In this document: positions 1 to 64,000 of the stretch, piece by piece | How the letters are laid out: each line of letters opens with the position of its first letter | Numbering within the stretch: the first letter of the stretch is position 1 | From: Vulcanimicrobiota bacterium | GTDB lineage: Bacteria; Vulcanimicrobiota; Vulcanimicrobiia; Vulcanimicrobiales; Vulcanimicrobiaceae | NCBI GenBank assembly: GCA_003151115.1 | Contig: PLWS01000007.1 | Span: forward strand, 1-64,000 | Direction: 5' to 3' | Length of the DNA: 64,000 nucleotides | Program-made: the position numbers and the translations under genes | The notes under the pieces: generated by a model | The model's database searches: none | The model's input: the letters and a program-made list of their open reading frames with translations, nothing else | Told to the model about the DNA's origin: nothing

Positions 1-2
1 AC

Positions 3-461
3 AGCTTTCCCTACGACATCACCACCGGTCCGGACGGAGCCCTCTGGTTCACGGAATTCAGCAGCAACCAGATCGGCCGGGTGACCACCTCCGGCGCGTT
101 CACCGAATACCCGATTCCGACCGCGAACAGCCAACTTTGGGGCATCACTACGGGGCCGGATGGGGCACTCTGGTTCGCGGAACAGAGCAAAATCGGTCGG
201 GTGACCACCTCCGGGGCGTTCACCGAATACCCGATCACCGCGGGCAGCGGTCCTTTCGGCATCACCACGGGTGCGGACGGGGCCCTCTGGTTCGCGGAAT
301 TCAACACCGGCAAGATCGGTCGGGTGAGCACCTCCGGCGCGTTCACCGAATACCCGATCCCGACCGCGAGCAGCCGCCCTATCGGCATCACCACGGGTCC
401 GGATGGGGCCCTCTGGTTTACCGAAAACAGCGGCAACAAGATCGGGAAGATCACGCCGTAA
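3..461 (+). CDS. Virginiamycin-B-lyase-like beta-propeller protein, 3' part
   Basis: The reading frame is open from the left edge of the window and ends at TAA 459-461, so only the C-terminal part is present. It consists of repeats of about 40 residues with the core GPDGALWFTE, then xxxKIGRVTTSGAFTEYPIP. This is the Vgb/SMP-30-like six-bladed propeller pattern. True Vgb enzymes linearise streptogramin B, but families with this repeat are large and mostly uncharacterised, so antibiotic resistance should not be assumed. The gene converges on a second propeller gene at 922-2760. The last 50 coding bases and the 27 bases after the stop are part of a perfect inverted repeat shared with that gene. 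Confidence 0.8.
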   Translation, partial: SFPYDITTGPDGALWFTEFSSNQIGRVTTSGAFTEYPIPTANSQLWGITTGPDGALWFAEQSKIGRVTTSGAFTEYPITAGSGPFGITTGADGALWFAEFNTGKIGRVSTSGAFTEYPIPTASSRPIGITTGPDGALWFTENSGNKIGKITP

Positions 462-488
462 GTCCCGGGGCGAAGTGTGGGCCTCGTT

Positions 489-894
489 CTCGACCGCCCT
501 AGCCCCTATCCCATCGTGACCGTGCCCTGTTCTATCAGCTGCCGCATCACTTCGATTGCGCCGCGCGCGAATTCCGGAAGTTCGTCCAAGAAGAGCTACA
601 AACGCTCGTTGATTGCCGATGCTGTTAGAAGCCGAGGTTTCAGAGCTGATCCGTCGTTAATGCGCCCGTCGCCGACGTGTCATTTTTGGAATGGCGGGCC
701 AATCACTCCCTGTATGAAGGAAAGAGCTCGATAGAATCGAGCTCTGATTTCTAGCCCCCAACGGGATTCGAAAACTTTCACCACGGTCCCGGCCGTTCCT
801 GACCGTTACCAATCAGCCCAACGTACAAGGGTTTCCGCTGCAACCGCCTTTCGTCCGTTGCTGCCCGCGCACGGCGGCAACCAATCGATCCGAA
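489..894. other. Spacer between convergent propeller genes
   Basis: No convincing gene lies here. It contains a hairpin (723-745) and, at about 753-773, a sequence resembling the 3' end of the tRNA-Glu gene found at 9327-9401 (core CAACGGGATTCGAA, one mismatch). That may be the oldest remnant of integration at this tRNA, but the match is short and weak. Confidence 0.4.
723..745. terminator. Strong hairpin, probable terminator
   Basis: A perfect 10-bp stem (723-732 with 736-745) with a 3-base loop is followed by a short T-rich stretch. It sits between two convergent genes. A shorter related AGAGCTCGAT motif occurs just before the tRNA-like remnant at 3014. Confidence 0.5.
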
Positions 895-921
895 AACGAG
901 GCCCACACTTCGCCCCGGGAC

Positions 922-2760
922 TTACGGCGTGATCTTCCCGATCTTGTTGCCGCTGTTTTCGGTAAACCAGACGTTGCCGTCCGGGCCCGTGGTGATGCCC
1001 GACGGTCCCGCACCCGTCGGAAGCACATACTCGGCGATGACCTGGGTCGCCAGGAGCCTCCCGATCTTACTGCTGCCGTATTCAGAAAACCACAGGCTGC
1101 CGTCTGGACCAACGGTGATGTCTTCCGGCTCCGCGGTGGGTGTCTGAATCACAAACTCGGTGAAGCTCCCGTTCGGCGTCATATTGCCGATCTTGTTGCT
1201 GGCGAAGGCGGATTCGGTGAACCAGAGGTTGCCGTCCGGGCCTGTGACGATGCCCCACGGCCCCGCGGCGCCCGTCGGAACTGTATACTCGGTGATCGTG
1301 CCGCTCGTAGTGATCTTCCCGATCTTGTTGCCCTGTACTTCGGTAAACCAGAGGTTGCCGCCCGGGCCTGCCGCGATGCCGCGCGGGGTCGCGTTACTCG
1401 TCAGAATCGCATACTCGGTGATCGTGCCGCTTGTGGTGATCTTCCCGATCTTGTTGGTGCTGTCTTCGGTAAACCAGAGGTTGCCGTCCGGGCCTGCGGC
1501 AATGCCTTCCGGTCCCGCGGCGCTTGTCGGAATCGCATACTCGGTGATCGCGCCGCTCGTGGTGATCTTTCCGATCTTGTTGCCGACGGAATTGTATTCG
1601 GTAAACCAAAGGTTGCCGTCGGGGCCGGCCGCGATGCCGTACGGGGTCGCGTTACTCGTCGGAATCGCATACTCGGTAAACGTGCCGCTGGTCGTGATCT
1701 TGCCGATCTTGCTAGCGTTGAATTCGGTAAACCAGAGGTTGCCGTCCGGGCCTGCGGCGATGCCAAGCGGCGACCCGTTACTCGTCGGCAGCGTATACTC
1801 GATGATCGTACCGCTTGTGGGCGTTACGGGAGAAGAGTAAATACCACCCGTACTTCCGATCGCATAGAGGTGCGCGCTGTCGGTCGAGATGCTGACTGCG
1901 GCCCCGCTCTGCGCGTTCCAGCCCGGCGTGCTGAGATCGTAGTAGTAGATGTTATTGCCGCCGCTGTTGGCGGGATAACCCAGAACGAAGACGCCACCAA
2001 TCGTCGTGGGTGCGACTGCCGACGCGCTCCCGGAGAGCTGCACGTAGCTGTTATCCGGATTCTTGTAATAGATGCTGCCGGCGGAATTGAGCACGTACAG
2101 ACCATTGGCCGAAACGGTCCCACCTGGGACCACAAAGCTGTTCGGATCCCACGAGGCGGCAATCCGTACGCCCGCACCCGGCATTTGCGACCAGGTGCCG
2201 CTCACGTTGCGCCAGATCCCGTAGTCGGGACCGCTGCCACCGTTCGAAAGCACGTAGACCGAGCCGTCTGAACCGACGGTGATATCCGATGCGCCGCCGC
2301 CGAGCGCCGTCCATGTTCCGCCGCTATACGAGTAAGCTCCGCCGCCGGAGTTGATCGCGTAGAGCGTGCCGTCGGGCGCCACCGAAAGCCGCGTGGCCAG
2401 GCCGGAGATATTGGTCCAGCTTCCGCTGACGTAATGCCAGATGTACTTGTCGGAACCTGAGGGTGAGGTCGAAAGCACCCAGAGCGAACCGTCGGAAGCC
2501 GCCGCGGCGTAGCTGGCCGCACCCGAAATCTGCGTCCAATTCAAGCCCTGAATCGCACTCTGCGGTCGCACGTTCATGACGCTGGCCGGAAGAATCGTCG
2601 TTTTGGCCATCGGCGCGGGCGGGATCAGGGCCGGTGAAACCGACTTCGGCGTGCCGGGCGTGATGCCACCGGTCTGCGGAGTCATGTGTCGTGAGCCCGA
2701 GCATCCCGCTAAGGCGATGCTAAACGCAAGCGCGGAAAATACATAAGAACGAAAACTCAT
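922..2760 (-). CDS. Lipoprotein with two beta-propeller regions (tectonin-like plus Vgb-like)
   Basis: The protein has about 612 residues. It opens with a lipoprotein signal peptide ending in the lipobox LAGC, so it is probably anchored outside the cytoplasmic membrane. Residues about 75-300 hold short Gly/Ser-rich repeats with SDGSLWVLS or GSDGSVYVLS cores, resembling a tectonin-type propeller. Residues about 300-612 hold at least seven Vgb-like repeats of about 42 residues (GPDGNLWFTE, NKIGKITTSG, ITEYAIPT). I chose ATG 2760, which has GGAG just upstream; GTG 2766 is an alternative. Function is unknown; ligand binding or cell-surface display is plausible. It converges on the propeller gene at 3-461. 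Confidence 0.8.
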   Translation of the reverse strand: MSFRSYVFSALAFSIALAGCSGSRHMTPQTGGITPGTPKSVSPALIPPAPMAKTTILPASVMNVRPQSAIQGLNWTQISGAASYAAAASDGSLWVLSTSPSGSDKYIWHYVSGSWTNISGLATRLSVAPDGTLYAINSGGGAYSYSGGTWTALGGGASDITVGSDGSVYVLSNGGSGPDYGIWRNVSGTWSQMPGAGVRIAASWDPNSFVVPGGTVSANGLYVLNSAGSIYYKNPDNSYVQLSGSASAVAPTTIGGVFVLGYPANSGGNNIYYYDLSTPGWNAQSGAAVSISTDSAHLYAIGSTGGIYSSPVTPTSGTIIEYTLPTSNGSPLGIAAGPDGNLWFTEFNASKIGKITTSGTFTEYAIPTSNATPYGIAAGPDGNLWFTEYNSVGNKIGKITTSGAITEYAIPTSAAGPEGIAAGPDGNLWFTEDSTNKIGKITTSGTITEYAILTSNATPRGIAAGPGGNLWFTEVQGNKIGKITTSGTITEYTVPTGAAGPWGIVTGPDGNLWFTESAFASNKIGNMTPNGSFTEFVIQTPTAEPEDITVGPDGSLWFSEYGSSKIGRLLATQVIAEYVLPTGAGPSGITTGPDGNVWFTENSGNKIGKITP

Positions 2761-3013
2761 AACCACTCCGCATAGCGCGCGAGCCAGTCGAACGCTTCAA
2801 TTAACTCTTCCGGCGCCGCAAAAAATGCGCCAGCAATAATGGTGTATTTCGTCGGGAGAACTCATCAGCTTCGCGAAAGACGCAGAATCCGTGCGGCAAC
2901 ACGTCGCCCTGATCAATAGCTCACAATATCTACCGAGGGAGAAGGGATTGAGAAGGAGATCATAACGGCCAGTCACATAGCATTTACTAAGAAAAGAGCT
3001 CGATGATCGACCT
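2761..3013. other. Intergenic region upstream of the propeller lipoprotein
   Basis: I see no supported gene. Short open frames here have no recognisable features and no good ribosome-binding site. The end of the region has an AGAGCTCGAT motif similar to the hairpin at 723-745, directly before the tRNA-Glu remnant. Confidence 0.4.
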
Positions 3014-3041
3014 CGGATTGGTAGCGCCAACGGGAATCGAA
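3014..3041. repeat. tRNA-Glu 3'-end copy, att-like direct repeat
   Basis: These 28 bases are identical and in the same orientation to 9322-9349, which covers the 3' part of the intact tRNA-Glu gene (T-arm, acceptor strand and CCA) plus 5 flanking bases. A copied tRNA 3' end facing an intact tRNA gene of matching orientation is the usual footprint of a tRNA-integrating element. The implied element would span about 3042-9349 (6.3 kb) and carries the arsenic operon and higBA. No integrase gene is visible. Confidence 0.75.
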
Positions 3042-3190
3042 TCGGTTAAGTAGGGGTTACCGAGGGTCGCTATGGGTCTTCGACGAGCGTGAGATCGAGG
3101 CTTTGTGGTCGCGCAGGGTCACACCTGGGCACTCGCGGTTGCGGCCGACTGCAACCAAATTGCAACCATGCTTTTGCGGCACACACTGCG
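3027..3190. repeat. Diverged att-flanking direct repeat, copy 1
   Basis: This block of about 165 bp starts inside the tRNA-Glu remnant and is clearly related to 8314-8480, at roughly three quarters identity by eye. Both copies share CCAACGGGAATCGAATCGGT at the left. At the right both have TGCAACC-AAAT-TGCAACC, a direct repeat with an 11-bp period that looks like integrase arm-type binding sites. It is most likely the decayed attachment region of an integrative element. Confidence 0.6.
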
Positions 3191-3204
3191 ACAAAAGAGG
3201 CCCT

Positions 3205-4245
3205 TCATGCAGCTCCCGCCATGAGCTCGGAGCCGAAAGACTTTCTCGCAGCGAGCGCCACCCGGACCAGCACCAGCATTACGGGGACCTCGATGAGTGG
3301 CCCGATAACCGTTGCGAACGCCTCCCCCGAAGCGGCGCCGAACAGCGCGACGCTCACGGCGATTGCCAACTCGAAATTGTTGCTCGCAGCGGCGAGCGCG
3401 AGTGCGGTCGTGCGCTCGTAGTTCGCGCCGGTAGCCCGGGCCATAAAAAATGACGCGGCGAACATCACCATAAAGTATACGACGAGCGGAAGCGCGATAA
3501 CGAAGACGTCGAGGGGATGCGCGATGATGCGCGCGCCCTGCAACGAGAACATTGCTACGATCGTCAGGAGTAGCGCGCCCAGCGTCACAGGGGCAACGCG
3601 AGGCACGAAGTCGCCATCGTAACGCGCCGCGCCAAGTTTCGGCCGCAGGATAAACCGGGTTACCGCGCCGGCGACGAACGGAACGCCGAGATAAAGGCCG
3701 ACGTTCGCCCCCACCTGCCCGATGGTGAGATGGATCGCCAGCCCGCGCAATCCAACGAATGGCGGGAGCACGGTAACGAACAAGTATGCGAGCGGTGCGT
3801 AAGCGACGATTTGAAAGAGCGAGTTTAAGGCGACGAGGGCCGCGGTGTATTCGCGGTCTCCCCGCGCAATCTCGTTCCACACAACGACCATCGCGATGCA
3901 GCGCGCTAGCCCCGTAAGGACAAGCCCCGCAAAATATTCGGGGTTGTGTCGCAAAAATAGAGCGGCGACGATAAACATCACTAACGGGCCGATAACCCAA
4001 TTTTGCACGATTGATAGGCCCAAAAGACGAACGTCGCGCAGCACGGCCGCAAGCGCTTCATACCGGACGCGCGCGAACGGCGGGTACATCATTGCAATGA
4101 GACCGATGGGGACGACGACGGCAGGCACACGCAGGTTCGCAACGCCCAGCAGCACGCCCAGCACCATCGCCGCGAGAATCCAAACCGTGAGATAGCGGTC
4201 GAGCGTTGACAGGACGGAACGGGTCGGAGCCGGTTGGGATGTCAT
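3205..4245 (-). CDS. acr3: Arsenite efflux permease, ACR3 family
   Basis: This 346-residue membrane protein has about ten hydrophobic segments and matches the ACR3 family, which exports arsenite across the cytoplasmic membrane using the proton gradient. The family signature around the essential cysteine is clear: TGLARCIAMVVVWNEIARGD at residues about 107-126. Family length is usually 340-370, so it looks complete. It is the last gene of arsR-arsI-arsC-acr3; its ATG overlaps the arsC stop (ATGA), implying translational coupling. The operon lies inside the putative tRNA-Glu island, consistent with horizontal gain. Confidence 0.93.
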   Translation of the reverse strand: MTSQPAPTRSVLSTLDRYLTVWILAAMVLGVLLGVANLRVPAVVVPIGLIAMMYPPFARVRYEALAAVLRDVRLLGLSIVQNWVIGPLVMFIVAALFLRHNPEYFAGLVLTGLARCIAMVVVWNEIARGDREYTAALVALNSLFQIVAYAPLAYLFVTVLPPFVGLRGLAIHLTIGQVGANVGLYLGVPFVAGAVTRFILRPKLGAARYDGDFVPRVAPVTLGALLLTIVAMFSLQGARIIAHPLDVFVIALPLVVYFMVMFAASFFMARATGANYERTTALALAAASNNFELAIAVSVALFGAASGEAFATVIGPLIEVPVMLVLVRVALAARKSFGSELMAGAA

Positions 4246-4640
4246 CGCAGCAGGCTTTCCAACAGCTCCCGCACGCGCCCGTCGATATCGTCGCGGATCT
4301 TTCGCACGGTCTCGACGTCCTTGCCGGCGGGATCCTCGAGTTCCCAGTTCTCGTAGCGCTTGCCTGGGAAGATCGGGCAGGCGTCGCCGCAGCCCATAGT
4401 GATGACGACGTCGCAGACGCGCACCATGTCTTCGTCGAGCTTCTTCGGTTGGATCGACGAAAGATCGATCCCAAGCTCGCGCATCACCGTGTGGACCGAG
4501 GGATTGATTCTCTCCGCCGGCGCGCTACCTGCAGAACGTACTTCGATCCGATCGCCGGCATAGTGCCCGAGCAGCGATGCTGCCATTTGGCTACGTCCCG
4601 CGTTGTGGACACAGACGAACAAGACTTCAGGCTTGCTCAC
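4242..4640 (-). CDS. arsC: Arsenate reductase, thioredoxin-coupled low-molecular-weight phosphatase type
   Basis: ArsC reduces arsenate to arsenite for export by ACR3. The protein shows the phosphatase-like anion loop CVHNAGRSQ (Cx5R) near the N-terminus. Further on are the cysteines of the intramolecular disulfide relay in MGCGDACP, followed by the WELEDPAGKD segment. An open frame continues upstream to ATG 4682, but GTG 4640 is the better start. It overlaps the arsI stop as GTGA, gives a 132-residue protein of normal length, and places the conserved PEVLFVCVHNAGRS start near residue 4. The gene also overlaps acr3 by 4 bp. Confidence 0.92.
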   Translation of the reverse strand: MSKPEVLFVCVHNAGRSQMAASLLGHYAGDRIEVRSAGSAPAERINPSVHTVMRELGIDLSSIQPKKLDEDMVRVCDVVITMGCGDACPIFPGKRYENWELEDPAGKDVETVRKIRDDIDGRVRELLESLLR

Positions 4641-5072
4641 GCTACGCAGCACGTGCGCTCTTCGCTCGCGGACGCACAGCACGTCGTGTCCTCAGCATCG
4701 CGCTCTTCCGTATCTTCGTGGACCGCGTAAACCTCCCAGCGACGTCCATCCGGATCGATCGCCCAAACCTTCGTCTGGTTCGCGTAGCAACATATGTCCT
4801 CGCGTTCTATTGATGAAGCCAGGCCCGCCGATGATAAACGCTCGATCGCGCGTTCGACATCGTCTGTCGTTTCGACGAAGATGCCGTAGTGTGCGTCAGT
4901 TGTGGGCTGAACCGCGTCACGCAAGTCGAGAGCGAGCTCCATGCCGGGTTCGTCCGTGATAAAGAGCGCATAGTCCGAGCGGACCTTTGCCGGTTTTGAG
5001 TCGAGCAGCGTCGAGTAGAACGAGACGCTTTTTGGCGAGGTCGCTCGTTGCAAGATTGAGATGCGTTTTCAT
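4637..5072 (-). CDS. arsI: ArsI-type C-As lyase (VOC family), frameshifted
   Basis: The protein belongs to the ArsI/CadI vicinal-oxygen-chelate family, which cleaves the carbon-arsenic bond of methylarsenite. The paired cysteines (EDICCYANQ) and the KVWAIDPDGRRWEVY strand with its Glu ligand are present, and the tail is Cys-rich. The intended start is almost certainly ATG 5072, which overlaps the arsR stop as ATGA and encodes MKTHLNLATSDLAK with the first metal-ligand His. However, a run of five A residues (complement of 5029-5033) puts this start out of frame with the rest; four A residues would restore MKTHLNLATSDLAKSVSFYS. Either the gene is inactivated or the run was mis-sequenced. Confidence 0.8.
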
Positions 5073-5401
5073 GTATGTACTTTCGTTTGAAAGATGTCCC
5101 GAGTTGCCGTTTTGATTCGCGCGAAGGCGCCGTCGGCAAGACGGTAGTAGACCCAGGTGCCGCGCCGCTCGCAGGTTACGAGATGCGCTTCACGCAGAAT
5201 CCGAAGATGATGCGATACGGTGGGCTGATTCAGGGGAAGTTCGGCCGTGAAATCGCAAACGCAGACCTCTTCGCTCGCCCGAGCCAGCGTTGCAAGCATG
5301 TGTAGCCGATAGGGGTCTGCCATCGCTTTAAAGAGCGCCGCTTCGCCCGATAGCTCCTCGCTGGCGGCTCGAGTTCTGGGACCGCGACGTTGCATCGACA
5401 T
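5069..5401 (-). CDS. arsR: ArsR-family arsenic-responsive repressor
   Basis: This 110-residue winged-helix repressor has the ArsR metal-binding helix signature EEVCVCDFTAEL and the recognition helix region LNQPTVSHHLRILREAHLV. Arsenite binding to the Cys residues releases the repressor from the operator. It is the first gene of the ars operon and overlaps arsI by 4 bp. Its start ATG 5401 (or ATG 5395) lies almost on top of the -10 box, so the message may be leaderless and the repressor probably controls itself. Confidence 0.93.
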   Translation of the reverse strand: MSMQRRGPRTRAASEELSGEAALFKAMADPYRLHMLATLARASEEVCVCDFTAELPLNQPTVSHHLRILREAHLVTCERRGTWVYYRLADGAFARIKTATRDIFQTKVHT

Positions 5402-5436
5402 GCGTCGATATTACAAGCAACATCGAGAATTGTCAA
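5394..5436 (-). promoter_or_regulatory. ars promoter and operator
   Basis: On the minus strand there is a consensus -35 TTGACA (5436-5431), a 17-base spacer and -10 TAATAT (5413-5408). A perfect inverted repeat ATCGAC-GCAT-GTCGAT (5394-5409) overlaps the -10 edge and the arsR start codon, as expected for an ArsR operator. The predicted transcription start falls at or within a base or two of ATG 5401, implying a leaderless transcript. Confidence 0.75.
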
Positions 5437-5814
5437 TACAAGCTAAACCCGGATTTCCCGGACCGCCGCTGGCAGCCATCCTCTACGAATCGACCCGTCT
5501 AGTTTAGGGTGAGTTGCCGATGCTATTGCGATCAGGGTAGGTTCGCGGGACGGGTTTTACGCTAACAATCGCCTAGAGAGTATAGATCCGACTCCTCAGT
5601 AACATTTTATCCGGAAACGACGCATCCAAGCGGCCCTTAACGGTATCAGCTCGTTGGCGAAATGAAGCCTTGATGAGGTGTGCCGTCCGGATCTGCGCGG
5701 GCCGAAAAAGATTCAGAAATGCGCGGGTAATCATCCAGCCTGTTTTTTTCCCACACAATGTTTTCACCCTCCGCTTACTGAAACTCTATACATGACTGCT
5801 GCGGTGCTCGCGCC
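5437..5814. other. Intergenic region between arsR and DUF2252 gene
   Basis: These 378 bases separate divergent genes. A 64-codon frame on the minus strand (5573-5767) has no family resemblance or good ribosome-binding site, and I do not support it as a gene. No other structure was recognised. Confidence 0.4.
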
Positions 5815-7089
5815 GTGATCGACGGCTCGCGGGCGCAACGGATCGCATTCGGGCGATCTCTGCGAGCGCAGATCCCGCGCTCGGCGCACGCGCGCTGGGA
5901 ACCGGCGCGCCGCCAAGAACCGGTCACCATCATCGAACGGATGGATGCGGAGCGCCTCCCCGAACTCATCCCCGTCCGCCACGCGCGAATGCTCGCGAGC
6001 CCGTTGGCGTTCTATCGCGGCGGGGCCGCGATCATGGCGGCCGATCTGGCGCAGACGGCGAGCACACCGGTGAACGTGCAACTCTGCGGCGACTGCCATC
6101 TGCTCAATTTCGGCGGCTATGCCACGCCGGAAGGCAACTTGGTGCTCGACGTCAACGATTTCGACGAGACGCAGCGTGGCCCGTGGGAATGGGACGTCAA
6201 GCGGCTCGCCGTCAGCGTTCTGCTCGCGGCGCGTGAGATCGGGATGCGCTCGCCCGCTGCCGCCGGCGCGGTCGCCCAAACGGTGCGAACCTACCGCGAC
6301 CGGATGAGAGCGTTCGCGCAGCAAGCGCCCCTTGAGATCTGGTACGCGCGCATCGATGCGACCGAGCTCGCGGGACGGCCCCAGAACCCCGAGCACCTCT
6401 TGCCGAAGCTCACCGCGCTGGTCGACGGCCGCCCCCGTTTCGTCGACAATCCGCCGTTTGTCTATCACCTCCCGGAGGGAGACCCGCTCGAAGAGCATGT
6501 CAGCGCGAGGATCGCGGCCTATCACCGCGCGCTGCGCGTCGAGGTGCGCGAACTCTTCGACCATTACCGCTTCGTCGACGCAGCAATCAAAGTCGTCGGC
6601 ATCGGAAGCGTCGGCACGCGTTGCGCGGTCGCGCTTTTTACCACCGCCGACGACGAACCGCTCATACTTCAAGTGAAGGAAACAACCCGCTCGGTGCTCG
6701 AGCCCTTTACCGCGCCGAGCCCGTTTAAGAATCAGGGCGAACGCGTGGTCACCGGTCAACGCGAGATGCAAGCCGCCAGCGACATCTTTCTGGGCTGGCT
6801 GCACGACGACGAAGGGCACGACTACTACGTCCGCCAGCTTCGCGATATGAAGGTCTCGGTGAAGCTCGACGCGCTCCGTCCGTCCGAACTGGAGGAGTAC
6901 GTTACCACCTGCGCATCGGCGCTGGCGCGCGCGCACGCTCGCGCCGGCGACCCGGCGACAATTGCCGGCTATCTGGGAGGCTCCGACCGCTTCGACCGGG
7001 CCGCGGTTGCCTTCGCCCGCGCGTATGCCGATCAAGTCGAACTCGACTACGAAACGTTCAAGAGGGCGGTCAAGCGCGGTTTAGCGTGA
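5815..7089 (+). CDS. DUF2252 family protein
   Basis: The 424-residue protein is a full-length DUF2252 member. Characteristic segments are RHARMLASPLAFYRGGAAIM near residue 57, VQLCGDCHLLNFGGY near 90, DVNDFDETQRGPWEWDVKRL near 112, and VKVSVKLDAL-type sequence near 345. The family has a protein-kinase-like or aminoglycoside-phosphotransferase-like fold with conserved His/Asp motifs, but its substrate is not established. Start GTG 5815 is the only early start, since an ATG just upstream is out of frame and terminates. It stands alone inside the putative tRNA-Glu island, convergent with the broken tag gene. Confidence 0.88.
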   Translation: MIDGSRAQRIAFGRSLRAQIPRSAHARWEPARRQEPVTIIERMDAERLPELIPVRHARMLASPLAFYRGGAAIMAADLAQTASTPVNVQLCGDCHLLNFGGYATPEGNLVLDVNDFDETQRGPWEWDVKRLAVSVLLAAREIGMRSPAAAGAVAQTVRTYRDRMRAFAQQAPLEIWYARIDATELAGRPQNPEHLLPKLTALVDGRPRFVDNPPFVYHLPEGDPLEEHVSARIAAYHRALRVEVRELFDHYRFVDAAIKVVGIGSVGTRCAVALFTTADDEPLILQVKETTRSVLEPFTAPSPFKNQGERVVTGQREMQAASDIFLGWLHDDEGHDYYVRQLRDMKVSVKLDALRPSELEEYVTTCASALARAHARAGDPATIAGYLGGSDRFDRAAVAFARAYADQVELDYETFKRAVKRGLA

Positions 7090-7095
7090 TGCGCG

Positions 7096-7616
7096 CTAGC
7101 GGCGGGACGCACGTCGCGAGCGATCACGCCACGAGCAGTGGAGCGCATGGTCGTTCACCATGCCCACGGCTTGCATGAACGCATAGCAGATCGTCGGACC
7201 CACGAACCGGAAGCCGCGTTTGCGCAGGTCCTTACTCAACGCCTGCGCGCGATCTGTGGACGCGGAAACAAAATTCCAGACATACGCGTCGAAGCTGCCA
7301 AACTCGCGCTGCACGGCCAGAAACGCTCGCGCGTTGGCTACCGCCGATTCGATCTTCAATCGGTTGCGCACGGTGCCGGGATCGCCCATCAGTTTCTCGA
7401 TCCGTGCCGCTGTGAATCGCGCCACGCGCGCGGGATCGAATCGGGCGAAGCCACCTGATAGCGCGCGCGTTTGCGCAGGATCGTCTCCCAACTTAGTCCC
7501 GCTTGCGCGCCCTCCAACACAAGAAACTCGAATAAGGTGCGATCTTCATGGACCGGGATACCCACTCTTCGTCATGGTATCGTATCGCAAGCTCGCTTCG
7601 AGCCCATGCGTAGCGT
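7096..7616 (-). pseudogene. tag: 3-methyladenine DNA glycosylase I, decayed copy
   Basis: The C-terminal two thirds (to about 7491) reads as Tag, which removes 3-methyladenine from DNA. It has the segments GDPGTVRNRLKIESAVANAR, LRKRGFRFVGPTICYAFMQA and MVNDHALHC. The N-terminal third is present only in other frames. RYHDEEWG is followed by a lost base before IPVHEDRTLFEFLVLEGAQA, and a second lost base lies between RYQVA and FARFDP. In addition, the N-terminal Cys that binds zinc is Tyr (RYAW instead of RCxW), and no start codon precedes it. An intact paralog is at 52651-53220, so this island copy appears dispensable. Confidence 0.82.
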
Positions 7617-7631
7617 CTAGGGACTTTTACG

Positions 7632-7982
7632 CTATTGCTTCCCCTTTAAGCCATTGTTCTGAGCAAGTAGGAGGATCCGATCGGCGTGGCGCTGCCCGAG
7701 CATTTTTTGATCGTAGTATATCTTTACGTATTGGCCAGCCTTGATCGCCTTCATTTGATATGTCGTCTTGCCATCGGGCGAAAAGATCTGGTCGAATTTC
7801 GGCAGGATCAGGAAGCTGAGCGTCTGTTTCGTCTTCGGATCCGTGACCTTAATGCTGTTAGCCGAAACGTGGTTCACGATTCCCGTGAACGTTGCGGTGC
7901 CGACCTTAGTGTTCGCGCGCACCGGAGCCGCCGTTAAACTCGCGATTGCAAACACCAGGACGACGAGCGAGATGGTTTTCAT
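7632..7982 (-). CDS. Small secreted protein, OB-fold-like
   Basis: The 116-residue protein starts with a clear signal peptide (about 23 residues, cleavage near VRA-NT). The rest is a compact beta-rich domain with alternating hydrophobics (GTATFTGIVNHVSANSIKV, LSFLILPKF, AGQYVKIYYDQ). The pattern resembles small DUF5666-like or OB-fold secreted domains, but I cannot assign a family. It is a single gene within the island; no operon partner is evident. Confidence 0.65.
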   Translation of the reverse strand: MKTISLVVLVFAIASLTAAPVRANTKVGTATFTGIVNHVSANSIKVTDPKTKQTLSFLILPKFDQIFSPDGKTTYQMKAIKAGQYVKIYYDQKMLGQRHADRILLLAQNNGLKGKQ

Positions 7983-8313
7983 GCGGGACCTTTACCTTTT
8001 CATAACTAGCGTTGGAGCGTGATGTAGCGACCTTTTACCCCGCTTATTGCTTCATTACGCCGCCGGGCGTTGCAAAGCAGCGCCGTCTGGTCAAGCTCCG
8101 CTGGGTTGCTCGGTGGAAGACTGGAAGACTGGCGGGAAAGTGTAGGTTGTCCCGTACTCGTCCCATAGCGGCCGCCGCATTCCAGCGACGTGCCAAATCG
8201 TTCGGACGCCGGGCCGGTTGTATGCCGCTTCGGCCTACCTAGTTCCAGCTCGTTCCGGCTGGTTTGTGTAGCGTTTGTGTATCGCCTGTGGCCCTCTTTG
8301 TGGTTGCTAGAGA
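7983..8313. other. Intergenic region without supported genes
   Basis: No gene could be supported on either strand. Short frames here lack start signals or family resemblance. The region leads into the second tRNA-Glu-like remnant at 8314. Confidence 0.4.
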
Positions 8314-8480
8314 CCAACGGGAATCGAATCGGTCAAGTAGGGATTACTGAAGGTCGCCATCGGCTGTCAACGAGCGTGCGATCGAGGCTTGGTGGCCGCG
8401 TTGGGTCAGCCTTGGGCATGGGCGGTTGCTACCGACTGCAACCAAATTGCAACCAATTTTTTAGTGTGCCACTTTGCGGC
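8314..8480. repeat. Diverged att-flanking direct repeat, copy 2, with tRNA-Glu-like remnant
   Basis: The block begins with CCAACGGGAATCGAATCGG, which overlaps the T-arm sequence of the tRNA-Glu gene at 9327-9401. It continues as a homolog of 3027-3190, including the TGCAACC-AAAT-TGCAACC pair near its right end. It separates the ars/DUF2252/tag segment from the higBA segment, suggesting two successive integrations. Confidence 0.6.
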
Positions 8481-8550
8481 AAACACTGAGCGCCAGCCAG
8501 GCAAAAGGTTTTGGCGGGGAAAGTCTAGGTCACGCGTCGCCCTAAGGCTC

Positions 8551-8856
8551 TCAGGAGGCCTTCTGTCGCGCGATGGCCTGATGCAAGTCCCAATCCGCTT
8601 GCAACCGAATCCAAAACTGCGGCGACATCTTCAGAAAACGGGCGAGGCGCAACGCCGTATCGGCAGTGATCGCGCGCTTCCCGAGCACAATCTCGTTCAG
8701 GCGATTCAGGGAAATTCCGAGCCGGCGGGCCACGTCCACCTGGCTGAGCCGGCGCGGCTTGAGAAACTCCTCGAACAGCATCTCGCCCGGAGGAATAGCA
8801 GGCCCCAACCACCGTGCGTCCCTAGTGATAATCTTCGACGCAGACTTCTTGCGCAT
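8551..8856 (-). CDS. higA: HigA-type antitoxin (XRE/VapI family)
   Basis: This 101-residue helix-turn-helix protein shows the HigA pattern: IPPGEMLFEEFLKPRRLSQ, then VARRLGISLNRLNEIVLGKR (recognition helix) and ADTALRLARFLKMSPQFWI. HigA neutralises the HigB toxin and represses the operon. The higB frame ends inside the start of higA (8822-8856 shared), giving the toxin-first order typical of higBA. The pair lies between the second tRNA-Glu-like remnant and the intact tRNA gene, so it may stabilise the island. Confidence 0.9.
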   Translation of the reverse strand: MRKKSASKIITRDARWLGPAIPPGEMLFEEFLKPRRLSQVDVARRLGISLNRLNEIVLGKRAITADTALRLARFLKMSPQFWIRLQADWDLHQAIARQKAS

Positions 8857-9112
8857 GTCCTTCCTCCCATCGGAACGTCACTCGAAAGCGATCGTTGATC
8901 CGAATACTATAGCGTCCCGTCCTATCGCCCTTCAGCCGCTCGAGCCGGTTTCCGGCCGGCACCTTGAGATCGTCGAGCACGATCGCGACATCGAGCATTT
9001 TGAGTTTCCGTTGCACACCGCGCCAAAGCTCGCGCGGAATCTTACGAGCGGCACGCGTATCCCGTTCGCGAAACAGATCGGCGCTGGTCGCGTCGCTGAA
9101 AGATTGAATCAC
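8822..9112 (-). CDS. higB: HigB-type mRNA-interferase toxin (RelE superfamily)
   Basis: The 96-residue protein matches HigB, a ribosome-dependent mRNA-cleaving toxin. Seen are RELWRGVQRKLKMLDVA, DDLKVPAGNRLERLKGDR and the C-terminal core YSIRINDRFRVTFRWEEG, followed by VCVEDYH with the terminal catalytic-type His. Length is normal for the family. It is first in the higBA operon, with an operator palindrome in the promoter about 20 bases upstream. Confidence 0.9.
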   Translation of the reverse strand: MIQSFSDATSADLFRERDTRAARKIPRELWRGVQRKLKMLDVAIVLDDLKVPAGNRLERLKGDRTGRYSIRINDRFRVTFRWEEGHAQEVCVEDYH

Positions 9113-9131
9113 CGGATCGGCTCTTCTTTAC

Positions 9132-9161
9132 ATATTACACGACTAGCGTGTAAATCGTCAA
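9132..9161 (-). promoter_or_regulatory. higBA promoter and palindromic operator
   Basis: Minus-strand -35 TTGACG (9161-9156) and -10 TAATAT (9137-9132) are 18 bases apart. A perfect inverted repeat TTACAC-N7-GTGTAA (9135-9153) fills the spacer and overlaps the -10 box. This is a natural binding site for HigA or the HigBA complex. Confidence 0.65.
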
Positions 9162-9304
9162 GACCAAAGAAGTCGCCGTCAAATAGCCTCGTACTGTGAG
9201 GGTTTCGGTCTGCCGGCACCTCGCTCGGTGTCGGCAAGAATCGCCCGGCCAAGCGATCCTTCAGTACTTGGAACACTGGCGGCCTTGGAGCCAAAAATAG
9301 AAAA

Positions 9305-9320
9305 GCCCATGGTTACGGGC
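9305..9320 (-). terminator. Weak terminator downstream of tRNA-Glu
   Basis: A short GCCC/GGGC stem (9305-9308 with 9317-9320) is followed on the minus strand by T-rich sequence. It sits directly after the tRNA 3' end. Confidence 0.4.
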
Positions 9321-9326
9321 CCGGAT

Positions 9327-9401
9327 TGGTAGCGCCAACGGGAATCGAACCCGTCTTTCCGCCTTGAAAGGGCGATGTCCTAACCGATAGACGATGGCGC
9401 C
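9327..9401 (-). tRNA. tRNA-Glu (anticodon UUC)
   Basis: The minus strand folds into a complete cloverleaf. The acceptor GGCGCCA pairs with TGGCGCT (with one G-U at the end) and the D-arm is GTC...GAC. The anticodon loop is CTTTCAA with TTC, the T-arm is GACGG-TTCGATT-type-CCCGT, and CCA is encoded. Copies of its 3' end at 3014-3041 and, shorter, at 8314-8332 indicate it has served as an integration site. Confidence 0.93.
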
Positions 9402-9507
9402 TCGATGCGGCCTCGTTACTACAACACGGGATTGAGCGGGCTGTCAACAATGTGTCCGGGTGCGCCCGGCGAGGATGCCAGGGCGAGCGGGGTAGAAATG
9501 GCTTCTT

Positions 9508-10389
9508 ATGACCATCATTTTCGCGATCGCGTTCTCACTAACGACGGGCGTACCGCATACGGTGGTGCCGTCCACTTTTGTGGCGGGACGGGTGTTTGCG
9601 ACGCCGCTGGTATCGAACTCTTTGCGGCGCATGGTGCTATGGCTAGACACGGATGGCGCGGGCTTCATACGGAGTAAGGCGGTGAGCGAACTGCGGCTGC
9701 AGACAACCACGATCAAAGGAAAGGCTGCGGCGTATCTTCCCAGATTCGATACGCTCGAGTTTCCTTCAATCAGCGCCGATCGCGGGGCGCTGCCCGTGTT
9801 AGATGAAGCGGACGTGGGCAATAAACCCATGTATTCGGAAATCGATGGTCAGCTCGGTGCATCGTGGTTTGTCGATCGTATCTGGACGATCGATTATGTG
9901 AACCATCAAGTGTGGCTGGATCACGCGGCGCCGTCATACCATTCGGCCGACGCGGTTCCGCTAATCTACGACAGCACGCACCGCTATCCGCGAGTGCAGC
10001 TCAGCATTGACGGCGCCACATATCTAGGCGCGCTCGACACGGCGGCGACAATTGCCCTATCCGAGAAAGGCGCTTCGTTCGTTGGGGACGGTTTGCCACA
10101 AGTGCGAGCGACAAGCTTTGTACGGCGATCCACAGTTGCGGGTTGGCACGCGGCGCATCCGGAGTGGGCGTACCTCGCCGAGGCGGGAATCGGACCAGGC
10201 GTTTCGCTGATTCGCGTCCCCGAAGTGCGTGCGAATCGAGTAGTATTTCACAATGTTTGGTTCACGGCGCGGGCCAATGACGATGTGTTCGCGGGCAAAT
10301 CCGTGGATGTGGAACTCGGGCCGACGGCGTATGGGCGCTGCAGCGTATTGCTCGATTACGTGCACGATGTTTCGGCGTTTCAATGTTAG
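9508..10389 (+). CDS. Secreted protein, possibly retropepsin-like aspartic protease
   Basis: The 293-residue protein begins with a hydrophobic signal-like segment. Two stretches resemble the Asp-containing strands of retropepsin-like folds: RMVLWLDTDGAGFIRS near residue 41 and YLGALDTAATIALSEKG near 171. DGQLGASWF near 113 also resembles the segment preceding the flap. Similar two-lobed aspartyl-protease-like proteins exist in soil bacteria. However, the first site reads DTD rather than DTG or DSG, so activity is uncertain. It stands between two tRNA genes of opposite orientation with no operon partner. Confidence 0.5.
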   Translation: MTIIFAIAFSLTTGVPHTVVPSTFVAGRVFATPLVSNSLRRMVLWLDTDGAGFIRSKAVSELRLQTTTIKGKAAAYLPRFDTLEFPSISADRGALPVLDEADVGNKPMYSEIDGQLGASWFVDRIWTIDYVNHQVWLDHAAPSYHSADAVPLIYDSTHRYPRVQLSIDGATYLGALDTAATIALSEKGASFVGDGLPQVRATSFVRRSTVAGWHAAHPEWAYLAEAGIGPGVSLIRVPEVRANRVVFHNVWFTARANDDVFAGKSVDVELGPTAYGRCSVLLDYVHDVSAFQC

Positions 10390-10412
10390 GAGAAAGATGG
10401 CGCTGAGGGGCT

Positions 10413-10484
10413 TGGGCCCGGCAGGATTCGAACCTGCGCGCAACCAGTTATGAGCCGGCCGCTCTACCGCTGAGCTACGGGCCC
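10413..10484 (-). tRNA. tRNA with CAU anticodon (Met, possibly Ile2)
   Basis: The minus strand gives acceptor GGGCCCG/CGGGCCC, D-arm GCTCAGCGGTAGAGC, anticodon loop CTCATAA (CAT) and T-arm GCAGG-TTCGAAT-CCTGC. The 3' CCA is not encoded, unlike the neighbouring tRNA-Glu. It is not an initiator by acceptor pairing (G1-C72 paired). Elongator Met is most likely; lysidine-modified Ile2 cannot be excluded. Confidence 0.9.
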
Positions 10485-10509
10485 CCAGCGCCTCCAACGT
10501 CCGGTCTTC

Positions 10510-10950
10510 TCATTTCGTTCGACTCCTCACTGCCGGGATGACGCGCGGAGCAACGTCGTTCACGGAGACATTGAACGCATAACAGGTCCGGCCTGGGCCG
10601 TGCGGCCAGTTGAACGGACGCGACGAAGAAATGCGCTCAGGGTCAGCCGCCAAAGCGAAGTGCGCGCATAACGCATAATGCCGCGCGTCAATTCTTTGAA
10701 ATTCGTAGCCGCGCCCAGTAGCGGGGTCGCGCTCGGCCAGATCGCCCGGTAGGACTTTGGGGAGGCTGTCCGTCGTGTCGCCGAAACGGTTGTGCATTCC
10801 CGAAGCGATGTTGTCGAGATCGGTTATACGCTGTTGGTCGAGCGCGATGAGCCGCGCGTGGCTCGGAGGACCGATGACAAGGAAGGCGAGTACCAACCCC
10901 AGCGCCACGATGACGCACGCTGCGACACCGAAAATGCGGTCAAGTTTCAC
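10510..10950 (-). CDS. Single-span membrane protein, partner of DUF5671-like gene
   Basis: The 146-residue protein has one N-terminal membrane segment (residues about 7-28) and a soluble outer domain with two Cys (YALCAHF and GRTCYAFNV) that may pair. The layout resembles a type-IV-pilin-like or prepilin-like short protein, but no cleavage motif is clear. Its ATG overlaps the stop of the upstream DUF5671-like membrane gene (ATGA), so the two are probably co-translated and work together. Confidence 0.6.
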   Translation of the reverse strand: MKLDRIFGVAACVIVALGLVLAFLVIGPPSHARLIALDQQRITDLDNIASGMHNRFGDTTDSLPKVLPGDLAERDPATGRGYEFQRIDARHYALCAHFALAADPERISSSRPFNWPHGPGRTCYAFNVSVNDVAPRVIPAVRSRTK

Positions 10951-11615
10951 GACTGCGTGGTGGGAGCGTCGATCGTTTTCAAATAGTAGAGAAAGACACC
11001 GCCGCCGAGTACGAGCAGCACGAACGAGTCTAGTACGAACCGGATCGTGAGCTCGCCGCGGAGCAATGCGCTAATAAACCAGACACCATCGAGTAATACG
11101 ACGATCGCGGCGATAACGAGCGCCAGATATGTGAGCCATCGGCGCACGCCGGAGTCATAAAGGTCCGGACGCTTTGAGAGTTCGCGATTGATGAGCGTGT
11201 GGACAAAGACAAACACGGGGAAGGCGATCACAACGACGGCAACCTGCCATGAGATCTGGTCGCGCAAGGATTCTGCATAATACGGCGTCTGCGTCGCGTC
11301 CGGAAATGCGCGCGCGATCAAAATATAAAAGACTTGGCCAAGCGCCACGGTCCAAAATCCCAGCGTAATGAAATTCAATAAGTAGTAAAACGCGTCTCTC
11401 GCATTTTCGACATGACCCGACCGTACGGGCACGGGCATGCCCAGCGCCTCGGCATAATACGCCGAAAAGGCAGCGTAGACGCGCCGTTCGGACCAGCCCC
11501 GCTGGCACAGTAGCGCGACGATAAACTCGTCGTTGACCCCCTGCCTTTTGGCCGCCCGGATGAACTCTAAAAGGCCGGGATCGAAGGTTGCAGGCGTACT
11601 CACGAAAAAAGGCAT
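10947..11615 (-). CDS. DUF5671-like integral membrane protein
   Basis: The protein has about 222 residues. A short N-terminal domain (LLEFIRAAKRQGVNDEFIVA and LCQRGWSERRVYAAFSAYY) resembles a SHOCT-like or tail helix pair. Five hydrophobic segments follow, including DAFYYLLNFITLGFWTVALG, characteristic of DUF5671 proteins. I prefer ATG 11615 to the upstream ATG 11654 because the extra residues are Arg-rich and unlike the rest. It forms a two-gene unit with 10510-10950. Function is not known. Confidence 0.65.
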   Translation of the reverse strand: MPFFVSTPATFDPGLLEFIRAAKRQGVNDEFIVALLCQRGWSERRVYAAFSAYYAEALGMPVPVRSGHVENARDAFYYLLNFITLGFWTVALGQVFYILIARAFPDATQTPYYAESLRDQISWQVAVVVIAFPVFVFVHTLINRELSKRPDLYDSGVRRWLTYLALVIAAIVVLLDGVWFISALLRGELTIRFVLDSFVLLVLGGGVFLYYLKTIDAPTTQS

Positions 11616-11696
11616 TCGTCGCACGCTGGCCGCCGCCCGCCTGCTAAGAAGCAAGCATGCGAAGTCGGCGGCGCAGATGCCGATGACTTATATACG

Positions 11697-12125
11697 ATGT
11701 TTCATACTATTGTGCTTGGCTTAGCCATGCAGAGCGTCTCGATATCCACGGCCGCAGAGAAGCGCATGCTCGCCGACCTCAACGCCACGCGCGCCCGCGC
11801 CGGTTTGCCCACGCTCAAATTGGACACGCGGTTGACGCAAGTCGCGCGTGCCCACGGAATCGACATGGCGCAGCACAACTACTTCGCGCACGAGTCTCAG
11901 GGCGGGCAATCCCCGTTCGACCGTATGCGGGCCGACCGCATTTCGTTCGGCTGGGCGGGCGAAAATCTCGCCATGAGTCCCGACGAACCGACTGCCTATC
12001 AGGCGCTTCTGCAAAGCCCGGAACACTTGGCGAACATCATGCAACGCCACTTTTCGAAAGTCGGCATCGGCGCGGTGCAAGGACCGGACGGCGAGATGCT
12101 GTTCGTGCAGGACTTCACCAACTAA
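11697..12125 (+). CDS. CAP-domain (SCP/PR1-like) protein
   Basis: The 142-residue protein is a minimal CAP domain. The active-site-like residues are recognisable: His in VARAHGIDMAQHNYFAHES, Glu in WAGENLAMS and His in LLQSPEHLANIM. The terminal strand pair is KVGIGAVQGPDGEMLFVQDF. Bacterial CAP proteins of this size are usually exported; the hydrophobic N-terminus (IVLGLAM) could be a short signal. It is divergent from the DUF5671-like gene and 19 bp ahead of another secreted protein on the same strand. Confidence 0.85.
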   Translation: MFHTIVLGLAMQSVSISTAAEKRMLADLNATRARAGLPTLKLDTRLTQVARAHGIDMAQHNYFAHESQGGQSPFDRMRADRISFGWAGENLAMSPDEPTAYQALLQSPEHLANIMQRHFSKVGIGAVQGPDGEMLFVQDFTN

Positions 12126-12144
12126 CAGCCGTTCTTTTCCGGTC

Positions 12145-12645
12145 ATGAAACGATCAGGATCTCTGGTGCTCGCCGCGCTTGCTTGCTGCATGATCGCGGC
12201 GGCTCCGCGTGCTAGCGCGCCTCCGCCAATCGACGGCATCCGCTGCGAAGGCATGGAAGGCGCCGTCGTTCACATCCACCAGTATCTCGCGCTTTACGAC
12301 GGTTATCAGCGCGTTACGGTTCCGGCGCTGATCGGCATTCACGCCGAATGTCTCTACTGGCTGCACACGCATACCGCCGACGGATTGATCCACGACGAAG
12401 TTCCGATCCACAAGTTTTTTACGCTGGGTAATTTTTTCGACGTTTGGAGGCAGCCGCTGAACTGGTACCAAGCCGGCCCGTTGCGCGCGCGGCCCGGAAC
12501 GAAACTCAAGATCACCGTCGACGGGAAGCCGTTCAAAGGAAATCCGCGCAACATCGAGCTCGACAACCATACCGAGATCATCATAAAAAGTGGTCCACCC
12601 TACATCACGCACCCGCCCCATTACAACTGGGGCAATATGGGCTAG
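12145..12645 (+). CDS. Secreted protein of unknown function
   Basis: The 166-residue protein carries a signal peptide (MKRSGSLVLAALACCMIAAA, cleavage near ASA). The mature part is rich in His, Tyr and Trp: VVHIHQYLALYDG, ECLYWLHTHTADGLIHDEVP and TLGNFFDVWRQPLNW. It ends with LDNHTEIIIKSGPP. Clusters of His (HIH, HTHTxDGxIH) suggest metal binding in a cupredoxin-like or cupin-like fold, but I cannot assign a family. It probably shares a transcript with the CAP-domain gene and ends at a strong terminator. Confidence 0.65.
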   Translation: MKRSGSLVLAALACCMIAAAPRASAPPPIDGIRCEGMEGAVVHIHQYLALYDGYQRVTVPALIGIHAECLYWLHTHTADGLIHDEVPIHKFFTLGNFFDVWRQPLNWYQAGPLRARPGTKLKITVDGKPFKGNPRNIELDNHTEIIIKSGPPYITHPPHYNWGNMG

Positions 12646-12656
12646 CAAAAAGGAAG

Positions 12657-12676
12657 AGGGCCGCTTACGCGGCCCT
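12657..12676. terminator. Bidirectional terminator
   Basis: An 8-bp perfect stem AGGGCCGC/GCGGCCCT with a 4-base TTAC loop lies between convergent genes and is followed by TTTCCCT on the plus strand. Confidence 0.75.
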
Positions 12677-12703
12677 TTCCCTGTCACTACACAACGGATT
12701 GGG

Positions 12704-13717
12704 CTAGTGACACTTCTTGCGGAGCACCGGTTTGCCGCTTGTCGCAGAGGTCCCAACGATGTGATAGGGTCCGGTCGAAGCTCCGAGCACTGCCGTCTTA
12801 TACCAAACGCAGCGCCATTTTCCGACCGGCTGAATCGCGACCGGAAGAACACGCGTCGGCAGTGCCGCGATGCGGCGGCCGCTCGTGGGTCCGGTGGAAG
12901 CGCCGAGCACGTGCGTCGGTGCGCCGGCGGCGCCTCTTCCAACCGGCACAACGCCGGGCCGGAAGCCGCGCACTGTCGTACCGGCATTGGCGCTCCCGCC
13001 GCTACCGTTGCCGCTGTTGACTACGCCCGGCTGTGTGCCGCCGCTCGGGGCAGGAGCTGCGCTATTTGCGATGCCGCCGTGCAACTCGCGGGGCGAGACG
13101 CCACCGCCGGTCTCTTGCGCGATCTGTTCGCCTTTATGGCAACCGCACTTGACGTCCAGCTCCGCAACATCAACGTCCATCTTATGTTTATCGACATCGA
13201 GCTTGTGCTGATCGACGTCCGCCTCGGCCTTACGGCCTTTGGCTTTGTCGATGTCGAGCTGCTGACGGTCGCGGTCGCATTGCTGCCGATCGATGTCAAC
13301 TTTCGCTACGTCGGTATCGAAGTTGGCGAAGTCGTGTTTCTTGGCCCCGTTGGTGTCAACGTCTGCTTTGGCAATCTCCTCGCCTTTGTGGCATTTGCAC
13401 TTGACGTCTAGATTGGCCACATCCACGTCCATCTTAAGTTTATCGACGTCGAGCTTACGCTGGTCGCGGTCCGCCTCGGCTTTGTGGCCTCTGGCTTTGT
13501 CGATGTCGAGCTGTTGACGGTCGCGGTCGCATTGCTGCCGATCGATGTCCACCTTCGCCACATCGGTATCGAAGTTGGATTTGGCGACGCCGAAGTCGGC
13601 CTTTTTGCCCCGCTTGTCGATATCGGCTTTGGCGACATCGTTATCCATTTTATGCCTGTCGATATCCAGCTTGCGCCGATCGGCGTCCGCCTCGGCCGTG
13701 TTCCCATTGGCCTTATC
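12704..13717 (-). CDS. Asp-rich heptad-repeat protein, downstream part after in-frame TAA
   Basis: This is the same reading frame as 13718-14587, directly after a TAA codon; an internal ATG at 13648 could restart it (314 residues). The frame continues the seven-residue pattern hDxDxxx (VDIDRQQ, CDRDRQQ, LDIDKAR, VDKLKMD). It includes a tandem duplication of 84 codons (252 bp, copies near 13246-13497 and 13498-13749). Each unit ends in VKCxCHKGExIA, a possible metal or disulfide site. The C-terminus is Gly/Ser-rich, with LGASTGP repeats and several Cys. Either the TAA is read through, or this part is a dead remnant of a 627-residue protein. Confidence 0.6.
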   Translation of the reverse strand, partial: DKANGNTAEADADRRKLDIDRHKMDNDVAKADIDKRGKKADFGVAKSNFDTDVAKVDIDRQQCDRDRQQLDIDKARGHKAEADRDQRKLDVDKLKMDVDVANLDVKCKCHKGEEIAKADVDTNGAKKHDFANFDTDVAKVDIDRQQCDRDRQQLDIDKAKGRKAEADVDQHKLDVDKHKMDVDVAELDVKCGCHKGEQIAQETGGGVSPRELHGGIANSAAPAPSGGTQPGVVNSGNGSGGSANAGTTVRGFRPGVVPVGRGAAGAPTHVLGASTGPTSGRRIAALPTRVLPVAIQPVGKWRCVWYKTAVLGASTGPYHIVGTSATSGKPVLRKKCH

Positions 13718-14587
13718 TTAATCGAGCTTAGCTTGATCGCGATCGCATTGCGCGCGATCCGCGTCCGCCTTCGCTACGTCCGCATCGATCGCGACCTGTG
13801 AGGTATCTCCCTTGGCTCTATCCGCATTCAATTTGCGCAGATCGCTGTCGGCTTTGCGCCGATCGCTGTCGAGTTTCGCGACGTCGGATTTCTCTCCGAG
13901 CGCGAATTTATCGAACTGATGCTTTTTTTCGAGGTCGAGCGCGACGATTTTTCCGCTTGTTGCGCTAAGCGCCGTCACCTGGACGTTAGATCCCACCTTC
14001 ACGTGCAGGCGGTTCGCCGTTTCGCTGTCGAGCGTGATCAAGCGCGTTTGTCCGCTCTGATCCTGCAGCATGAAGGTATCGCCCGTGCGCGCGGTCACGC
14101 GCATATTGTCTTTCTCGCCGCGAGAACAGACGGCCGTGACCTGCTGACCGTTGGTCGTAAAGAAAATCAAATCACCGCGGCTTTGATGCGCCTTCAACGA
14201 TTCGGCCGCTGCCGATGAGATCGCGAACGTGCGGCTCGAACCGTTGCTCAGTTTGATGTTGACGGCAGCTTTCGCGTTGGCGGGCCCCGTTCCGTTGACG
14301 GTGCCTTCGAATTCGCTTCCTCCACTCCCGTCATCCGTACGGTTCCGCATCATACTGCGGTCGAAGTTACCAGGCGCGGTCTGGGGTTTTCCCATACCGC
14401 CGGGTCCGCGCGACGCAGAGCTGCTGGCGTTCTGTCCGGGCGCGGGCGCGGTTTGCGTCGTTGAGCTGTGTTTGTCGCCGTGATTGCCGCCTTTGTCGGC
14501 CAGTGCAATGCCCGTTGTGCATAGCAAGGCCGCACCTAAGAAGGCCGCTACTAGTTTCTGCGGTCGATACATGCCCTTTGTCTCCAT
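13718..14587 (-). CDS. Secreted Asp-rich heptad-repeat protein, upstream part
   Basis: The protein of 289 residues has a signal peptide ending near IALA-DK, then a low-complexity Ser/Gly/Pro segment. Two related beta-rich domains follow at about 95-160 and 165-225 (EFEGTVNGTGPANAKAAVNI; RVTARTGDTFMLQDQSGQTR), resembling DUF5666-like domains. From about 235 the Asp heptads begin (LDSDRRK, ADSDLRK, ADADRAQ, CDRDQAK). The frame stops at TAA 13718-13720 in the middle of the heptad array and resumes immediately beyond it with DKANGNTAEADADRRKLD. The heptads suggest an acidic coiled coil; cation binding is a guess. Confidence 0.7.
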   Translation of the reverse strand: METKGMYRPQKLVAAFLGAALLCTTGIALADKGGNHGDKHSSTTQTAPAPGQNASSSASRGPGGMGKPQTAPGNFDRSMMRNRTDDGSGGSEFEGTVNGTGPANAKAAVNIKLSNGSSRTFAISSAAAESLKAHQSRGDLIFFTTNGQQVTAVCSRGEKDNMRVTARTGDTFMLQDQSGQTRLITLDSETANRLHVKVGSNVQVTALSATSGKIVALDLEKKHQFDKFALGEKSDVAKLDSDRRKADSDLRKLNADRAKGDTSQVAIDADVAKADADRAQCDRDQAKLD

Positions 14588-14697
14588 TGTGTAGCCGGGG
14601 GGAAGGTTTTCGCATCAAATGTTGCCACAAACAAAGGAAGCGAAACATCGCACGCTATTTTAAAAGCGAGCGAGCTTTCGATTGTCCGGAATGTAGG

Positions 14698-16014
<1,317 letters not shown>

Positions 16015-16473
16015 TTACTTTTCGAAGACCCAGCGCTCGAGATCGTGCCGCCGCGAAACGAAGTCAGACGGTTCGAAGAATATCTTGAGTTCGCGCTCTG
16101 CGCTTTCGTGTGAATCGCTGCCGTGCACGAGATTCCGGCCGATCGTTTGCGCGTAATCGGCGCGGATCGAACCTGGCGCGGCCGCCAGCGGATCGGTCGC
16201 TCCCATCAATTGACGGCAGCCGGCAATCGCCGATTCGCCTTCGACGCACATCGCGATCAGCGGGCCGCTAGTAATGAATTGCACGAGCCCGTCGAAAAAC
16301 GGCTTACCTTTATGCTCCGCGTAGTGTTGGCGCGCGCGTTCGCCGTCGAGCTGCATCATCTTCATTGCCACGATAATGTAGCCGCGCCGTTCCAGCCGCG
16401 AGATGATGTCGCCGGTCACGCCGCGCGAAACGGCGTCGGGTTTGCACAAGAGGAGCGTCCGTTCGATAGCCAT
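16015..16473 (-). CDS. ndk: Nucleoside diphosphate kinase
   Basis: Ndk transfers phosphate between nucleoside triphosphates and diphosphates through a phospho-His intermediate. The 152-residue protein is close to family length. It has [15 protein letters not shown] at the start, [15 protein letters not shown]-type sequence in the middle (here [15 protein letters not shown]), [19 protein letters not shown], and the active-site His in [20 protein letters not shown]. It is first in the ndk-eno unit. Confidence 0.97.
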
Positions 16474-16504
16474 AGACCGCAGAAGTACGTCCCAGTGTCA
16501 TCGT

Positions 16505-16563
16505 TGTCATCCTGAGCCCGGTCGAAGGACCCTGAGCAGCGCACGAAGTGCGCCTGACGAGGG
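16505..16563. repeat. Palindromic intergenic repeat
   Basis: The segment holds TGTCATCCTGAGCCCGGTCG, then AAGGACCCTGAGCAGCG and an inner palindrome GCGCACGAAGTGCGC. It belongs to the same loose family as the repeats at 19751, 21168, 21506, 24591, 29047 and 30066 (shared TCATCCTGAGC...TCGAAGGA words). It lies between divergent ndk and birA. Confidence 0.65.
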
Positions 16564-16594
16564 CCGCGCGATTTGCAAGAGAACCCGCCCTGCC

Positions 16595-17329
16595 GTGAGC
16601 CGCTTCTCGCAGATCCGTCACGTCGAATCGACCGGCAGCACCAATGATGACATGGCAAAGATCCTCGGGGAGCCGCAGGCGCGCGGTCTGACGCTCGTTT
16701 CGGAGTATCAAACCAATGGTGCGGGGCGCAAGGGCCGGGCCTGGATTGCGCCGCCGGGGAGTGCGCTCCTGTTTACAACGGCGCTTCCCGATCCGATTGC
16801 ACCCGGCGATCTTTGGAGTGTGCCGTTTTGGATCGGCTTGGCCGTGCATGACTCGCTTACGAATTTTGGCGTAAGGACGCAGCTCCAGTGGCCCAACGAC
16901 GTGCTCCTCGGCGGAGCGAAGGTTGCCGGAATCCTGTGCGTTTCGCGCGTTGCCGGTGCGCAAGCATGGGTTGCGTGCGGTGTCGGCCTGAACGTCATGC
17001 GACCCGCGGAGCCCGGCGCGCTGCTCGATATCGATGCTCCGCCCGCTTTCCTTTCCGACGTGCGCGACTTCGATCGCGACGAGCTGCTCGTTGCGATCCT
17101 GCGGCACGCCGATGTTTCGTACGAAATGTTGCACGCGCCGGAAATGATCGCGCGCGCCTGGGAGCGCGCGGCCGGCATTCCGGGAGCTCGTTACCGGTTG
17201 AGGTTAGACGGTTCTGACGAGCGCCTCGAAGGCGATGCGGTTCAGCTCGGAGCCGCCGGAGAACTCGTCGTCGATTGCCAAGACGGGCGCCACGTCATCT
17301 CGCAGGCCGACGCGCGCGTCTTGCGTTAG
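16595..17329 (+). CDS. birA: Biotin-protein ligase
   Basis: BirA activates biotin with ATP and attaches it to carboxyl-carrier proteins. Start GTG 16595 gives 244 residues beginning just before the conserved core. An upstream in-frame extension runs through a palindromic repeat and is unlikely. Seen are the ESTGSTNDDMAK motif, the biotinyl-AMP loop as NGAGRKGRAWIAPPG, LQWPNDVLLGGAKVAGIL, and a C-terminal SH3-like domain (LEGDAVQLGAAGELVVDCQD). There is no N-terminal helix-turn-helix, so it is a ligase only, not a repressor. Confidence 0.93.
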   Translation: MSRFSQIRHVESTGSTNDDMAKILGEPQARGLTLVSEYQTNGAGRKGRAWIAPPGSALLFTTALPDPIAPGDLWSVPFWIGLAVHDSLTNFGVRTQLQWPNDVLLGGAKVAGILCVSRVAGAQAWVACGVGLNVMRPAEPGALLDIDAPPAFLSDVRDFDRDELLVAILRHADVSYEMLHAPEMIARAWERAAGIPGARYRLRLDGSDERLEGDAVQLGAAGELVVDCQDGRHVISQADARVLR

Positions 17330-17332
17330 CGC

Positions 17333-17866
17333 TTAACTCCGGGCGCGGCTGCGTTTTTCGCAGACCTCGCAAAAGTGCGGCATCTTGTTATCCGTCTCGA
17401 AAATCGAATTCGAGTAATGCATCGCGCAGCGAGCATTGTAGCAATGCTTCAGGCCGAGCGCGTGTCCGAGCTCGTGGACGCATTCCTTGAGCGTGCGCTG
17501 GAAGAGCGCATTTTCATCGGCGGCTTCACCATAAAACTCGTTGCGAAGCCGGTGAAGCGAAACGGCCGCCACGCGGCGGTGCTCGTCGGCGTCGCCGAAG
17601 ACGAAGCGCTGCGACGTTTTGTAGAGATCGAAATCCGTGATACCCAAGAGCAATCCGCCGGCGCCGCCGTATTCGCGCAGCAATTTTGTCGTCAGCGTCG
17701 GAAGAAAGAGCTGCTTGCGCGTGCTGTTGAGACAGCTCCGCGAGAGGGAGAGCGACCTTTCGACGACGACGTCGTACAGAAAACGCTCCGCCAAACAAAG
17801 TCCCAGGCGGGAGAGGAACGCGGGGTCGATCCCGTTGACGGGAACGATGCGCAATTGCATCTCCAT
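17333..17866 (-). CDS. amzA: Archaemetzincin-type zinc protease
   Basis: The 177-residue protein has the metzincin zinc site as VHELGHALGLKHC at about residues 130-142. A cysteine cluster follows (HCYNARCAMHYSNSI then HFCEVCEKR), which binds a second zinc in archaemetzincins. I chose ATG 17866 (ATG 17860 also possible) because the longer upstream frame lies antisense across acpS. Archaemetzincins are common in archaea and scattered in bacteria; the substrate is unknown. Its 3' end nearly touches birA. Confidence 0.9.
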   Translation of the reverse strand: MEMQLRIVPVNGIDPAFLSRLGLCLAERFLYDVVVERSLSLSRSCLNSTRKQLFLPTLTTKLLREYGGAGGLLLGITDFDLYKTSQRFVFGDADEHRRVAAVSLHRLRNEFYGEAADENALFQRTLKECVHELGHALGLKHCYNARCAMHYSNSIFETDNKMPHFCEVCEKRSRARS

Positions 17867-17911
17867 CTCTTGGGGCGGTTTCTTTCGACGTCTTCGCGAA
17901 AACGCCCCGCT

Positions 17912-18277
17912 ATGATCGTCGGCATCGGAACCGACCTGGCCGAGGTTGCGCGCTACCGTTTTGACGAGAGCGAACTCGCGTGGTTCGCGCGCAAAATCTA
18001 CACGGACGAAGAGATGGCGTACGCGCTGCGCAAGCGCGAGCCGGCCCAGCGCCTCGCCGGATTTTACGCTGCCAAAGAAGCCACCCGCAAAGCGTTCGGG
18101 CATGCGATTCCGTGGCGCAGCGTCGGCGTCACGCACGAGCGCAGCGGAAAACCCGCCATCCGGCTCTTCGGCGAAGCCGCGGAGCTGCCGGCGCGGCGCG
18201 GCGTCACCGCGATTCATCTGTCAATCACGCATACCGACGAAATGGCTTCGGCTACCGTCATTCTGGAAGGGCCGTAG
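17912..18277 (+). CDS. acpS: Holo-[acyl-carrier-protein] synthase
   Basis: AcpS transfers 4'-phosphopantetheine from CoA to the acyl carrier protein. Start ATG 17912 gives a 121-residue protein of the usual size with MIVGIGTDLAEVARY (Asp magnesium ligand), LAGFYAAKEATRKAFG with the conserved Glu and Lys, and the end segment VTAIHLSITHTDEMASATVI. The stop TAG shares its G with the GTG start of nnr, so the two are translated together, as is common for acpS-nnr pairs. Confidence 0.96.
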   Translation: MIVGIGTDLAEVARYRFDESELAWFARKIYTDEEMAYALRKREPAQRLAGFYAAKEATRKAFGHAIPWRSVGVTHERSGKPAIRLFGEAAELPARRGVTAIHLSITHTDEMASATVILEGP

Positions 18278-19746
18278 TGCGCGTTTTCACACCGCAGCAG
18301 ATGCGCGCGATCGATGCGGCTTCGTCGGCCGGCGGGGGCGATGTTGCCTTGATGCACACCGCCGGCGAACGGATCGCTGAAATGGCGCGCCGCCGCGCGC
18401 GCGGGTCAAAGATCGTCGCATTCGCGGGCAGCGGAAATAACGGTGGCGACGCATTTGCAACACTCGCGCTGCTTCCGGCATCGTATGAACGCATCGTGTA
18501 CGCCGACCTGGCGGAAAGACCGTCCGCGGCAAGGCGCGACGCGGAGCGGCGCGCGTCGGAGGCCGGCGTACTCATGCGCGCGCTGCCGCAAACTTTGGAC
18601 GAAGCGCGCGCGGCGCTCGAAGGATGCGGACTAGCGCTGGACGGTCTGCTTGGCACGGGCGCGCGTCTACCGCTGCCGCAAAAATACGACGCGCCTGTTA
18701 CCGCTCTGAACGAAAGCGCGACCCCCGTGCTGGCGATCGACGTGCCGAGCGGCGCGGTCGACGCCGACCTCACGGTCACGCTCGGCGCCTTGAAGATCGG
18801 GCTGCTGCTCGAACCGGCGCGATCGCTCGCGGGCGAGCTATGGCTGGCCGACATCGGCTTATCCGAAAAAGCGATCGCGGAGCAGTCCGCGGAGTTCGCT
18901 GCGCTCGATGACGCCGAGTTGCTTCAGCTGCTGCCGAAGCGCGCGCAAGATTCCGACAAACGCAAAGCCGGCGCTCCGCTCATCATCGCCGGATCCGAGC
19001 AATTTCCGGGCGCAGCGGTTTTGTCGGCACTCGGCGCAGCGCGTTCCGGCGCGGGTTACGTGACCGTGGCCGCGCCAAAGAGCGCGCTGCCGGCGTTGCG
19101 AGCGCACTTGATCGAACAAGTTGCCGTCGAGCTGACAAGCGCTGACGATCTCATGGCTGTGGCCCAACGCTGTAGCGCCGTCGGTATTGGACCCGGACTG
19201 GGTCTCGACGACATGACCGGCGGCATCGTTCGCGATTTTGTCAAACGATGTGACCTGCCGATCGTTGCGGACGCGAGCGCGCTCTTTCATTTCGCAAAAC
19301 ATCTGGATATGCTGCGCGGAAAACGCATCGTTCTCACACCTCACGAAGGCGAGTTCGCGCGGCTTTCCGGAAAGGGCACGATCAAAAGCGGCGAGCGAAT
19401 CGATCGGTTGCGAGAATTCGTCGATCGTACCGGAATCACGACGCTGCTGAAAGGCGATGCGACGCTGATCTATGACGGTAAGGTCGTGCATGTCAACACG
19501 ACCGGCACGCCGCTGCTCGCAACGGCGGGAACGGGCGACGTTCTCACGGGCATAATCGCTACGCTGCTCTCACAAGGCCTCGCGCCCATCGACGCCGCTC
19601 GCGTTGGGGCGTACTGGCATGGACTTGCCGCGAGAAAAGCGGGCGAACGGCGCCCGGTCGGCGTGATCGCTCGCGACGTCGCCGACGCACTCGGCGACGC
19701 GATTCCAAGTGAGCCTGCGCAAGGTAAGTTAGTACGGATATATTAA
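18277..19746 (+). CDS. nnr: Bifunctional NAD(P)HX epimerase/dehydratase
   Basis: The protein repairs hydrated NAD(P)H. Start GTG 18277 overlaps the acpS stop and gives 489 residues. Residues about 1-200 are the YjeF_N epimerase domain (FTPQQMRAIDAAS, VAFAGSGNNGGDAFATLALL, LDGLLGTGA, VLAIDVPSG). Residues about 225-485 are the ADP-dependent dehydratase with a ribokinase-like fold (GAARSGAGYVTVAAP, VGIGPGLGLDD, VLTPHEGEFARLSG, LLATAGTGDVLTGIIATLL, where the catalytic Asp lies in GTGD). It ends at a palindromic repeat. Confidence 0.95.
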   Translation: MRVFTPQQMRAIDAASSAGGGDVALMHTAGERIAEMARRRARGSKIVAFAGSGNNGGDAFATLALLPASYERIVYADLAERPSAARRDAERRASEAGVLMRALPQTLDEARAALEGCGLALDGLLGTGARLPLPQKYDAPVTALNESATPVLAIDVPSGAVDADLTVTLGALKIGLLLEPARSLAGELWLADIGLSEKAIAEQSAEFAALDDAELLQLLPKRAQDSDKRKAGAPLIIAGSEQFPGAAVLSALGAARSGAGYVTVAAPKSALPALRAHLIEQVAVELTSADDLMAVAQRCSAVGIGPGLGLDDMTGGIVRDFVKRCDLPIVADASALFHFAKHLDMLRGKRIVLTPHEGEFARLSGKGTIKSGERIDRLREFVDRTGITTLLKGDATLIYDGKVVHVNTTGTPLLATAGTGDVLTGIIATLLSQGLAPIDAARVGAYWHGLAARKAGERRPVGVIARDVADALGDAIPSEPAQGKLVRIY

Positions 19747-19750
19747 GCCG

Positions 19751-19813
19751 GCCCCTCGACTCGCGCGCCTTCGGCGCGCTGCTCGGGGTGGTTCGACAAG
19801 CTCACCATGACAT
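19751..19813. repeat. Palindromic repeat, intergenic copy
   Basis: The copy contains CCCCTCGACTCGCGCGCC, TTCGGCGCGCTGCTCGGGG and TGGTTCGACAAGCTCACCAT. It matches 29047-29110 in the GH38 gene at all but about two positions. The right half recurs at 21220-21304 (twice, in ligA) and 30187-30220. It lies between convergent nnr and ligA. Confidence 0.8.
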
Positions 19814-19861
19814 AAAAAATGCGCTTTTGCGCGCCGCTCACCACGAAACAAAAGCCGTCCG

Positions 19862-22006
<2,145 letters not shown>

Positions 22007-22360
22007 CTAGCGCGGCGAGCTGATTATCTGGATGGCGTATCCGTCCGGATCGCCGATCATGGCGAAGCGCCCGAACGACTCGTCGCACGGACTCTGAAAG
22101 ATCGGAACGCCCTTTGCGCTGCACTCTTCAACGAACCGGTCAACGTTTTCGACCGAAAATCCGACCTGCAGCGATCCGGGACGAACGGCGAGCACTTCGG
22201 TCTTGGGATGCAAACCCAGCAGCGCACCGCCGCCGAGATCGAAATCCACCCAGTCCGGCACGGCGTCGGTTTTCAGTTTCAATCCCAGGACGTCGCGATA
22301 AAAATCGCGCGACTGCTTCAGATCCGCGCAGACGAGCATCGCGATCGTGAATTGCGCCAT
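22007..22360 (-). CDS. VOC-family (glyoxalase/bleomycin-resistance-like) protein
   Basis: The 117-residue protein shows the two beta-alpha-beta-beta-beta halves of the vicinal oxygen chelate fold: FTIAMLVCADLKQSRDFYRD at the start, LQVGFSVENVDRFVEECSAK in the second half, and FGRFAMIGDPDGYAIQIISS at the end. The substrate cannot be told from sequence. It lies between uvrA (3-bp gap) and ligA (6-bp gap) in one transcription unit; any link to DNA repair is only by position. Confidence 0.85.
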   Translation of the reverse strand: MAQFTIAMLVCADLKQSRDFYRDVLGLKLKTDAVPDWVDFDLGGGALLGLHPKTEVLAVRPGSLQVGFSVENVDRFVEECSAKGVPIFQSPCDESFGRFAMIGDPDGYAIQIISSPR

Positions 22361-22363
22361 GAC

Positions 22364-25342
22364 CTAGGCTTCGACGGCTACCCTGTCACCCTTGGCTAAG
22401 TCGTCCAGGACGCGCAAATTTTCACGCTCCAGCGCTTCGATTGCGCTCGGCTTGGGACGGCGGTGCCCCACCGCGCGCTGATCTTTCAGCACCGGGAGCA
22501 AATACTGCCCGGTGTAGGAGCGTTTGTCGCGCGCTACCTGTTCGGGGGTCCCGACCGCCACGACCGTGCCGCCGCGGTCGCCGCCTTCGGGGCCGAGGTC
22601 GATGATGTAGTCGGCGGTTTTGATGACGTCGAGGTTGTGCTCGATCACCAGCACGGTGTTCCCGGTTTGCACCAGCCGGTCCAAGACTTCGAGCAGCTTG
22701 TGGATATCGGCAAAATGCAGACCCGTCGTCGGTTCGTCCAGCACGTAGAACGTGCGCCCGGTGGATCGGCGCGCGAGTTCGGTCGCGAGCTTCACGCGCT
22801 GCGCCTCGCCTCCCGAAAGCGTCGTCGCGGGCTGACCCATCTTGATGTAGCCGAGTCCCACGTCGCAAATCGTGTGCAGTTTGTTGTGAATGCGGGGGAT
22901 CGAGGAAAAGAACTCCGATGCTTCGTCCACGCGCATCTCGAGCACGTCGCTGATGTTCTTTCCTTTGTATTTGATTTCCAGAGTCTGCGCGTTGTAGCGT
23001 TTGCCTTTGCAAACTTCGCACGGCACGTAGACGTCCGGCAAGAAGTGCATCTCGATTTTGATGATGCCGTCGCCTTCGCAAGACTCGCATCTGCCTCCGC
23101 GCACGTTGAACGAAAAGCGGCCCGGCATGTAACCGCGCATCTTCGCCTCGGGCACCATCGAAAAGAGCTCGCGCACCAAATCGAACGCGCCGGTGTAGGT
23201 TGCCGGGTTGCTGCGCGGGGTGCGCCCGATCGGCGATTGGTCGATGACGACGAGTTTGTCGAGCATATCGGCGCCGCGAACGCTGCCGTAGGTTCCTGCT
23301 GCGGGCTGATGATGCAGATGCTGGTTGAGGGCTTTGACGATCACGTCGTTGACCAAGGTGGATTTGCCGCTGCCGCTGACGCCCGTGACGCACGAGAGAA
23401 CGCCGACCGGCAGATCGACGTCGATGCCGAGCAGATTATTGGCTTTGGCTTTGCGCACTTGCAGCCACGATCGCGGTTCGCGCCGCTCTTTCGGGATCGG
23501 AATGAATTTGCGTCCGGAAATATATGCGCCGGTCTCCGATTCCGGATTGGCGATGACGTCCTCGAGCGTTCCGGCGCTCAGAATGTGTCCGCCCTCGGCG
23601 CCCGCGCCGGGACCGATGTCGACGACGACGTCGGCATTGCGGATCGTGTCTTCGTCGTGCTCGACGATGATGAGCGTATTGCCGAGGTCGCGCAGCGTCT
23701 TCAGAGTCGCCAGCAGCCTGTCGTTATCGCGCTGGTGCAAACCGATCGACGGCTCGTCCAAAATGTACAGCACGCCGACCAGCGAGCTGCCGATCTGTGT
23801 CGCGAGCCTGATCCGCTGCGATTCGCCGCCTGAAAGCGTGGTAGCGGAGCGCCCGAGCGTCAGATAATTCAAACCGACATTGGTAAGAAAACCGAGCCGC
23901 GCGCGAATTTCTTTCAGAACCTGATGGGCGATCTGTTCTTCGCGCGCGCTGGGTTTGAAATCGGTGAAGAATTTCTCGCAGCGTTCGATCGAAAGGCGCG
24001 TCAGGCTGTCGATATTGGCACCGCCGACCGTGACGGCGAGCGCCTCGGGTTTGAGCCGCGCGCCCTTGCACTGCGGACAGACCGAGGCGGACATGTACTT
24101 TTCGATGTCTTCTTTGACGTAGTCGCTCGACGTCTCACTGTGGCGCCGCTCTAAATTATTGACCACGCCTTCAAACGTAGCCTTGTATTCCCAGACTTTG
24201 CCGGCGCGCGATTCAAACGCGAAGTTTTGCTCGCGATCGGTTCCATAGAGGATCACGTCGACGACTTCGTCGGGCATCTTTTCGATCGGCGTCGTCATCT
24301 TGACGCGGTAGCGCCGCAGCACGCGCTCGAGCTGCTGCAGATAGTAGGGATTCATCGATGGGAAGCGCCCACTGCCCAGCGACTTGCTCCAGGGAACGAT
24401 CGCGCCGCCTTCGATCGACTTGCTGCGATCGGGAATGACCAGCCACGGATCGATTTCGATTTTTTCGCCCAAGCCGGTGCAGCCCGGACACGCGCCGTAG
24501 GGCGAGTTGAACGAAAACAGCCGCGGCGCAAGCTCTTCGAATGAGAGTCCGCAGTAGACGCACGCGAAGGCTTCGCTGTACGTCAATTCGCCCTTCGACT
24601 TACTCAGGGCAGGCTCACCTTCAACTACCGCCGTGACGATGCCGGTCGAAAGCCGCACGGTCGTTTCGACCGAGTCGGTGAGCCGCTTGCGGATATCCGG
24701 TTTCATGACCAGGCGGTCGACGACGACTTCGATCGTGTGCTTGCGTTTTTTGTCGAGGACGATTTTTTCGCGCAGCTCGCGCGGTTCGCCGTCGATCCGG
24801 ACACGCGAGAAGCCCTCTTTGGCGATCTCTTCGAAGAGCTTCGCGTACTCGCCCTTGCGCCCGCGCACCAGCGGCGCGAGCAGTTGGATTTTGGAACCTT
24901 CGGGCAGCTCCATGATCGAGTCGACGATCTGCTCGCTCGTCTGCGAACTAATCTCGCGTCCACAGCTATAGCAATGCGGCAATCCGATGCGCGCGAAGAG
25001 CAGGCGCAGATAATCGTAGACTTCGGTCACGGTGCCGACGGTCGAGCGTGGGTTGCGCGACGTAGACTTCTGGTCGATCGAGATCGCGGGCGAGAGTCCC
25101 TCGATGTAGTCGACGTCCGGCTTCTCCATCTGGCCCAGAAACTGGCGCGCGTACGACGAGAGTGATTCGACGTAGCGGCGCTGACCCTCGGCGTAGATCG
25201 TATCGAAGGCAAGTGACGACTTGCCGGACCCCGAGAGGCCGGTGATGACGATCAAGCGGTTTCGTGGAAGGGCGAGATCGATGTTCTTGAGGTTGTGCTC
25301 GCGCGCGCCCTTGATAATGATGGAGTCGAGACCGGGTGGCAT
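22364..25342 (-). CDS. uvrA: Excinuclease ABC subunit A
   Basis: UvrA is the damage-recognition ATPase of nucleotide excision repair. The 992-residue protein is full length, with N-terminal Walker [21 protein letters not shown], a first zinc finger (CYSCGREI), a second ABC half with [14 protein letters not shown], a zinc module ([14 protein letters not shown]), and signatures [15 protein letters not shown] and [16 protein letters not shown] small insertion [10 protein letters not shown] near residue 245 coincides with a palindromic repeat (24591-24618) and is not expected in the family. The partner uvrB is 5 kb away, at 30263-32326. Confidence 0.97.
24591..24618. repeat. Short palindromic repeat inserted in uvrA
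   Basis: Read on the coding strand it is GTGAGCCTGCCCTGAGTAAG followed by TCGAAGGG, one base shorter than the ligA copy at 21506-21534 and otherwise almost identical. It is translated as [11 protein letters not shown] in UvrA. The orientation relative to the gene is opposite to that in ligA, showing that both strands of the element can be read as protein. Confidence 0.75.
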
Positions 25343-25391
25343 GTTCGTTACTTCAACACACCACCCGGTTTATACGTTGCGAGAGCTTCTT

Positions 25392-26159
25392 TTAGTACGT
25401 TGCGGGCGGCCCGGCGCTCGGCGGGGTTGCTACCGCGACCGCGGGCGTCGAGAGCTTGATGTACTCGCCGACGATGACCAGCGTCGCATAGACCGCGACG
25501 ATTTGCTGGATGACCATCGAAATGATCCCGCCGAGGAGCGGAATCTGTCCAAGCAGATGGCCTACCCAGCCCGCCACGAACGCGACGACGCAGATAAGGA
25601 CCAGCAGCAGCAGCGTCGTGAGAAAGTTTTTCGTGGCGATGCGAGCGGAATCGCCCAGCGCTTCGGAGCCGGAATGTCCGCCGACGATGACGCTTGCGAA
25701 CGTGTACATGAAGAACAGTATGAACGCCAGCATCGCCAAGCCGAACGTAAAGATCGAAAGAAACGCGGCGACGGCCGCGAGCACGATAAGGAGCACGACC
25801 GCGACCAGAATCGAGCCGGCATCTTTCCGGAAAGCGGCAGCGCCGTCGTCGAGTGTTGCCCGTCCACTGCGCCAAGCCGCACCTGCCATGCCCGTCGTAT
25901 AGGCGATCGTCAAGATCACCGACACCAGCACGATGATCGCCGAAAGCATGCCCGCCATCGCGATTGCCCCGAGCCCCGCGCCTCCAGCTCCAACCGCTCC
26001 AAGTCCGGCGCCACCGACCAGCCCGGCTCCAACCAGGAAGAACACGATGATCGCGGCCACGATGCCGATGACCAGTCCCGGAACCAGCAGAATCCAGTTG
26101 CCGGAGAGCAGCTCCCACGAGCGCCCGAACGTATTGCCCAAGCCTTCAGGAGATTGCAT
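25392..26159 (-). CDS. Multi-span membrane protein (glycerophosphoryl-diesterase-membrane-domain-like)
   Basis: The 255-residue protein has six or so hydrophobic segments and small amphipathic loops such as GAAWRSGRATLDDGAAAFRKD and HSGSEALGDSARIATKNFL. This is the layout of the membrane domains related to DUF975 or the glycerophosphoryl diester phosphodiesterase membrane domain. There is no catalytic domain. The second membrane segment is very rich in Gly and Ala. It is followed 50 bp downstream by uvrA on the same strand. The function is unknown. Confidence 0.6.
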   Translation of the reverse strand: MQSPEGLGNTFGRSWELLSGNWILLVPGLVIGIVAAIIVFFLVGAGLVGGAGLGAVGAGGAGLGAIAMAGMLSAIIVLVSVILTIAYTTGMAGAAWRSGRATLDDGAAAFRKDAGSILVAVVLLIVLAAVAAFLSIFTFGLAMLAFILFFMYTFASVIVGGHSGSEALGDSARIATKNFLTTLLLLVLICVVAFVAGWVGHLLGQIPLLGGIISMVIQQIVAVYATLVIVGEYIKLSTPAVAVATPPSAGPPATY

Positions 26160-26226
26160 AAAACCTCACTCTTTCAGTTCAGCAGGCTCCCCAATGGAAA
26201 GAGCCGCGCCTCAAGAGAGTTACGTT

Positions 26227-26949
26227 TCACAGCAAGAGAGCGCCCACCTCGGCAATGGTCCGAACCGAGGTGGCGGGGGCGGCCGCACCCGGGGGCAGCG
26301 GTTCGTCGCGGACGTTCACCCAAATCGTGAAGAGGCCGGCCTCGATCGCCCCCGCGATGTCGCGCTCGTAGCGGTCCCCGACCATCGCCGTCGCTCCCGT
26401 CCGGCTTCCCAGCCGCTCGCAGGCATGGACAAAGAGGCGCGGGTCCGGTTTCACCATCCCGGTTTCGTCGGCCAAAAAAATGGCGTCGAAACGGTCGCTC
26501 AACTCCAGCAGCGCGATCTTCTCGGTGTGCGTCTCCGAAACACCGTTGGTCACCAGTCCTAATTTCTTGCCGGCCGCGCGCAGCCGCGTCAGCAGATCGA
26601 GCACTCCCGGAAAGAGCGCGAAATACTTCTTGCGGTAAAGATTGTAGCTGACCGCGCTGCGTTCGGCCAAAAGCGGATCGTCCAAGCCGACCGACGTCAA
26701 GGCGCTTCCCCACAAACGCGAACGCAGCGACGAGAGTTTGGTGAGCAGCAGCTGCTGCACTTGATCCGCGGTCAGCCGCTTCCAGAATCCCTCGGCTTCT
26801 TCAATGTAGGCGTTCTTGAGCGCCAGCGCGTCCACGCCGTGCTCGGCGGCGACTTCACGCGCGACTTCGTCCGCGGCGGTTCTGAAGGCAAGTGTATCGT
26901 CGTGCAGCGTATCGTCGAGATCGAAGAGGACGGCATCCAAGTTACGCAT
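26227..26949 (-). CDS. HAD-superfamily hydrolase
   Basis: The 240-residue protein has all HAD motifs: DAVLFDLDDTLHDD (nucleophile Asp) at residues 5-18, LVTNGVSETHTEKI (motif II), KPDPRLFVHACERLG (motif III Lys) and MVGDRYERDIAGAIEAG (motif IV). A helical cap lies between motifs I and II, giving subfamily I similar to YjjG-like nucleotidases. The substrate is not predictable; pyrimidine nucleotides or sugar phosphates are plausible. It overlaps the end of the GH38 mannosidase gene by 8 bp, so it may be co-expressed with sugar breakdown. Confidence 0.88.
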   Translation of the reverse strand: MRNLDAVLFDLDDTLHDDTLAFRTAADEVAREVAAEHGVDALALKNAYIEEAEGFWKRLTADQVQQLLLTKLSSLRSRLWGSALTSVGLDDPLLAERSAVSYNLYRKKYFALFPGVLDLLTRLRAAGKKLGLVTNGVSETHTEKIALLELSDRFDAIFLADETGMVKPDPRLFVHACERLGSRTGATAMVGDRYERDIAGAIEAGLFTIWVNVRDEPLPPGAAAPATSVRTIAEVGALLL

Positions 26950-29488
26950 GTCCGAACCGCACGCGGAACGATCGTATCTCGAAAGCTTTCATCTCAAAGA
27001 CCAGCGTTTCGGTTTCAATGGCAACGGCTGTTTCGATCGGGCGTTCGAGCGCGTCGACCGCTTGCACGGAGTTCGCGCGCGCTCCGCACCGCAGACGTAC
27101 CGTCCGCGCCTCGCCGTCACATTCGCGGATCCGAACGATCGCGCCGTCGCGATCCTCGGCCGGTTTGCACGCAACCACCAATACGCTTTCGTCTTCGGTG
27201 GTGAAGAGCCGCACGCGCCGTTCGTGCGCGAAGCGCAGCCAGGCGCGTTCCAGCGCACCCGCGCTCGCCGAACCCAAAGGCGCGTACGCATAACTCAAGC
27301 GGTGCGAACCCTCATCGGCGTCCGGATCCGGCCAGACGGTTCCGCGCAAGAGCGAGTGTCCGAGCGCGATCTCCGCTCCATTCGAAAGCGCGCTCCAGCC
27401 GTACGTGTCCAGCGAAAAAACCGCGGCGCCTTCGCCGCGCGCGTCGCGCACCGCCGCGAAGCGCTGGCCGGGAACTTCGAATTTCGCGCGTTCGGCGGGC
27501 GTTTCGCGCAGCGCGCTGCGTACGATCGTCCCGTGCGGCGAACCATACGTAACCTCGCGCGTTTCGACGGCGAATCGGTTTTCGACGCGCAGCAGCGTGC
27601 GCCGCGCGTGCCAGTCGATGTCGAGCTCGAGGCGCAAGAACGGTTCGCCCTCGCGCAGCTCGACGCGCATCTCGCCCGGCGATCCGTCGAAATCATAGTG
27701 GAGTTCGAGCGCACCGTCCGCGATGCGCGCCTCGCTTGCCGGAATGCGCCGCAACGTCTGCTGATAACCGTCGTCGATGTTCCAGGCCTCCCACTGCCGC
27801 GGACGGTCCCGGTAGAGCGCAAGCGCGTTGGCTTCAATCGCAACGTTGCGGCTGCCGGCAGCGGCGAGTTCGGCGATCACGCCGTCCCTGCGAACGCGCG
27901 CGTGAAGCAAGCCGTTGTCGAAGACGAACGCTCCGTCATCTTCACGCGGCGCACATTGCTTGCCGCCATTCCGCGTGCCCGTGCGCGGCAGCATGGACTC
28001 CGCCGATGCGATCGCGCTCGCCGTCAGCTCTTGCGCCTGCGCGTACTCGCTTTCGGCATCACGATAGACATCCGCGATCGCCGTGCCCGGCAAAACGTCG
28101 TGGAACTGATTGCGCAGCAGGATCTCCCATGCCGCCTGGAGTCGCTGCGCAAACTGCGCGGTCGCAGCCGCCGGCGCGCGGACCGCTTCGCACCAGGCGA
28201 CGAGTTCTTCGGCTTCGAGCAGCGCGCGTTCGAGCAGCGCGTTTTGAAACTTCACGTCGTGATGCGTCGTATACGTGCCGCGGTGGTATTCCAAATAGAG
28301 CTCACCGCAATAGACCGGAAGCGGGTCGCTGCGTTCGCGAAGCGATTCGAACCATTCGCGCGGACGGATCCAGCGCCCCATCGCGCGCGCTTGCGCGAGC
28401 ATCTTCGGTGTGACGCCCCCGCCGCCATCGCCATAGCCCAGCACCAGCGGTTCGCGGCGCTCGCGCGCCGTGCTGATTCGCCACGGATACGGGCCGCCAT
28501 CGTAGGATTGGATCAGCGCGCCGGTTACGCTGCTGCCGTCGGGACCTTCCCACACGAACTGCGGATAAGGGAAACGCGTCGTGTCGTTCCACTGCAGCTT
28601 CGTCGTCGCGAAATACGCAATGCCGGCGTGCGCGAGCAGCTGCGGCAGCGTGTTCGCAAAACCGAACGAATCCGGCAGCCACGCGATCGACGGCGTTACA
28701 TCAAAATGCTGCGTGCAGTATGCGTGCGCGAACAGCATTTGGCGCAGCAGCGATTCGCCCGAAGGAATATTGCAATCGCTTTCGACCCACATCGCTGCAA
28801 CGTCCGGATCGAAGCGGCCCGCACGCACTTCTTCGCGGACGCGCTCGAAAAGCGTCGGATCGCTTTCCTCGACAAACCGGTACAGCTGCGGCTGGCTCTG
28901 CGCGAAACGGAAATCGGGATCGCGTTCGAAAAGATCGCACGCAATTGCAAACGTCCGTTCGGCTTTGCGCCGCGTTTGCTCGTACGTCCATAACCACGCC
29001 ACGTCCAGATGTGAGTGGCCGATGAGTGGGATTTCGCTCGCCAAGGTCCCCTCGACTCGCGCGTCTTCGACGCGCTGCTCGGGGTGGTTCGACAAGCTCA
29101 CCATGACATTCGAAGGGCTCACGATGACATTCGAGGGGCTCACCATGACACTATTCGCCCCCGGTGTCACGGTGACAAACCGTTGCGGGCGTTGGTGCGA
29201 CAGCGCGTTAAGCAGCCACCACATGACTCCAGACCCCGAGGGTAGGCCGTTGGTCGGCAGCGCTTGCAGTTCGACTTCCAGTTCGAGTTCGCGCGGCGCG
29301 TCGCAAGCCGGCACGTAGACGTCGTGATGCTCGCGATCGTAAGCTCCCGCTGCAATTCCGGCGACGCGCAGCAGCGCGCCCGTTCGCGAGCGGTAAGAAA
29401 CCAGCGCGGGCTCCGCCGAAGGCGGAAGCACCGCGTGCAGCAGCGCGATCTCTTGGCTGCGCGAGGTCTCCGCGAGCGGCAGTTTCAC
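26942..29488 (-). CDS. Alpha-mannosidase, GH38 family, with in-frame repeat insertion
   Basis: The 848-residue protein has the GH38 catalytic motifs: IGHSHLDVAWLWTYEQTRRK near residue 157 (zinc ligands His and Asp), MWVESDCNIPSGESLLRQML, and the nucleophile Asp in SIAWLPDSFGFANTLP. Large C-terminal beta domains follow. It lacks a signal peptide, so it probably acts in the cytoplasm on oligomannosides. Residues about 113-147 ([30 protein letters not shown]) correspond to a palindromic repeat inserted in frame just before the catalytic start. Start is GTG 29488. A GH125 exo-mannosidase at 45490 may be a functional partner. Confidence 0.9.
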   Translation of the reverse strand: MKLPLAETSRSQEIALLHAVLPPSAEPALVSYRSRTGALLRVAGIAAGAYDREHHDVYVPACDAPRELELEVELQALPTNGLPSGSGVMWWLLNALSHQRPQRFVTVTPGANSVMVSPSNVIVSPSNVMVSLSNHPEQRVEDARVEGTLASEIPLIGHSHLDVAWLWTYEQTRRKAERTFAIACDLFERDPDFRFAQSQPQLYRFVEESDPTLFERVREEVRAGRFDPDVAAMWVESDCNIPSGESLLRQMLFAHAYCTQHFDVTPSIAWLPDSFGFANTLPQLLAHAGIAYFATTKLQWNDTTRFPYPQFVWEGPDGSSVTGALIQSYDGGPYPWRISTARERREPLVLGYGDGGGGVTPKMLAQARAMGRWIRPREWFESLRERSDPLPVYCGELYLEYHRGTYTTHHDVKFQNALLERALLEAEELVAWCEAVRAPAAATAQFAQRLQAAWEILLRNQFHDVLPGTAIADVYRDAESEYAQAQELTASAIASAESMLPRTGTRNGGKQCAPREDDGAFVFDNGLLHARVRRDGVIAELAAAGSRNVAIEANALALYRDRPRQWEAWNIDDGYQQTLRRIPASEARIADGALELHYDFDGSPGEMRVELREGEPFLRLELDIDWHARRTLLRVENRFAVETREVTYGSPHGTIVRSALRETPAERAKFEVPGQRFAAVRDARGEGAAVFSLDTYGWSALSNGAEIALGHSLLRGTVWPDPDADEGSHRLSYAYAPLGSASAGALERAWLRFAHERRVRLFTTEDESVLVVACKPAEDRDGAIVRIRECDGEARTVRLRCGARANSVQAVDALERPIETAVAIETETLVFEMKAFEIRSFRVRFGHA
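29047..29152. repeat. Palindromic repeat inserted in the GH38 gene
   Basis: The first 64 bases match the intergenic copy at 19751-19813 at all but about two sites. Two further short units follow (ACATTCGAAGGGCTCACGATG and a near copy). The mannosidase frame stays open through all of it, adding about 35 residues. Confidence 0.8.
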
Positions 29489-29515
29489 AGCGCCACTCTT
29501 TCGGGGGCAAAAAAA

Positions 29516-29537
29516 AACCCCCGCGTACGCGGGGGTT
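29516..29537 (-). terminator. Rho-independent terminator of the secreted-protein gene
   Basis: A 10-bp palindrome AACCCCCGCG/CGCGGGGGTT is followed on the minus strand by nine T residues. It lies just downstream of 29551-29964 and upstream of the GH38 gene. Confidence 0.88.
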
Positions 29538-29550
29538 CAGGAGATCGCGG

Positions 29551-29964
29551 CTACTTCGGCAAGCACTGCGTCCTGAGCTTGGCACGCTGGGCCACCGTCA
29601 GTTTCACGCCGGGTTTCATCAGCGATTTGCACCACGGCGGGAGCGGCGTCATCGCCGGCGGACGCATGTCCGGATCGGGCGTAGCAACCCGGTTGAACTT
29701 CTCGAGCCAGTTGCCGTTGGGGTTGTTGTTCAGCATGTCCGTCCCGGGCGAAGGCGCCGTAGGAACCGGATTGCCGGCGGGCGTGACCGCGGGGTTCGGC
29801 ATCGGTGTCGGCATTGGACTTGGAACTGCCGTCGCTGCCGGAGTCGGCATCGGCGTCGCTTGCGGAGAGGCGGCTGCCTGCGTCGAGACGCCGCTCAACA
29901 GCGCCAAGCTGATCGCGCCGGCCGCGACTGCCGCGGTGAGGGCGCTGGGGATTCCCTTCATCAT
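29551..29964 (-). CDS. Secreted Pro/Thr-rich small protein
   Basis: The protein has 137 residues. ATG 29964 is preceded by GGGAGGA and gives MMKGIPSALTAAVAAGAISL, a signal peptide cleaved near TQAAA. A Pro/Thr/Met-rich stretch follows (PTPAATAVPSPMPTPMPNPA), then a short C-terminal segment with two Cys (LPPWCKSLMKPG and LRTQCLPK). It ends at a strong terminator. No family is recognised; the Pro-rich spacer suggests an envelope-exposed protein. Confidence 0.65.
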   Translation of the reverse strand: MMKGIPSALTAAVAAGAISLALLSGVSTQAAASPQATPMPTPAATAVPSPMPTPMPNPAVTPAGNPVPTAPSPGTDMLNNNPNGNWLEKFNRVATPDPDMRPPAMTPLPPWCKSLMKPGVKLTVAQRAKLRTQCLPK

Positions 29965-30065
29965 TGATCCTCCCAAAAAGTGTCGGTACCGGTACCGTTT
30001 GCCCGCTTTGCTTCCTTACCAACCGAGCGTCGGAGCTAGCCCATGGAATGGCGCGCGCGCCTAAG

Positions 30066-30230
30066 TCTGTCATCCTGAGCGAAGCATTTCGCCTTCGGCG
30101 AAATGCGGAGTCGAAGGACCTCGAGTAGGGCCCTTAGGGCCCGAGTCGAGAGGAATGTCCCTCGTCTTGCGCGCCGAGGGCGCGCCGCTCGGGGTGGTTC
30201 GACAAGCTCACCATGACATCGCGTGGCTCG
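30066..30230. repeat. Composite palindromic repeat region between genes
   Basis: The segment contains TCATCCTGAGCGAAGC with the inner palindrome ATTTCGCCTTCGGCGAAAT, then GAGTCGAAGGACC, GGGCCCTTAGGGCCC, CGCGCCGAGGGCGCGCCG and CTCGGGGTGGTTCGACAAGC followed by TCACCATGACAT. It combines several family elements found in this window, and lies upstream of the 29551 gene and downstream of uvrB. Confidence 0.75.
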
Positions 30231-30262
30231 CCATGACACCGTTGGAGCGTTACGCCCGCGAG

Positions 30263-32326
30263 CTAGCTGCCGACGAGTTCCTTGAACGCGTGCGCGAAAA
30301 TCTTGGGAGCTTTTCCTTGGAAGAGCAGCGACTCGTTGCCGCCGATCTGGCGGCGCAACTCGATTAGCTCGTCGCGCAGCGCCGCGGCTTTTTCGAATTC
30401 GAGATTGGCGGCGTATTCGTGCATCTTCTTTTCGAGATCGGCGGCCATGCGGACGGCGACGTCGCGCGGCAGTTTTTCGCGGCGCAGCTCGAGCTGCGTC
30501 TCTTCAGTCGCGCCGGCCATCGAAAGAATGTCGCGGATCTCTTTGCGAATGCTTTTCGGCTCGATGTTGTGCTCCAAGTTGTGGGCGACTTGACGTTCGC
30601 GGCGGCGGCGCGTTTCGCCGATTGCGCGTTCCATCGATTGCGTGACGACGTCGGCGTACATGATCACCTTGCCCTCGACGTGTCGTGCCGCGCGGCCGAT
30701 CGTTTGAATCAGCGACGTTCCGCTGCGCAAATAGCCTTCTTTGTCGGCGTCCAGAATGCCGACGAGCGATACCTCGGGCAAGTCCAGACCTTCACGCAGG
30801 AGATTGATGCCGACGAGCACGTCGAAAACGCCCATCCGCAGATCGCGCAGAATGGCGACCCGTTCGAGCGTATCCACTTCGCTGTGCAGATAACGCACCT
30901 TGAAGCCCATCTCCAGCAAGAAGTCCGTTAAGTCTTCCGCCATTTTTTTCGTGAGTGTGGTGACCAGCACGCGCTCTTTGCGCTCGACCCGCAGGCGGAT
31001 CTCTTCCATGAGGTCGTCCACCTGGTTGCGCGTCGGCCGGATCTCCACTTCCGGATCGACCAGCCCCGTCGGCCGGATAATCATCTCGACAACTTGCGAG
31101 CTGCGGCCCATCTCGTACGTTCCCGGCGTCGCCGAAACGTAGACGACCTGATTGATGTGGGCGTCGAACTCGTCATAGGTGAGCGGACGGTTGTCGAGCG
31201 CGCTCGGCAAGCGGAAGCCGTGCTCTACGAGCGACTCTTTGCGCGAGCGATCGCCGGCGAACATGCCGTGCACCTGCGGCAGCGTCACGTGCGATTCGTC
31301 TACGAAGAGCAGCCAGTCTTTCGGAAAGAAATCGAGCAAGCACGTCGGCGTCGATCCTGGTTCGCGGCCGGAGAGCGGGCGCGAATAGTTCTCGATGCCG
31401 TTGCAGTAGCCGACTTCGCGTAGCATGTCGAGGTCGTAGCGCGTACGCATTTCCAACCGCTGCGCTTCGAGCAGCTTCCCGTTCTCTTTGAAGAACTGCA
31501 GCCGCTCTGTAAGCTCTTGTTCGATTGAAACGATCGCGCGCCGCAACTTTTCGTCGGGCGTGATAAAGTGCTTGGCCGGGAATATCGTGATCGCGTCCTT
31601 GCTCTCGACATATTCACCGGTCAGGATGTTGACGACGTTGATCGCTTCGATGCGATCGCCGAAGAACTCGATGCGGTGCACCAGTTCCTCGTCGACGCCG
31701 ATGAACTCGAGCGTGTCGCCGCGGACCCGGAAGGTGCCGCGCACGAGATTGAGATCGTTGCGCCGGTACTGCATGTCGATCAGTTTGCGCAGCAGCACAT
31801 CGCGGTCGATGTCGGTGCCGACGCTCAGATTCTGCGAGAGTTCCATATAATCGGCGGGCGAGCCTAGACCGTAAATGCACGAGACCGATGCGACGATGAG
31901 CGTGTCGGGCCGCGTCAGCAGCGACTGCGTGGCCGAATGTCGCAAGCGTTCGATCTCGTCGTTGATCGAGCTGTCCTTTTCGATGTAGGTGTCGGTGTGC
32001 GCGATGTACGCCTCGGGCTGATAGTAGTCGAAATACGAGACGAAAAACTCGACCGCGTTCTCCGGAAAGAATTCGCGAAATTCGGCGCAGAGCTGGGCCG
32101 CCAGCGTCTTGTTGTGGCAGAGCACGAGCGCCGGCTTCTGCGCGATCTCGATCGTGCGCGCCATCGCCATCGTCTTGCCGCTGCCCGTCACGCCCAGCAG
32201 CGTCTGCGCGCGATCGCCCGCGAGGACGCGCTCGCCCAATGCCTGGGTCGCTGCCGGCTGATCGCCCGCGAGGCTGAAGGGCGCCACGAGTTTGAAACGG
32301 TTGGCCACGCCGCTCTGGACCGACAC
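30263..32326 (-). CDS. uvrB: Excinuclease ABC subunit B
   Basis: UvrB is the damage-verifying helicase-like subunit of nucleotide excision repair. The 687-residue protein has Walker A GVTGSGKTMAMA, the beta-hairpin region YYQPEAYIAHTDTYIEKDSS, DESHVTLPQ (motif II), GLVDPEVEIRPTRNQVDDL, YLHSEVDTLERVAILRDLR and the C-terminal UVR motif MHEYAANLEFEKAAALRDEL. The start is GTG 32326; it is divergent from prs, whose start lies 44 bp away. Confidence 0.97.
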   Translation of the reverse strand: MSVQSGVANRFKLVAPFSLAGDQPAATQALGERVLAGDRAQTLLGVTGSGKTMAMARTIEIAQKPALVLCHNKTLAAQLCAEFREFFPENAVEFFVSYFDYYQPEAYIAHTDTYIEKDSSINDEIERLRHSATQSLLTRPDTLIVASVSCIYGLGSPADYMELSQNLSVGTDIDRDVLLRKLIDMQYRRNDLNLVRGTFRVRGDTLEFIGVDEELVHRIEFFGDRIEAINVVNILTGEYVESKDAITIFPAKHFITPDEKLRRAIVSIEQELTERLQFFKENGKLLEAQRLEMRTRYDLDMLREVGYCNGIENYSRPLSGREPGSTPTCLLDFFPKDWLLFVDESHVTLPQVHGMFAGDRSRKESLVEHGFRLPSALDNRPLTYDEFDAHINQVVYVSATPGTYEMGRSSQVVEMIIRPTGLVDPEVEIRPTRNQVDDLMEEIRLRVERKERVLVTTLTKKMAEDLTDFLLEMGFKVRYLHSEVDTLERVAILRDLRMGVFDVLVGINLLREGLDLPEVSLVGILDADKEGYLRSGTSLIQTIGRAARHVEGKVIMYADVVTQSMERAIGETRRRRERQVAHNLEHNIEPKSIRKEIRDILSMAGATEETQLELRREKLPRDVAVRMAADLEKKMHEYAANLEFEKAAALRDELIELRRQIGGNESLLFQGKAPKIFAHAFKELVGS

Positions 32327-32370
32327 AGGGCCCGCCAGGGTTGCGAACGCGCCCGCGGGAACCTCGGAGC

Positions 32371-33384
32371 GTGAGCCACAGCCCGCTTCTCTTTAGCGGA
32401 AATTCCAATCAAAAACTCGCCGAGGACATTGCCCGGCGGTTAAAGCTGCATGTCGGCAAAGCAACCGTTTCCAAATTCAAGAACGAGGAAACGCGCGTGC
32501 AGATCGGCGAGAACGTGCGCGGCTCCGAAGTTTTCGTGATCCAGTCGATCTGCAAATCTCCTAGCGGCGGCGTCAACGATTCGCTGATGGAACTGCTGCT
32601 GATGATCGACGCGCTCAAGCGAGCGTCGGCCGCGCGCATCACCGCGGTCGTGCCGTACTACGGTTACGCTAAGCAAGACAAGAAATCGAGCGGCCGCGAA
32701 CCGATCTCAGCCAAAGTCGTCGCGAACATGCTCAAAACCGCCGGCGCCAAGCGTATGGTGACGATGGACCTGCACGCGGCGCAGATTCAGGGCTTCTTCG
32801 ACGGCCCGGTCGACAACCTGATGGCGATGCCGACGCTGTGCAACTATTTAAAGAAGGAAGATCTCTCGGAGGGCCGGGTCGTGATCGTCTCGCCCGACGC
32901 GGGCGGGGTGCACCGCGCCGAACTCTTCGCCAAGCGCCTGGGGAGTTCGCTCGCGATCGTTTTTAAGCGGCGTCCCGAGCCCGACGTTTCCGAAGTCACG
33001 GACATCGTGGGCGACGTTTCGGGCAAGGTTGCCGTTGTCGTGGACGACATGATCTCGACCGGCGGAACGCTGGCCAAAGCGGCCGAGGCGATCTTATCGC
33101 GCGGCGCGACGAAAGTGTATACGGTCGCAACCCACGGAATTTTCGCAGGCGACGCGATCGGCGTGCTGGAAGGTTCACCCATCGAAAGAGTGATCGTGAC
33201 CGACACGATCCCGTTTTCCGACGCGCTGGAGCACCCGAAATTCGCGCAGCTTTCGATCGCGCAAACCTTCGCCGACGCGATTAATAGAATAACCACCAAC
33301 CGTTCCGTCTCGGAACTTTTTACCGAAGACGGTGAAAAAAAAATGAATGAACTTCGTCCGCCGGAGCCTGTAGCAATCACATAA
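32371..33384 (+). CDS. prs: Ribose-phosphate pyrophosphokinase
   Basis: Prs makes phosphoribosyl pyrophosphate from ribose-5-phosphate and ATP. Start GTG 32371 gives 337 residues beginning VSHSPLLFSGNSNQKLAED; an upstream extension overlaps the uvrB promoter side and is not conserved. Seen are RVQIGENVRGSEVFVIQSIC, the ATP-binding flap YYGYAKQDKKSSGREPISAK, the magnesium His in MDLHAAQIQGFFDGPVDNL, and the PRPP loop VVVDDMISTGGTLAKAAEAI. The stop overlaps the rplY start as TAATG, forming a prs-rplY-pth operon. Confidence 0.97.
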   Translation: MSHSPLLFSGNSNQKLAEDIARRLKLHVGKATVSKFKNEETRVQIGENVRGSEVFVIQSICKSPSGGVNDSLMELLLMIDALKRASAARITAVVPYYGYAKQDKKSSGREPISAKVVANMLKTAGAKRMVTMDLHAAQIQGFFDGPVDNLMAMPTLCNYLKKEDLSEGRVVIVSPDAGGVHRAELFAKRLGSSLAIVFKRRPEPDVSEVTDIVGDVSGKVAVVVDDMISTGGTLAKAAEAILSRGATKVYTVATHGIFAGDAIGVLEGSPIERVIVTDTIPFSDALEHPKFAQLSIAQTFADAINRITTNRSVSELFTEDGEKKMNELRPPEPVAIT

Positions 33385-34052
33385 TGGCACAACAATTGAA
33401 TCTCACTATCGAACACCGCGAAGGCGTCGGCAGCACGAAAGCGCGCGCGCTCCGCAAGGACGGGAAAATTCCCGGCGTGCTGTACGGGCACGGGTCCGAA
33501 GCTCAAGCAATCGCCCTTGCGCGCCGGGGGCTTGACGACATTTTGCATCGAGGCGCCCGCACGTCGCTGATCACGCTGACGATGGACGGCAAGCGCGTGG
33601 ATACCGCGCTGCTGCGCGAAGTTCAAGTCGATCCTGTATCGCGCCGTATCGTGCACGTCGATCTGCAGCGCGTCTCCGCCGACGAAACCGTCCAAGCCAG
33701 ACTTCCCGTCGTCACCGTGGGAACGCCCGAAGGCGTACGGAGCTTCGGCGGCGTTATGGACGTCGTGCTCCACGAGCTCGAGGTCGAGGGCCCGGCTAAC
33801 AAGCTTCCCGACCGTATCGAGATCGACGTCAACGAACTGGGCATTCATCAGCACGTGACCGCGGGCGAGATCGCATTGCCCGAAGGTTTCAAGATGATTA
33901 CGCCCGCTGAAAACACCGTGGTGGCCGTCGAACCGTCGAAGACCGAGAAATTGCTCGAGGAAGCGGCCGTCAGCGCCGTCACCGAACAAGCCGAACCCGA
34001 GATCGTCGGCAAGCCCGTCGAAGAACCGCCGGCCGAAGGAGTCCCGGAGTAA
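33384..34052 (+). CDS. rplY: 50S ribosomal protein L25 (CTC/TL5 type)
   Basis: L25 binds 5S rRNA in the large subunit. The 222-residue protein has the N-terminal L25 domain (about 1-95: REGVGSTKARALRKDGKIPG, VLYGHGSEAQAI) and the additional C-terminal TL5/CTC domain (VRSFGGVMDVVLHELEVEGP, LPDRIEIDVNELGIHQHVTA). An acidic tail follows. It is placed between prs and pth as in many bacteria, overlapping both. Confidence 0.95.
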   Translation: MAQQLNLTIEHREGVGSTKARALRKDGKIPGVLYGHGSEAQAIALARRGLDDILHRGARTSLITLTMDGKRVDTALLREVQVDPVSRRIVHVDLQRVSADETVQARLPVVTVGTPEGVRSFGGVMDVVLHELEVEGPANKLPDRIEIDVNELGIHQHVTAGEIALPEGFKMITPAENTVVAVEPSKTEKLLEEAAVSAVTEQAEPEIVGKPVEEPPAEGVPE

Positions 34053-34618
34053 AACTCGTCGCCGGACTGGGCAATCCCGGCAAAGAGTACGCGCAAACCC
34101 GGCACAACGTCGGCTTCATGGTCGTCGACGAATTCGCGCGGCGTCTCGGCATCGACCGGTGGAAAGTCAAAGACGGCGCGCGGCAAGCCTACGACTCTAC
34201 GCGCGGCTTGGTGCTCGTCGAGCCGCAGACGTTCATGAACAACAGCGGCGTTCCGATCAGGCTGATCGCATCGTGGTACAAGGTGCAGCCTGAAGAATTG
34301 CTCGTGGTGTATGACGACATGGACATCCCGTTCGGAAAATTACGGCTGCGCGCGTTCGGCGGACACGGCGGGCACAACGGAATGCGCTCGATAATCGCGA
34401 CGATGGGCGAACAATTCGTACGGCTGCGCATCGGAGTCGGCCGTCCCGATTACGACAGCATCGATCACGTGCTCGCGCCGTTCACGCCGGAAGAGCGCGC
34501 CGCGCTGCCGGGCATCGTGTCGGCGGCAACCGACGGCGTCGCTTGCTGGTTCGAACGCGGCATCGAAGCTGCGATGCAGTTCGCGAACACCTGGGAGCTG
34601 CCCGAAACGCCGGACTAG
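34049..34618 (+). CDS. pth: Peptidyl-tRNA hydrolase, non-canonical start
   Basis: Pth releases peptides from prematurely dropped peptidyl-tRNA. Family features begin directly after the rplY stop: KLVAGLGNPGKEYAQTRHNV, with the catalytic Asn and His, then VEPQTFMNNSGVPI, VVYDDMDIPFGKLRLRAFGG (catalytic Asp) and GHGGHNGMRSI. No ATG, GTG or TTG lies in frame at the expected place. The codon before KLV is GTA at 34049, overlapping the rplY TAA. The first in-frame ATG (34118) would remove the catalytic Asn and His. Initiation at GTA through coupling, or a sequence error in a GTG, is likely. Confidence 0.9.
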   Translation, partial: VKLVAGLGNPGKEYAQTRHNVGFMVVDEFARRLGIDRWKVKDGARQAYDSTRGLVLVEPQTFMNNSGVPIRLIASWYKVQPEELLVVYDDMDIPFGKLRLRAFGGHGGHNGMRSIIATMGEQFVRLRIGVGRPDYDSIDHVLAPFTPEERAALPGIVSAATDGVACWFERGIEAAMQFANTWELPETPD

Positions 34619-35802
34619 CGGCAGACCGAAGGTAACCCCTGGAGATTCGGAATGCGCTGTCCCGCCGGCGGCCGAGTCGCAAAGTACCAGTAGCTGAACA
34701 AGGTCGGGCAAACGGATTGCAGTGACTGGTCGGCGCCGCGCACCGCGCCGCGAATCGCGCTGACACGATCTCCGGTCACTGCCAAGGCGTATTGGTCCGA
34801 GGCCATGTCGAGGTTGCGTTCGTAGCCGTTAAAAAACGGCAAGGCAACGAGATAGACGCAGCCGAGCAGCGCGCCGACGAGCGCGAGGCGTGAAACGGGA
34901 TCATCGTCGCGCCTGAATCCGATGCGATCGGCAAGGAAGATTGCGAGCGCGGAGCCGAGCACCAGCATAGCTCCAAGGATCAACGCCAAGTGCAGCGCGC
35001 TATTGGCGGCGATCCATCCGAACGAGCGTGCGACCGTGAAGCGCAACTCCGGTTCGCTCGCGCCGGCGAGCGCCGTGTCGGAGATCACGACGCGCTGCGA
35101 ACTTCCCCAGCCCAGGACGTACGAAGATCCCGAGTGGGTTCGGCGCGAAACGATCTCTTCGACGACCGGCACGGACGTGTTTCCCGCACGAGCTCGCAGC
35201 GCCGGAAGATCGCGCTGCAGCGCGCCGGCCGGCAAGTCGCGGTAGCTCGAGAATATCGGAGCCAGTGCAAACGGTTGAATGAACGTGAGCAGAAGCGTCA
35301 GCCCGATAATGCCTGCCGTCGTGTACGCGTACCACTGATGCGTGCGGTCGACCAAGCCCAGGACGACGGCCGCCAGCAGCCCCGCCGCGATCATGGCAAC
35401 GATCGTCGCAACGACCCAGCCTCCGAACCAATAGCGCGTCAGCACGTCGCTGAGTCCCATGATCCACGACATGCGGTACTGGAAAAACATCGGAATGAAA
35501 GCCGCGCCGCGATCGATCAATGCGAGCAGCGCGCCGAAACAAAACCGCACCCAGAATTCGGATCCGATGCGCGCGCGCAAACGATCGCGCAGTCGCGCGG
35601 ATCGCCCCGAGCTCCAAAACCAGGCCAGCACGGCGATCTGCACGGCGATTGTCAGGAGCCAGACCGGAATCGTGAACTGCTCGAAATGCTGCGCGGCCGC
35701 TGCCCGCGCCGGATCGACCAGCGCAAACGGCGACTGCGTCAGCAGCGCGTGCGCGGGGATCGCGTTGACGACGTGGTCGAGTGCGTTGGGCCGCCCGGTC
35801 AC
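34615..35802 (-). CDS. Ste24/M48-like membrane protein lacking zinc-site residues
   Basis: The 395-residue protein has the layout of CAAX-type M48 peptidases: N-terminal and middle membrane helices (residues about 45-65, 90-110, 125-150, 163-182) and a soluble part [20 protein letters not shown]. The position of the HExxH helix follows. Here that helix reads [11 protein letters not shown] (residues 258-262 ARSFG). The downstream glutamate motif is [10 protein letters not shown] and the late THPP motif is [10 protein letters not shown], so all expected zinc ligands are gone. It is probably a pseudoprotease with a binding or scaffolding role. Its GTG overlaps the thyX stop (GTGA). Confidence 0.75.
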
Positions 35803-36440
35803 GTGTGCGCGGGAGTCCGCTCCCAGCCCAGAGCTTCAGCGACGACCGGCAGCTGATCGACGAATATCCGCCGGCATTCCTCGGCGATCTCGCGGTGCTC
35901 CAATTGCGTGGACGGATCGGTGCGCAGCTTGATGTAGTGAATCCAGTCGCGCACGGTGCCTTTCATATAAATGGTCGTTGCCGAAGCAAGCGGCAGCAAG
36001 AAACGCGCCGACTCCTTGGCGATGCCTTTGGCGAGCGCTTCTTCGTATAAGCGGTACGCTTGTTCGAAATGTTCGTCTTGCGCGCGCTCGAACCAGGCGA
36101 GCGTCTCGGGCGGAAGATCGTCGTACGACGATTGGCGGTTTTTCGGATCCTGACGCCGCGGAGTCACGCGCTCGATCTTTTGCAGCTCGGCATAGCGAAG
36201 ACTGAACTCCTGAAAATGCATCGAGCGGTGGCGGATGATCTGCGCGCTGATGCTGCGCGTCGTTTGAATCTCGATGCACAGGTCAGCCATCTCGAAGACC
36301 GACCAGTGTCCGTTCTTGATGCAGTACCGCAGCAGTCCGGCAACGTCGGGATTGTCCTGGTTGGCGGGGTTGCTCACGCGCGCGCAATAGCCCATCAAAC
36401 GCTCGGCGTCGGGCGTGATCCAAACGAGTCTGCACCGCAT
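35799..36440 (-). CDS. thyX: Flavin-dependent thymidylate synthase
   Basis: ThyX methylates dUMP using FAD and methylenetetrahydrofolate. The signature [16 protein letters not shown] at about residues 72-87 fits the RHRxxSxxExSxRY motif (with His in place of the first Ser). Also present are [20 protein letters not shown] and the C-terminal [20 protein letters not shown] with FAD and substrate contacts. I chose ATG 36440, preceded by GGAAGG, giving 213 residues. It is co-translated with the degenerate M48-like gene. Confidence 0.94.
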
Positions 36441-36477
36441 ACCTTCCAGGATTCGCGCTGACCGGGCTCTTTGCTTT

Positions 36478-37506
36478 TCAGCGATGCACGGTGAAGCTGC
36501 CGCGCCCGTCCGGATACGCAACGCGGTCCCTTCCTGAGCGTTTGCTGTGATACATGGTCGCATCGGCAGCTTCGAAGAGTTCGCTTGCCGACGCAGCGTC
36601 GTATGGAAATGCAGCCACGCCTACGCTAGCCGTCACCGGCAGCCCAACGCCGAAATCGCACGCGCGCACCGCATCGCAAAAGGTCTGCGCGCGCGCGATC
36701 GCTCCGCTCTTGTGCTCGCCGCGCAAGACCGCGCAAAACTCGTCGCCGCCGTTGCGCGCCGCCAAATCGGTCGACGGACGCAGATGTTCGCGCAAGATAC
36801 TTCCTAAACGCTGCAGCACTCTGTCGCCGGCCGCGTGCCCGCACGCATCGTTGACGCCCTTAAATCCGTCGGTGTCGACGAACCATAAAGCGAGCGTCAC
36901 GCTGCATCCGATCGCGGCGATGCGCAGCTCTTCTTGGAGGGTGTCGCGAAACGCCCGTGCGGTGTAGAGTCCGGTGAGCGCGTCGTACGTCGCGCTCGCG
37001 CGATCGGCTTCGCGATCGCGGGCCAGCGCGTAAGGCACGGCGGCGTGCACGGCGGCTCTGATGAGCGCGTCACGCGCGGAGATCGGCCGCCCCGCGGACG
37101 CAGCGTAGGTCACGGCGCACAGTGCGTCATCGGCATACATCGGAACGGCGAGGGCCGCGCGATCGGTCGGAATGACGGGGCGGCAGCCGGGCGCGAGCAC
37201 AACGGGGCTGCTCGCCATGGCCGCTCGTGCCGGCAGCGAGTCTCCGTCGCGCCGCAAGCGCAGCTCGGCAAAGTATTCGGCACGGCCGCCGGCCGCGAAA
37301 ACGCAAGCCAAATCTTCGGCATCCGGCCGGAAGACGAGGACGGCATCGATTGCCGGATCCAAAACCGCGAGCGCGGCTCCGAGCGTTTCCAGCACCGAGC
37401 CGGCCGAATGGCGCGAGGCGGCGGTCAGCGTGCAGACCGCCTCGAGCAGTGCACGCTCCGCACCAACGGCTTCGAGGCAGCGCGCGTGCAGTGACGGCAC
37501 CTTCAT
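36478..37506 (-). CDS. GGDEF-domain diguanylate cyclase with GAF-like sensor
   Basis: The 342-residue protein has an N-terminal region (about 20-165) with GAF-like composition ([40 protein letters not shown]). Residues 172-330 form a GGDEF domain: [37 protein letters not shown] and the active site [11 protein letters not shown] at 251-261, so cyclic-di-GMP synthesis is expected. I do not see a canonical RxxD inhibitory site five residues upstream. ATG 37506 is the preferred start, since longer frames run antisense through the neighbour. The start is divergent from the ATPase fragment at 37541. Confidence 0.9.
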
Positions 37507-37540
37507 ATGATGGGCAAGTGCCCACGTCGAAGCGCATGCT

Positions 37541-37882
37541 GTGCAAACGCCGCGGTTGATGCGCGCCCGCGTGAACGAACGGTTGACGCGCGCCGCCCGC
37601 TTTCCGGTGACGCTGCTCGCTGCGCCCGCCGGCTTCGGCAAGAGCGTGGCGCTGCGCGATTTCATCGAAAGCTCGCGGCTGGACGCCGTCGTTCTCGAGC
37701 TGCGCCGCGAAGATGCGACGCTGCTGGACTTTGTGCGCCGTTTGAGCGAAGCGCTCGCGCCCGCCGCTCCCACGGCAGCGGCGTCCTTCCCGGCGCTCGC
37801 GCAGCGCGTCATGGCGGCGTCGCAGCCCGTACGCCTCGGCAGTCTCGACCTCGCCGTGATGAACAGCCAAATCGGCAAATAA
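37541..37882 (+). pseudogene. N-terminal fragment of a MalT/LAL-type LuxR regulator ATPase
   Basis: The 113 residues match only the beginning of large STAND-type LuxR regulators: ARVNERLTRAARFPVTLLAA, with the Walker A PAGFGKSVALRDFI. After about residue 95 the similarity ends and a TAA stop follows, so Walker B, the TPR region and the helix-turn-helix are all missing. It is best read as a truncated remnant, although a short expressed ATP-binding fragment cannot be excluded. A strong hairpin lies 24 bp downstream. Confidence 0.6.
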
Positions 37883-37905
37883 GATCCCCAACAGGGGCTG
37901 CAAGA

Positions 37906-37936
37906 AAGGGCGCCGCGTGGAGAGCACGGCGCCCTT
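37906..37936. terminator. Bidirectional terminator after glmU
   Basis: A perfect 10-bp stem AAGGGCGCCG/CGGCGCCCTT with an 11-base loop lies between the convergent LuxR fragment and glmU, with T-rich sequence on both sides. Confidence 0.8.
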
Positions 37937-37949
37937 CTCTTGGCGTGAG

Positions 37950-39290
37950 CTACTTACGGGGCAACGGTTTTGCCGGATTGCCCGCAACGCGCTGACCTGC
38001 CGGAACGTCTTTGGTAACCACCGAACCGGCGCCGGTCAGCGCTCCGTCGCCGATCGTGATCGGCGCGATCAGCGACGTGTTCGATCCGATCATGACGTCC
38101 CGGCCGATGACGGTCTTGTTCTTGCGCTTGCCGTCGTAGTTGCACGTAATCGTGCCGGCGCCGATGTTGGTCTCTTCGCCGATATCGGCGTCGCCCAAAT
38201 AGGTCAGATGGCTGGCTTTTACGCCGCGCGCAAGTTTCGAGTTCTTGACCTCGACAAAATTTCCGATGCGCACGTCTTGCGCAAGGCGCGAATCGTCGCG
38301 AATGCGTGCATACGGCCCGATGCTGGTGCGGTCGCCGGCGCTCGAGTCGAAAAACGAGCTTTCGCGCACGGTGACTTCATCGCCGAGGCGCGCGTTCGAA
38401 AGACGCGAGTTCGGACCGATCGCGCAACGCTCGCCGATCTCGGACAAACGGGCGATCGACGTGTTCGGATAGATCACGGTATCGCGGCCGATCTTCAGCT
38501 CCGGTTCCAGCGACGTGCTCTGCGGATCTACGATCGTGGCGCCCTCGAGCATATGCTTCGCGCAAAGCCGGCGGTTCAGTTCTTGCCGGGCGAGTGCAAG
38601 CTCGATCCGGTCGTTGACCCCAATCACCCCAACGGTGTCGGACGTCACCACGGGTATGACGCGTTTTCCCGAGCGAACCAGATCCGCAACGGTGTCGGTC
38701 AGGTAGAATTCTTTTTGCGCGTTGTCGTTACGCAGATGTCCCACCGCTTCGCGCAGCGCCGTTTCGTCAAACGCATAGATGCCGGCGTTGACTTCGTCGA
38801 TCTCTAATTCGGCCGCGGTAGCGTCGCGCGCTTCAACGATTCGCTCGACGCCGTCATCGCGGCGAACGATCCGGCCGAAGTTTGAGGGCAGGGGCACGCG
38901 CGCCGTAACGAGCGCCAGCGCCCGGCCGTCCGATGCGGACAGCACCGCGCTAAAGATCGCCGCGTCCACCAAGGGCATGTCGCCGCAAGCCACCAGCACG
39001 CGGCCCGTTTCGTCGGGCTTCATCGCATCGAGCGCAGTGCGCACGGCGTGACCGGTGCCGAGTTGTTCTTCCTGCAGCACGCCTGCGACGCCGAATTCGC
39101 CGATGCGCCCCTGAAGCTCGGCGTTCGTCACGACGATCATCTCCGTAATACCGGCCGCGCGCAGCGCTTGCAGTACGTACCAGAGCATCGGCCGGCCGCA
39201 CACCTCGTGCAACACCTTCGCCGTACCGCTCTTCATCCGCGTGCCCTTGCCCGCGGCCAGCACGATCGCGCGAACGTTCATTTCGCCCAC
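37950..39290 (-). CDS. glmU: Bifunctional UDP-GlcNAc pyrophosphorylase / GlcN-1-P acetyltransferase
   Basis: GlmU makes UDP-N-acetylglucosamine for cell-wall synthesis. The 446-residue protein has the nucleotidyltransferase domain (VLAAGKGTRMKSGTAKVLHE, EEQLGTGHAVRTAL, VACGDMPLVDAAIF) at about 1-230. The left-handed beta-helix acetyltransferase follows (TSIGPYARIRDDSRLAQDVR, KSHLTYLGDADIGEETNIGA, TITCNYDGKRKNKTVIG). The start overlaps the end of gltX by 13 bp, making it the last gene of the meaB-to-glmU run. Confidence 0.97.
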   Translation of the reverse strand: MGEMNVRAIVLAAGKGTRMKSGTAKVLHEVCGRPMLWYVLQALRAAGITEMIVVTNAELQGRIGEFGVAGVLQEEQLGTGHAVRTALDAMKPDETGRVLVACGDMPLVDAAIFSAVLSASDGRALALVTARVPLPSNFGRIVRRDDGVERIVEARDATAAELEIDEVNAGIYAFDETALREAVGHLRNDNAQKEFYLTDTVADLVRSGKRVIPVVTSDTVGVIGVNDRIELALARQELNRRLCAKHMLEGATIVDPQSTSLEPELKIGRDTVIYPNTSIARLSEIGERCAIGPNSRLSNARLGDEVTVRESSFFDSSAGDRTSIGPYARIRDDSRLAQDVRIGNFVEVKNSKLARGVKASHLTYLGDADIGEETNIGAGTITCNYDGKRKNKTVIGRDVMIGSNTSLIAPITIGDGALTGAGSVVTKDVPAGQRVAGNPAKPLPRK

Positions 39291-40741
39291 TCTTTGAGTT
39301 CGGCGGACGAGACGCCCCCCAGAACTTCGAGCGCGACGCGCAGCCGTTCCCGCACGATGTCGCGGCCGAGAATATCGATCGAATCGTAGAGCGGCACCGA
39401 GGTCGGGCTTCCCGTGATCGCGACGTAGAACGGGCGCGTCACCTCTCGCAGCTTCGCATCCAGCCGCGCCGCAACGTCCTTCAACACGGCTTCGATACCG
39501 GCGGTCTGCCAGCTCGCCAGCGCGTCAAAACCCCAGGTCGCCAACTGCAGCGCTTTGCGCAGCGAAACGTCGTCCAACTTGCCGGCGCGCAACTCTTCCG
39601 CGTTCACGGCGACGCGGCCGGCGAAAAAAAACGCGAGCAGCGGGCCGAGATCGCTCAAGCGTTCGATGCGCGGCTGCGCAAGCTCCGCGATCCGGCGCAG
39701 CTTCGCCTGGTCGAATCCCCACGCTTGCGCTTTGGCCATAAACGCGTCGAGATCGTTCCGTTCACGGATGTACCGCCCGTTCAGCCAGTCGAGCTTCGAA
39801 ACGTCGAAGACCGGACCGCCGAGCGAAATGTGTTCGACCGCAAAGCGATCGGTCATCATCGCTAGATCCATGATCTCTTCGCCCTCGGGCGGCATCACGC
39901 AGAGCAAACCCAAGAAGTTCAGCAGCGCGTCGGGCAGATGACCCATCGCCTTGTAAAAGAGGATGCTCGTCGGATTCTTGCGCTTGCTGAGTTTGCTCTT
40001 ATCGGGATTGCGCAAGAGCGGCAGATGCAGCAGCTGCGGCGGCTCCCATCCGAAATACTTGTACAGCAGCAGATGCTTGGGCGCCGACGAGAGCCACTCT
40101 TCGCCGCGAATGACGTGCGTGATCTCCATCAGATGATCGTCGACGACGTTGGCCAGATGGTACGTCGGCATGCCGTCTGATTTCATCAGCACTTGCATGT
40201 CCACGCTGCCCCAATCGATCTCAATCGCCCCGCGCCGCAGATCGTTCACGACACATACGCCCTCGGCCGGCACGCTTAAGCGCACGACGTAGGGAATACC
40301 GGCAGCCTCTTTTTTCGCAATCTCCTCGGCGCTTAATCCGGTGCAGAGCCCGTCGTAACGAGACGGCAGTTTCGACGCGCGCTGCACGGCGCGCATCTCT
40401 TCCAGCCGCTCCGGCGTGCAGAAACACTTGAATGCGTTGCCGTCGGCCAGCAGCTTTGCAACGTGCTCGCGATATATTTCCGATCGCTCGCTCTGACGAT
40501 ACGGTCCGTGCGGACCGCCGACGTCCGGTCCTTCGTCCCAGCTCAAGCCCAGCCAGTGCAGCGAATCCAGAATTGCCCGCTCCGACTCGCGAGTGCTGCG
40601 CGCGCGGTCCGTGTCCTCGATGCGCAGCACGAACTTGCCGCCGTTTTTTTTGGCGAAGCAATAGTTGATCAGCGCGACATATGCAGTGCCGACGTGCGGG
40701 TCGCCGGTCGGCGACGGCGCGATACGCGTCCTAACGGTCAA
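39278..40741 (-). CDS. gltX: Glutamyl-tRNA synthetase
   Basis: GltX charges tRNA-Glu, whose gene is at 9327-9401. The 487-residue class I synthetase has the HIGH-type motif as SPTGDPHVGTAYVALIN, the LRIEDTDRARSTRESE segment, and a KMSKS-type motif as KLSKRKNPTS near residue 260. The anticodon-binding helical domain occupies the C-terminal third. Whether it also charges tRNA-Gln cannot be judged here. It lies between the B12-binding mutase subunit (6-bp gap) and glmU (13-bp overlap). Confidence 0.97.
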   Translation of the reverse strand: MTVRTRIAPSPTGDPHVGTAYVALINYCFAKKNGGKFVLRIEDTDRARSTRESERAILDSLHWLGLSWDEGPDVGGPHGPYRQSERSEIYREHVAKLLADGNAFKCFCTPERLEEMRAVQRASKLPSRYDGLCTGLSAEEIAKKEAAGIPYVVRLSVPAEGVCVVNDLRRGAIEIDWGSVDMQVLMKSDGMPTYHLANVVDDHLMEITHVIRGEEWLSSAPKHLLLYKYFGWEPPQLLHLPLLRNPDKSKLSKRKNPTSILFYKAMGHLPDALLNFLGLLCVMPPEGEEIMDLAMMTDRFAVEHISLGGPVFDVSKLDWLNGRYIRERNDLDAFMAKAQAWGFDQAKLRRIAELAQPRIERLSDLGPLLAFFFAGRVAVNAEELRAGKLDDVSLRKALQLATWGFDALASWQTAGIEAVLKDVAARLDAKLREVTRPFYVAITGSPTSVPLYDSIDILGRDIVRERLRVALEVLGGVSSAELKEWAK

Positions 40742-40747
40742 TCTTAC

Positions 40748-41161
40748 TCAGCCGACGAGTTCGCGGCGGTCGCCGCATTCACGCTGAACGAAACTGATGA
40801 TATCGGCAAGCGGCGCGCCAGGCGTAAATATTTCGCGCACGCCGATCCGCTTGAGTTCTTCCGCATCTTCAGGCGGAATGGTGCCGCCGCCGAAAAAGAC
40901 GATGTCTTGCGCGTTTTGCGCTTTGAGCTGTTCGACGATCAGCGGAAAGAGCGTCATGTGTGCGCCGCTGAGGATCGAAAGGCCGATGCCGTCGGCGTCT
41001 TCCTGAATCGCGGTCTGCACGATTTGTTCGGGCGCTTGAAAGAGGCCGGTGTAAATGACTTCCATGCCGGCGTCGCGCAATGCGCGCGCGATCACTTTCG
41101 CGCCGCGATCGTGTCCGTCGAGCCCGGCCTTTGCGACGACGATGCGCAGCGGTCTAGCCAT
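40748..41161 (-). CDS. Acyl-CoA mutase small subunit, cobalamin-binding domain
   Basis: The 137-residue protein is a stand-alone B12-binding domain with the base-off motif KAGLDGHDRGAKVIARALRD (DxHxxG) at about residues 11-30. SILSGAHMTLFPLIVEQLK and VFFGGGTIPPEDAEELKRIG follow, typical of methylmalonyl-CoA mutase C-terminal domains. It pairs with the large subunit at 41282-42991, as in split mutases of archaea and of hydroxyisobutyryl-CoA mutases. A 42-residue peptide gene lies between the two subunit genes and overlaps this one by 8 bp. Confidence 0.93.
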   Translation of the reverse strand: MARPLRIVVAKAGLDGHDRGAKVIARALRDAGMEVIYTGLFQAPEQIVQTAIQEDADGIGLSILSGAHMTLFPLIVEQLKAQNAQDIVFFGGGTIPPEDAEELKRIGVREIFTPGAPLADIISFVQRECGDRRELVG

Positions 41162-41282
41162 TCGGTGGATTTTCCTCGCGCTCGAGTTCGAGGCTGAGGC
41201 GCAGCGCTTCCTCGAGCTTCGCCATCACTTGTTTCAGGGTTTCAGCTTCGGCGTCGCGCTGTTCTTGCGTAAGTGCGGCCAT
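41154..41282 (-). CDS. 42-residue peptide between mutase subunits
   Basis: ATG 41282 overlaps the stop of the mutase large subunit as TGATG, and the stop lies 8 bp inside the next gene, so it is tightly coupled to both. The peptide ([20 protein letters not shown] then AKLEEALRLSLELEREENPP) is strongly helical and acidic, with leucine spacing suggestive of a short coiled coil. It may help assembly of the split mutase. No family is recognised. Confidence 0.55.
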   Translation of the reverse strand: MAALTQEQRDAEAETLKQVMAKLEEALRLSLELEREENPPNG

Positions 41283-42991
41283 CAGAATGCAACTTTCTCG
41301 GTGTAGCGCCCGTAGACGCCGGCCATCGCTTCGACGATCTCGCCTTCGGTGAGATAGGCGTTCACGCAGTCGATCAGGTGCGGCATAACGTTGTCGTGCG
41401 GATCGGCGCAGGCTATCTTCAGCCGTTCGAGTGCGGCTTGTGCGGCAGCCTGATCGCGATTGCCGCGCACTTCGGCAACCGAGCGCGCTTGCTCGCGTTC
41501 CATCTCGACGCCAATGCGCAGCAGTTCGATGTCTTGCCGCTCTTCCGGTTTTTCGAACGCGTTGACGCCGACGAGAATGCGGTCCTTCGTTTCGAGCGAT
41601 CGCTGATAGCGATAGCTTGCGTCCGCGATTTCGCGCTGGAAGAATCCTGCTTCGATCGCTTCGATCACGCCGCCGTACTCTTCGATGCGTTTGAAGTAGT
41701 CTTCGGCTTGGCGCTCGAGCTCGTCCGTGAGCGCTTCGATGAAGTAAGAACCGCCCAGCGGATCCACGACGTTGGTCACGTTGGTTTCGTATGCGAGCAC
41801 TTGCTGCGTGCGCAGCGCGATCTCGGCCGCCTTTTCTGAAGGCAGCGCGAGCACTTCGTCCATGGAGTTGGTGTGCAGAGATTGCGTTCCGCCCAGAACT
41901 GCTGCCATCGCTTCGTATGCGACGCGTACGATGTTGTTTTCGGGCTGCTGCGCGGTCGCGCTGCAGCCGGCCGTCTGCGTGTGGAAACGCATCTGCAGCG
42001 AACGCGGATCTTTGGCGCCGTAGCGGTCGCGCATGTGCCGCGCCCAAATGCGGCGCGCGGCCCGGAACTTGCAGATCTCTTCGAAGAAGTCGATGTGCGA
42101 GTTGAAGAAAAACGAAAGGCGCGGCGCAAACGAGTCAACCTCCATGCCGGCGGCAACGCACGCTTCGACGTACGCAAATCCGTCGGCCAGCGTGAACGCC
42201 AGCTCTTGCGCGGCGGTCGAGCCGGCTTCGCGAATATGATAGCCGCTGATCGAGATCGTGTTCCAGCGCGGCATCTCGTCGCGGCAAAAACGGATCATAT
42301 CGACGATCAGCCGCATGTGCGGGCGCGGCGGAAAGATCCACTCTTTTTGCGCGATGTATTCCTTGAGAATATCCGCCTGCACGGTCCCGCCGAGTTTTGC
42401 GCGCGGAACACCTTTCTTCTCGGCGGCGGCCACATACAGTGCAAGCGCGATGCACGCCGGCCCGTTGATCGTCATCGACGTCGTGATGTCGCCCATGTCG
42501 ATGCCGTCGAAGAGCGTGTCCATATCAGCGAGCGAGTCGATGGCGACGCCGCACTTGCCGACCTCGCCGCGCGCTTGCGGCGCGTCTGAGTCGAATCCCA
42601 TCAGCGTCGGCATGTCGAAGGCTACCGACAATCCGTGCTGGCCGTGTGAGAGCAAGAAATGATAGCGCTCGTTGGTTTGCTTCGCATTGCCGAAGCCGGC
42701 GAACTGGCGCATCGTCCACAGGCGGTCGCGATACATGTTCGGGTGAATGCCGCGCGTGTACGGATAGAGCGAAGGCCAGCTGAGATCGCGCGCGAGATCC
42801 ATCTCCACGTCTTGCGGTCCGTAGATAGTCTTTAAAGGAAGATCGGAGATGGTGCGATCGCCCGCGCCGGAGCCGGCGCCTTTGCGGTGCTTGCCCTTGG
42901 CGGAAGCGTTCTCCCAAATTTTTTCCTGTGCGCCGAAGTCGCTCTCCGGCGGGGCGCCCGGGCTATCCGGGCGTTCGATCATTTTTGCCAA
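41282..42991 (-). CDS. Acyl-CoA mutase large subunit (methylmalonyl-CoA mutase type)
   Basis: The 569-residue protein is the TIM-barrel catalytic subunit of a B12-dependent acyl-CoA mutase. Features are [76 protein letters not shown], the catalytic His region [19 protein letters not shown], and [20 protein letters not shown]. Methylmalonyl-CoA to succinyl-CoA is the likeliest reaction. However, the AQKEW segment differs from classic methylmalonyl mutases, so isobutyryl-, hydroxyisobutyryl- or ethylmalonyl-type substrates remain possible. Start is TTG 42991 (good GGAG) or ATG 42982. Confidence 0.92.
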
Positions 42992-43025
42992 TGTCTCCTC
43001 GAACGGCGGGGTCTCAAGCCTTCCC

Positions 43026-43775
43026 CTAGGTGCCGTCGCAATCCCGGGCAGCGATCAGCGCCTGCTGAATCAGGCTCCGGCCCTGGCTTAGCAAGGCCGC
43101 ATTCAGCTGGGAGAGGCGGTCGTACTTCAGGGTGCGCGCGCTGATGACGGTCGGCGGCTTGCTCGACAAGCGCGGATCGTAATCGGCCGGCAGGCTGGGC
43201 GGCGGCGTACTAAACTGCGGCGGGGGAGCGGGCGTCGCGGCATTGGGCATCGTGTCGTAACCGGGCGATCCGACGCTGCCGGCTGAGGCGGAGCCGAAAG
43301 CGCTGCTGACCGTCTGCAGCACGTCGGTGCCGTAGTTGTCGACGATCGTGCCGTAGATCTCACTGTAGCGATCGGCGGTGGCGCGCTGAAGGTCGACGAT
43401 GTTTTGAACGCGCTGCCGGAGCGCATCCACTTTGGGAACTTTGCCGACCGGATAGACCGCGTACGAGTCCTCTAAAAGTTGTTCTATCTGATGGATCGCG
43501 CCGATTAAGTTCGTGCTCTCCTGATCGATCTTCGAAGCGTAGAGCTGTACGCCGTCCTGCAGTTTGGTCTTCGAATATTTCGCGAGCTGCAGGTCGTCTT
43601 GCTTGATCGCCGCGACCGATGTGCGGTACTGGCCCTGCATGCGCGCCAGCGGCAGCACGACTTTGTGCAGCGTGCTGCAAACCGGACTGACGCGCTCCTG
43701 GATGATCGTGGGCGGCGGCTCGAACACCGGATACGGCTTGGGCGACGGTGTAGCCGCGGCCACGAACGGCAGCAT
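43026..43775 (-). CDS. Secreted protein, paralog pair member B in the mutase operon
   Basis: The protein has about 249 residues; its ATG 43775 overlaps the stop of its paralog as TGATG. After a short hydrophobic start it has [20 protein letters not shown], a long helical region ([20 protein letters not shown]), a Pro-rich spacer, and an end segment [20 protein letters not shown] closing with RDCDGT. The same order of motifs occurs in 43775-44527. Conserved Cys near both ends suggest a disulfide. The role is unknown; its position between meaB and the mutase genes is unexpected for an exported protein. Confidence 0.65.
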
Positions 43776-44527
43776 CAGATGCCGTCGCAATCGTGGGCCG
43801 CGACGAGCGCTTGCGCTTCGAGCGCAGGCCCTTCGCGGTGCAGCAAACTTTGCAGCTCCTCCAGACGCGTGTACTTGAACGAGCGCATCGCGAATCCGGC
43901 CGGAGAAACGCTCGCGAGCTTCGGGTCGTTGTCGGCAACCGACGCCGGAATCGCGGCCGATGCCGCCGATTCATTGGGAAGATCGGGCGGCCCGGGCAGT
44001 GGAATATCGAGCGGCGGCGGCGTCGCGGGCGCGTGCGAGTCGGGGCGCGTCCCGACCATTTGATTCAAACTCTTCTCGATGCCGGTGACGCCATCGTTGT
44101 CGACCACGGCGCCATAAGCGCTGGAGTAGATATTGGCGATCATGCGCTCGATGTCGACCACGTTCTGCACGCGGTGCCTCAACGCGTCGACTTTGCCGTT
44201 GGTTCCCTGCGGATATGCCGAATAGGACTTTAAAAGCTGTTGCTCGACTTCGTGGATATTGGTCAGCAGATTGGTCGAAAGCATGTCGTTTTGCGCAACA
44301 CGCAAGAAGACGCCGTCACCCAAATACGTGTTTTGATACTTGCGGATCAAACCGCAGTTGAATGTAATCTTATCGGTCAGCGCGCGATTCTTGATGTTCA
44401 TTTGCGCGAGCGGCACGACCAATTGGTGCAGCGCGGTACAGACGGGGCTGACGCGCTCGCGAATGATCGTAGGCGGAGGCGTGGCCATTACGACAGCGAG
44501 CACGAGCGATCCGAGCAGCGCGATCAC
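43775..44527 (-). CDS. Secreted protein, paralog pair member A in the mutase operon
   Basis: The 250-residue protein begins with a signal peptide (MIALLGSLVLAVVMATPPP). It shares with its downstream paralog PPPTIIRERVSPVCTALHQL, VDALRHRVQNVVDIERMIAN, a Pro-rich spacer, and the end FKYTRLEELQSLLHREGPAL with AHDCDGI. It starts with GTG 44527, overlapping the meaB stop as GTGA. The tandem pair arose by duplication. No known family was recognised. Confidence 0.68.
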   Translation of the reverse strand: MIALLGSLVLAVVMATPPPTIIRERVSPVCTALHQLVVPLAQMNIKNRALTDKITFNCGLIRKYQNTYLGDGVFLRVAQNDMLSTNLLTNIHEVEQQLLKSYSAYPQGTNGKVDALRHRVQNVVDIERMIANIYSSAYGAVVDNDGVTGIEKSLNQMVGTRPDSHAPATPPPLDIPLPGPPDLPNESAASAAIPASVADNDPKLASVSPAGFAMRSFKYTRLEELQSLLHREGPALEAQALVAAHDCDGI

Positions 44528-45510
44528 GCCAATCCCTTTACCGATGCGCGCACGTGCGGCGCGCGAGCCGGCTCGTCGGAGACTTCAGATGAAATGCCGA
44601 ATGCATTGAGCACCCGTTCGGCGGCTGCGTACGGATCGACTCCGGCCGCAAGTTCACTCCCTAGTTGGCGGTCGAGTTTCCGCTCCAGTTGCCCGAGGGC
44701 CAGCTGCCGGACCTGGTGCGCGAACGCTTCCCGCCGCTTCTGGTCGAGCTCGCCTGATTCGCGCAGGTAAGCAACATGCCGCTCGATGCCGGCCCACAAT
44801 TCGTCGATGCCTTCACCACTCGTCGCCTGCGTCATGATCAATTCGGGGACCCAACCGCTGAAGTCGAGCATTTCCATCATCGAGCGAATCTCGTGCTTGA
44901 GCTGATTCGCCATCGGGTGGTCCTTCTTGTTGACCACGAAGATATCGGCAATCTCCAAAATGCCCGCTTTGAGCACTTGGATGCTGTCGCCGCTGCCGGG
45001 CTGCAGCGCAACGATCGTCGTTTGTGCGAGTTCGGCAATTTCGATCTCGGATTGTCCGACACCGACGGTTTCGATGATGACGACGTCCTTGCCGAATGCG
45101 TCCATCAGCAGCACCGCGTCCGCCGTGGCTCCGGCGAGGCCGCCCAAGTGGCCGCGGCTGGCCATCGACCGGATAAAAACTTCGCTATCTGTAAAGTGTT
45201 CGGTCAAGCGAATGCGATCGCCCAACAGCGCCCCGTGCGAAAAAGGAGAACTGGGATCCACCGACACGACACCGACGCTCTTGCCCAGCGAGCGCACTTT
45301 GCGAACGAGCGCGTTGCCCAGGGTGGATTTGCCGACGCCCGGCGGTCCCGTCAGACCGATCGTCAGTGCGCGCCCGGTTTGCGCGAAAAGATGGCGCACG
45401 AGCTCGGCGCCCCGTCCGGATTCCGCGCGGCTGATCGCGCGCGCCAGCGCACGTGGGGAACCTGAGCGGAATTGCCGCAACAGGGTCGAGTGATCGCTTG
45501 GATTGCCCAC
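44524..45510 (-). CDS. meaB: MeaB/ArgK-type GTPase, mutase chaperone
   Basis: MeaB protects and loads cofactor into B12-dependent mutases. The sequence shows Walker A GLTGPPGVGKSTLGNALV, VDPSSPFSHGALLGDRIRL, FIRSMASRGHLGGLAGATAD, ETVGVGQSEIEIAELAQTTI, and NKKD followed by HPMANQLKHEIRSM. GTG 45510 gives 328 residues; TTG 45480 is an alternative that would avoid overlap with the divergent GH125 gene. It heads the run meaB, two secreted paralogs, mutase large subunit, 42-residue peptide, B12 subunit, gltX, glmU. Confidence 0.93.
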   Translation of the reverse strand: MGNPSDHSTLLRQFRSGSPRALARAISRAESGRGAELVRHLFAQTGRALTIGLTGPPGVGKSTLGNALVRKVRSLGKSVGVVSVDPSSPFSHGALLGDRIRLTEHFTDSEVFIRSMASRGHLGGLAGATADAVLLMDAFGKDVVIIETVGVGQSEIEIAELAQTTIVALQPGSGDSIQVLKAGILEIADIFVVNKKDHPMANQLKHEIRSMMEMLDFSGWVPELIMTQATSGEGIDELWAGIERHVAYLRESGELDQKRREAFAHQVRQLALGQLERKLDRQLGSELAAGVDPYAAAERVLNAFGISSEVSDEPARAPHVRASVKGLA

Positions 45511-46983
45511 GCTCGAAGGATTGCCGCCGCGTTGGCGGTTGTCCTTGCCTTGTCCGGCGCGCCCGCGAACGCACAAAGCCTTCTTCTGCCGCTGACCGGC
45601 CATCGCGCAAGCGCAATCGAACCGGCCTCGCTTTTCCACACGCTCTTCACCGATTTTTTCAGCGAACGCGACGGCACGACATACGTGCAAACGGGCGATA
45701 TTCCCGCAATGTGGCTGCGCGACTCTTCCGCGCAGACGATTCCGTACGTGCGCTTCGCACCGGGATATCCGATTCTTTTGGTACGGCTGCTCGGCGTGAT
45801 CGAACGCAACGCGCGCAACGTAGCCGCCGATCCTTATGCGAACGCGTTCACCGCGGACTATCACATCTGGGAGAGAAAATGGGAAGCCGACTCGCTCGCA
45901 TGGCCCGTGCTGCTGGCATGGGTCGTCCGGCAGCAAACCGGCACGCGTGCACTCTTCACGAGCGCTTTCCACCGCGAACTGCGCACAAGCGTCGACACGT
46001 GGCGATGCGAGCAGCTCCATGCGAGCTGCAGCCGCTATCACACCGAGCTGCAAACCGGTTCGTTTAACTCGGGAACCGGAATGATTTGGACGGCGTATCG
46101 TCCGTCGGACGACGCCGTGCGTTATCATTTTAATATACCGCAAGAGGCGATCGCGGTGATCGCGCTGCGCGTGATCGCATCGCTCGCAGTCGACGGTTAC
46201 CGCGACCAGAATCTGGCTAACGAAGCCAACTCGATGGCCGCGCAGATCGAAGACGGCGTCGAATTATACGGGCGGGCGTGGCGGCCGGAGTTGGGCGGCT
46301 GGGTCTACGCATATGAAACCGACGGTGACGGAGCGCAGCTGTTTGCCGACGACGCCAACATCCCCAACCTCACGGCCCTGCCCTATATCGGCTGGTCGTC
46401 GTCTTCGGATCCGTTTTACTTGAATACGCGCGCGTTCGCACTTTCGCCGTCAAACCCGTGGTATTACCGGGGCCTGTATGCTTCCGGGTTAGGAAGCGAA
46501 CATACGCCGCCGGGTTACGTGTGGCCGTTAGGCATCATCGGACGCGCGTTGACCGCGACGTCGTCGCAAGAGATTTCCGCGAGCGTGACAACGCTGGCCG
46601 AAACCGACAGCAGAGACGGCGTCATCCACGAAAGTTTTTACGGCAACGGTTATTGGGCTTTTACACGCGCCGAATTCGGCTGGGCGAATGCGCTGTATGC
46701 CGAGCTGCTTTTTCGCACGCTCGCGGGATTTTCAGCGGCACCGCTGACCAGCACCGGCACTCCGGTCATTCCATTTGAAGAGCTGAGCGGCACGCCCGCA
46801 ATCGTGAACGCACCGATGGCGCGGCTCTACAACACGACCTTGATCTACGCCGCACTGGATCAGCTGTTGATCGAAGCAGACGGCCGCACCATCGTGCCGG
46901 GCGCGCCCTCGGTTATCATGACCCGAAACGCCGGCAGCGGTCCGCGTACTGAGCCAAAGCGCGCGCGAAGTCGCCCTCATTGA
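45490..46983 (+). CDS. GH125 exo-alpha-1,6-mannosidase, secreted
   Basis: The protein (about 497 residues) matches GH125 (formerly DUF1237). Seen are TTYVQTGDIPAMWLRDSSAQ (catalytic Asp region), ADYHIWERKWEADSLAWPVL, FNSGTGMIWTAYRPSDDA, DDANIPNLTALPYIGW and GVIHESFYGNGYWAFTRAEF. A signal peptide (ARRIAAALAVVLALSGAPANAQ-like) marks export. GTG 45490 gives a compact signal; TTG 45472 is an alternative. Its 5' end overlaps the divergent meaB start region, and its 3' end overlaps convergent uppS by 68 bp. Confidence 0.88.
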   Translation: MIAWIAHARRIAAALAVVLALSGAPANAQSLLLPLTGHRASAIEPASLFHTLFTDFFSERDGTTYVQTGDIPAMWLRDSSAQTIPYVRFAPGYPILLVRLLGVIERNARNVAADPYANAFTADYHIWERKWEADSLAWPVLLAWVVRQQTGTRALFTSAFHRELRTSVDTWRCEQLHASCSRYHTELQTGSFNSGTGMIWTAYRPSDDAVRYHFNIPQEAIAVIALRVIASLAVDGYRDQNLANEANSMAAQIEDGVELYGRAWRPELGGWVYAYETDGDGAQLFADDANIPNLTALPYIGWSSSSDPFYLNTRAFALSPSNPWYYRGLYASGLGSEHTPPGYVWPLGIIGRALTATSSQEISASVTTLAETDSRDGVIHESFYGNGYWAFTRAEFGWANALYAELLFRTLAGFSAAPLTSTGTPVIPFEELSGTPAIVNAPMARLYNTTLIYAALDQLLIEADGRTIVPGAPSVIMTRNAGSGPRTEPKRARSRPH

Positions 46984-47599
46984 AATCGGGCCACATGACG
47001 GACAGCGTGAGCAGCTCCGTGTAAGCGAGTTGGAACAGCAGAAAATTAGAGACGCGAAAATCTCCGCCCGTGCGGATCAGCAGATCGGGATCAGGCTCGT
47101 GCGGAGCGTAAAAGCGGCGGCGTAATGCCGATTCGTCGACGTCGCGCGCGCGCAATCTCCCCGACTCAATCTCGCCGGCAATCGCGCGCACCGCGCGCAC
47201 GATCTCGGCGCGGCCGCTGTAGTTCAGCGCGAGGTTCAGCTTCAGCCGGCGGTTGTGCGCCGTGGCGCGCACGAGCCTGGCAATCGCGGCGCGCGCCGGG
47301 CGCGGAAACTCGGCGATGTCGCCCACCACGCCGACCGCCACGCCTTGGCGCCGGAGCGACGCCAATTCGGTCCGTGCAAAGATCGCGCAGAGTTGCATGA
47401 GCGCGCGCACTTCGGACGGCTCGCGCGCCCAGTTTTCGGTCGAGAAACCATAGACGGTCAGAACGCTGACGCCCGATGCAAGGGCCGCGCGCACGGTAGA
47501 CCGCAGCGCGCCGACGCCGCGGCGGTGGCCTTCAGCCGCGGGCAGTCCGCGCGCGACAGCCCAGCGGCGGTTGCCGTCCATGATGATCGCGACGTGCAT
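46916..47599 (-). CDS. uppS: Isoprenyl transferase (undecaprenyl diphosphate synthase)
   Basis: UppS makes the C55 lipid carrier for cell-wall precursors. ATG 47599 gives 227 residues starting MHVAIIMDGNRRWAVARGLP (catalytic Asp), followed by EGHRRGVGALRSTVRAALAS, LTVYGFSTENWARE, LNLALNYSGRAEIVRA, DPDLLIRTGGDFRVSNFLLF and VMWPDFNEGDFARAL. All substrate-binding motifs are present. The end overlaps the GH125 gene on the other strand by 68 bp. Confidence 0.96.
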   Translation of the reverse strand: MHVAIIMDGNRRWAVARGLPAAEGHRRGVGALRSTVRAALASGVSVLTVYGFSTENWAREPSEVRALMQLCAIFARTELASLRRQGVAVGVVGDIAEFPRPARAAIARLVRATAHNRRLKLNLALNYSGRAEIVRAVRAIAGEIESGRLRARDVDESALRRRFYAPHEPDPDLLIRTGGDFRVSNFLLFQLAYTELLTLSVMWPDFNEGDFARALAQYADRCRRFGS

Positions 47600-47674
47600 C
47601 TTTACTTTGTACCACAAAGTTACTAACGCGGGCAAGCGGGACCGGCCTCCCCGGACGCTAACCATACGGCCTTC

Positions 47675-50600
47675 ATGGACCTTGGCTACTGCAGATATGC
47701 GACCGTCTCGGACGACCGCGTCGCGTTCGTCTGCGAAGACGACGTTTGGATCGCGCCCCTGTCGGGCGGCGCCGCGGTTCGCCTCACCGCGACGCCGGGC
47801 GTCTGCAGCACGCCGCGCTTCTCGCCCGATGGTTCGCAGATCGGATTTGTCGCCACCGACGAAGGCAATGCCGAGGTGTACGTCGTGCCCGCCGCCGGCG
47901 GAAAGCCGCGGCGCCTGACGTTTCTGGGCGGAACGCTGACGGCCGTCAGTGGATGGACCGCAGACGGTTCGGAGATTCTCTTCGTTTCGAATCCCAACGC
48001 GTGGTACGAACGCGACACGCGCGGTTTCGCGGTATCGCCCGCCGGCGGTACGCCGCGTCCGCTCGGGCTGGGACACATGCGCGCGATCGCGCCGGGACCC
48101 GGAACGCGCATGGCCCTCGGACGTAATGCCGACGATCCGGCGCGCTGGAAGCGCTACCACGGCGGCACGTCCGGCGAAATTTGGATCGACGCGGCGGGCG
48201 AAGGCGAGTTCGAGCGCATCCCGCTGCCCGACGGCAATCCGGTTTGGCCGATGTGGATCGGCGACCGGATCTATTTCGCCGCCGATCACGAAGGCATCGG
48301 CAACCTGTATTCGTGCGCTCCGGACGGCAGCGACGTGCGCCGTCACACGCATCACGGCGAATATTACGCGCGTTTTCCGTCCACCGACGGTGCGCGCATC
48401 GTCTATACCGCGGGCGGAGCGCTCTTCTGCTACGACGTCAAGAGCGACGAAACGCGCGAACTCGACATCACGATGCCGTCGGCGGCGGCGCAAACGGTGC
48501 GCAAATTCTTACCGGGAACGCAAACGCTCGACGAGTTCGTCCCGTCACCCGACGGCACGAAGCTGGCGGTCATCGCCCGCGGACAGCCGTTCACCATGCC
48601 GTTTTGGGAAGAGGCGCCGGTCGGGCACGGCGCGGGCAGCAAAGTGCGCTACCGCTGTATCGCGTGGATGCACGACGGACAGCGTTTCGTCACCACGACC
48701 GACGTCAACGGCTTCGAACAGATCGCCGTCCACGAGGTCGACGGATCGAAGGAACCGCTGTTGGTCACGACCGGCGACATCGGGCGCGTCACCGAGCTCG
48801 TCTGCTCGCCCGTCAAAGACGTCGTCGCGTTCGCGAACCATCGTTACGAACTCATTGCCGTCGATCTGCGTGACGGTGTGCCGCGCGTGCTCGACAAGAG
48901 CGTCGGAAACCGCGTCACCGATCTCGCGTTTTCGCCGGACGGTCGGTATCTCGCCTACGTGTGGTCGCCGCTCGATCAGGGCGTCTCGATCATTCGCGCC
49001 GTCAAACTGAAGTCCGGCGAAGTCCACGACGTGACGCCCGAGCTGCGCGCCGATCAGAGTCCGGCTTGGGATCCCGAAGGACGTTATCTGTATTTCGTTT
49101 CGACGCGTGACTTCGACCCGGTCTACGACGCGCTGCAGTTCGACTTGAGTTTTCCGCAGGCGCAGCGTCCGTTCGTCGTCACGCTGCGCGCCGACGTGCC
49201 CAATCCGTTCACGCCCAAACCCAAGCCCGTTCACCGCGACGCCGATCACGATCGCGACGGGCAGGACAAAAAGAAGAGCGCCGGTCCGCCGCGCGTCGAG
49301 ATCGATTTCGACGGAATCCAAGGGCGCATTTTGGGTTTTCCCGTGGACGAAGGCGAGTACGGCCAAATCGCGGCCGTGCGCAACCGCGTCCTCTTCACCA
49401 AATTCGAGGTGCGCGGGATCAAACCGCAGTCGCGTTCGTGGGACGAAGAGGACATCGCCGGAACGCTGCTGGCTTACGATTTTGAAACGCAGCGCAGCGC
49501 CACAGTCGCAACCGACGTCAGCGAGATCGCACTCGCGGCGGACTATCACACGCTGCTCTACCGTTCGCACGACAAGGTGCGCGCGATCGACGCGCTCGCC
49601 GAACTGCCCGACGATCACGACGACCCCAAGCCGCCGCCCGAGCCGGGACGCAAGAGCGGCTGGATCGATCTGGATCGCATCAGCGTCGAGGTCGAACCGC
49701 GCGATGAGTGGCGGCAGATGTACCTCGAAGCGTGGCGGCTGCAAACAGAACACTACTGGCTCGAAGACATGGCAGACATCGACTGGGATCGCGTGCGCGA
49801 CCGGTATGAAGCCGTGCTGCACCGCGTGCGCACGCGATCCGAACTGTCCGATCTCATTTGGGAAATGCACGGCGAGCTCGGCACGTCGCACGCGTACGAA
49901 TATGGCGGCGATCTTCGCGAACCGCCGCAATACCGCCGCGGATTCTTGGGCGCCGATTACGCGTACGACGACGCTGCGGGCGGCTGGCGCATCACGCAAA
50001 TCTTGCGCGGCGACTCTTGGAATCCGCAAAGCGACTCGCCGCTGGCCGAGCCCGGTCTCAACGTGCGCGAAGGCGACGTGCTCGCCGCGATCGGGGGAAA
50101 GAAACTCGACCGCGCGTTCGGACCGAATCACGCGCTGGTCAATGCGGCCGGCCGCGAAGTCAGCATCGTGATCCGTTCCGGATCGCAAGAACGGCACGTC
50201 ACCGCCAAAGCGCTTGCGAGCGAGCAGAGCTTGCGTTATCGCGCGTGGGTAGATGCCCAGCGCCGTTACGTGCACGCCGCGACCGGCGAGAAGATCGGCT
50301 ACGTGCACATTCCCGATATGGGGCCGTGGGGATTTTCGGAATTTCACCGCGGGTATCTCTCCGAGTTCGATCGCGGCGGGCTGATCGTCGATGTCCGGTA
50401 CAACCGCGGCGGCCACGTTTCACCGCTGCTGCTCGAAAAACTCGCGCGCAAGCGCGTCGGTTACGATATCGCGCGCTACAGTCAAAAGCCGTTTCCTTAT
50501 CCGCCTGAATCGGTTGCCGGACCGATGGTCGCGATCACCAACCAGTTTGCGGGATCCGACGGCGACATCTTCAGCCACTGCTTCAAGATGTATAAACTCG

Positions 50601-50908
50601 GACCGCTGGTCGGTAAACGCACGTGGGGCGGCGTAGTCGGAATCAATCCGTACCATCGCCTGGTGGACGGCACGATCACCACGCAGCCGGAGTTTTCGTT
50701 CTGGTTCAAAGACGTGGGCTGGCGCGTCGAAAATTACGGAACCGATCCGGATTACGACGTGGACATCGCACCGCACCATTACCGCGAGGGCAAGGATCCC
50801 CAGCTCGACTTCGCGATCAGGCTCGTGACTTCGGCAGCCGAAAACTTCCGCGAAACCTACCCGGATTTAGCCACCCGGCCGTCGCTGCCGCTTCCCGCGC
50901 TGCCGTAA
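47675..50908 (+). CDS. Tricorn-like protease (S41 family, PDZ)
   Basis: This 1077-residue protein has the tricorn layout. Two N-terminal beta-propellers of SPDG-type repeats (FSPDGSQIGFVATDEGNAEV and similar) are followed by a helical bundle from about 680 (RQMYLEAWRLQTEHYWLEDM). A PDZ domain lies at about 760-850 (GLNVREGDVLAAIGGKKLDR). The catalytic S41 core follows, with DVRYNRGGHVSPLLLEKLAR, the nucleophile Ser961 in TNQFAGSDGDIFSHCF and KRTWGGVVGI. It likely degrades peptides released by other proteases. There is no signal peptide, so it acts in the cytoplasm. It is divergent from uppS. Confidence 0.95.
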   Translation: MDLGYCRYATVSDDRVAFVCEDDVWIAPLSGGAAVRLTATPGVCSTPRFSPDGSQIGFVATDEGNAEVYVVPAAGGKPRRLTFLGGTLTAVSGWTADGSEILFVSNPNAWYERDTRGFAVSPAGGTPRPLGLGHMRAIAPGPGTRMALGRNADDPARWKRYHGGTSGEIWIDAAGEGEFERIPLPDGNPVWPMWIGDRIYFAADHEGIGNLYSCAPDGSDVRRHTHHGEYYARFPSTDGARIVYTAGGALFCYDVKSDETRELDITMPSAAAQTVRKFLPGTQTLDEFVPSPDGTKLAVIARGQPFTMPFWEEAPVGHGAGSKVRYRCIAWMHDGQRFVTTTDVNGFEQIAVHEVDGSKEPLLVTTGDIGRVTELVCSPVKDVVAFANHRYELIAVDLRDGVPRVLDKSVGNRVTDLAFSPDGRYLAYVWSPLDQGVSIIRAVKLKSGEVHDVTPELRADQSPAWDPEGRYLYFVSTRDFDPVYDALQFDLSFPQAQRPFVVTLRADVPNPFTPKPKPVHRDADHDRDGQDKKKSAGPPRVEIDFDGIQGRILGFPVDEGEYGQIAAVRNRVLFTKFEVRGIKPQSRSWDEEDIAGTLLAYDFETQRSATVATDVSEIALAADYHTLLYRSHDKVRAIDALAELPDDHDDPKPPPEPGRKSGWIDLDRISVEVEPRDEWRQMYLEAWRLQTEHYWLEDMADIDWDRVRDRYEAVLHRVRTRSELSDLIWEMHGELGTSHAYEYGGDLREPPQYRRGFLGADYAYDDAAGGWRITQILRGDSWNPQSDSPLAEPGLNVREGDVLAAIGGKKLDRAFGPNHALVNAAGREVSIVIRSGSQERHVTAKALASEQSLRYRAWVDAQRRYVHAATGEKIGYVHIPDMGPWGFSEFHRGYLSEFDRGGLIVDVRYNRGGHVSPLLLEKLARKRVGYDIARYSQKPFPYPPESVAGPMVAITNQFAGSDGDIFSHCFKMYKLGPLVGKRTWGGVVGINPYHRLVDGTITTQPEFSFWFKDVGWRVENYGTDPDYDVDIAPHHYREGKDPQLDFAIRLVTSAAENFRETYPDLATRPSLPLPALP

Positions 50909-50909
50909 G

Positions 50910-51758
50910 CTAGATCGGCTTTATCCGCGCTGCCGGAATGAACTTCAGCCGGCTAAGCAGCGCCGTATCGTTCGTAACGTACTGGATAAAGCCGGCGACT
51001 TGCGCGCCGGGCTGGCCATTGGTGAACATGTGCTCGAAGGACCAATATTTGTAACGTCCGCTCAACACGTTTGCGTCGGCCGGCGCAATCCCGTCGATCG
51101 AGACCGCAATCTGCGAGCCGGGCTTCACGTAGGCCATTCCCACGTATGAAATCGCGCCCGGCGTCTGGGCGACCATCGCAGCGACGGTGCCGGACGAGTC
51201 TTGCGTCAAACCGCTTTCGGAAGGTTCGTGTCCGCCGAGGATATTTTGCACGAGCACCGCGCGTGTGCCCGAGCTGCGCGGCCGGTTGATGACGGTAATC
51301 GGCGCACTTCGACCGCCGGCTTGGCTCCAGTTCGTGATCGTTCCGCCGAAGATGCCGCGAATTTGTGCCGTGCTCAAATTCTTCACACCGGTCTGCGGAT
51401 TGACGACGATGCCGAACGTGACGACGGCTACGCGATGATCGACCAGACTCGGCTCGCCGGCGGCGGGAATGTCGGAGTCGCCGATATCGACGGAGCGTTG
51501 CGCGACCTGCGTTATGCCGACCCGCGAGCCGCCGCCCGCAACGCTAATCTTCACGTTGGGATTCGCGTTCTGATAATCAACGGCCGCTTGTTTGACCAGC
51601 GGCAGCAGCGCGGTCGAACCTGAGATCGAGATCGAGCCCGGCGTTCCGGCCGCGCCGGTCGCGCTGCCGGACTGCGAGGAACCGCACGCCGCGAGCAACA
51701 GCATGAAAGCGGGCACGGCAAACTTCATTGTCATCGTGCGGTGATACTTGATTGTCAC
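50910..51758 (-). CDS. pstS: Phosphate-binding lipoprotein, PstS-like
   Basis: The 282-residue protein is a periplasmic-type phosphate-binding protein tethered as a lipoprotein (lipobox LLAAC in MLLLAACGSS). Family segments are ISGSTALLPLVKQAAVDYQN, GGSRVGITQVAQRSVDIGDSD, GIVVNPQTGVKNLSTAQIRG, FGGTITNWSQAGG, NRPRSSGTRAVLVQNIL and GAISYVGMAYV. GTG 51758 is chosen: it overlaps the upstream hydrolase stop as GTGA and follows GGAGGT. No pstCAB transporter genes lie in the window, so it may feed a distant transporter or act in sensing. Confidence 0.92.
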   Translation of the reverse strand: MTIKYHRTMTMKFAVPAFMLLLAACGSSQSGSATGAAGTPGSISISGSTALLPLVKQAAVDYQNANPNVKISVAGGGSRVGITQVAQRSVDIGDSDIPAAGEPSLVDHRVAVVTFGIVVNPQTGVKNLSTAQIRGIFGGTITNWSQAGGRSAPITVINRPRSSGTRAVLVQNILGGHEPSESGLTQDSSGTVAAMVAQTPGAISYVGMAYVKPGSQIAVSIDGIAPADANVLSGRYKYWSFEHMFTNGQPGAQVAGFIQYVTNDTALLSRLKFIPAARIKPI

Positions 51759-52660
51759 TGCGGGACCTCCATCGTTTGGCGGACGAATTGTAAGAGTACC
51801 GGATAGACGAGATCCGTGCGCGGGCTGGCGTTTTTCGGATCGATGATGTCGTGGTTTTCGGGCAGATCGGTAAAACGGTAGGCCTGCGTGAATTCCCGGC
51901 GGTAACGCTGCCATGCCAGTCCGACCGAATCGGCGGCACGATTATTGACGGCCGGATCGCGCTCGTTGGTGAGGATCGTCGCGCGGCCCGCCGCGAAGGG
52001 CGAGGTGCGCGAAGCATCCCAAACGTCGTCGCCGATCAGCAAACATTGGCCCAGAGCGTGCGTTGAAAACCGCGGGTATCCCGTCGGCGGTAAAATGTTT
52101 TCTTTGTTGTGCGGATCCCACCAAACGAAGGCGTTCGGAAGTCTGCGCATCGCCGCTCCGACGAGGCGGCGGAAACTGTAGGGGAATTTCAGCAGCGCGA
52201 AAACCGGGCTGACCGCAATCGCGTGCGCGACGTCGCTGCGGTGCTGCGCGAAGTACGCGCACAGCAAAGCGCTCGTCGAGATGCCGAGCACGCAGACGCG
52301 CTCGCCGAGCCCGCAGGCGATATCCACCGCTTCGGTTGCCGAGTCCAGGAGCATCTGGGCCGTCAGATTCGCCAGCCGCGTCGTCATGCGGTCGCGTTCG
52401 CCTTGTTCGGGAAGACGCGGCACGAAGACGTTCGCGCCGAGTGCGTGCACGAGCGGGGCAAACTGCACGTACTGTCCGGGATGATTCGTCAAGCCATGCA
52501 GCAGCACGACCGCAAGCGGCGTGCGTTCGCCGCAATCATAGAGTTGTGTATAAGCCACCGGTAGAATGCGCGGATCCCGGTCGAGCGCTTTGAATTTTTC
52601 GACGCGTTCTTTCGCTTCCGCGTACGATTGCGCCGGATGTGCGTTCGCGTTCAGCGGCAT
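51755..52660 (-). CDS. Alpha/beta hydrolase (serine aminopeptidase/monoacylglycerol-lipase type)
   Basis: The 301-residue protein has the oxyanion segment VVLLHGLTNHPGQY near 51 and PRLPEQGERDRMTTRLANLT near 81. The nucleophile elbow is VLGISTSALLCAY with Ser128; the usual final Gly of GxSxG is Ser here. The acid/base end is RFTDLPENHDIIDPKN, with the His. A paralog with an intact GFSLGG elbow is at 53213-54070, on the other side of tag. No signal peptide is present. The substrate is unknown; short acyl esters are typical for the family. Confidence 0.82.
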   Translation of the reverse strand: MPLNANAHPAQSYAEAKERVEKFKALDRDPRILPVAYTQLYDCGERTPLAVVLLHGLTNHPGQYVQFAPLVHALGANVFVPRLPEQGERDRMTTRLANLTAQMLLDSATEAVDIACGLGERVCVLGISTSALLCAYFAQHRSDVAHAIAVSPVFALLKFPYSFRRLVGAAMRRLPNAFVWWDPHNKENILPPTGYPRFSTHALGQCLLIGDDVWDASRTSPFAAGRATILTNERDPAVNNRAADSVGLAWQRYRREFTQAYRFTDLPENHDIIDPKNASPRTDLVYPVLLQFVRQTMEVPQ

Positions 52661-53220
52661 TTAGCAAATCTGAAGCACGTCATGGCGTGGTCGTTGACCA
52701 TGCCGACGGCCTGCATGAACGAATAGCAGATCGTCGAGCCGACGAAGGTGAAGCCGCGCTTCTTTAAATCGGCACTGAGTTCGTCGGATTCGGGTGACGT
52801 CGCAGGCGGCGGCGCGTTCTTGGCGCGGCGTTTGCAGAGCGGCTTTCCACCGACAAATTTCCAGACATACCGGTCGAACGTTCCAAATTCGCGCTCGATC
52901 TGTAAGAATGCTTTGGCGTTGCGTACCGCTCCGCGAACTTTCAACCGGTTACGGACGATGCCCGGATCGCGCAAGATCCGTTCGATCTTCGATTCGCTAA
53001 ACCGGGCGATGCGTGCCGGGTCGAAGCTCGCAAACGCCTTGCGGTAGTTCTCGCGCTTTGCCAGGATCGTACTCCAACTCAAACCGGCTTGCGCGCCCTC
53101 GAGCAGTAGAAATTCGAACAGCACGGCGTCGTCGTGAACCGGCACTCCCCATTCACGGTCGTGATAAGCGATCATCGCCGCACCCGTGGCCCACGAGCAG
53201 CGCTTGGCGGAATCAGCCAT
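52651..53220 (-). CDS. tag: 3-methyladenine DNA glycosylase I
   Basis: Tag removes 3-methyladenine from alkylated DNA. The 189-residue protein has the N-terminal zinc Cys (KRCSWATG), AYHDREWGVPVHDD, LFEFLLLEGAQAGLSWSTIL, the catalytic-region segment DPGIVRNRLKVRGAVRNAKA, FVGSTICYSFMQAVGMVNDH, and the closing HAMTC with the zinc His and Cys. It is intact, in contrast to the island copy at 7096-7616. It overlaps both neighbouring hydrolase genes by 8-10 bp, so the three are co-transcribed. Confidence 0.95.
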   Translation of the reverse strand: MADSAKRCSWATGAAMIAYHDREWGVPVHDDAVLFEFLLLEGAQAGLSWSTILAKRENYRKAFASFDPARIARFSESKIERILRDPGIVRNRLKVRGAVRNAKAFLQIEREFGTFDRYVWKFVGGKPLCKRRAKNAPPPATSPESDELSADLKKRGFTFVGSTICYSFMQAVGMVNDHAMTCFRFAKCR

Positions 53221-54070
53221 CGATTAAGTCTACCAGACGCGGCTGCAAACGCAGCGCGATATCGGGATAGCGCTTCGGCTCGATGACGTCGTGCGCGAAC
53301 GGTAAGTCGCGGAAACGCTCGACGCGCACGTTCGCGCCATGCGCCTTCCAAAGATCGGCGAGCTTAACTGCCGCGCGGTTGCTGACGGCCGGTTCGCGCA
53401 CGTTGATCGCGACGATCAGTTCTTGCGCCGCCGGCGCCCGCTCGCGCGCGGCGTCCATCAATTCGTAAGCGAGCTTCAAGCCTTGCGCGAGCGCGTGCGT
53501 GGAATAGCGCGGATATCCGTGCGCGGGCAGCTGCTTCTCGCGAAGCCACGGATCCCACCAAAGGAACCGGTTTGGGAAATGCAGCGCCACCCGCGCTGCG
53601 AATTCGCCCAAGCGCGTCGGCATCCAGATGAATCCCAAGAACGGCACGATCGCAACGGCTTTGTGAAGCGGTTCGACTTGCCCCGCGCACGCAGTAAGCA
53701 AGCCGCCCAGCGAAAACCCGGCGACGCTGACCTCTTCACCCAACCCGCGCGCGACTTCGAGCGAGTCGCGCAGACATGCTTTTAACTGTTCGGCCGTCAT
53801 GCCCGCGAGCGCGCTTGACATGCGATCTTCGCGTCCGTGCTGCGGAAGACGCGGAACGAAGACGTTGTGGCCGCGCTCGTGAAGCGCGCGCGCGATGCCG
53901 ATCAGCTGTGCAGGGCTCGCGCTCAACCCGTGAAACAGCAGGATCGCGCGCCGCGTCCGGCGCCCGTGATCGAAAACGAGCGAGCGTCCGAGCTCGCCGA
54001 TTTCGGCGCCGTCGCGAGAACGAAACCGCGCGAGACCCTCTTGCGCGGCGGCGTATGATGCATCATTCAT
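53213..54070 (-). CDS. Alpha/beta hydrolase, paralog of 51755-52660
   Basis: The 285-residue protein shows AILLFHGLSASPAQLIG, PRLPQHGREDRMSSALAGMT, the nucleophile elbow VAGFSLGGLLTACAG and the His-containing end RFRDLPFAHDVIEPKRYPDI. It shares with the other hydrolase the PRLPxxGxxDRM and RFLWWDPxxREKxLPxHGYP-type segments (here NRFLWWDPWLREKQLPAHGY). It has no signal peptide and is the first gene of the hydrolase-tag-hydrolase-pstS run; only the last gene encodes an exported protein. Confidence 0.84.
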   Translation of the reverse strand: MNDASYAAAQEGLARFRSRDGAEIGELGRSLVFDHGRRTRRAILLFHGLSASPAQLIGIARALHERGHNVFVPRLPQHGREDRMSSALAGMTAEQLKACLRDSLEVARGLGEEVSVAGFSLGGLLTACAGQVEPLHKAVAIVPFLGFIWMPTRLGEFAARVALHFPNRFLWWDPWLREKQLPAHGYPRYSTHALAQGLKLAYELMDAARERAPAAQELIVAINVREPAVSNRAAVKLADLWKAHGANVRVERFRDLPFAHDVIEPKRYPDIALRLQPRLVDLIDG

Positions 54071-54117
54071 GAGGAAAGAGGGAACGCTCTTAAAGCGGAC
54101 GGAACCGCATTCCTACA

Positions 54118-55329
54118 ATGCAAGACGTCGATCGCAACGCTGCGGCATTCATCGAACTCGAAGAACGCTACGGCGCCCATAATTACCAGCCGCTCGATCT
54201 CGTCGTCGAGCGGGCGGAGGGCGTTTGGCTTTTCGACGGCTCCGGAAAGCGTTATCTCGATTGCGTCAGTGCGTACTCGGCGGTGAACCAAGGACATTGC
54301 CATCCGCGCATTCGCGCCGCACTCGAAGAGCAAGCCAAGAAAGTCACGCTCACTTCACGCGCGATGCGCAACGATCGCCTGGGTCCTTTTCTCAAGCGGC
54401 TGACGGAGTTCTGCGGATACGAATCGGCGCTGCCGATGAACACCGGCGTCGAAGCCGTGGAGACCGCGATAAAGCTCGCGCGGCGTTACGCGTACGAACG
54501 CAAACGCGTCGCGCCGGACAGCGCCGAAATCATCGTCTTCGAAAATAACTTTCACGGACGCACCACCGCCGCAATCAGTGCGAGCACGACCGAACAGTAC
54601 CGCCACGATTTTGGCCCCTTCACGCCCGGATTCGTTCCGGTTCCGTACGGCGATTACGACGCGCTGGCTGCGGCAATCAACGAGCGTACGTGCGCGATCC
54701 TCATCGAACCGGTTCAAGGCGAAGGCGGCGTGATCGTTCCTCCGCCGGGTTTCTTGAAGCGCGCATGGGGTTTGTGCCGCGAACATCGCGTGCTCTTTAT
54801 GGCCGACGAAATTCAAACCGGACTCGGCCGCACCGGCGATCTGTTCGCCTGCGATCACGACGGCATCAAACCCGATATCATGATCGCCGGAAAAGCATTG
54901 GGCGGCGGCTATTATCCCGTCTCCGCAATGCTCGCGAGCCGGGATTTGATGCAACTCTTCGGCCCGGGCGATCACGGCAGCACCTTCGGCGGAAATCCGC
55001 TCGCGTGCGCAGTCAGCTTGGCGTCGCTCGATGTTATCGAAAGCGAGAATCTGCCGGCGCGCGCGCGTTACTCCGGCGCGCGGCTGATGCGCGGACTGCG
55101 CGACCTCGCGTCACCGGCAATCGAAGAGATCCGCGGACGCGGCCTCTTGATCGGCTTGCAGCTCGCCGTGCCGGCGCGGCGCGTGGCCGAGCTGCTGCTG
55201 GAGCGCGGTGTCGTGGCAAAGGACACGCACGAGAATGTGCTGCGCATCGCTCCGCCGCTCGTGATCGAAGACGCCGAAATCGACCTGGTGCTGAAAGCGG
55301 CGGACGACGCGCTTAAGGCAGCTCTTTAA
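54118..55329 (+). CDS. rocD: Ornithine aminotransferase
   Basis: RocD transfers the delta-amino group of ornithine to 2-oxoglutarate. The 403-residue PLP enzyme has ERYGAHNYQPLDLVVERAEG, LDCVSAYSAVNQGHCHPRIR, TLTSRAMRNDRLGPFLKRL, MNTGVEAVETAIKLARRYAY, FHGRTTAAISAS, LFMADEIQTGLGRTG and the PLP Lys in IMIAGKALGGGYYPVSAM. The NYQPLD and SAYSAVNQGHCHP segments favour ornithine over acetylornithine. It is convergent with the selenoprotein candidate, overlapping its end by 17 bp. Confidence 0.94.
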   Translation: MQDVDRNAAAFIELEERYGAHNYQPLDLVVERAEGVWLFDGSGKRYLDCVSAYSAVNQGHCHPRIRAALEEQAKKVTLTSRAMRNDRLGPFLKRLTEFCGYESALPMNTGVEAVETAIKLARRYAYERKRVAPDSAEIIVFENNFHGRTTAAISASTTEQYRHDFGPFTPGFVPVPYGDYDALAAAINERTCAILIEPVQGEGGVIVPPPGFLKRAWGLCREHRVLFMADEIQTGLGRTGDLFACDHDGIKPDIMIAGKALGGGYYPVSAMLASRDLMQLFGPGDHGSTFGGNPLACAVSLASLDVIESENLPARARYSGARLMRGLRDLASPAIEEIRGRGLLIGLQLAVPARRVAELLLERGVVAKDTHENVLRIAPPLVIEDAEIDLVLKAADDALKAAL

Positions 55330-55879
55330 ACGACTGCTTGAGCCTAAATTCGCTGGCGGGATATTTCGCGCGCAGTATCGCCCACTGGTGCAGCAGTTCG
55401 TTGCCCTCCGGATCGCGCCGGTAACGCGTCACCCCTAGATAATACTGCGCTTCGGGCGCGGCCAATGCGGTTGGAAAACGCTTGAGCGTCTCGATATAAC
55501 ACTCTTCGGCTTTGTCGAACTCGCGCAAACGCAAATGCGCTTGCCCGAGGCTCACAAGCGCGCGGGCTGCGAATTCGGCCGGCGGCAGATAGCCCTGCCA
55601 TTCCTGAAGCTCATCGCCGTCGCCGCTCAAGATGCGAATATCCGGCGTCCAAATGTGGTGGTATCGCTTGAGAAGCGATTCGTTTTCGGGTTTGGAGTTA
55701 TCGATTTGGATCGGAACGCAGCGGTTCACAATCTCGGAGACAAACGTTTGCGGATACGTCACGGTATCCAGCGCTTGGCATCCCCCTCAACCGGGGTTAA
55801 ACACGTCGAAGAACACCAGCTTCGAATCGCGCTTGGCCTCTTTGAGCGCTTCGTCAAAATCCTTGCGCCAAGAAATCAT
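55313..55879 (-). CDS. Thioredoxin-fold/TPR protein, candidate selenoprotein (UxxC)
   Basis: From ATG 55879 the frame reads MISWRKDFDEALKEAKRDSK, then LVFFDVFNPG, then TGA (55787-55789), then GGCQALDTVTYPQTFVSEIV, and runs on to 55313 (188 residues). The TGA lies where thioredoxin-like relatives have the first Cys of CxxC in a NPxCxGC context, so reading it as selenocysteine restores a UGGC redox motif. A perfect 6-bp hairpin begins 17 bases after the TGA (55752-55769), at the distance of a bacterial SECIS. The C-terminal half (about 100-180) has TPR-like helices (AEFAARALVSLGQAHLRLRE). No sel genes lie in this window. Without recoding, translation could only restart at GTG 55762, losing the active site. 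Confidence 0.8.
55752..55769 (-). promoter_or_regulatory. SECIS-like hairpin
   Basis: In the mRNA sense the sequence is GGATAC-CGTGAC-GTATCC: a perfect 6-bp stem with a 6-base loop that has G as its second base. It starts 17 bases downstream of the in-frame TGA. Spacing and small apical loop fit bacterial selenocysteine insertion elements. Confidence 0.65.
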
Positions 55880-55950
55880 GTTTACTCTCTTTCCCCCGCA
55901 GGAGCTAGGCTACGCCCTGTGAAGTTTTTGCCCTGTTAGGGGGCGTCAAG

Positions 55951-56298
55951 ATGGTGATTTCAATCTTCTTATTGCTGCTTTCGTTCCAAGTCGCGCCTAC
56001 TCCGTCGCCCGCTGTCCCTTGCAATCGAGACGCAACCGTATCGCACCAAGTACCTCCCGATTATCCGGAGTCCGCACGCGAGTCGGGCCTGGGACAAGTT
56101 ACTGCCGGAATCCGCGTTTATATCACTCCGCAAGGTACGATAGCCTCGCTGCGCGTTGTCAATTCGACGGGCAATGGCGATCTCGATCAAGCCGCCATCC
56201 GAGGCGCCGCGGAGTCAACCTATTCGCCACGCATGAAAAATTGTAAGCCGACATTCGGGCTCTACCTCTTTAAGGTAACGTTCGACCCGAACCAATAG
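55951..56298 (+). CDS. TonB C-terminal-domain protein
   Basis: The 115-residue protein has a hydrophobic N-terminus (MVISIFLLLLSFQVAP) that may be a signal or anchor. A single TonB-like C-terminal domain follows: PPDYPESARESGLGQVTAGI, RVYITPQGTIASLRVVNSTG and LDQAAIRGAAESTYSPRMKN. It lacks the Pro-rich periplasm-spanning region of true TonB, so energy coupling is doubtful. Similar short proteins are common in this kind of genome. It is divergent from the selenoprotein candidate, with 71 bp between starts. Confidence 0.8.
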   Translation: MVISIFLLLLSFQVAPTPSPAVPCNRDATVSHQVPPDYPESARESGLGQVTAGIRVYITPQGTIASLRVVNSTGNGDLDQAAIRGAAESTYSPRMKNCKPTFGLYLFKVTFDPNQ

Positions 56299-56327
56299 GC
56301 CGCGCGAATTCCGGGTACAGGAGATCT

Positions 56328-56636
56328 ATGGAACAAGGCTCCCTCCCGACGCTGCCCGCCTACCCGATTAAGGAACGCTTGGAGATCGACGGCGTCAACG
56401 TGCTGCTGCTCAACGTTCCGCCCGACCAGGCCTATCCGCAGAACCTTTTCGGCGTGAGTGAAAAAGGCGACGTGCTCTGGCAGGTCGAGCCGCGGCCTTC
56501 GAGCGCACCCAACCCGCGGTATACGTCGATCCGCGACGAGGTCGGCGTGATCGTCGCGCGCACCGAAGACAAACTGCAACGCAAAGTCGACCCAAAGACA
56601 GGTAAAGTGCTAGCCGAGGAGCAGGCCGCCGACTAG
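56328..56636 (+). CDS. Hypothetical soluble protein
   Basis: The 102-residue protein follows a good AGGAG site. It has a beta-rich N-terminal part (IKERLEIDGVNVLLLNVPPD, NLFGVSEKGDVLWQVEPRP) and a charged C-terminus (EDKLQRKVDPKTGKVLAEEQ). No signal peptide and no recognised family. The phrase around VSEKGDVLWQVEP resembles a single propeller-type strand pair. It may share a transcript with the flanking genes. Confidence 0.6.
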   Translation: MEQGSLPTLPAYPIKERLEIDGVNVLLLNVPPDQAYPQNLFGVSEKGDVLWQVEPRPSSAPNPRYTSIRDEVGVIVARTEDKLQRKVDPKTGKVLAEEQAAD

Positions 56637-56657
56637 CGATTGTCCTATCGTCGGTTT

Positions 56658-58145
56658 ATGCCGGCCTTTCGACGCCTGCCACTTTTGCTGTTAGCGGCGG
56701 TCGCTTGCTTCGCCGCCGCGTGCGGCGGCCAGACAACGACGGTCATTCAGCAACTCATCGTTCCGGCAACGTCCATTCCTATTCCGACCGTAACATCGCA
56801 ATCGAACTTTACCGTTGCGCAGACCGCAGATCTGAACGCGACAACAAATCTTCCGGTGGCCGGCGGTTACAGCGGTACGCTGCAACTCGGCGGCACAATT
56901 CAACAATACGCGCAAGTAACGCAAACGCTGCAGAACTCCGCGCCGGCGAGCATCGCACCGCTCTCGATGGCGCCCGCGACCGACGGCGCGCACGCGATGG
57001 ACGTGAGCCAAGCGCAAGTGCTCTTTTATTACGGATTGCTCTTCGATGCGCGCACGCCGGCATACGTGTCTCCGCTCCCGTCGCCCACCGATCCGCCGCC
57101 GGCGCCCGTGACGCTGACGGTGCAAGTGCCGGCAACGGTCTTTTTGCAGAACGTCAACTATTACTTAGCGTTTTACGATCCGCAGCGTCCTTCGTTGGGC
57201 TGGCAGCAAAAATTTTCCGGACCGGCAACGGTGAGCGGAACGACGCTGACGTTTACGTCCGCCTACGCTTTTGACCGTTACGAACAATATTGGCTCGCGA
57301 TTTACGCCGTGAGTCCACAAGCGCCGGCACCAACGCCCGCTCCCACGCTTTCGCCGGCGATCTCGCCCTCGCCGAGCCCGAATTCGCTCGTGGCGATCCA
57401 AGCGATGATGGGGCCGCAATTCGTCTGCTCGGGAACGCCGTGCGCGACCGGCGACATTGCGCCGCCCACGCAGGGTCCGGCGACGTACACCATCGCTACG
57501 AACGTCGCTGCGCCTTCAATCAGCGGAAATGCCACGCAGCTGACGGTGTTTCCGCTGACTTCGCAGCCGAGCGACGTATTATATTTCACGCCACCGCTTG
57601 CCAATGCGCCGCTGACGACCAACGCGATCTGGGACTTCTATTATTATATCGATCAGTCGATCTGGGCGCCGCCGAGTCCGCGGCCCACGTCCACGCCCGC
57701 GCCGACGACGATGATGGCGCTAGAGTTCGATTTCAACATGGGCATGCCGAACTACGCGTACAACTTTTCGTCGCAATGTTTGATCTTGGACAACGATCAC
57801 GGCGGCCCGGTCTGGCAGATTTGGGGCGGCGGAACCCAAGGCTGGATCGATTCGGGACTGGCGTGCGATCCCGCAGACTTTACGCCCAACGTTTGGCACC
57901 ACCTTACGTGGGTCTACCGCATCCATCCCGACACCCTGCAGACCGAGTACGACACCTTGACGATCGACGGCAACACCGTGAGCGTGCCGCCCGCCATCGC
58001 GATCCATCCGGTTCAACCGCGCGTGGAAGCCAAGACGTTTTTAGAAGTGCAGTTTCAACAAGACATGCACCAAGCGCTCGACTCCAGTGCAACGCCGCCT
58101 CCGTTCAAGGAGTGGGTCGACATTGTTACGCTGACCTATTGGTGA
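56658..58145 (+). CDS. Lipoprotein with C-terminal lectin-like domain
   Basis: I prefer ATG 56658, giving MPAFRRLPLLLLAAVACFAA with the lipobox FAAAC; ATG/TTG-type starts slightly upstream are possible. The mature protein of about 470 residues has an N-terminal beta-rich part and a Pro-rich linker (PAPTPAPTLSPAISPSPSPN) near residue 230. A C-terminal region follows with WHHLTWVYRIHPDTLQTEYD and WIDSGLACDPADF, resembling LamG/concanavalin-like folds. It overlaps the next lipoprotein gene as GTGA, so the two surface proteins are probably made together. Confidence 0.65.
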   Translation: MPAFRRLPLLLLAAVACFAAACGGQTTTVIQQLIVPATSIPIPTVTSQSNFTVAQTADLNATTNLPVAGGYSGTLQLGGTIQQYAQVTQTLQNSAPASIAPLSMAPATDGAHAMDVSQAQVLFYYGLLFDARTPAYVSPLPSPTDPPPAPVTLTVQVPATVFLQNVNYYLAFYDPQRPSLGWQQKFSGPATVSGTTLTFTSAYAFDRYEQYWLAIYAVSPQAPAPTPAPTLSPAISPSPSPNSLVAIQAMMGPQFVCSGTPCATGDIAPPTQGPATYTIATNVAAPSISGNATQLTVFPLTSQPSDVLYFTPPLANAPLTTNAIWDFYYYIDQSIWAPPSPRPTSTPAPTTMMALEFDFNMGMPNYAYNFSSQCLILDNDHGGPVWQIWGGGTQGWIDSGLACDPADFTPNVWHHLTWVYRIHPDTLQTEYDTLTIDGNTVSVPPAIAIHPVQPRVEAKTFLEVQFQQDMHQALDSSATPPPFKEWVDIVTLTYW

Positions 58146-60103
58146 ACGCCCGCACGCTTTTTTGCGCGGCGGTCATCCCGATCGCCGCCGGATGTCAAGG
58201 CGCCGCCAACAGCTTAACGCCGCAGCCGGCCGTTTCACCCGCAAGCGGCACCGCCGCAATTTTCGTCGCCAACGTGCGCCTCTCAAACGTGATGCGCTTC
58301 GCAGCCAACTCCAACGGCGCGCCGGCACCGGCGCTTACGGTGCAGGGCGGATTGACTCCAAACGCGATGGCGTTCGATGCGGCGGGAAATCTCTATGTGG
58401 CGGGCAGCGACAACGCCGCCAGCGTGTATGCGCCGTTCAGCTCACAACCGTTCAAGAAAATCTCCAACGCGCAGATCTGCCGGCTCGGCGGCATCGCCGT
58501 CGACGCAGCCGGCGCGCTCTACGCGTCGGATCCGATCTGCGATCAGATCGTCAAACTCGTGCCGCAATCGGGCGGAACATACTCGCTCGCGTGGTTCATC
58601 TCGGGCGTGCACACCAAACTCTCGGGGCCATCGGGAGTGGCGGTCGATCCGGGAGGTCACGTCTTTGCGCTCGACCAGCCCGATTCCGTGAACAGCGCGC
58701 CGGCCGCGGTGACCGAATACGATCCCGCGGGCGCTTCCGGTCAGAGCGATCTCACACCGATCGCAACCATAACGGGCGGAACTTTTCCCGCCGATGCACG
58801 CGGTTTCGGCGTCGACGCGGACAGCGACGTTTTTATCGCGAGCGCGGCGCAGATTCAAGAGTATGTCACCGGCAGCGGAGGTTATCATCTCGCGGGTTCG
58901 ATCGACAGCTCCGATCTGTGCGGCATCGAATCGCTCGCAACCGGAACGGACGGAAAAAATCGTTACGTGCTGGCGGCGAACAGCTGCGGCCCTTCGAGCG
59001 CCGGCAACGGAACGCTGACGATGTTCGACGTTACCGCTCCGCTGTCGGGATCGCAGAGTCCGGCGCCGCTCCTTATCGCGGGCGCCGGAACGGCAATGGA
59101 CGTCTCGACCGGTTCGGCGGCCGCGTTCGACAGCAGCGGAATCTCCGGCAGCCGCGCATTCGTCGGCAATCCGCTGCTCGACACGATCACCGGATACTGC
59201 TCGTGCAGCAGCGCCGGTCCGGCGCAATACCAACTTTCAACTGGCTATCCCGGACTCGACGGCGTGCAAGCGATTTGGTTCGCGGGGTCGCGCATGTATT
59301 CGAGCGACGGCGCGACGCCGGCCATTTCGCTCTACGATCAATTCCCACAAAGCGCACCGGCGCCGCTGATGCCCGCACCCATGTGGCGCATTCTCGGAAG
59401 CAACACGCGTTTGTGCGGGCCCGCAAGCATCGTGACGGATCGCTTTCTAAACATCTACGTCAGCAACGACTGCAGCACCAACGGCGGCGGCGCGAATTCC
59501 AACACCGTCGAACGGTTCGACGCTCCGCCGGCAGGTGCGAACGGCAACCTGAATCTTGCGCCGGCGTGGATAACCGCCGCCGGAGCGTGCCCCAATCCGC
59601 CGCGCGCCAATGTCCTATGCAATCCACAGCAACTCGCGATTGACGGACTTGGAAACATCTACGTGACCAACTACGGAGGAAACTCGATCGTCGAGTATAC
59701 GTCCGCGGGCAACGTCGCTACCGTCATGACCGCCGACCCGGCGATGCTGCACCGCCCGAGCGGCATCGCCATCGATTCCGCAGGCAACCTCATCGTCTAC
59801 AGTAACGCGGAAAACGACGCCGATGGAAACTATCCCGGCCTCGTCACCTATTTCGTGAAACCGGCCGGCACGGGAAACGTCGTGCTGACCGCGACCAAGA
59901 CTATCGCAGGCGCCGGCACGACGCTGCCGTCCGTGCAGTTCGGACAGATCGCACTCGATAACGGCGGCAATCTTTTCGTGGATCTCTTCAAGTCGATCGT
60001 CGTCTACACCCCGGGCGCCAAGCCGAGTGACGCTCCGGCCGCTACAATCACGCTGCCGGTGGGCGCCGGAGGAACCGGCTTGGCGATCGGTCCCGCGCCT
60101 TGA
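58142..60103 (+). CDS. Lipoprotein with NHL/SMP-30-like beta-propeller
   Basis: GTG 58142 overlaps the previous stop and gives 653 residues beginning VNARTLFCAAVIPIAAGC, with a lipobox. The rest is built of NHL-like repeats: NAMAFDAAGNLYVAGSDN, GIAVDAAGALYASDP, GVAVDPGGHVFALDQP, QLAIDGLGNIYVTNYGGNSI, GIAIDSAGNLIVYSN and QIALDNGGNLFVDLF. These form one or two propellers. It resembles the propeller lipoproteins near the left edge of the window in general design but not in repeat sequence. The ligand is unknown. Confidence 0.78.
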   Translation: MNARTLFCAAVIPIAAGCQGAANSLTPQPAVSPASGTAAIFVANVRLSNVMRFAANSNGAPAPALTVQGGLTPNAMAFDAAGNLYVAGSDNAASVYAPFSSQPFKKISNAQICRLGGIAVDAAGALYASDPICDQIVKLVPQSGGTYSLAWFISGVHTKLSGPSGVAVDPGGHVFALDQPDSVNSAPAAVTEYDPAGASGQSDLTPIATITGGTFPADARGFGVDADSDVFIASAAQIQEYVTGSGGYHLAGSIDSSDLCGIESLATGTDGKNRYVLAANSCGPSSAGNGTLTMFDVTAPLSGSQSPAPLLIAGAGTAMDVSTGSAAAFDSSGISGSRAFVGNPLLDTITGYCSCSSAGPAQYQLSTGYPGLDGVQAIWFAGSRMYSSDGATPAISLYDQFPQSAPAPLMPAPMWRILGSNTRLCGPASIVTDRFLNIYVSNDCSTNGGGANSNTVERFDAPPAGANGNLNLAPAWITAAGACPNPPRANVLCNPQQLAIDGLGNIYVTNYGGNSIVEYTSAGNVATVMTADPAMLHRPSGIAIDSAGNLIVYSNAENDADGNYPGLVTYFVKPAGTGNVVLTATKTIAGAGTTLPSVQFGQIALDNGGNLFVDLFKSIVVYTPGAKPSDAPAATITLPVGAGGTGLAIGPAP

Positions 60104-60130
60104 CGCTCCCCCGGCCTGCTGTGGTATGCT
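60100..60130 (+). promoter_or_regulatory. Possible infC operon promoter
   Basis: TTGACG (60100-60105) and TATGCT (60125-60130) are separated by 19 bases, slightly long for a sigma-70-type promoter. It overlaps the stop of the preceding gene and precedes the structured leader. The assignment is tentative. Confidence 0.35.
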
Positions 60131-60277
60131 CCGTAAGCCGAAGTGGGGCCGAAGGCCCTCACCGGATGCCCTCGGGCGATCCGGTCTTCATCGAGGAACC
60201 GCCGGCCGGTTTCGCATGATGGGGGTCACCGACTTGCGGCGATGCCCTTTTTTATTTGTCAAAACAGGAGTAATGCA
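60131..60277 (+). promoter_or_regulatory. Structured leader upstream of infC-rpmI-rplT
   Basis: The untranslated stretch has several nested hairpins. GGGCC-GAA-GGCCC lies near 60145-60158. CCGGAT-GCCC-TC-GGGC-G-ATCCGG (60162-60184) is next, then AACCG/CGGTT-type pairing near 60200, and finally CCCTTTTTT near 60245, which would fit an attenuator. Leaders controlling this operon through L20 or IF3 are known in other bacteria; which applies here is not clear. Confidence 0.45.
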
Positions 60278-60850
60278 ATAGCTCGACCGCTCAGAATAAA
60301 CGACCAAATCCGCATCCGCCAAGTGCGCGTGATCGACGACGACGGGGCGCAACTTGGAGTCCTCTTCACGGAAGACGCACTCGCGCGGGCTCGCGCCGCC
60401 GGGCTCGACCTCATCGAGGTGTCACCGACGGCATCGCCGCCGGTCTGCAAGATCGCCGACTATGGACGTTTGAAATACGAGCAGTCGAAAAAAGACAAAG
60501 ACGCCCGCAAGAAACAAAAAAACTTCGAGCTGAAAGAAGTGAAGCTCCGGCCGAAGATCGAGACGCACGATTACGAGACCAAGGCCCGCATGGCCGAACG
60601 TCTGCTGCTCGACGGCAGCAAGATCAAAGTCACGATCATGTTTCGCGGACGAGAGATAACCTACACGTCCTTCGGAAAGCGCCTGTTGGATCGTATGGCT
60701 GAAGATATGACGCCGATCGCCACGATCGAACGCGACGCGAAACTCGAAGGAAAAAATATGTTCATGATCCTGGCGCCCCGCTCGGTGCCTACCGGTCCGC
60801 CGAAGTTCATCAGCATGGCCGCCAAGGACAAGGAGAAAAAAAGTGCCTAA
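60278..60850 (+). CDS. infC: Translation initiation factor IF-3
   Basis: IF-3 checks start codon choice on the 30S subunit. The frame begins most sensibly at ATA 60278, eight bases after GGAG, giving 190 residues: IARPLRINDQIRIRQVRVID, DLIEVSPTASPPVCKIADYG, KLRPKIETHDYETKARMAER and IKVTIMFRGREITYTSFGK. An ATG at 60273 is out of frame and stops at once. infC genes typically use rare AUU/AUC/AUA-type starts for self-control. The end overlaps rpmI by 8 bp. Confidence 0.95.
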   Translation: MARPLRINDQIRIRQVRVIDDDGAQLGVLFTEDALARARAAGLDLIEVSPTASPPVCKIADYGRLKYEQSKKDKDARKKQKNFELKEVKLRPKIETHDYETKARMAERLLLDGSKIKVTIMFRGREITYTSFGKRLLDRMAEDMTPIATIERDAKLEGKNMFMILAPRSVPTGPPKFISMAAKDKEKKSA

Positions 60851-61049
60851 GATTCGTACCCACCGCGGTACAGCCAAACGCGTAAAGGTCAGCGCCAACG
60901 GAAAGGTGACGCACCGTCATCAATTCAGCGGCTGCGGCCACATCATGAGCAAGCGTACGCGCAAGCGCAAACGCAAATTCCGTAAAGATCAGCCGGTCTT
61001 CCCGGGAGATCTGAAGCGCCTGGCGCCGACGATCCCCTACTTGGTATAG
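60843..61049 (+). CDS. rpmI: 50S ribosomal protein L35
   Basis: The 68-residue basic protein starts at GTG 60843 with PKIRTHRGTAKRVKVSANGK, followed by HRHQFSGCGHIMSKRTRKRK and a C-terminal PGDLKRLAPTIPYLV, matching L35. The Cys and His in the FSGCGHIM part are not universal in the family. It sits between infC and rplT, as in most bacteria. Confidence 0.96.
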   Translation: MPKIRTHRGTAKRVKVSANGKVTHRHQFSGCGHIMSKRTRKRKRKFRKDQPVFPGDLKRLAPTIPYLV

Positions 61050-61058
61050 GGGCGCGGC

Positions 61059-61415
61059 ATGGCACGAATAAAACGCGGAGTCTCCGGACTCAAACACCGC
61101 CGGAAAGTCATGAAGCTCGTCAAGGGCTTCCGCGCTGCGCGCCGGCGCAATTATCGGGTGGCAAACGAAGCGCTGCTCCATTCGCTGGCTTACGCCTACC
61201 GCGACCGGCGCGTGCGCAAGCGCGACTTCCGCTCTTTGTGGATCAGCCGCATCAACGCGGCCGCGCGCAAAGAAGGCCTGAGTTATTCAGTCTTCATGAA
61301 CGGCTTGAAGAAGTCGGGCATCACGCTCAACCGCAAAACGCTGGCGGAGCTGGCGGTCTCTGACGCAGCCGCCTTCGGGTCGCTGCTAAAAACGGCGAAG
61401 AACGCCGTCAAATAA
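61059..61415 (+). CDS. rplT: 50S ribosomal protein L20
   Basis: The 118-residue protein has the L20 signature: MARIKRGVSGLKHRRKVMKL, KGFRAARRRNYRVANEALLH, YAYRDRRVRKRDFRSLWISR, NAAARKEGLSYSVFMNGLKK and AELAVSDAAAFGSLL. It binds 23S rRNA early in assembly and can repress its own operon. It is the last gene of infC-rpmI-rplT, followed by a strong terminator. Confidence 0.97.
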   Translation: MARIKRGVSGLKHRRKVMKLVKGFRAARRRNYRVANEALLHSLAYAYRDRRVRKRDFRSLWISRINAAARKEGLSYSVFMNGLKKSGITLNRKTLAELAVSDAAAFGSLLKTAKNAVK

Positions 61416-61440
61416 GAACGAGGGCGAAAGCCCTCGTTCT
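61415..61440. terminator. Terminator between rplT and the 61443 gene
   Basis: An 11-bp perfect stem AGAACGAGGGC/GCCCTCGTTCT closes a GAAA tetraloop and is followed by GTTT on the plus strand. It serves the convergent genes on both sides. Confidence 0.85.
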
Positions 61441-61442
61441 GT

Positions 61443-61721
61443 TTAGTCGTCGCCGTTGGCTAGACGGCGCCCGGTAGCCTCAATGACTTTGCCGAGCATA
61501 CTGACGGCCTCCGCGCGAGAGGCATTGCTGAACATATATTTGAGCTTCTCGTCAGAGTCTTCGACGATCAGCACGGCGCGCTTCCCGCCACGGATGGCGG
61601 CGACCAGTTTGTTGAGGTAGGCATCGTCGTCGGCTGCCAATACGGAAGCAGCGATGTGCTCTTGCTTGCCATCGCTCAAAAGATATTTGAGGACGTCGTT
61701 AATGTCCCGTGGAGTATTCAC
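61443..61721 (-). CDS. Small hypothetical protein
   Basis: The 92-residue acidic protein (MNTPRDINDVLKYLLSDGKQ, then AAIRGGKRAVLIVEDSDEKL, then NASRAEAVSMLGKVIEATGR) has no signal peptide or membrane segment. The pattern helix, strand (RAVLIVED), helix suggests a compact alpha/beta fold. No family is recognised. The 89 bp between it and the NUDIX gene hold nothing clear. Confidence 0.65.
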   Translation of the reverse strand: MNTPRDINDVLKYLLSDGKQEHIAASVLAADDDAYLNKLVAAIRGGKRAVLIVEDSDEKLKYMFSNASRAEAVSMLGKVIEATGRRLANGDD

Positions 61722-61810
61722 CGCCAGCCTCCCATAACGCGAACCCGCCGCCTCTATTAAAACGCATTTGGCGGAGGTTTTGTAGCTAGGTTATCGACTC
61801 TTGACGAAAA

Positions 61811-62347
61811 TTATTTATTTCGGCGCGGATCCAACCAAAGAAGCGCCAGCATCGTCTTCATGTCGATGATCTCGCCGCTTGCTTGCATTCGCCAAGCGTC
61901 CTGAAAAGATACGTGCCGCACTTCAATCCGCTCATCCTCCTGCAGCTGCTGCGGCCCCGCGTGTAGCCCGCGAGCCGAATACAACCGCACGCATTCGGTG
62001 CAAAAGCCGGGTGTCGGATAGAAGGCGCCTAACAGCTCCCAGCTGTCAGCCAAGCAGCCGGTCTCTTCCCGGAGCTCGCGTTTTGCGCCGTCTTCTGGAG
62101 GCTCGCCGGGCTCGGCCGTCCCCGCCGGGATCTCCCACAGGCTGCGTCCCGCGGGATGGCGGTACTGGCGCACGAGTACGATTCGATCGGCGTCAGGCAG
62201 CGCCGCAATCGCAAACGAACCTGGGTGAACCACCAGTTGGATGTCGCGCCTTTTACCGTTCTCTTCGACCGTATCGACGCGCACGCGAAAAATCGGTCCG
62301 GCGTAGATTTCCTTCGAATCGATAACCTTCGGCGCATCGTCGGACAT
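61811..62347 (-). CDS. NUDIX hydrolase, ADP-ribose pyrophosphatase type
   Basis: The protein has about 178 residues from ATG 62347, which follows GGAG with good spacing. The NUDIX box is GTAEPGEPPEDGAKRELREE followed by TG, at about residues 82-104, with all Glu ligands. The Pro-containing segment FYPTPGFCTECVRLYSARGL after the box and RQYRHPAGRSLWEIPAG before it are typical of ADP-ribose pyrophosphatases (NudF/NUDT5-like). It probably recycles ADP-ribose in the cytoplasm. It is divergent from the small membrane gene at 62403. Confidence 0.9.
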   Translation of the reverse strand: MSDDAPKVIDSKEIYAGPIFRVRVDTVEENGKRRDIQLVVHPGSFAIAALPDADRIVLVRQYRHPAGRSLWEIPAGTAEPGEPPEDGAKRELREETGCLADSWELLGAFYPTPGFCTECVRLYSARGLHAGPQQLQEDERIEVRHVSFQDAWRMQASGEIIDMKTMLALLWLDPRRNK

Positions 62348-62402
62348 TGCTGACTCCATACCCACGGACGGGATAGTTCGAGCCCCCCTCGTAGAACCAA
62401 GC

Positions 62403-62612
62403 GTGCGCCGGCAAACGACGATCGGTCAAGAGCTGCTGTGGCTGCTGATTTTTCTCGGAGTCTTCGCCGCGGCGGCCGCGCTGCTCTTAACCTATGCGAG
62501 TTCGCACCGGTTCAACGACCGCATCGCGATCGCGCTGGCTGCGATTGCGGCCGGCGTGCTGACCATCGCTCTGCGCGCGCGTTTCCTGGGAAGCAATGCT
62601 CGGCGCCCATAA
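62403..62612 (+). CDS. Small two-span membrane protein
   Basis: The 69-residue protein (GTG start) consists of two hydrophobic helices (ELLWLLIFLGVFAAAAALLL and IAIALAAIAAGVLTIALRAR) joined by a short polar turn, with basic ends. It overlaps the start of the SpoU-type methyltransferase gene by 17 bp. No function is apparent. Confidence 0.55.
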   Translation: MRRQTTIGQELLWLLIFLGVFAAAAALLLTYASSHRFNDRIAIALAAIAAGVLTIALRARFLGSNARRP

Positions 62613-63366
62613 CCCGCGACTCGATCGGGTGCGCGAACTGCGTACGAAAAAAGGCAGGCGCGAACAGGGCCGCTTTGCGATCGAAGGTGCAACGCTGCTG
62701 CGTGAAGCGATGCGCAGCGGCGTTTCGATCGAAGAGGTGTACGGCACTCCGGCCGCGCTCGAATCGTCCGAGAGTGCGCGCAAGGCCGAAGCAAATGGAA
62801 CGCCGGTTTACCGGATCGACGAACGCGCGATGCGCCGCCTCTCCGATCTGGAGAGCGCGCCCGGCCTCTTAGCAATCGTTCCGATCGCGCTGCGGCCGGT
62901 CTCCGATCTGTTCGCAGCGCCCGCCTTGGTCTTGGCGCTGGCCGGGTTGAGCGATCCCGGCAACGCCGGAACGCTGCTGCGGGCGGCCGAGGCGTTCGGC
63001 GTCTCCGCCGTCGTCTTCGGCTCGGGCACGGTCGAGCCGCACTCCCCAAAGGTCGTCCGGAGCGCGATGGGCTCGCTTTTCCGCCTGAACGTCGCCGTGG
63101 CGTCCCCGGAAGAAACCGCCGCGGCGGCCGAGGGCTGGGAAATCACGGGACTGGCCTCAGGGGGACAGCCGATTGAGGGGCTTTCCTGGGCCCCTGCGAG
63201 CCTGCTGGTCGTCGGCCAAGAGCGGCACGGTTTGGGGCCCTGGGCTAGCCTGTGCTCGCGGCTGGCGGCCATTCCGATGAAGGGTGAAGCCGAAAGTTTG
63301 AATGCCGCCGTGGCGGGCGGAATCGCCCTCTTCGAGGCCACCCGAAATTCTGTCAAGAGAGTCTAG
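62596..63366 (+). CDS. SpoU/TrmH-family RNA 2'-O-methyltransferase
   Basis: The 256-residue protein has an N-terminal substrate-binding domain (RVRELRTKKGRREQGRFAIE GATLL-type start) and a C-terminal trefoil-knot SPOUT domain. Motif 1 is GLSDPGNAGTLLRAAEAFG, motif 2 is LLVVGQERHGLGPW and motif 3 is IPMKGEAESLNAAVAGGIAL. This arrangement matches rRNA methylases such as the TsnR/RlmB-like group; the exact rRNA or tRNA site is not predictable. A similar gene precedes pheS in many Gram-positive genomes. Confidence 0.92.
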   Translation: MLGAHNPRLDRVRELRTKKGRREQGRFAIEGATLLREAMRSGVSIEEVYGTPAALESSESARKAEANGTPVYRIDERAMRRLSDLESAPGLLAIVPIALRPVSDLFAAPALVLALAGLSDPGNAGTLLRAAEAFGVSAVVFGSGTVEPHSPKVVRSAMGSLFRLNVAVASPEETAAAAEGWEITGLASGGQPIEGLSWAPASLLVVGQERHGLGPWASLCSRLAAIPMKGEAESLNAAVAGGIALFEATRNSVKRV

Positions 63367-63407
63367 ACAGGCCAAAAAGTCAAGACTACCCTGTGGAAAA
63401 GTCGCGT

Positions 63408-63415
63408 GCTATACT
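63408..63415 (+). promoter_or_regulatory. Extended -10 promoter for yqzL-pheS
   Basis: TGCTATACT includes an extended -10 (TGn plus TATACT at 63410-63415). No good -35 lies 17 bases upstream. The position, about 50 bases before the mini-gene, suits the pheS operon. Confidence 0.45.
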
Positions 63416-63465
63416 GCTTGCACCGCATGGGGGCCGGGCCTGTGGGCCCGCCCAGAAGGAGACCG

Positions 63466-63567
63466 ATGGCCACGTCCGAGTTCTTCTGGAAACTCTTTAA
63501 GTCAACGGGATCGATTAACGCATATCTGATTTACCGGCAGCTCCACCCGACGTCGGTTCCAACCTGA
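63466..63567 (+). CDS. YqzL-like 33-residue protein
   Basis: An AAGGAG site lies 5 bases before ATG 63466. The peptide is MATSEFFWKLFKSTGSINAY followed by LIYRQLHPTSVPT. The pattern FxWKLFxxTGSIxAYLxY matches the YqzL family of tiny proteins known from Gram-positive bacteria. Its placement just before an attenuator-like hairpin and pheS might suggest a leader peptide. However, it has three Phe only (FF and F), fewer than typical Phe leader peptides. I favour a YqzL homolog. Confidence 0.7.
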   Translation: MATSEFFWKLFKSTGSINAYLIYRQLHPTSVPT

Positions 63568-63594
63568 GAACAAACGAAAAGGCGGACTCCAAAG

Positions 63595-63621
63595 CGCCCG
63601 GAAAGTAACCCCGGGCGTTTT
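63595..63621 (+). terminator. Terminator or attenuator before pheS
   Basis: CGCCCGG (63595-63601) pairs with CCGGGCG (63611-63617), with a 9-base loop and a following TTTTC run. It lies between the YqzL-like gene and pheS, so it could attenuate synthetase expression. Confidence 0.65.
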
Positions 63622-63628
63622 CATTTTC

Positions 63629-64000
63629 ATGCATGTAGACGAACATCTCGAGCAGCTGCGCGCCCGGTTTGAGGACGCGCTAAAAAACTCTGCCGGCGCG
63701 AGCTCGCTCGACGCCGTGCGCGTCGCATTCTTGGGCCGCAGCGGAGAAGTCACCGCGCTGCGCCGTTCGATTGGCAAACTTCCGCCGGCCGAGCGCCCCG
63801 CCGCCGGTCAGCGCATCAATGAAGCGGTCGAAAAGATGGAGCGTGCGCTCAACGACGCGCAGGCGAGCGCCCAGGCGCTCGCGGTCGGGGCGAGTCTGTC
63901 GCAGCGCATCGACGTCACGTTTCCTTCGATACCGCCGCAGCAAGGTTCGATTCATCCGATGAAGCGCGTGATGCACGACGTCTGCGCGTATTTCGAACGG
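63629..64000 (+). CDS. pheS: Phenylalanyl-tRNA synthetase alpha subunit, 5' part
   Basis: The frame starts at ATG 63629 and is open to the window end (124 residues seen), so the gene is truncated by the window. The N-terminal coiled-coil arm (VDEHLEQLRARFEDALKNSA, VAFLGRSGEVTALRRSIGKL, GQRINEAVEKMERALNDAQA) and the start of the catalytic domain (IDVTFPSIPPQQGSIHPMKR) match PheS. The catalytic core and motif 2/3 lie beyond the edge. Confidence 0.93.
   Translation, partial: MHVDEHLEQLRARFEDALKNSAGASSLDAVRVAFLGRSGEVTALRRSIGKLPPAERPAAGQRINEAVEKMERALNDAQASAQALAVGASLSQRIDVTFPSIPPQQGSIHPMKRVMHDVCAYFER

What the first reader, a model, noticed from the sequence alone, without database searches (positions are those of the whole stretch)
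12704..14587. Secreted Asp-heptad repeat protein split by a single in-frame TAA
A 627-codon frame encodes a signal peptide, two small beta domains, and a long array of seven-residue units of the type hDxDxxx. These include a tandem 84-codon duplication with Cys/His pockets (VKCxCHKGE). One TAA (13718-13720) interrupts it in the heptad array; the frame and the heptads continue on both sides. I do not recognise this repeat type. The stop may be read through, may have split the gene into two proteins (internal ATG 13648), or may be a recent loss.
Basis: partly seen in the sequence, partly recalled or inferred. Interest (0 to 1): 0.75.

Follow-up and report, generated by a model that had tools for sequence, protein, structure and literature searches.

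The report
Interrupted secreted Asp-heptad protein, soil bacterium
A secreted, repeat-bearing protein of an uncultured Eremiobacterota bacterium is cut short in this one genome by a stop codon that four related species lack, which is probably a recent truncation or a consensus error; its charged seven-residue repeats look like an unusual Asp-based helical rod.

Summary
It encodes a signal peptide, two small OB-like β domains, about 250 residues of hDxDxxK heptads, two CxCHKGE motifs 84 codons apart, and a 71-residue C-terminal domain. One TAA (13720-13718) sits inside a perfect heptad. Four congeneric genomes have an uninterrupted orthologue (573-761 aa) at the same place after enolase; three of them align at the TAA column and carry V or I. 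The stop is private to this assembly. The part after the stop still shows protein-level selection: the C-terminal domain has dN/dS 0.11-0.22 against orthologues, and the duplication, wholly after the stop, has dN/dS 0.11. TAA is an ordinary terminator here and no ochre-suppressor tRNA was found. Best reading: a young truncation, or a consensus error, in a constrained, genus-restricted secreted protein whose middle part evolves by repeat swapping. Readthrough is not supported but not excluded. The heptads match no Pfam or NCBIfam model; helix-type ion-pair spacing, near-zero net charge and no DxDxDG motif make a charged helical rod likelier than a calcium-binding array. Modest interest.

The parts
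12704..14572 (-). whole interrupted gene, from conserved start ATG 14572 to final stop (622 codons if the internal TAA is counted)
14498..14572 (-). signal peptide MYRPQKLVAAFLGAALLCTTGIALA
   Evidence: sequence, conserved in orthologues
13922..14323 (-). two small OB-like beta domains, DUF5666-like below cut-off
13160..13900 (-). array of hDxDxxK heptads, interrupted by short linkers
13718..13720 (-). in-frame TAA inside heptad LD*DKAN, private to this genome
13379..13573 (-). first copy of the G000-only duplication (65 aligned codons), ending in DVKCKCHKGE
13127..13321 (-). second copy of the duplication, ending in DVKCGCHKGE
12707..12922 (-). conserved 71-residue C-terminal domain with two Cys, clear relatives only in the genus
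12657..12676 (-). terminator-like hairpin followed by T run, after the final stop

Best explanation
This is a secreted, modular envelope or extracellular protein found in one Eremiobacterota genus: signal peptide, two OB-like beta domains, a long charged heptad array, and a conserved C-terminal domain (shown by sequence). The heptads (hDxDxxK) most likely form an extended, charge-stabilised helical rod that spaces the beta domains from the C-terminal domain (inferred). In this genome a TAA ends translation after residue 284. Most likely it is a young nonsense allele (inferred). The product would then be a 284-residue secreted protein with both beta domains and a short piece of rod, without the C-terminal domain (inferred). 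The DNA after the stop still looks selected because it was translated until recently.
For: Four congeneric genomes have an uninterrupted, syntenic copy. The C-terminal domain has dN/dS 0.11-0.22 for G000 pairs against 0.08-0.14 for the others, and the duplication wholly after the stop has dN 0.071, dS 0.634 over 65 codons, so the stop is recent relative to these changes. TAA is an ordinary terminator in this genome and no suppressor tRNA was seen. No other conserved window gene was clearly interrupted. The gene is dispensable or replaceable: absent in G001, replaced by a different repeat protein in G003. Helix: D to K/R at +3 (33 against 13.6), K/R to D at +4 (29 against 13.5), like charges avoided at +3 and +4; AlphaFold2 calls the array helical at moderate confidence. 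K to E(+4) pairs are reported as the more helix-stabilising orientation (PMC5347031).
Against: The TAA is three bases from the three alignable orthologue codons and at least two from every codon seen between two D in this array, so it is not a plain one-base change from a typical codon. Reads and further genomes of the species were not available. The full-length model is weak (mean pLDDT 40), the hydrophobic period is 2.33 rather than 3.5, and the charge test partly follows from the 7-residue spacing itself.
Confidence: 0.6

Rival explanations
1. The TAA is an assembly or consensus error, or a minor strain variant, in what is probably a metagenome-derived contig; the real protein is full length.
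For: All orthologues are open; the downstream part is still constrained; repeated arrays are prone to consensus mistakes.
Against: No other conserved gene of the window was clearly interrupted over about 15,000 aligned residues per relative, so the contig looks accurate; the codon differs from the orthologue codons at all three bases, more than a single-base error from a typical codon would give.
Confidence: 0.22
2. The TAA is read through, so that a small amount of full-length protein is made beside the truncated one.
For: Frame, heptad register and selection continue across the stop.
Against: No orthologue has the stop; TAA, also as TAAG, ends ordinary genes here; no UUA anticodon among 43 tRNAs.
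Confidence: 0.07
3. The stop has split the gene into two working proteins, the second starting at ATG 13648.
For: An in-frame ATG lies 24 codons after the stop with AGG a few bases upstream; the following 314 codons are open.
Against: The second product would have no signal peptide, although its conserved Cys-bearing end belongs to a secreted protein; the upstream AGG is a weak ribosome-binding match; no relative is split.
Confidence: 0.06
4. Independent of the stop: the heptad array is a calcium- or metal-binding repeat rather than a charged helical rod.
For: 57 Asp in 252 residues with DxD spacing; Cys/His motifs nearby.
Against: Net charge only -10 in G000 and -3 to +1 in orthologues, no DxDxDG in any, ion pairs placed as in helices; no calcium-binding Pfam model matched.
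Confidence: 0.12

Closest known systems
DUF5666 (Pfam PF18914)
   Same: Small beta domain in a secreted protein; 5 of 7 aligned beta regions touch this model
   Different: All matches are below the curated cut-off; tandem pair joined to a heptad array and another C-terminal domain
Single alpha-helix (SAH) charged repeats
   Same: Seven-residue, highly charged repeat with ion pairs at helix spacing; designed SAHs are also heptads (AEEEXXX, PMC5347031)
   Different: Built on Asp instead of Glu, with a hydrophobic residue at position 1 and secreted; helicity is predicted only
Syntenic 1000-aa repeat protein of G003 (L052:3174-6173)
   Same: Same place between enolase and a CAP-domain gene; beta domains align (E 6e-8 for the single comparison)
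   Different: About 42-residue Asn/Ala/Cys repeats and a CarboxypepD_reg-like end below cut-off; no Asp heptads and no C-terminal domain of this type
Calcium-binding Asp repeats (thrombospondin type 3, dockerin, RTX; from general knowledge)
   Same: Asp-rich and secreted
   Different: No DxDxDG, few Gly, nearly charge-balanced

Membership tests
DUF5666 (PF18914) | score above Pfam's curated cut-off (27 bits) | tested here: not met
   14.1-14.9 bits in the window protein, E 0.034-0.058
DUF5666 (PF18914) | small beta-barrel-like fold | tested here: inconclusive
   beta model with pLDDT 74.9; OB-type matches at best E 3.6e-3 and TM 0.34
single alpha-helix domain | helix-type spacing of opposite charges | tested here: met
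   +3 and +4 pairs enriched, like charges avoided; clear in four of five species, weaker at +3 in G005
single alpha-helix domain | rich in Glu, Arg and Lys | tested here: not met
   57 Asp and 7 Glu in the array
single alpha-helix domain | stable monomeric helix in solution | not testable with these tools
   only a moderate-confidence model
calcium-binding Asp repeat | DxDxDG-type loop | tested here: not met
   no occurrence in any of the five arrays
programmed stop readthrough | stop conserved among orthologues | tested here: not met
   four orthologues have no stop
programmed stop readthrough | suppressor tRNA or reassigned TAA in the genome | tested here: not met
programmed stop readthrough | peptides from beyond the stop | not testable with these tools
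   no proteome available

The most novel reading that the evidence does not exclude
The hDxDxxK array is an undescribed Asp-based charge-zipper helix, and the slot between enolase and the CAP gene is a hypervariable place where related soil bacteria swap the repeat section of a secreted protein (Asp heptads, Cys modules, Asn/Ala repeats) behind lasting OB-like N-terminal domains; the stop is one more step of this turnover.
Probability: 0.3. Interest if true: 0.45.

Novelty: new variant of a known kind. Interest (0 to 1): 0.3.

Why it matters
It would add an Asp-based, natural, secreted example to charged-helix repeats, which are described as rich in Glu, Arg and Lys (PMC5347031), and a case of fast module exchange in an envelope or extracellular protein of a little-studied phylum. 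The stop itself is of minor interest: a private truncation caught before the downstream sequence decayed, or an error.

Tried and rejected
Pfam and NCBIfam scans of both halves and of orthologues gave nothing above a curated cut-off. A PDB sequence search with the beta-domain profile gave nothing significant. Foldseek with the full-length model is meaningless because the model is weak. Searches of about 198 relatives for the C-terminal domain and the heptad array gave clear hits only in the genus; a few remote hits at E about 1e-4 to 1e-3 (G068, G140, G142, G143, G157) look like composition or repeat noise and were not followed. A genome-contig scan found the same four species, titled Candidatus Eremiobacterota. 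No paper was found on this repeat type or on the function of DUF5666. Weak sub-threshold Pfam matches in orthologues (for example AvrPto at E 0.1, Reovirus_M2 at E 0.0015) were taken as chance. Ordinary coiled coil: disfavoured by the 2.33-residue hydrophobic period. A read-level check and a search of metagenome contigs were not available.

Full report
What is there. The gene lies on the minus strand. The frame 14587→12704 has one internal stop, TAA at 13720-13718. The likely start is ATG 14572: the upstream stretch GGAGACAA(A)GG is conserved as a probable ribosome-binding site in relatives, and the 14587 ATG overlaps it. This gives 284 codons before the stop and 337 after it. The window is 62% G+C.

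Anatomy. Residues 1-25 look like a signal peptide (by sequence). Residues 84-217 are two small β domains. Seven aligned sequences gave a fair model (pLDDT 74.9, pTM 0.69) whose best solved matches are OB-type proteins (ModG, EF-P/IF5A, S1; best E 3.6e-3, TM about 0.34). Pfam's DUF5666 is the nearest family but below its cut-off. Residues 225-471 are the heptads. Residues 389-398 and 473-482 are DVKCxCHKGE. Residues 551-622 are a conserved C-terminal domain without a family.

The heptads are real. D at lag 7 is 41 against 12.2 in shuffles for the whole array, 10 against 2.7 before the stop and 30 against 9.0 after it; none of 2000 shuffles reached the observed values. The register runs through the stop: LD*DKAN is a perfect heptad apart from the stop.

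Orthologues. Of six congeneric genomes, four (G002, G004, G005, G006) have a full-length copy of 573-761 residues without a stop; it lies just downstream of enolase (read directly for G002, G005 and G006; the G004 contig ends before it). The records are titled Candidatus Eremiobacterota, and G006's is an isolate named palsa_1493. At the stop column three of them align without gaps and carry GTC, ATC, ATC; G005 is rearranged there. In G001 ABC-transporter genes follow enolase instead. In G003 the same slot holds a 1000-aa secreted protein whose β domains align with ours (E 6e-8 for that single comparison; a tblastn at E 0.01 did not recover it), but with different repeats and a CarboxypepD_reg-like end below cut-off. 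The four orthologues also carry 1-3 copies of a Cys module (GNPAFANQMAKDAANDASGHNPPGLPHECVNPAGHTRGFCKS), weakly related to other proteins across the family and missing from G000. The section between the β domains and the C-terminal domain therefore turns over quickly.

The stop is young or not real. The C-terminal domain has dN/dS 0.11-0.22 for G000 pairs and 0.08-0.14 for the other pairs, so relaxation is slight at most. The duplication, seen in G000 only and wholly after the stop, has dN 0.071 and dS 0.634 over 65 codons, so protein-level selection acted there for most of its history; gene conversion or codon bias could distort this. Against a plain one-base event, TAA is at least two changes from every codon seen between two D in the array and three from the orthologue codons. 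I have no explanation for this beyond an intermediate codon.

Readthrough. TAA ends 14 of 47 conserved genes in the window, 5 with the same following G. Rfam finds 43 tRNAs, and ARAGORN reads none with a UUA anticodon; one (C6:223072-223145) has an 8-base anticodon loop and is called only as 'gacg'. The orthologues have no stop, so there is no conserved recoding signal. Readthrough is not excluded, but nothing speaks for it.

Base rate. Window genes were compared with three relatives. The other flagged stops fall, on my reading, in antisense frames or upstream extensions, because another relative gives a clean alignment of the gene at the same place. I did not check each one separately.

What the array does. 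Asp/Glu to Lys/Arg pairs at +3 and Lys/Arg to Asp/Glu pairs at +4 are about twice expectation, and like charges at +3 and +4 are avoided, in G000, G006, G002 and G004; G005 shows the +4 pattern but +3 only weakly. Net charge lies between -10 and +1. AlphaFold2 calls the array helical with block pLDDT up to 75. K→E(+4) is reported as the more helix-stabilising orientation in short peptides (PMC5347031). This fits a charge-stabilised helical spacer. The hydrophobic period of 2.33 argues against an ordinary coiled coil. Because the charge pattern follows partly from the 7-residue spacing itself, it supports but does not prove a helix. No function has been measured for any part; a spacer in an envelope or extracellular protein is inference.

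Verdict. A real gene, a real stop in this sequence, and a genus-restricted repeat protein. Most likely a recent truncation (0.6), otherwise a consensus error (0.22). What novelty there is lies in the Asp-heptad type and the module turnover rather than in the stop.

Noticed in passing
window 21231-21301 (minus strand); also 19786, 29082, 30192: A dispersed repeat (ATGGTGAGCTTGTCGAACCACCC) occurs five times; two tandem copies are inserted in frame in the DNA ligase gene ligA as [15 protein letters not shown].
   Followed up: partly
G000:C6:223072-223145 (L111): A tRNA-like gene with an 8-base anticodon loop (ctgacgaa) that ARAGORN cannot assign; the best matches in other genomes are only about 77% identical over its length.
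   Followed up: partly
G000, whole genome: Among the 43 tRNAs found, no tRNA-Asp (GTC) and no tRNA-Leu (UAA) was read, perhaps because of assembly gaps or the search threshold.
   Followed up: no
L052:3174-6173 (minus strand): The same slot in G003 holds a 1000-aa secreted protein with several similar beta domains and about 42-residue Asn/Ala/Cys repeats (GNGTPPNNLANTQRTAAGNNALATAGANQNAAAGCVSINAGPC).
   Followed up: partly
L051:1867-6655: In G001 the slot after enolase holds a lipoprotein-like gene and ABC-transporter genes, and the next small secreted gene (window 12145-12642) seems broken there.
   Followed up: partly
L053-L072: A Cys module (HNPPGLPHECVNPAGHTRGFCKS) present in 1-3 copies in orthologues also has weak relatives in other proteins across the family; it is absent from G000.
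   Followed up: partly
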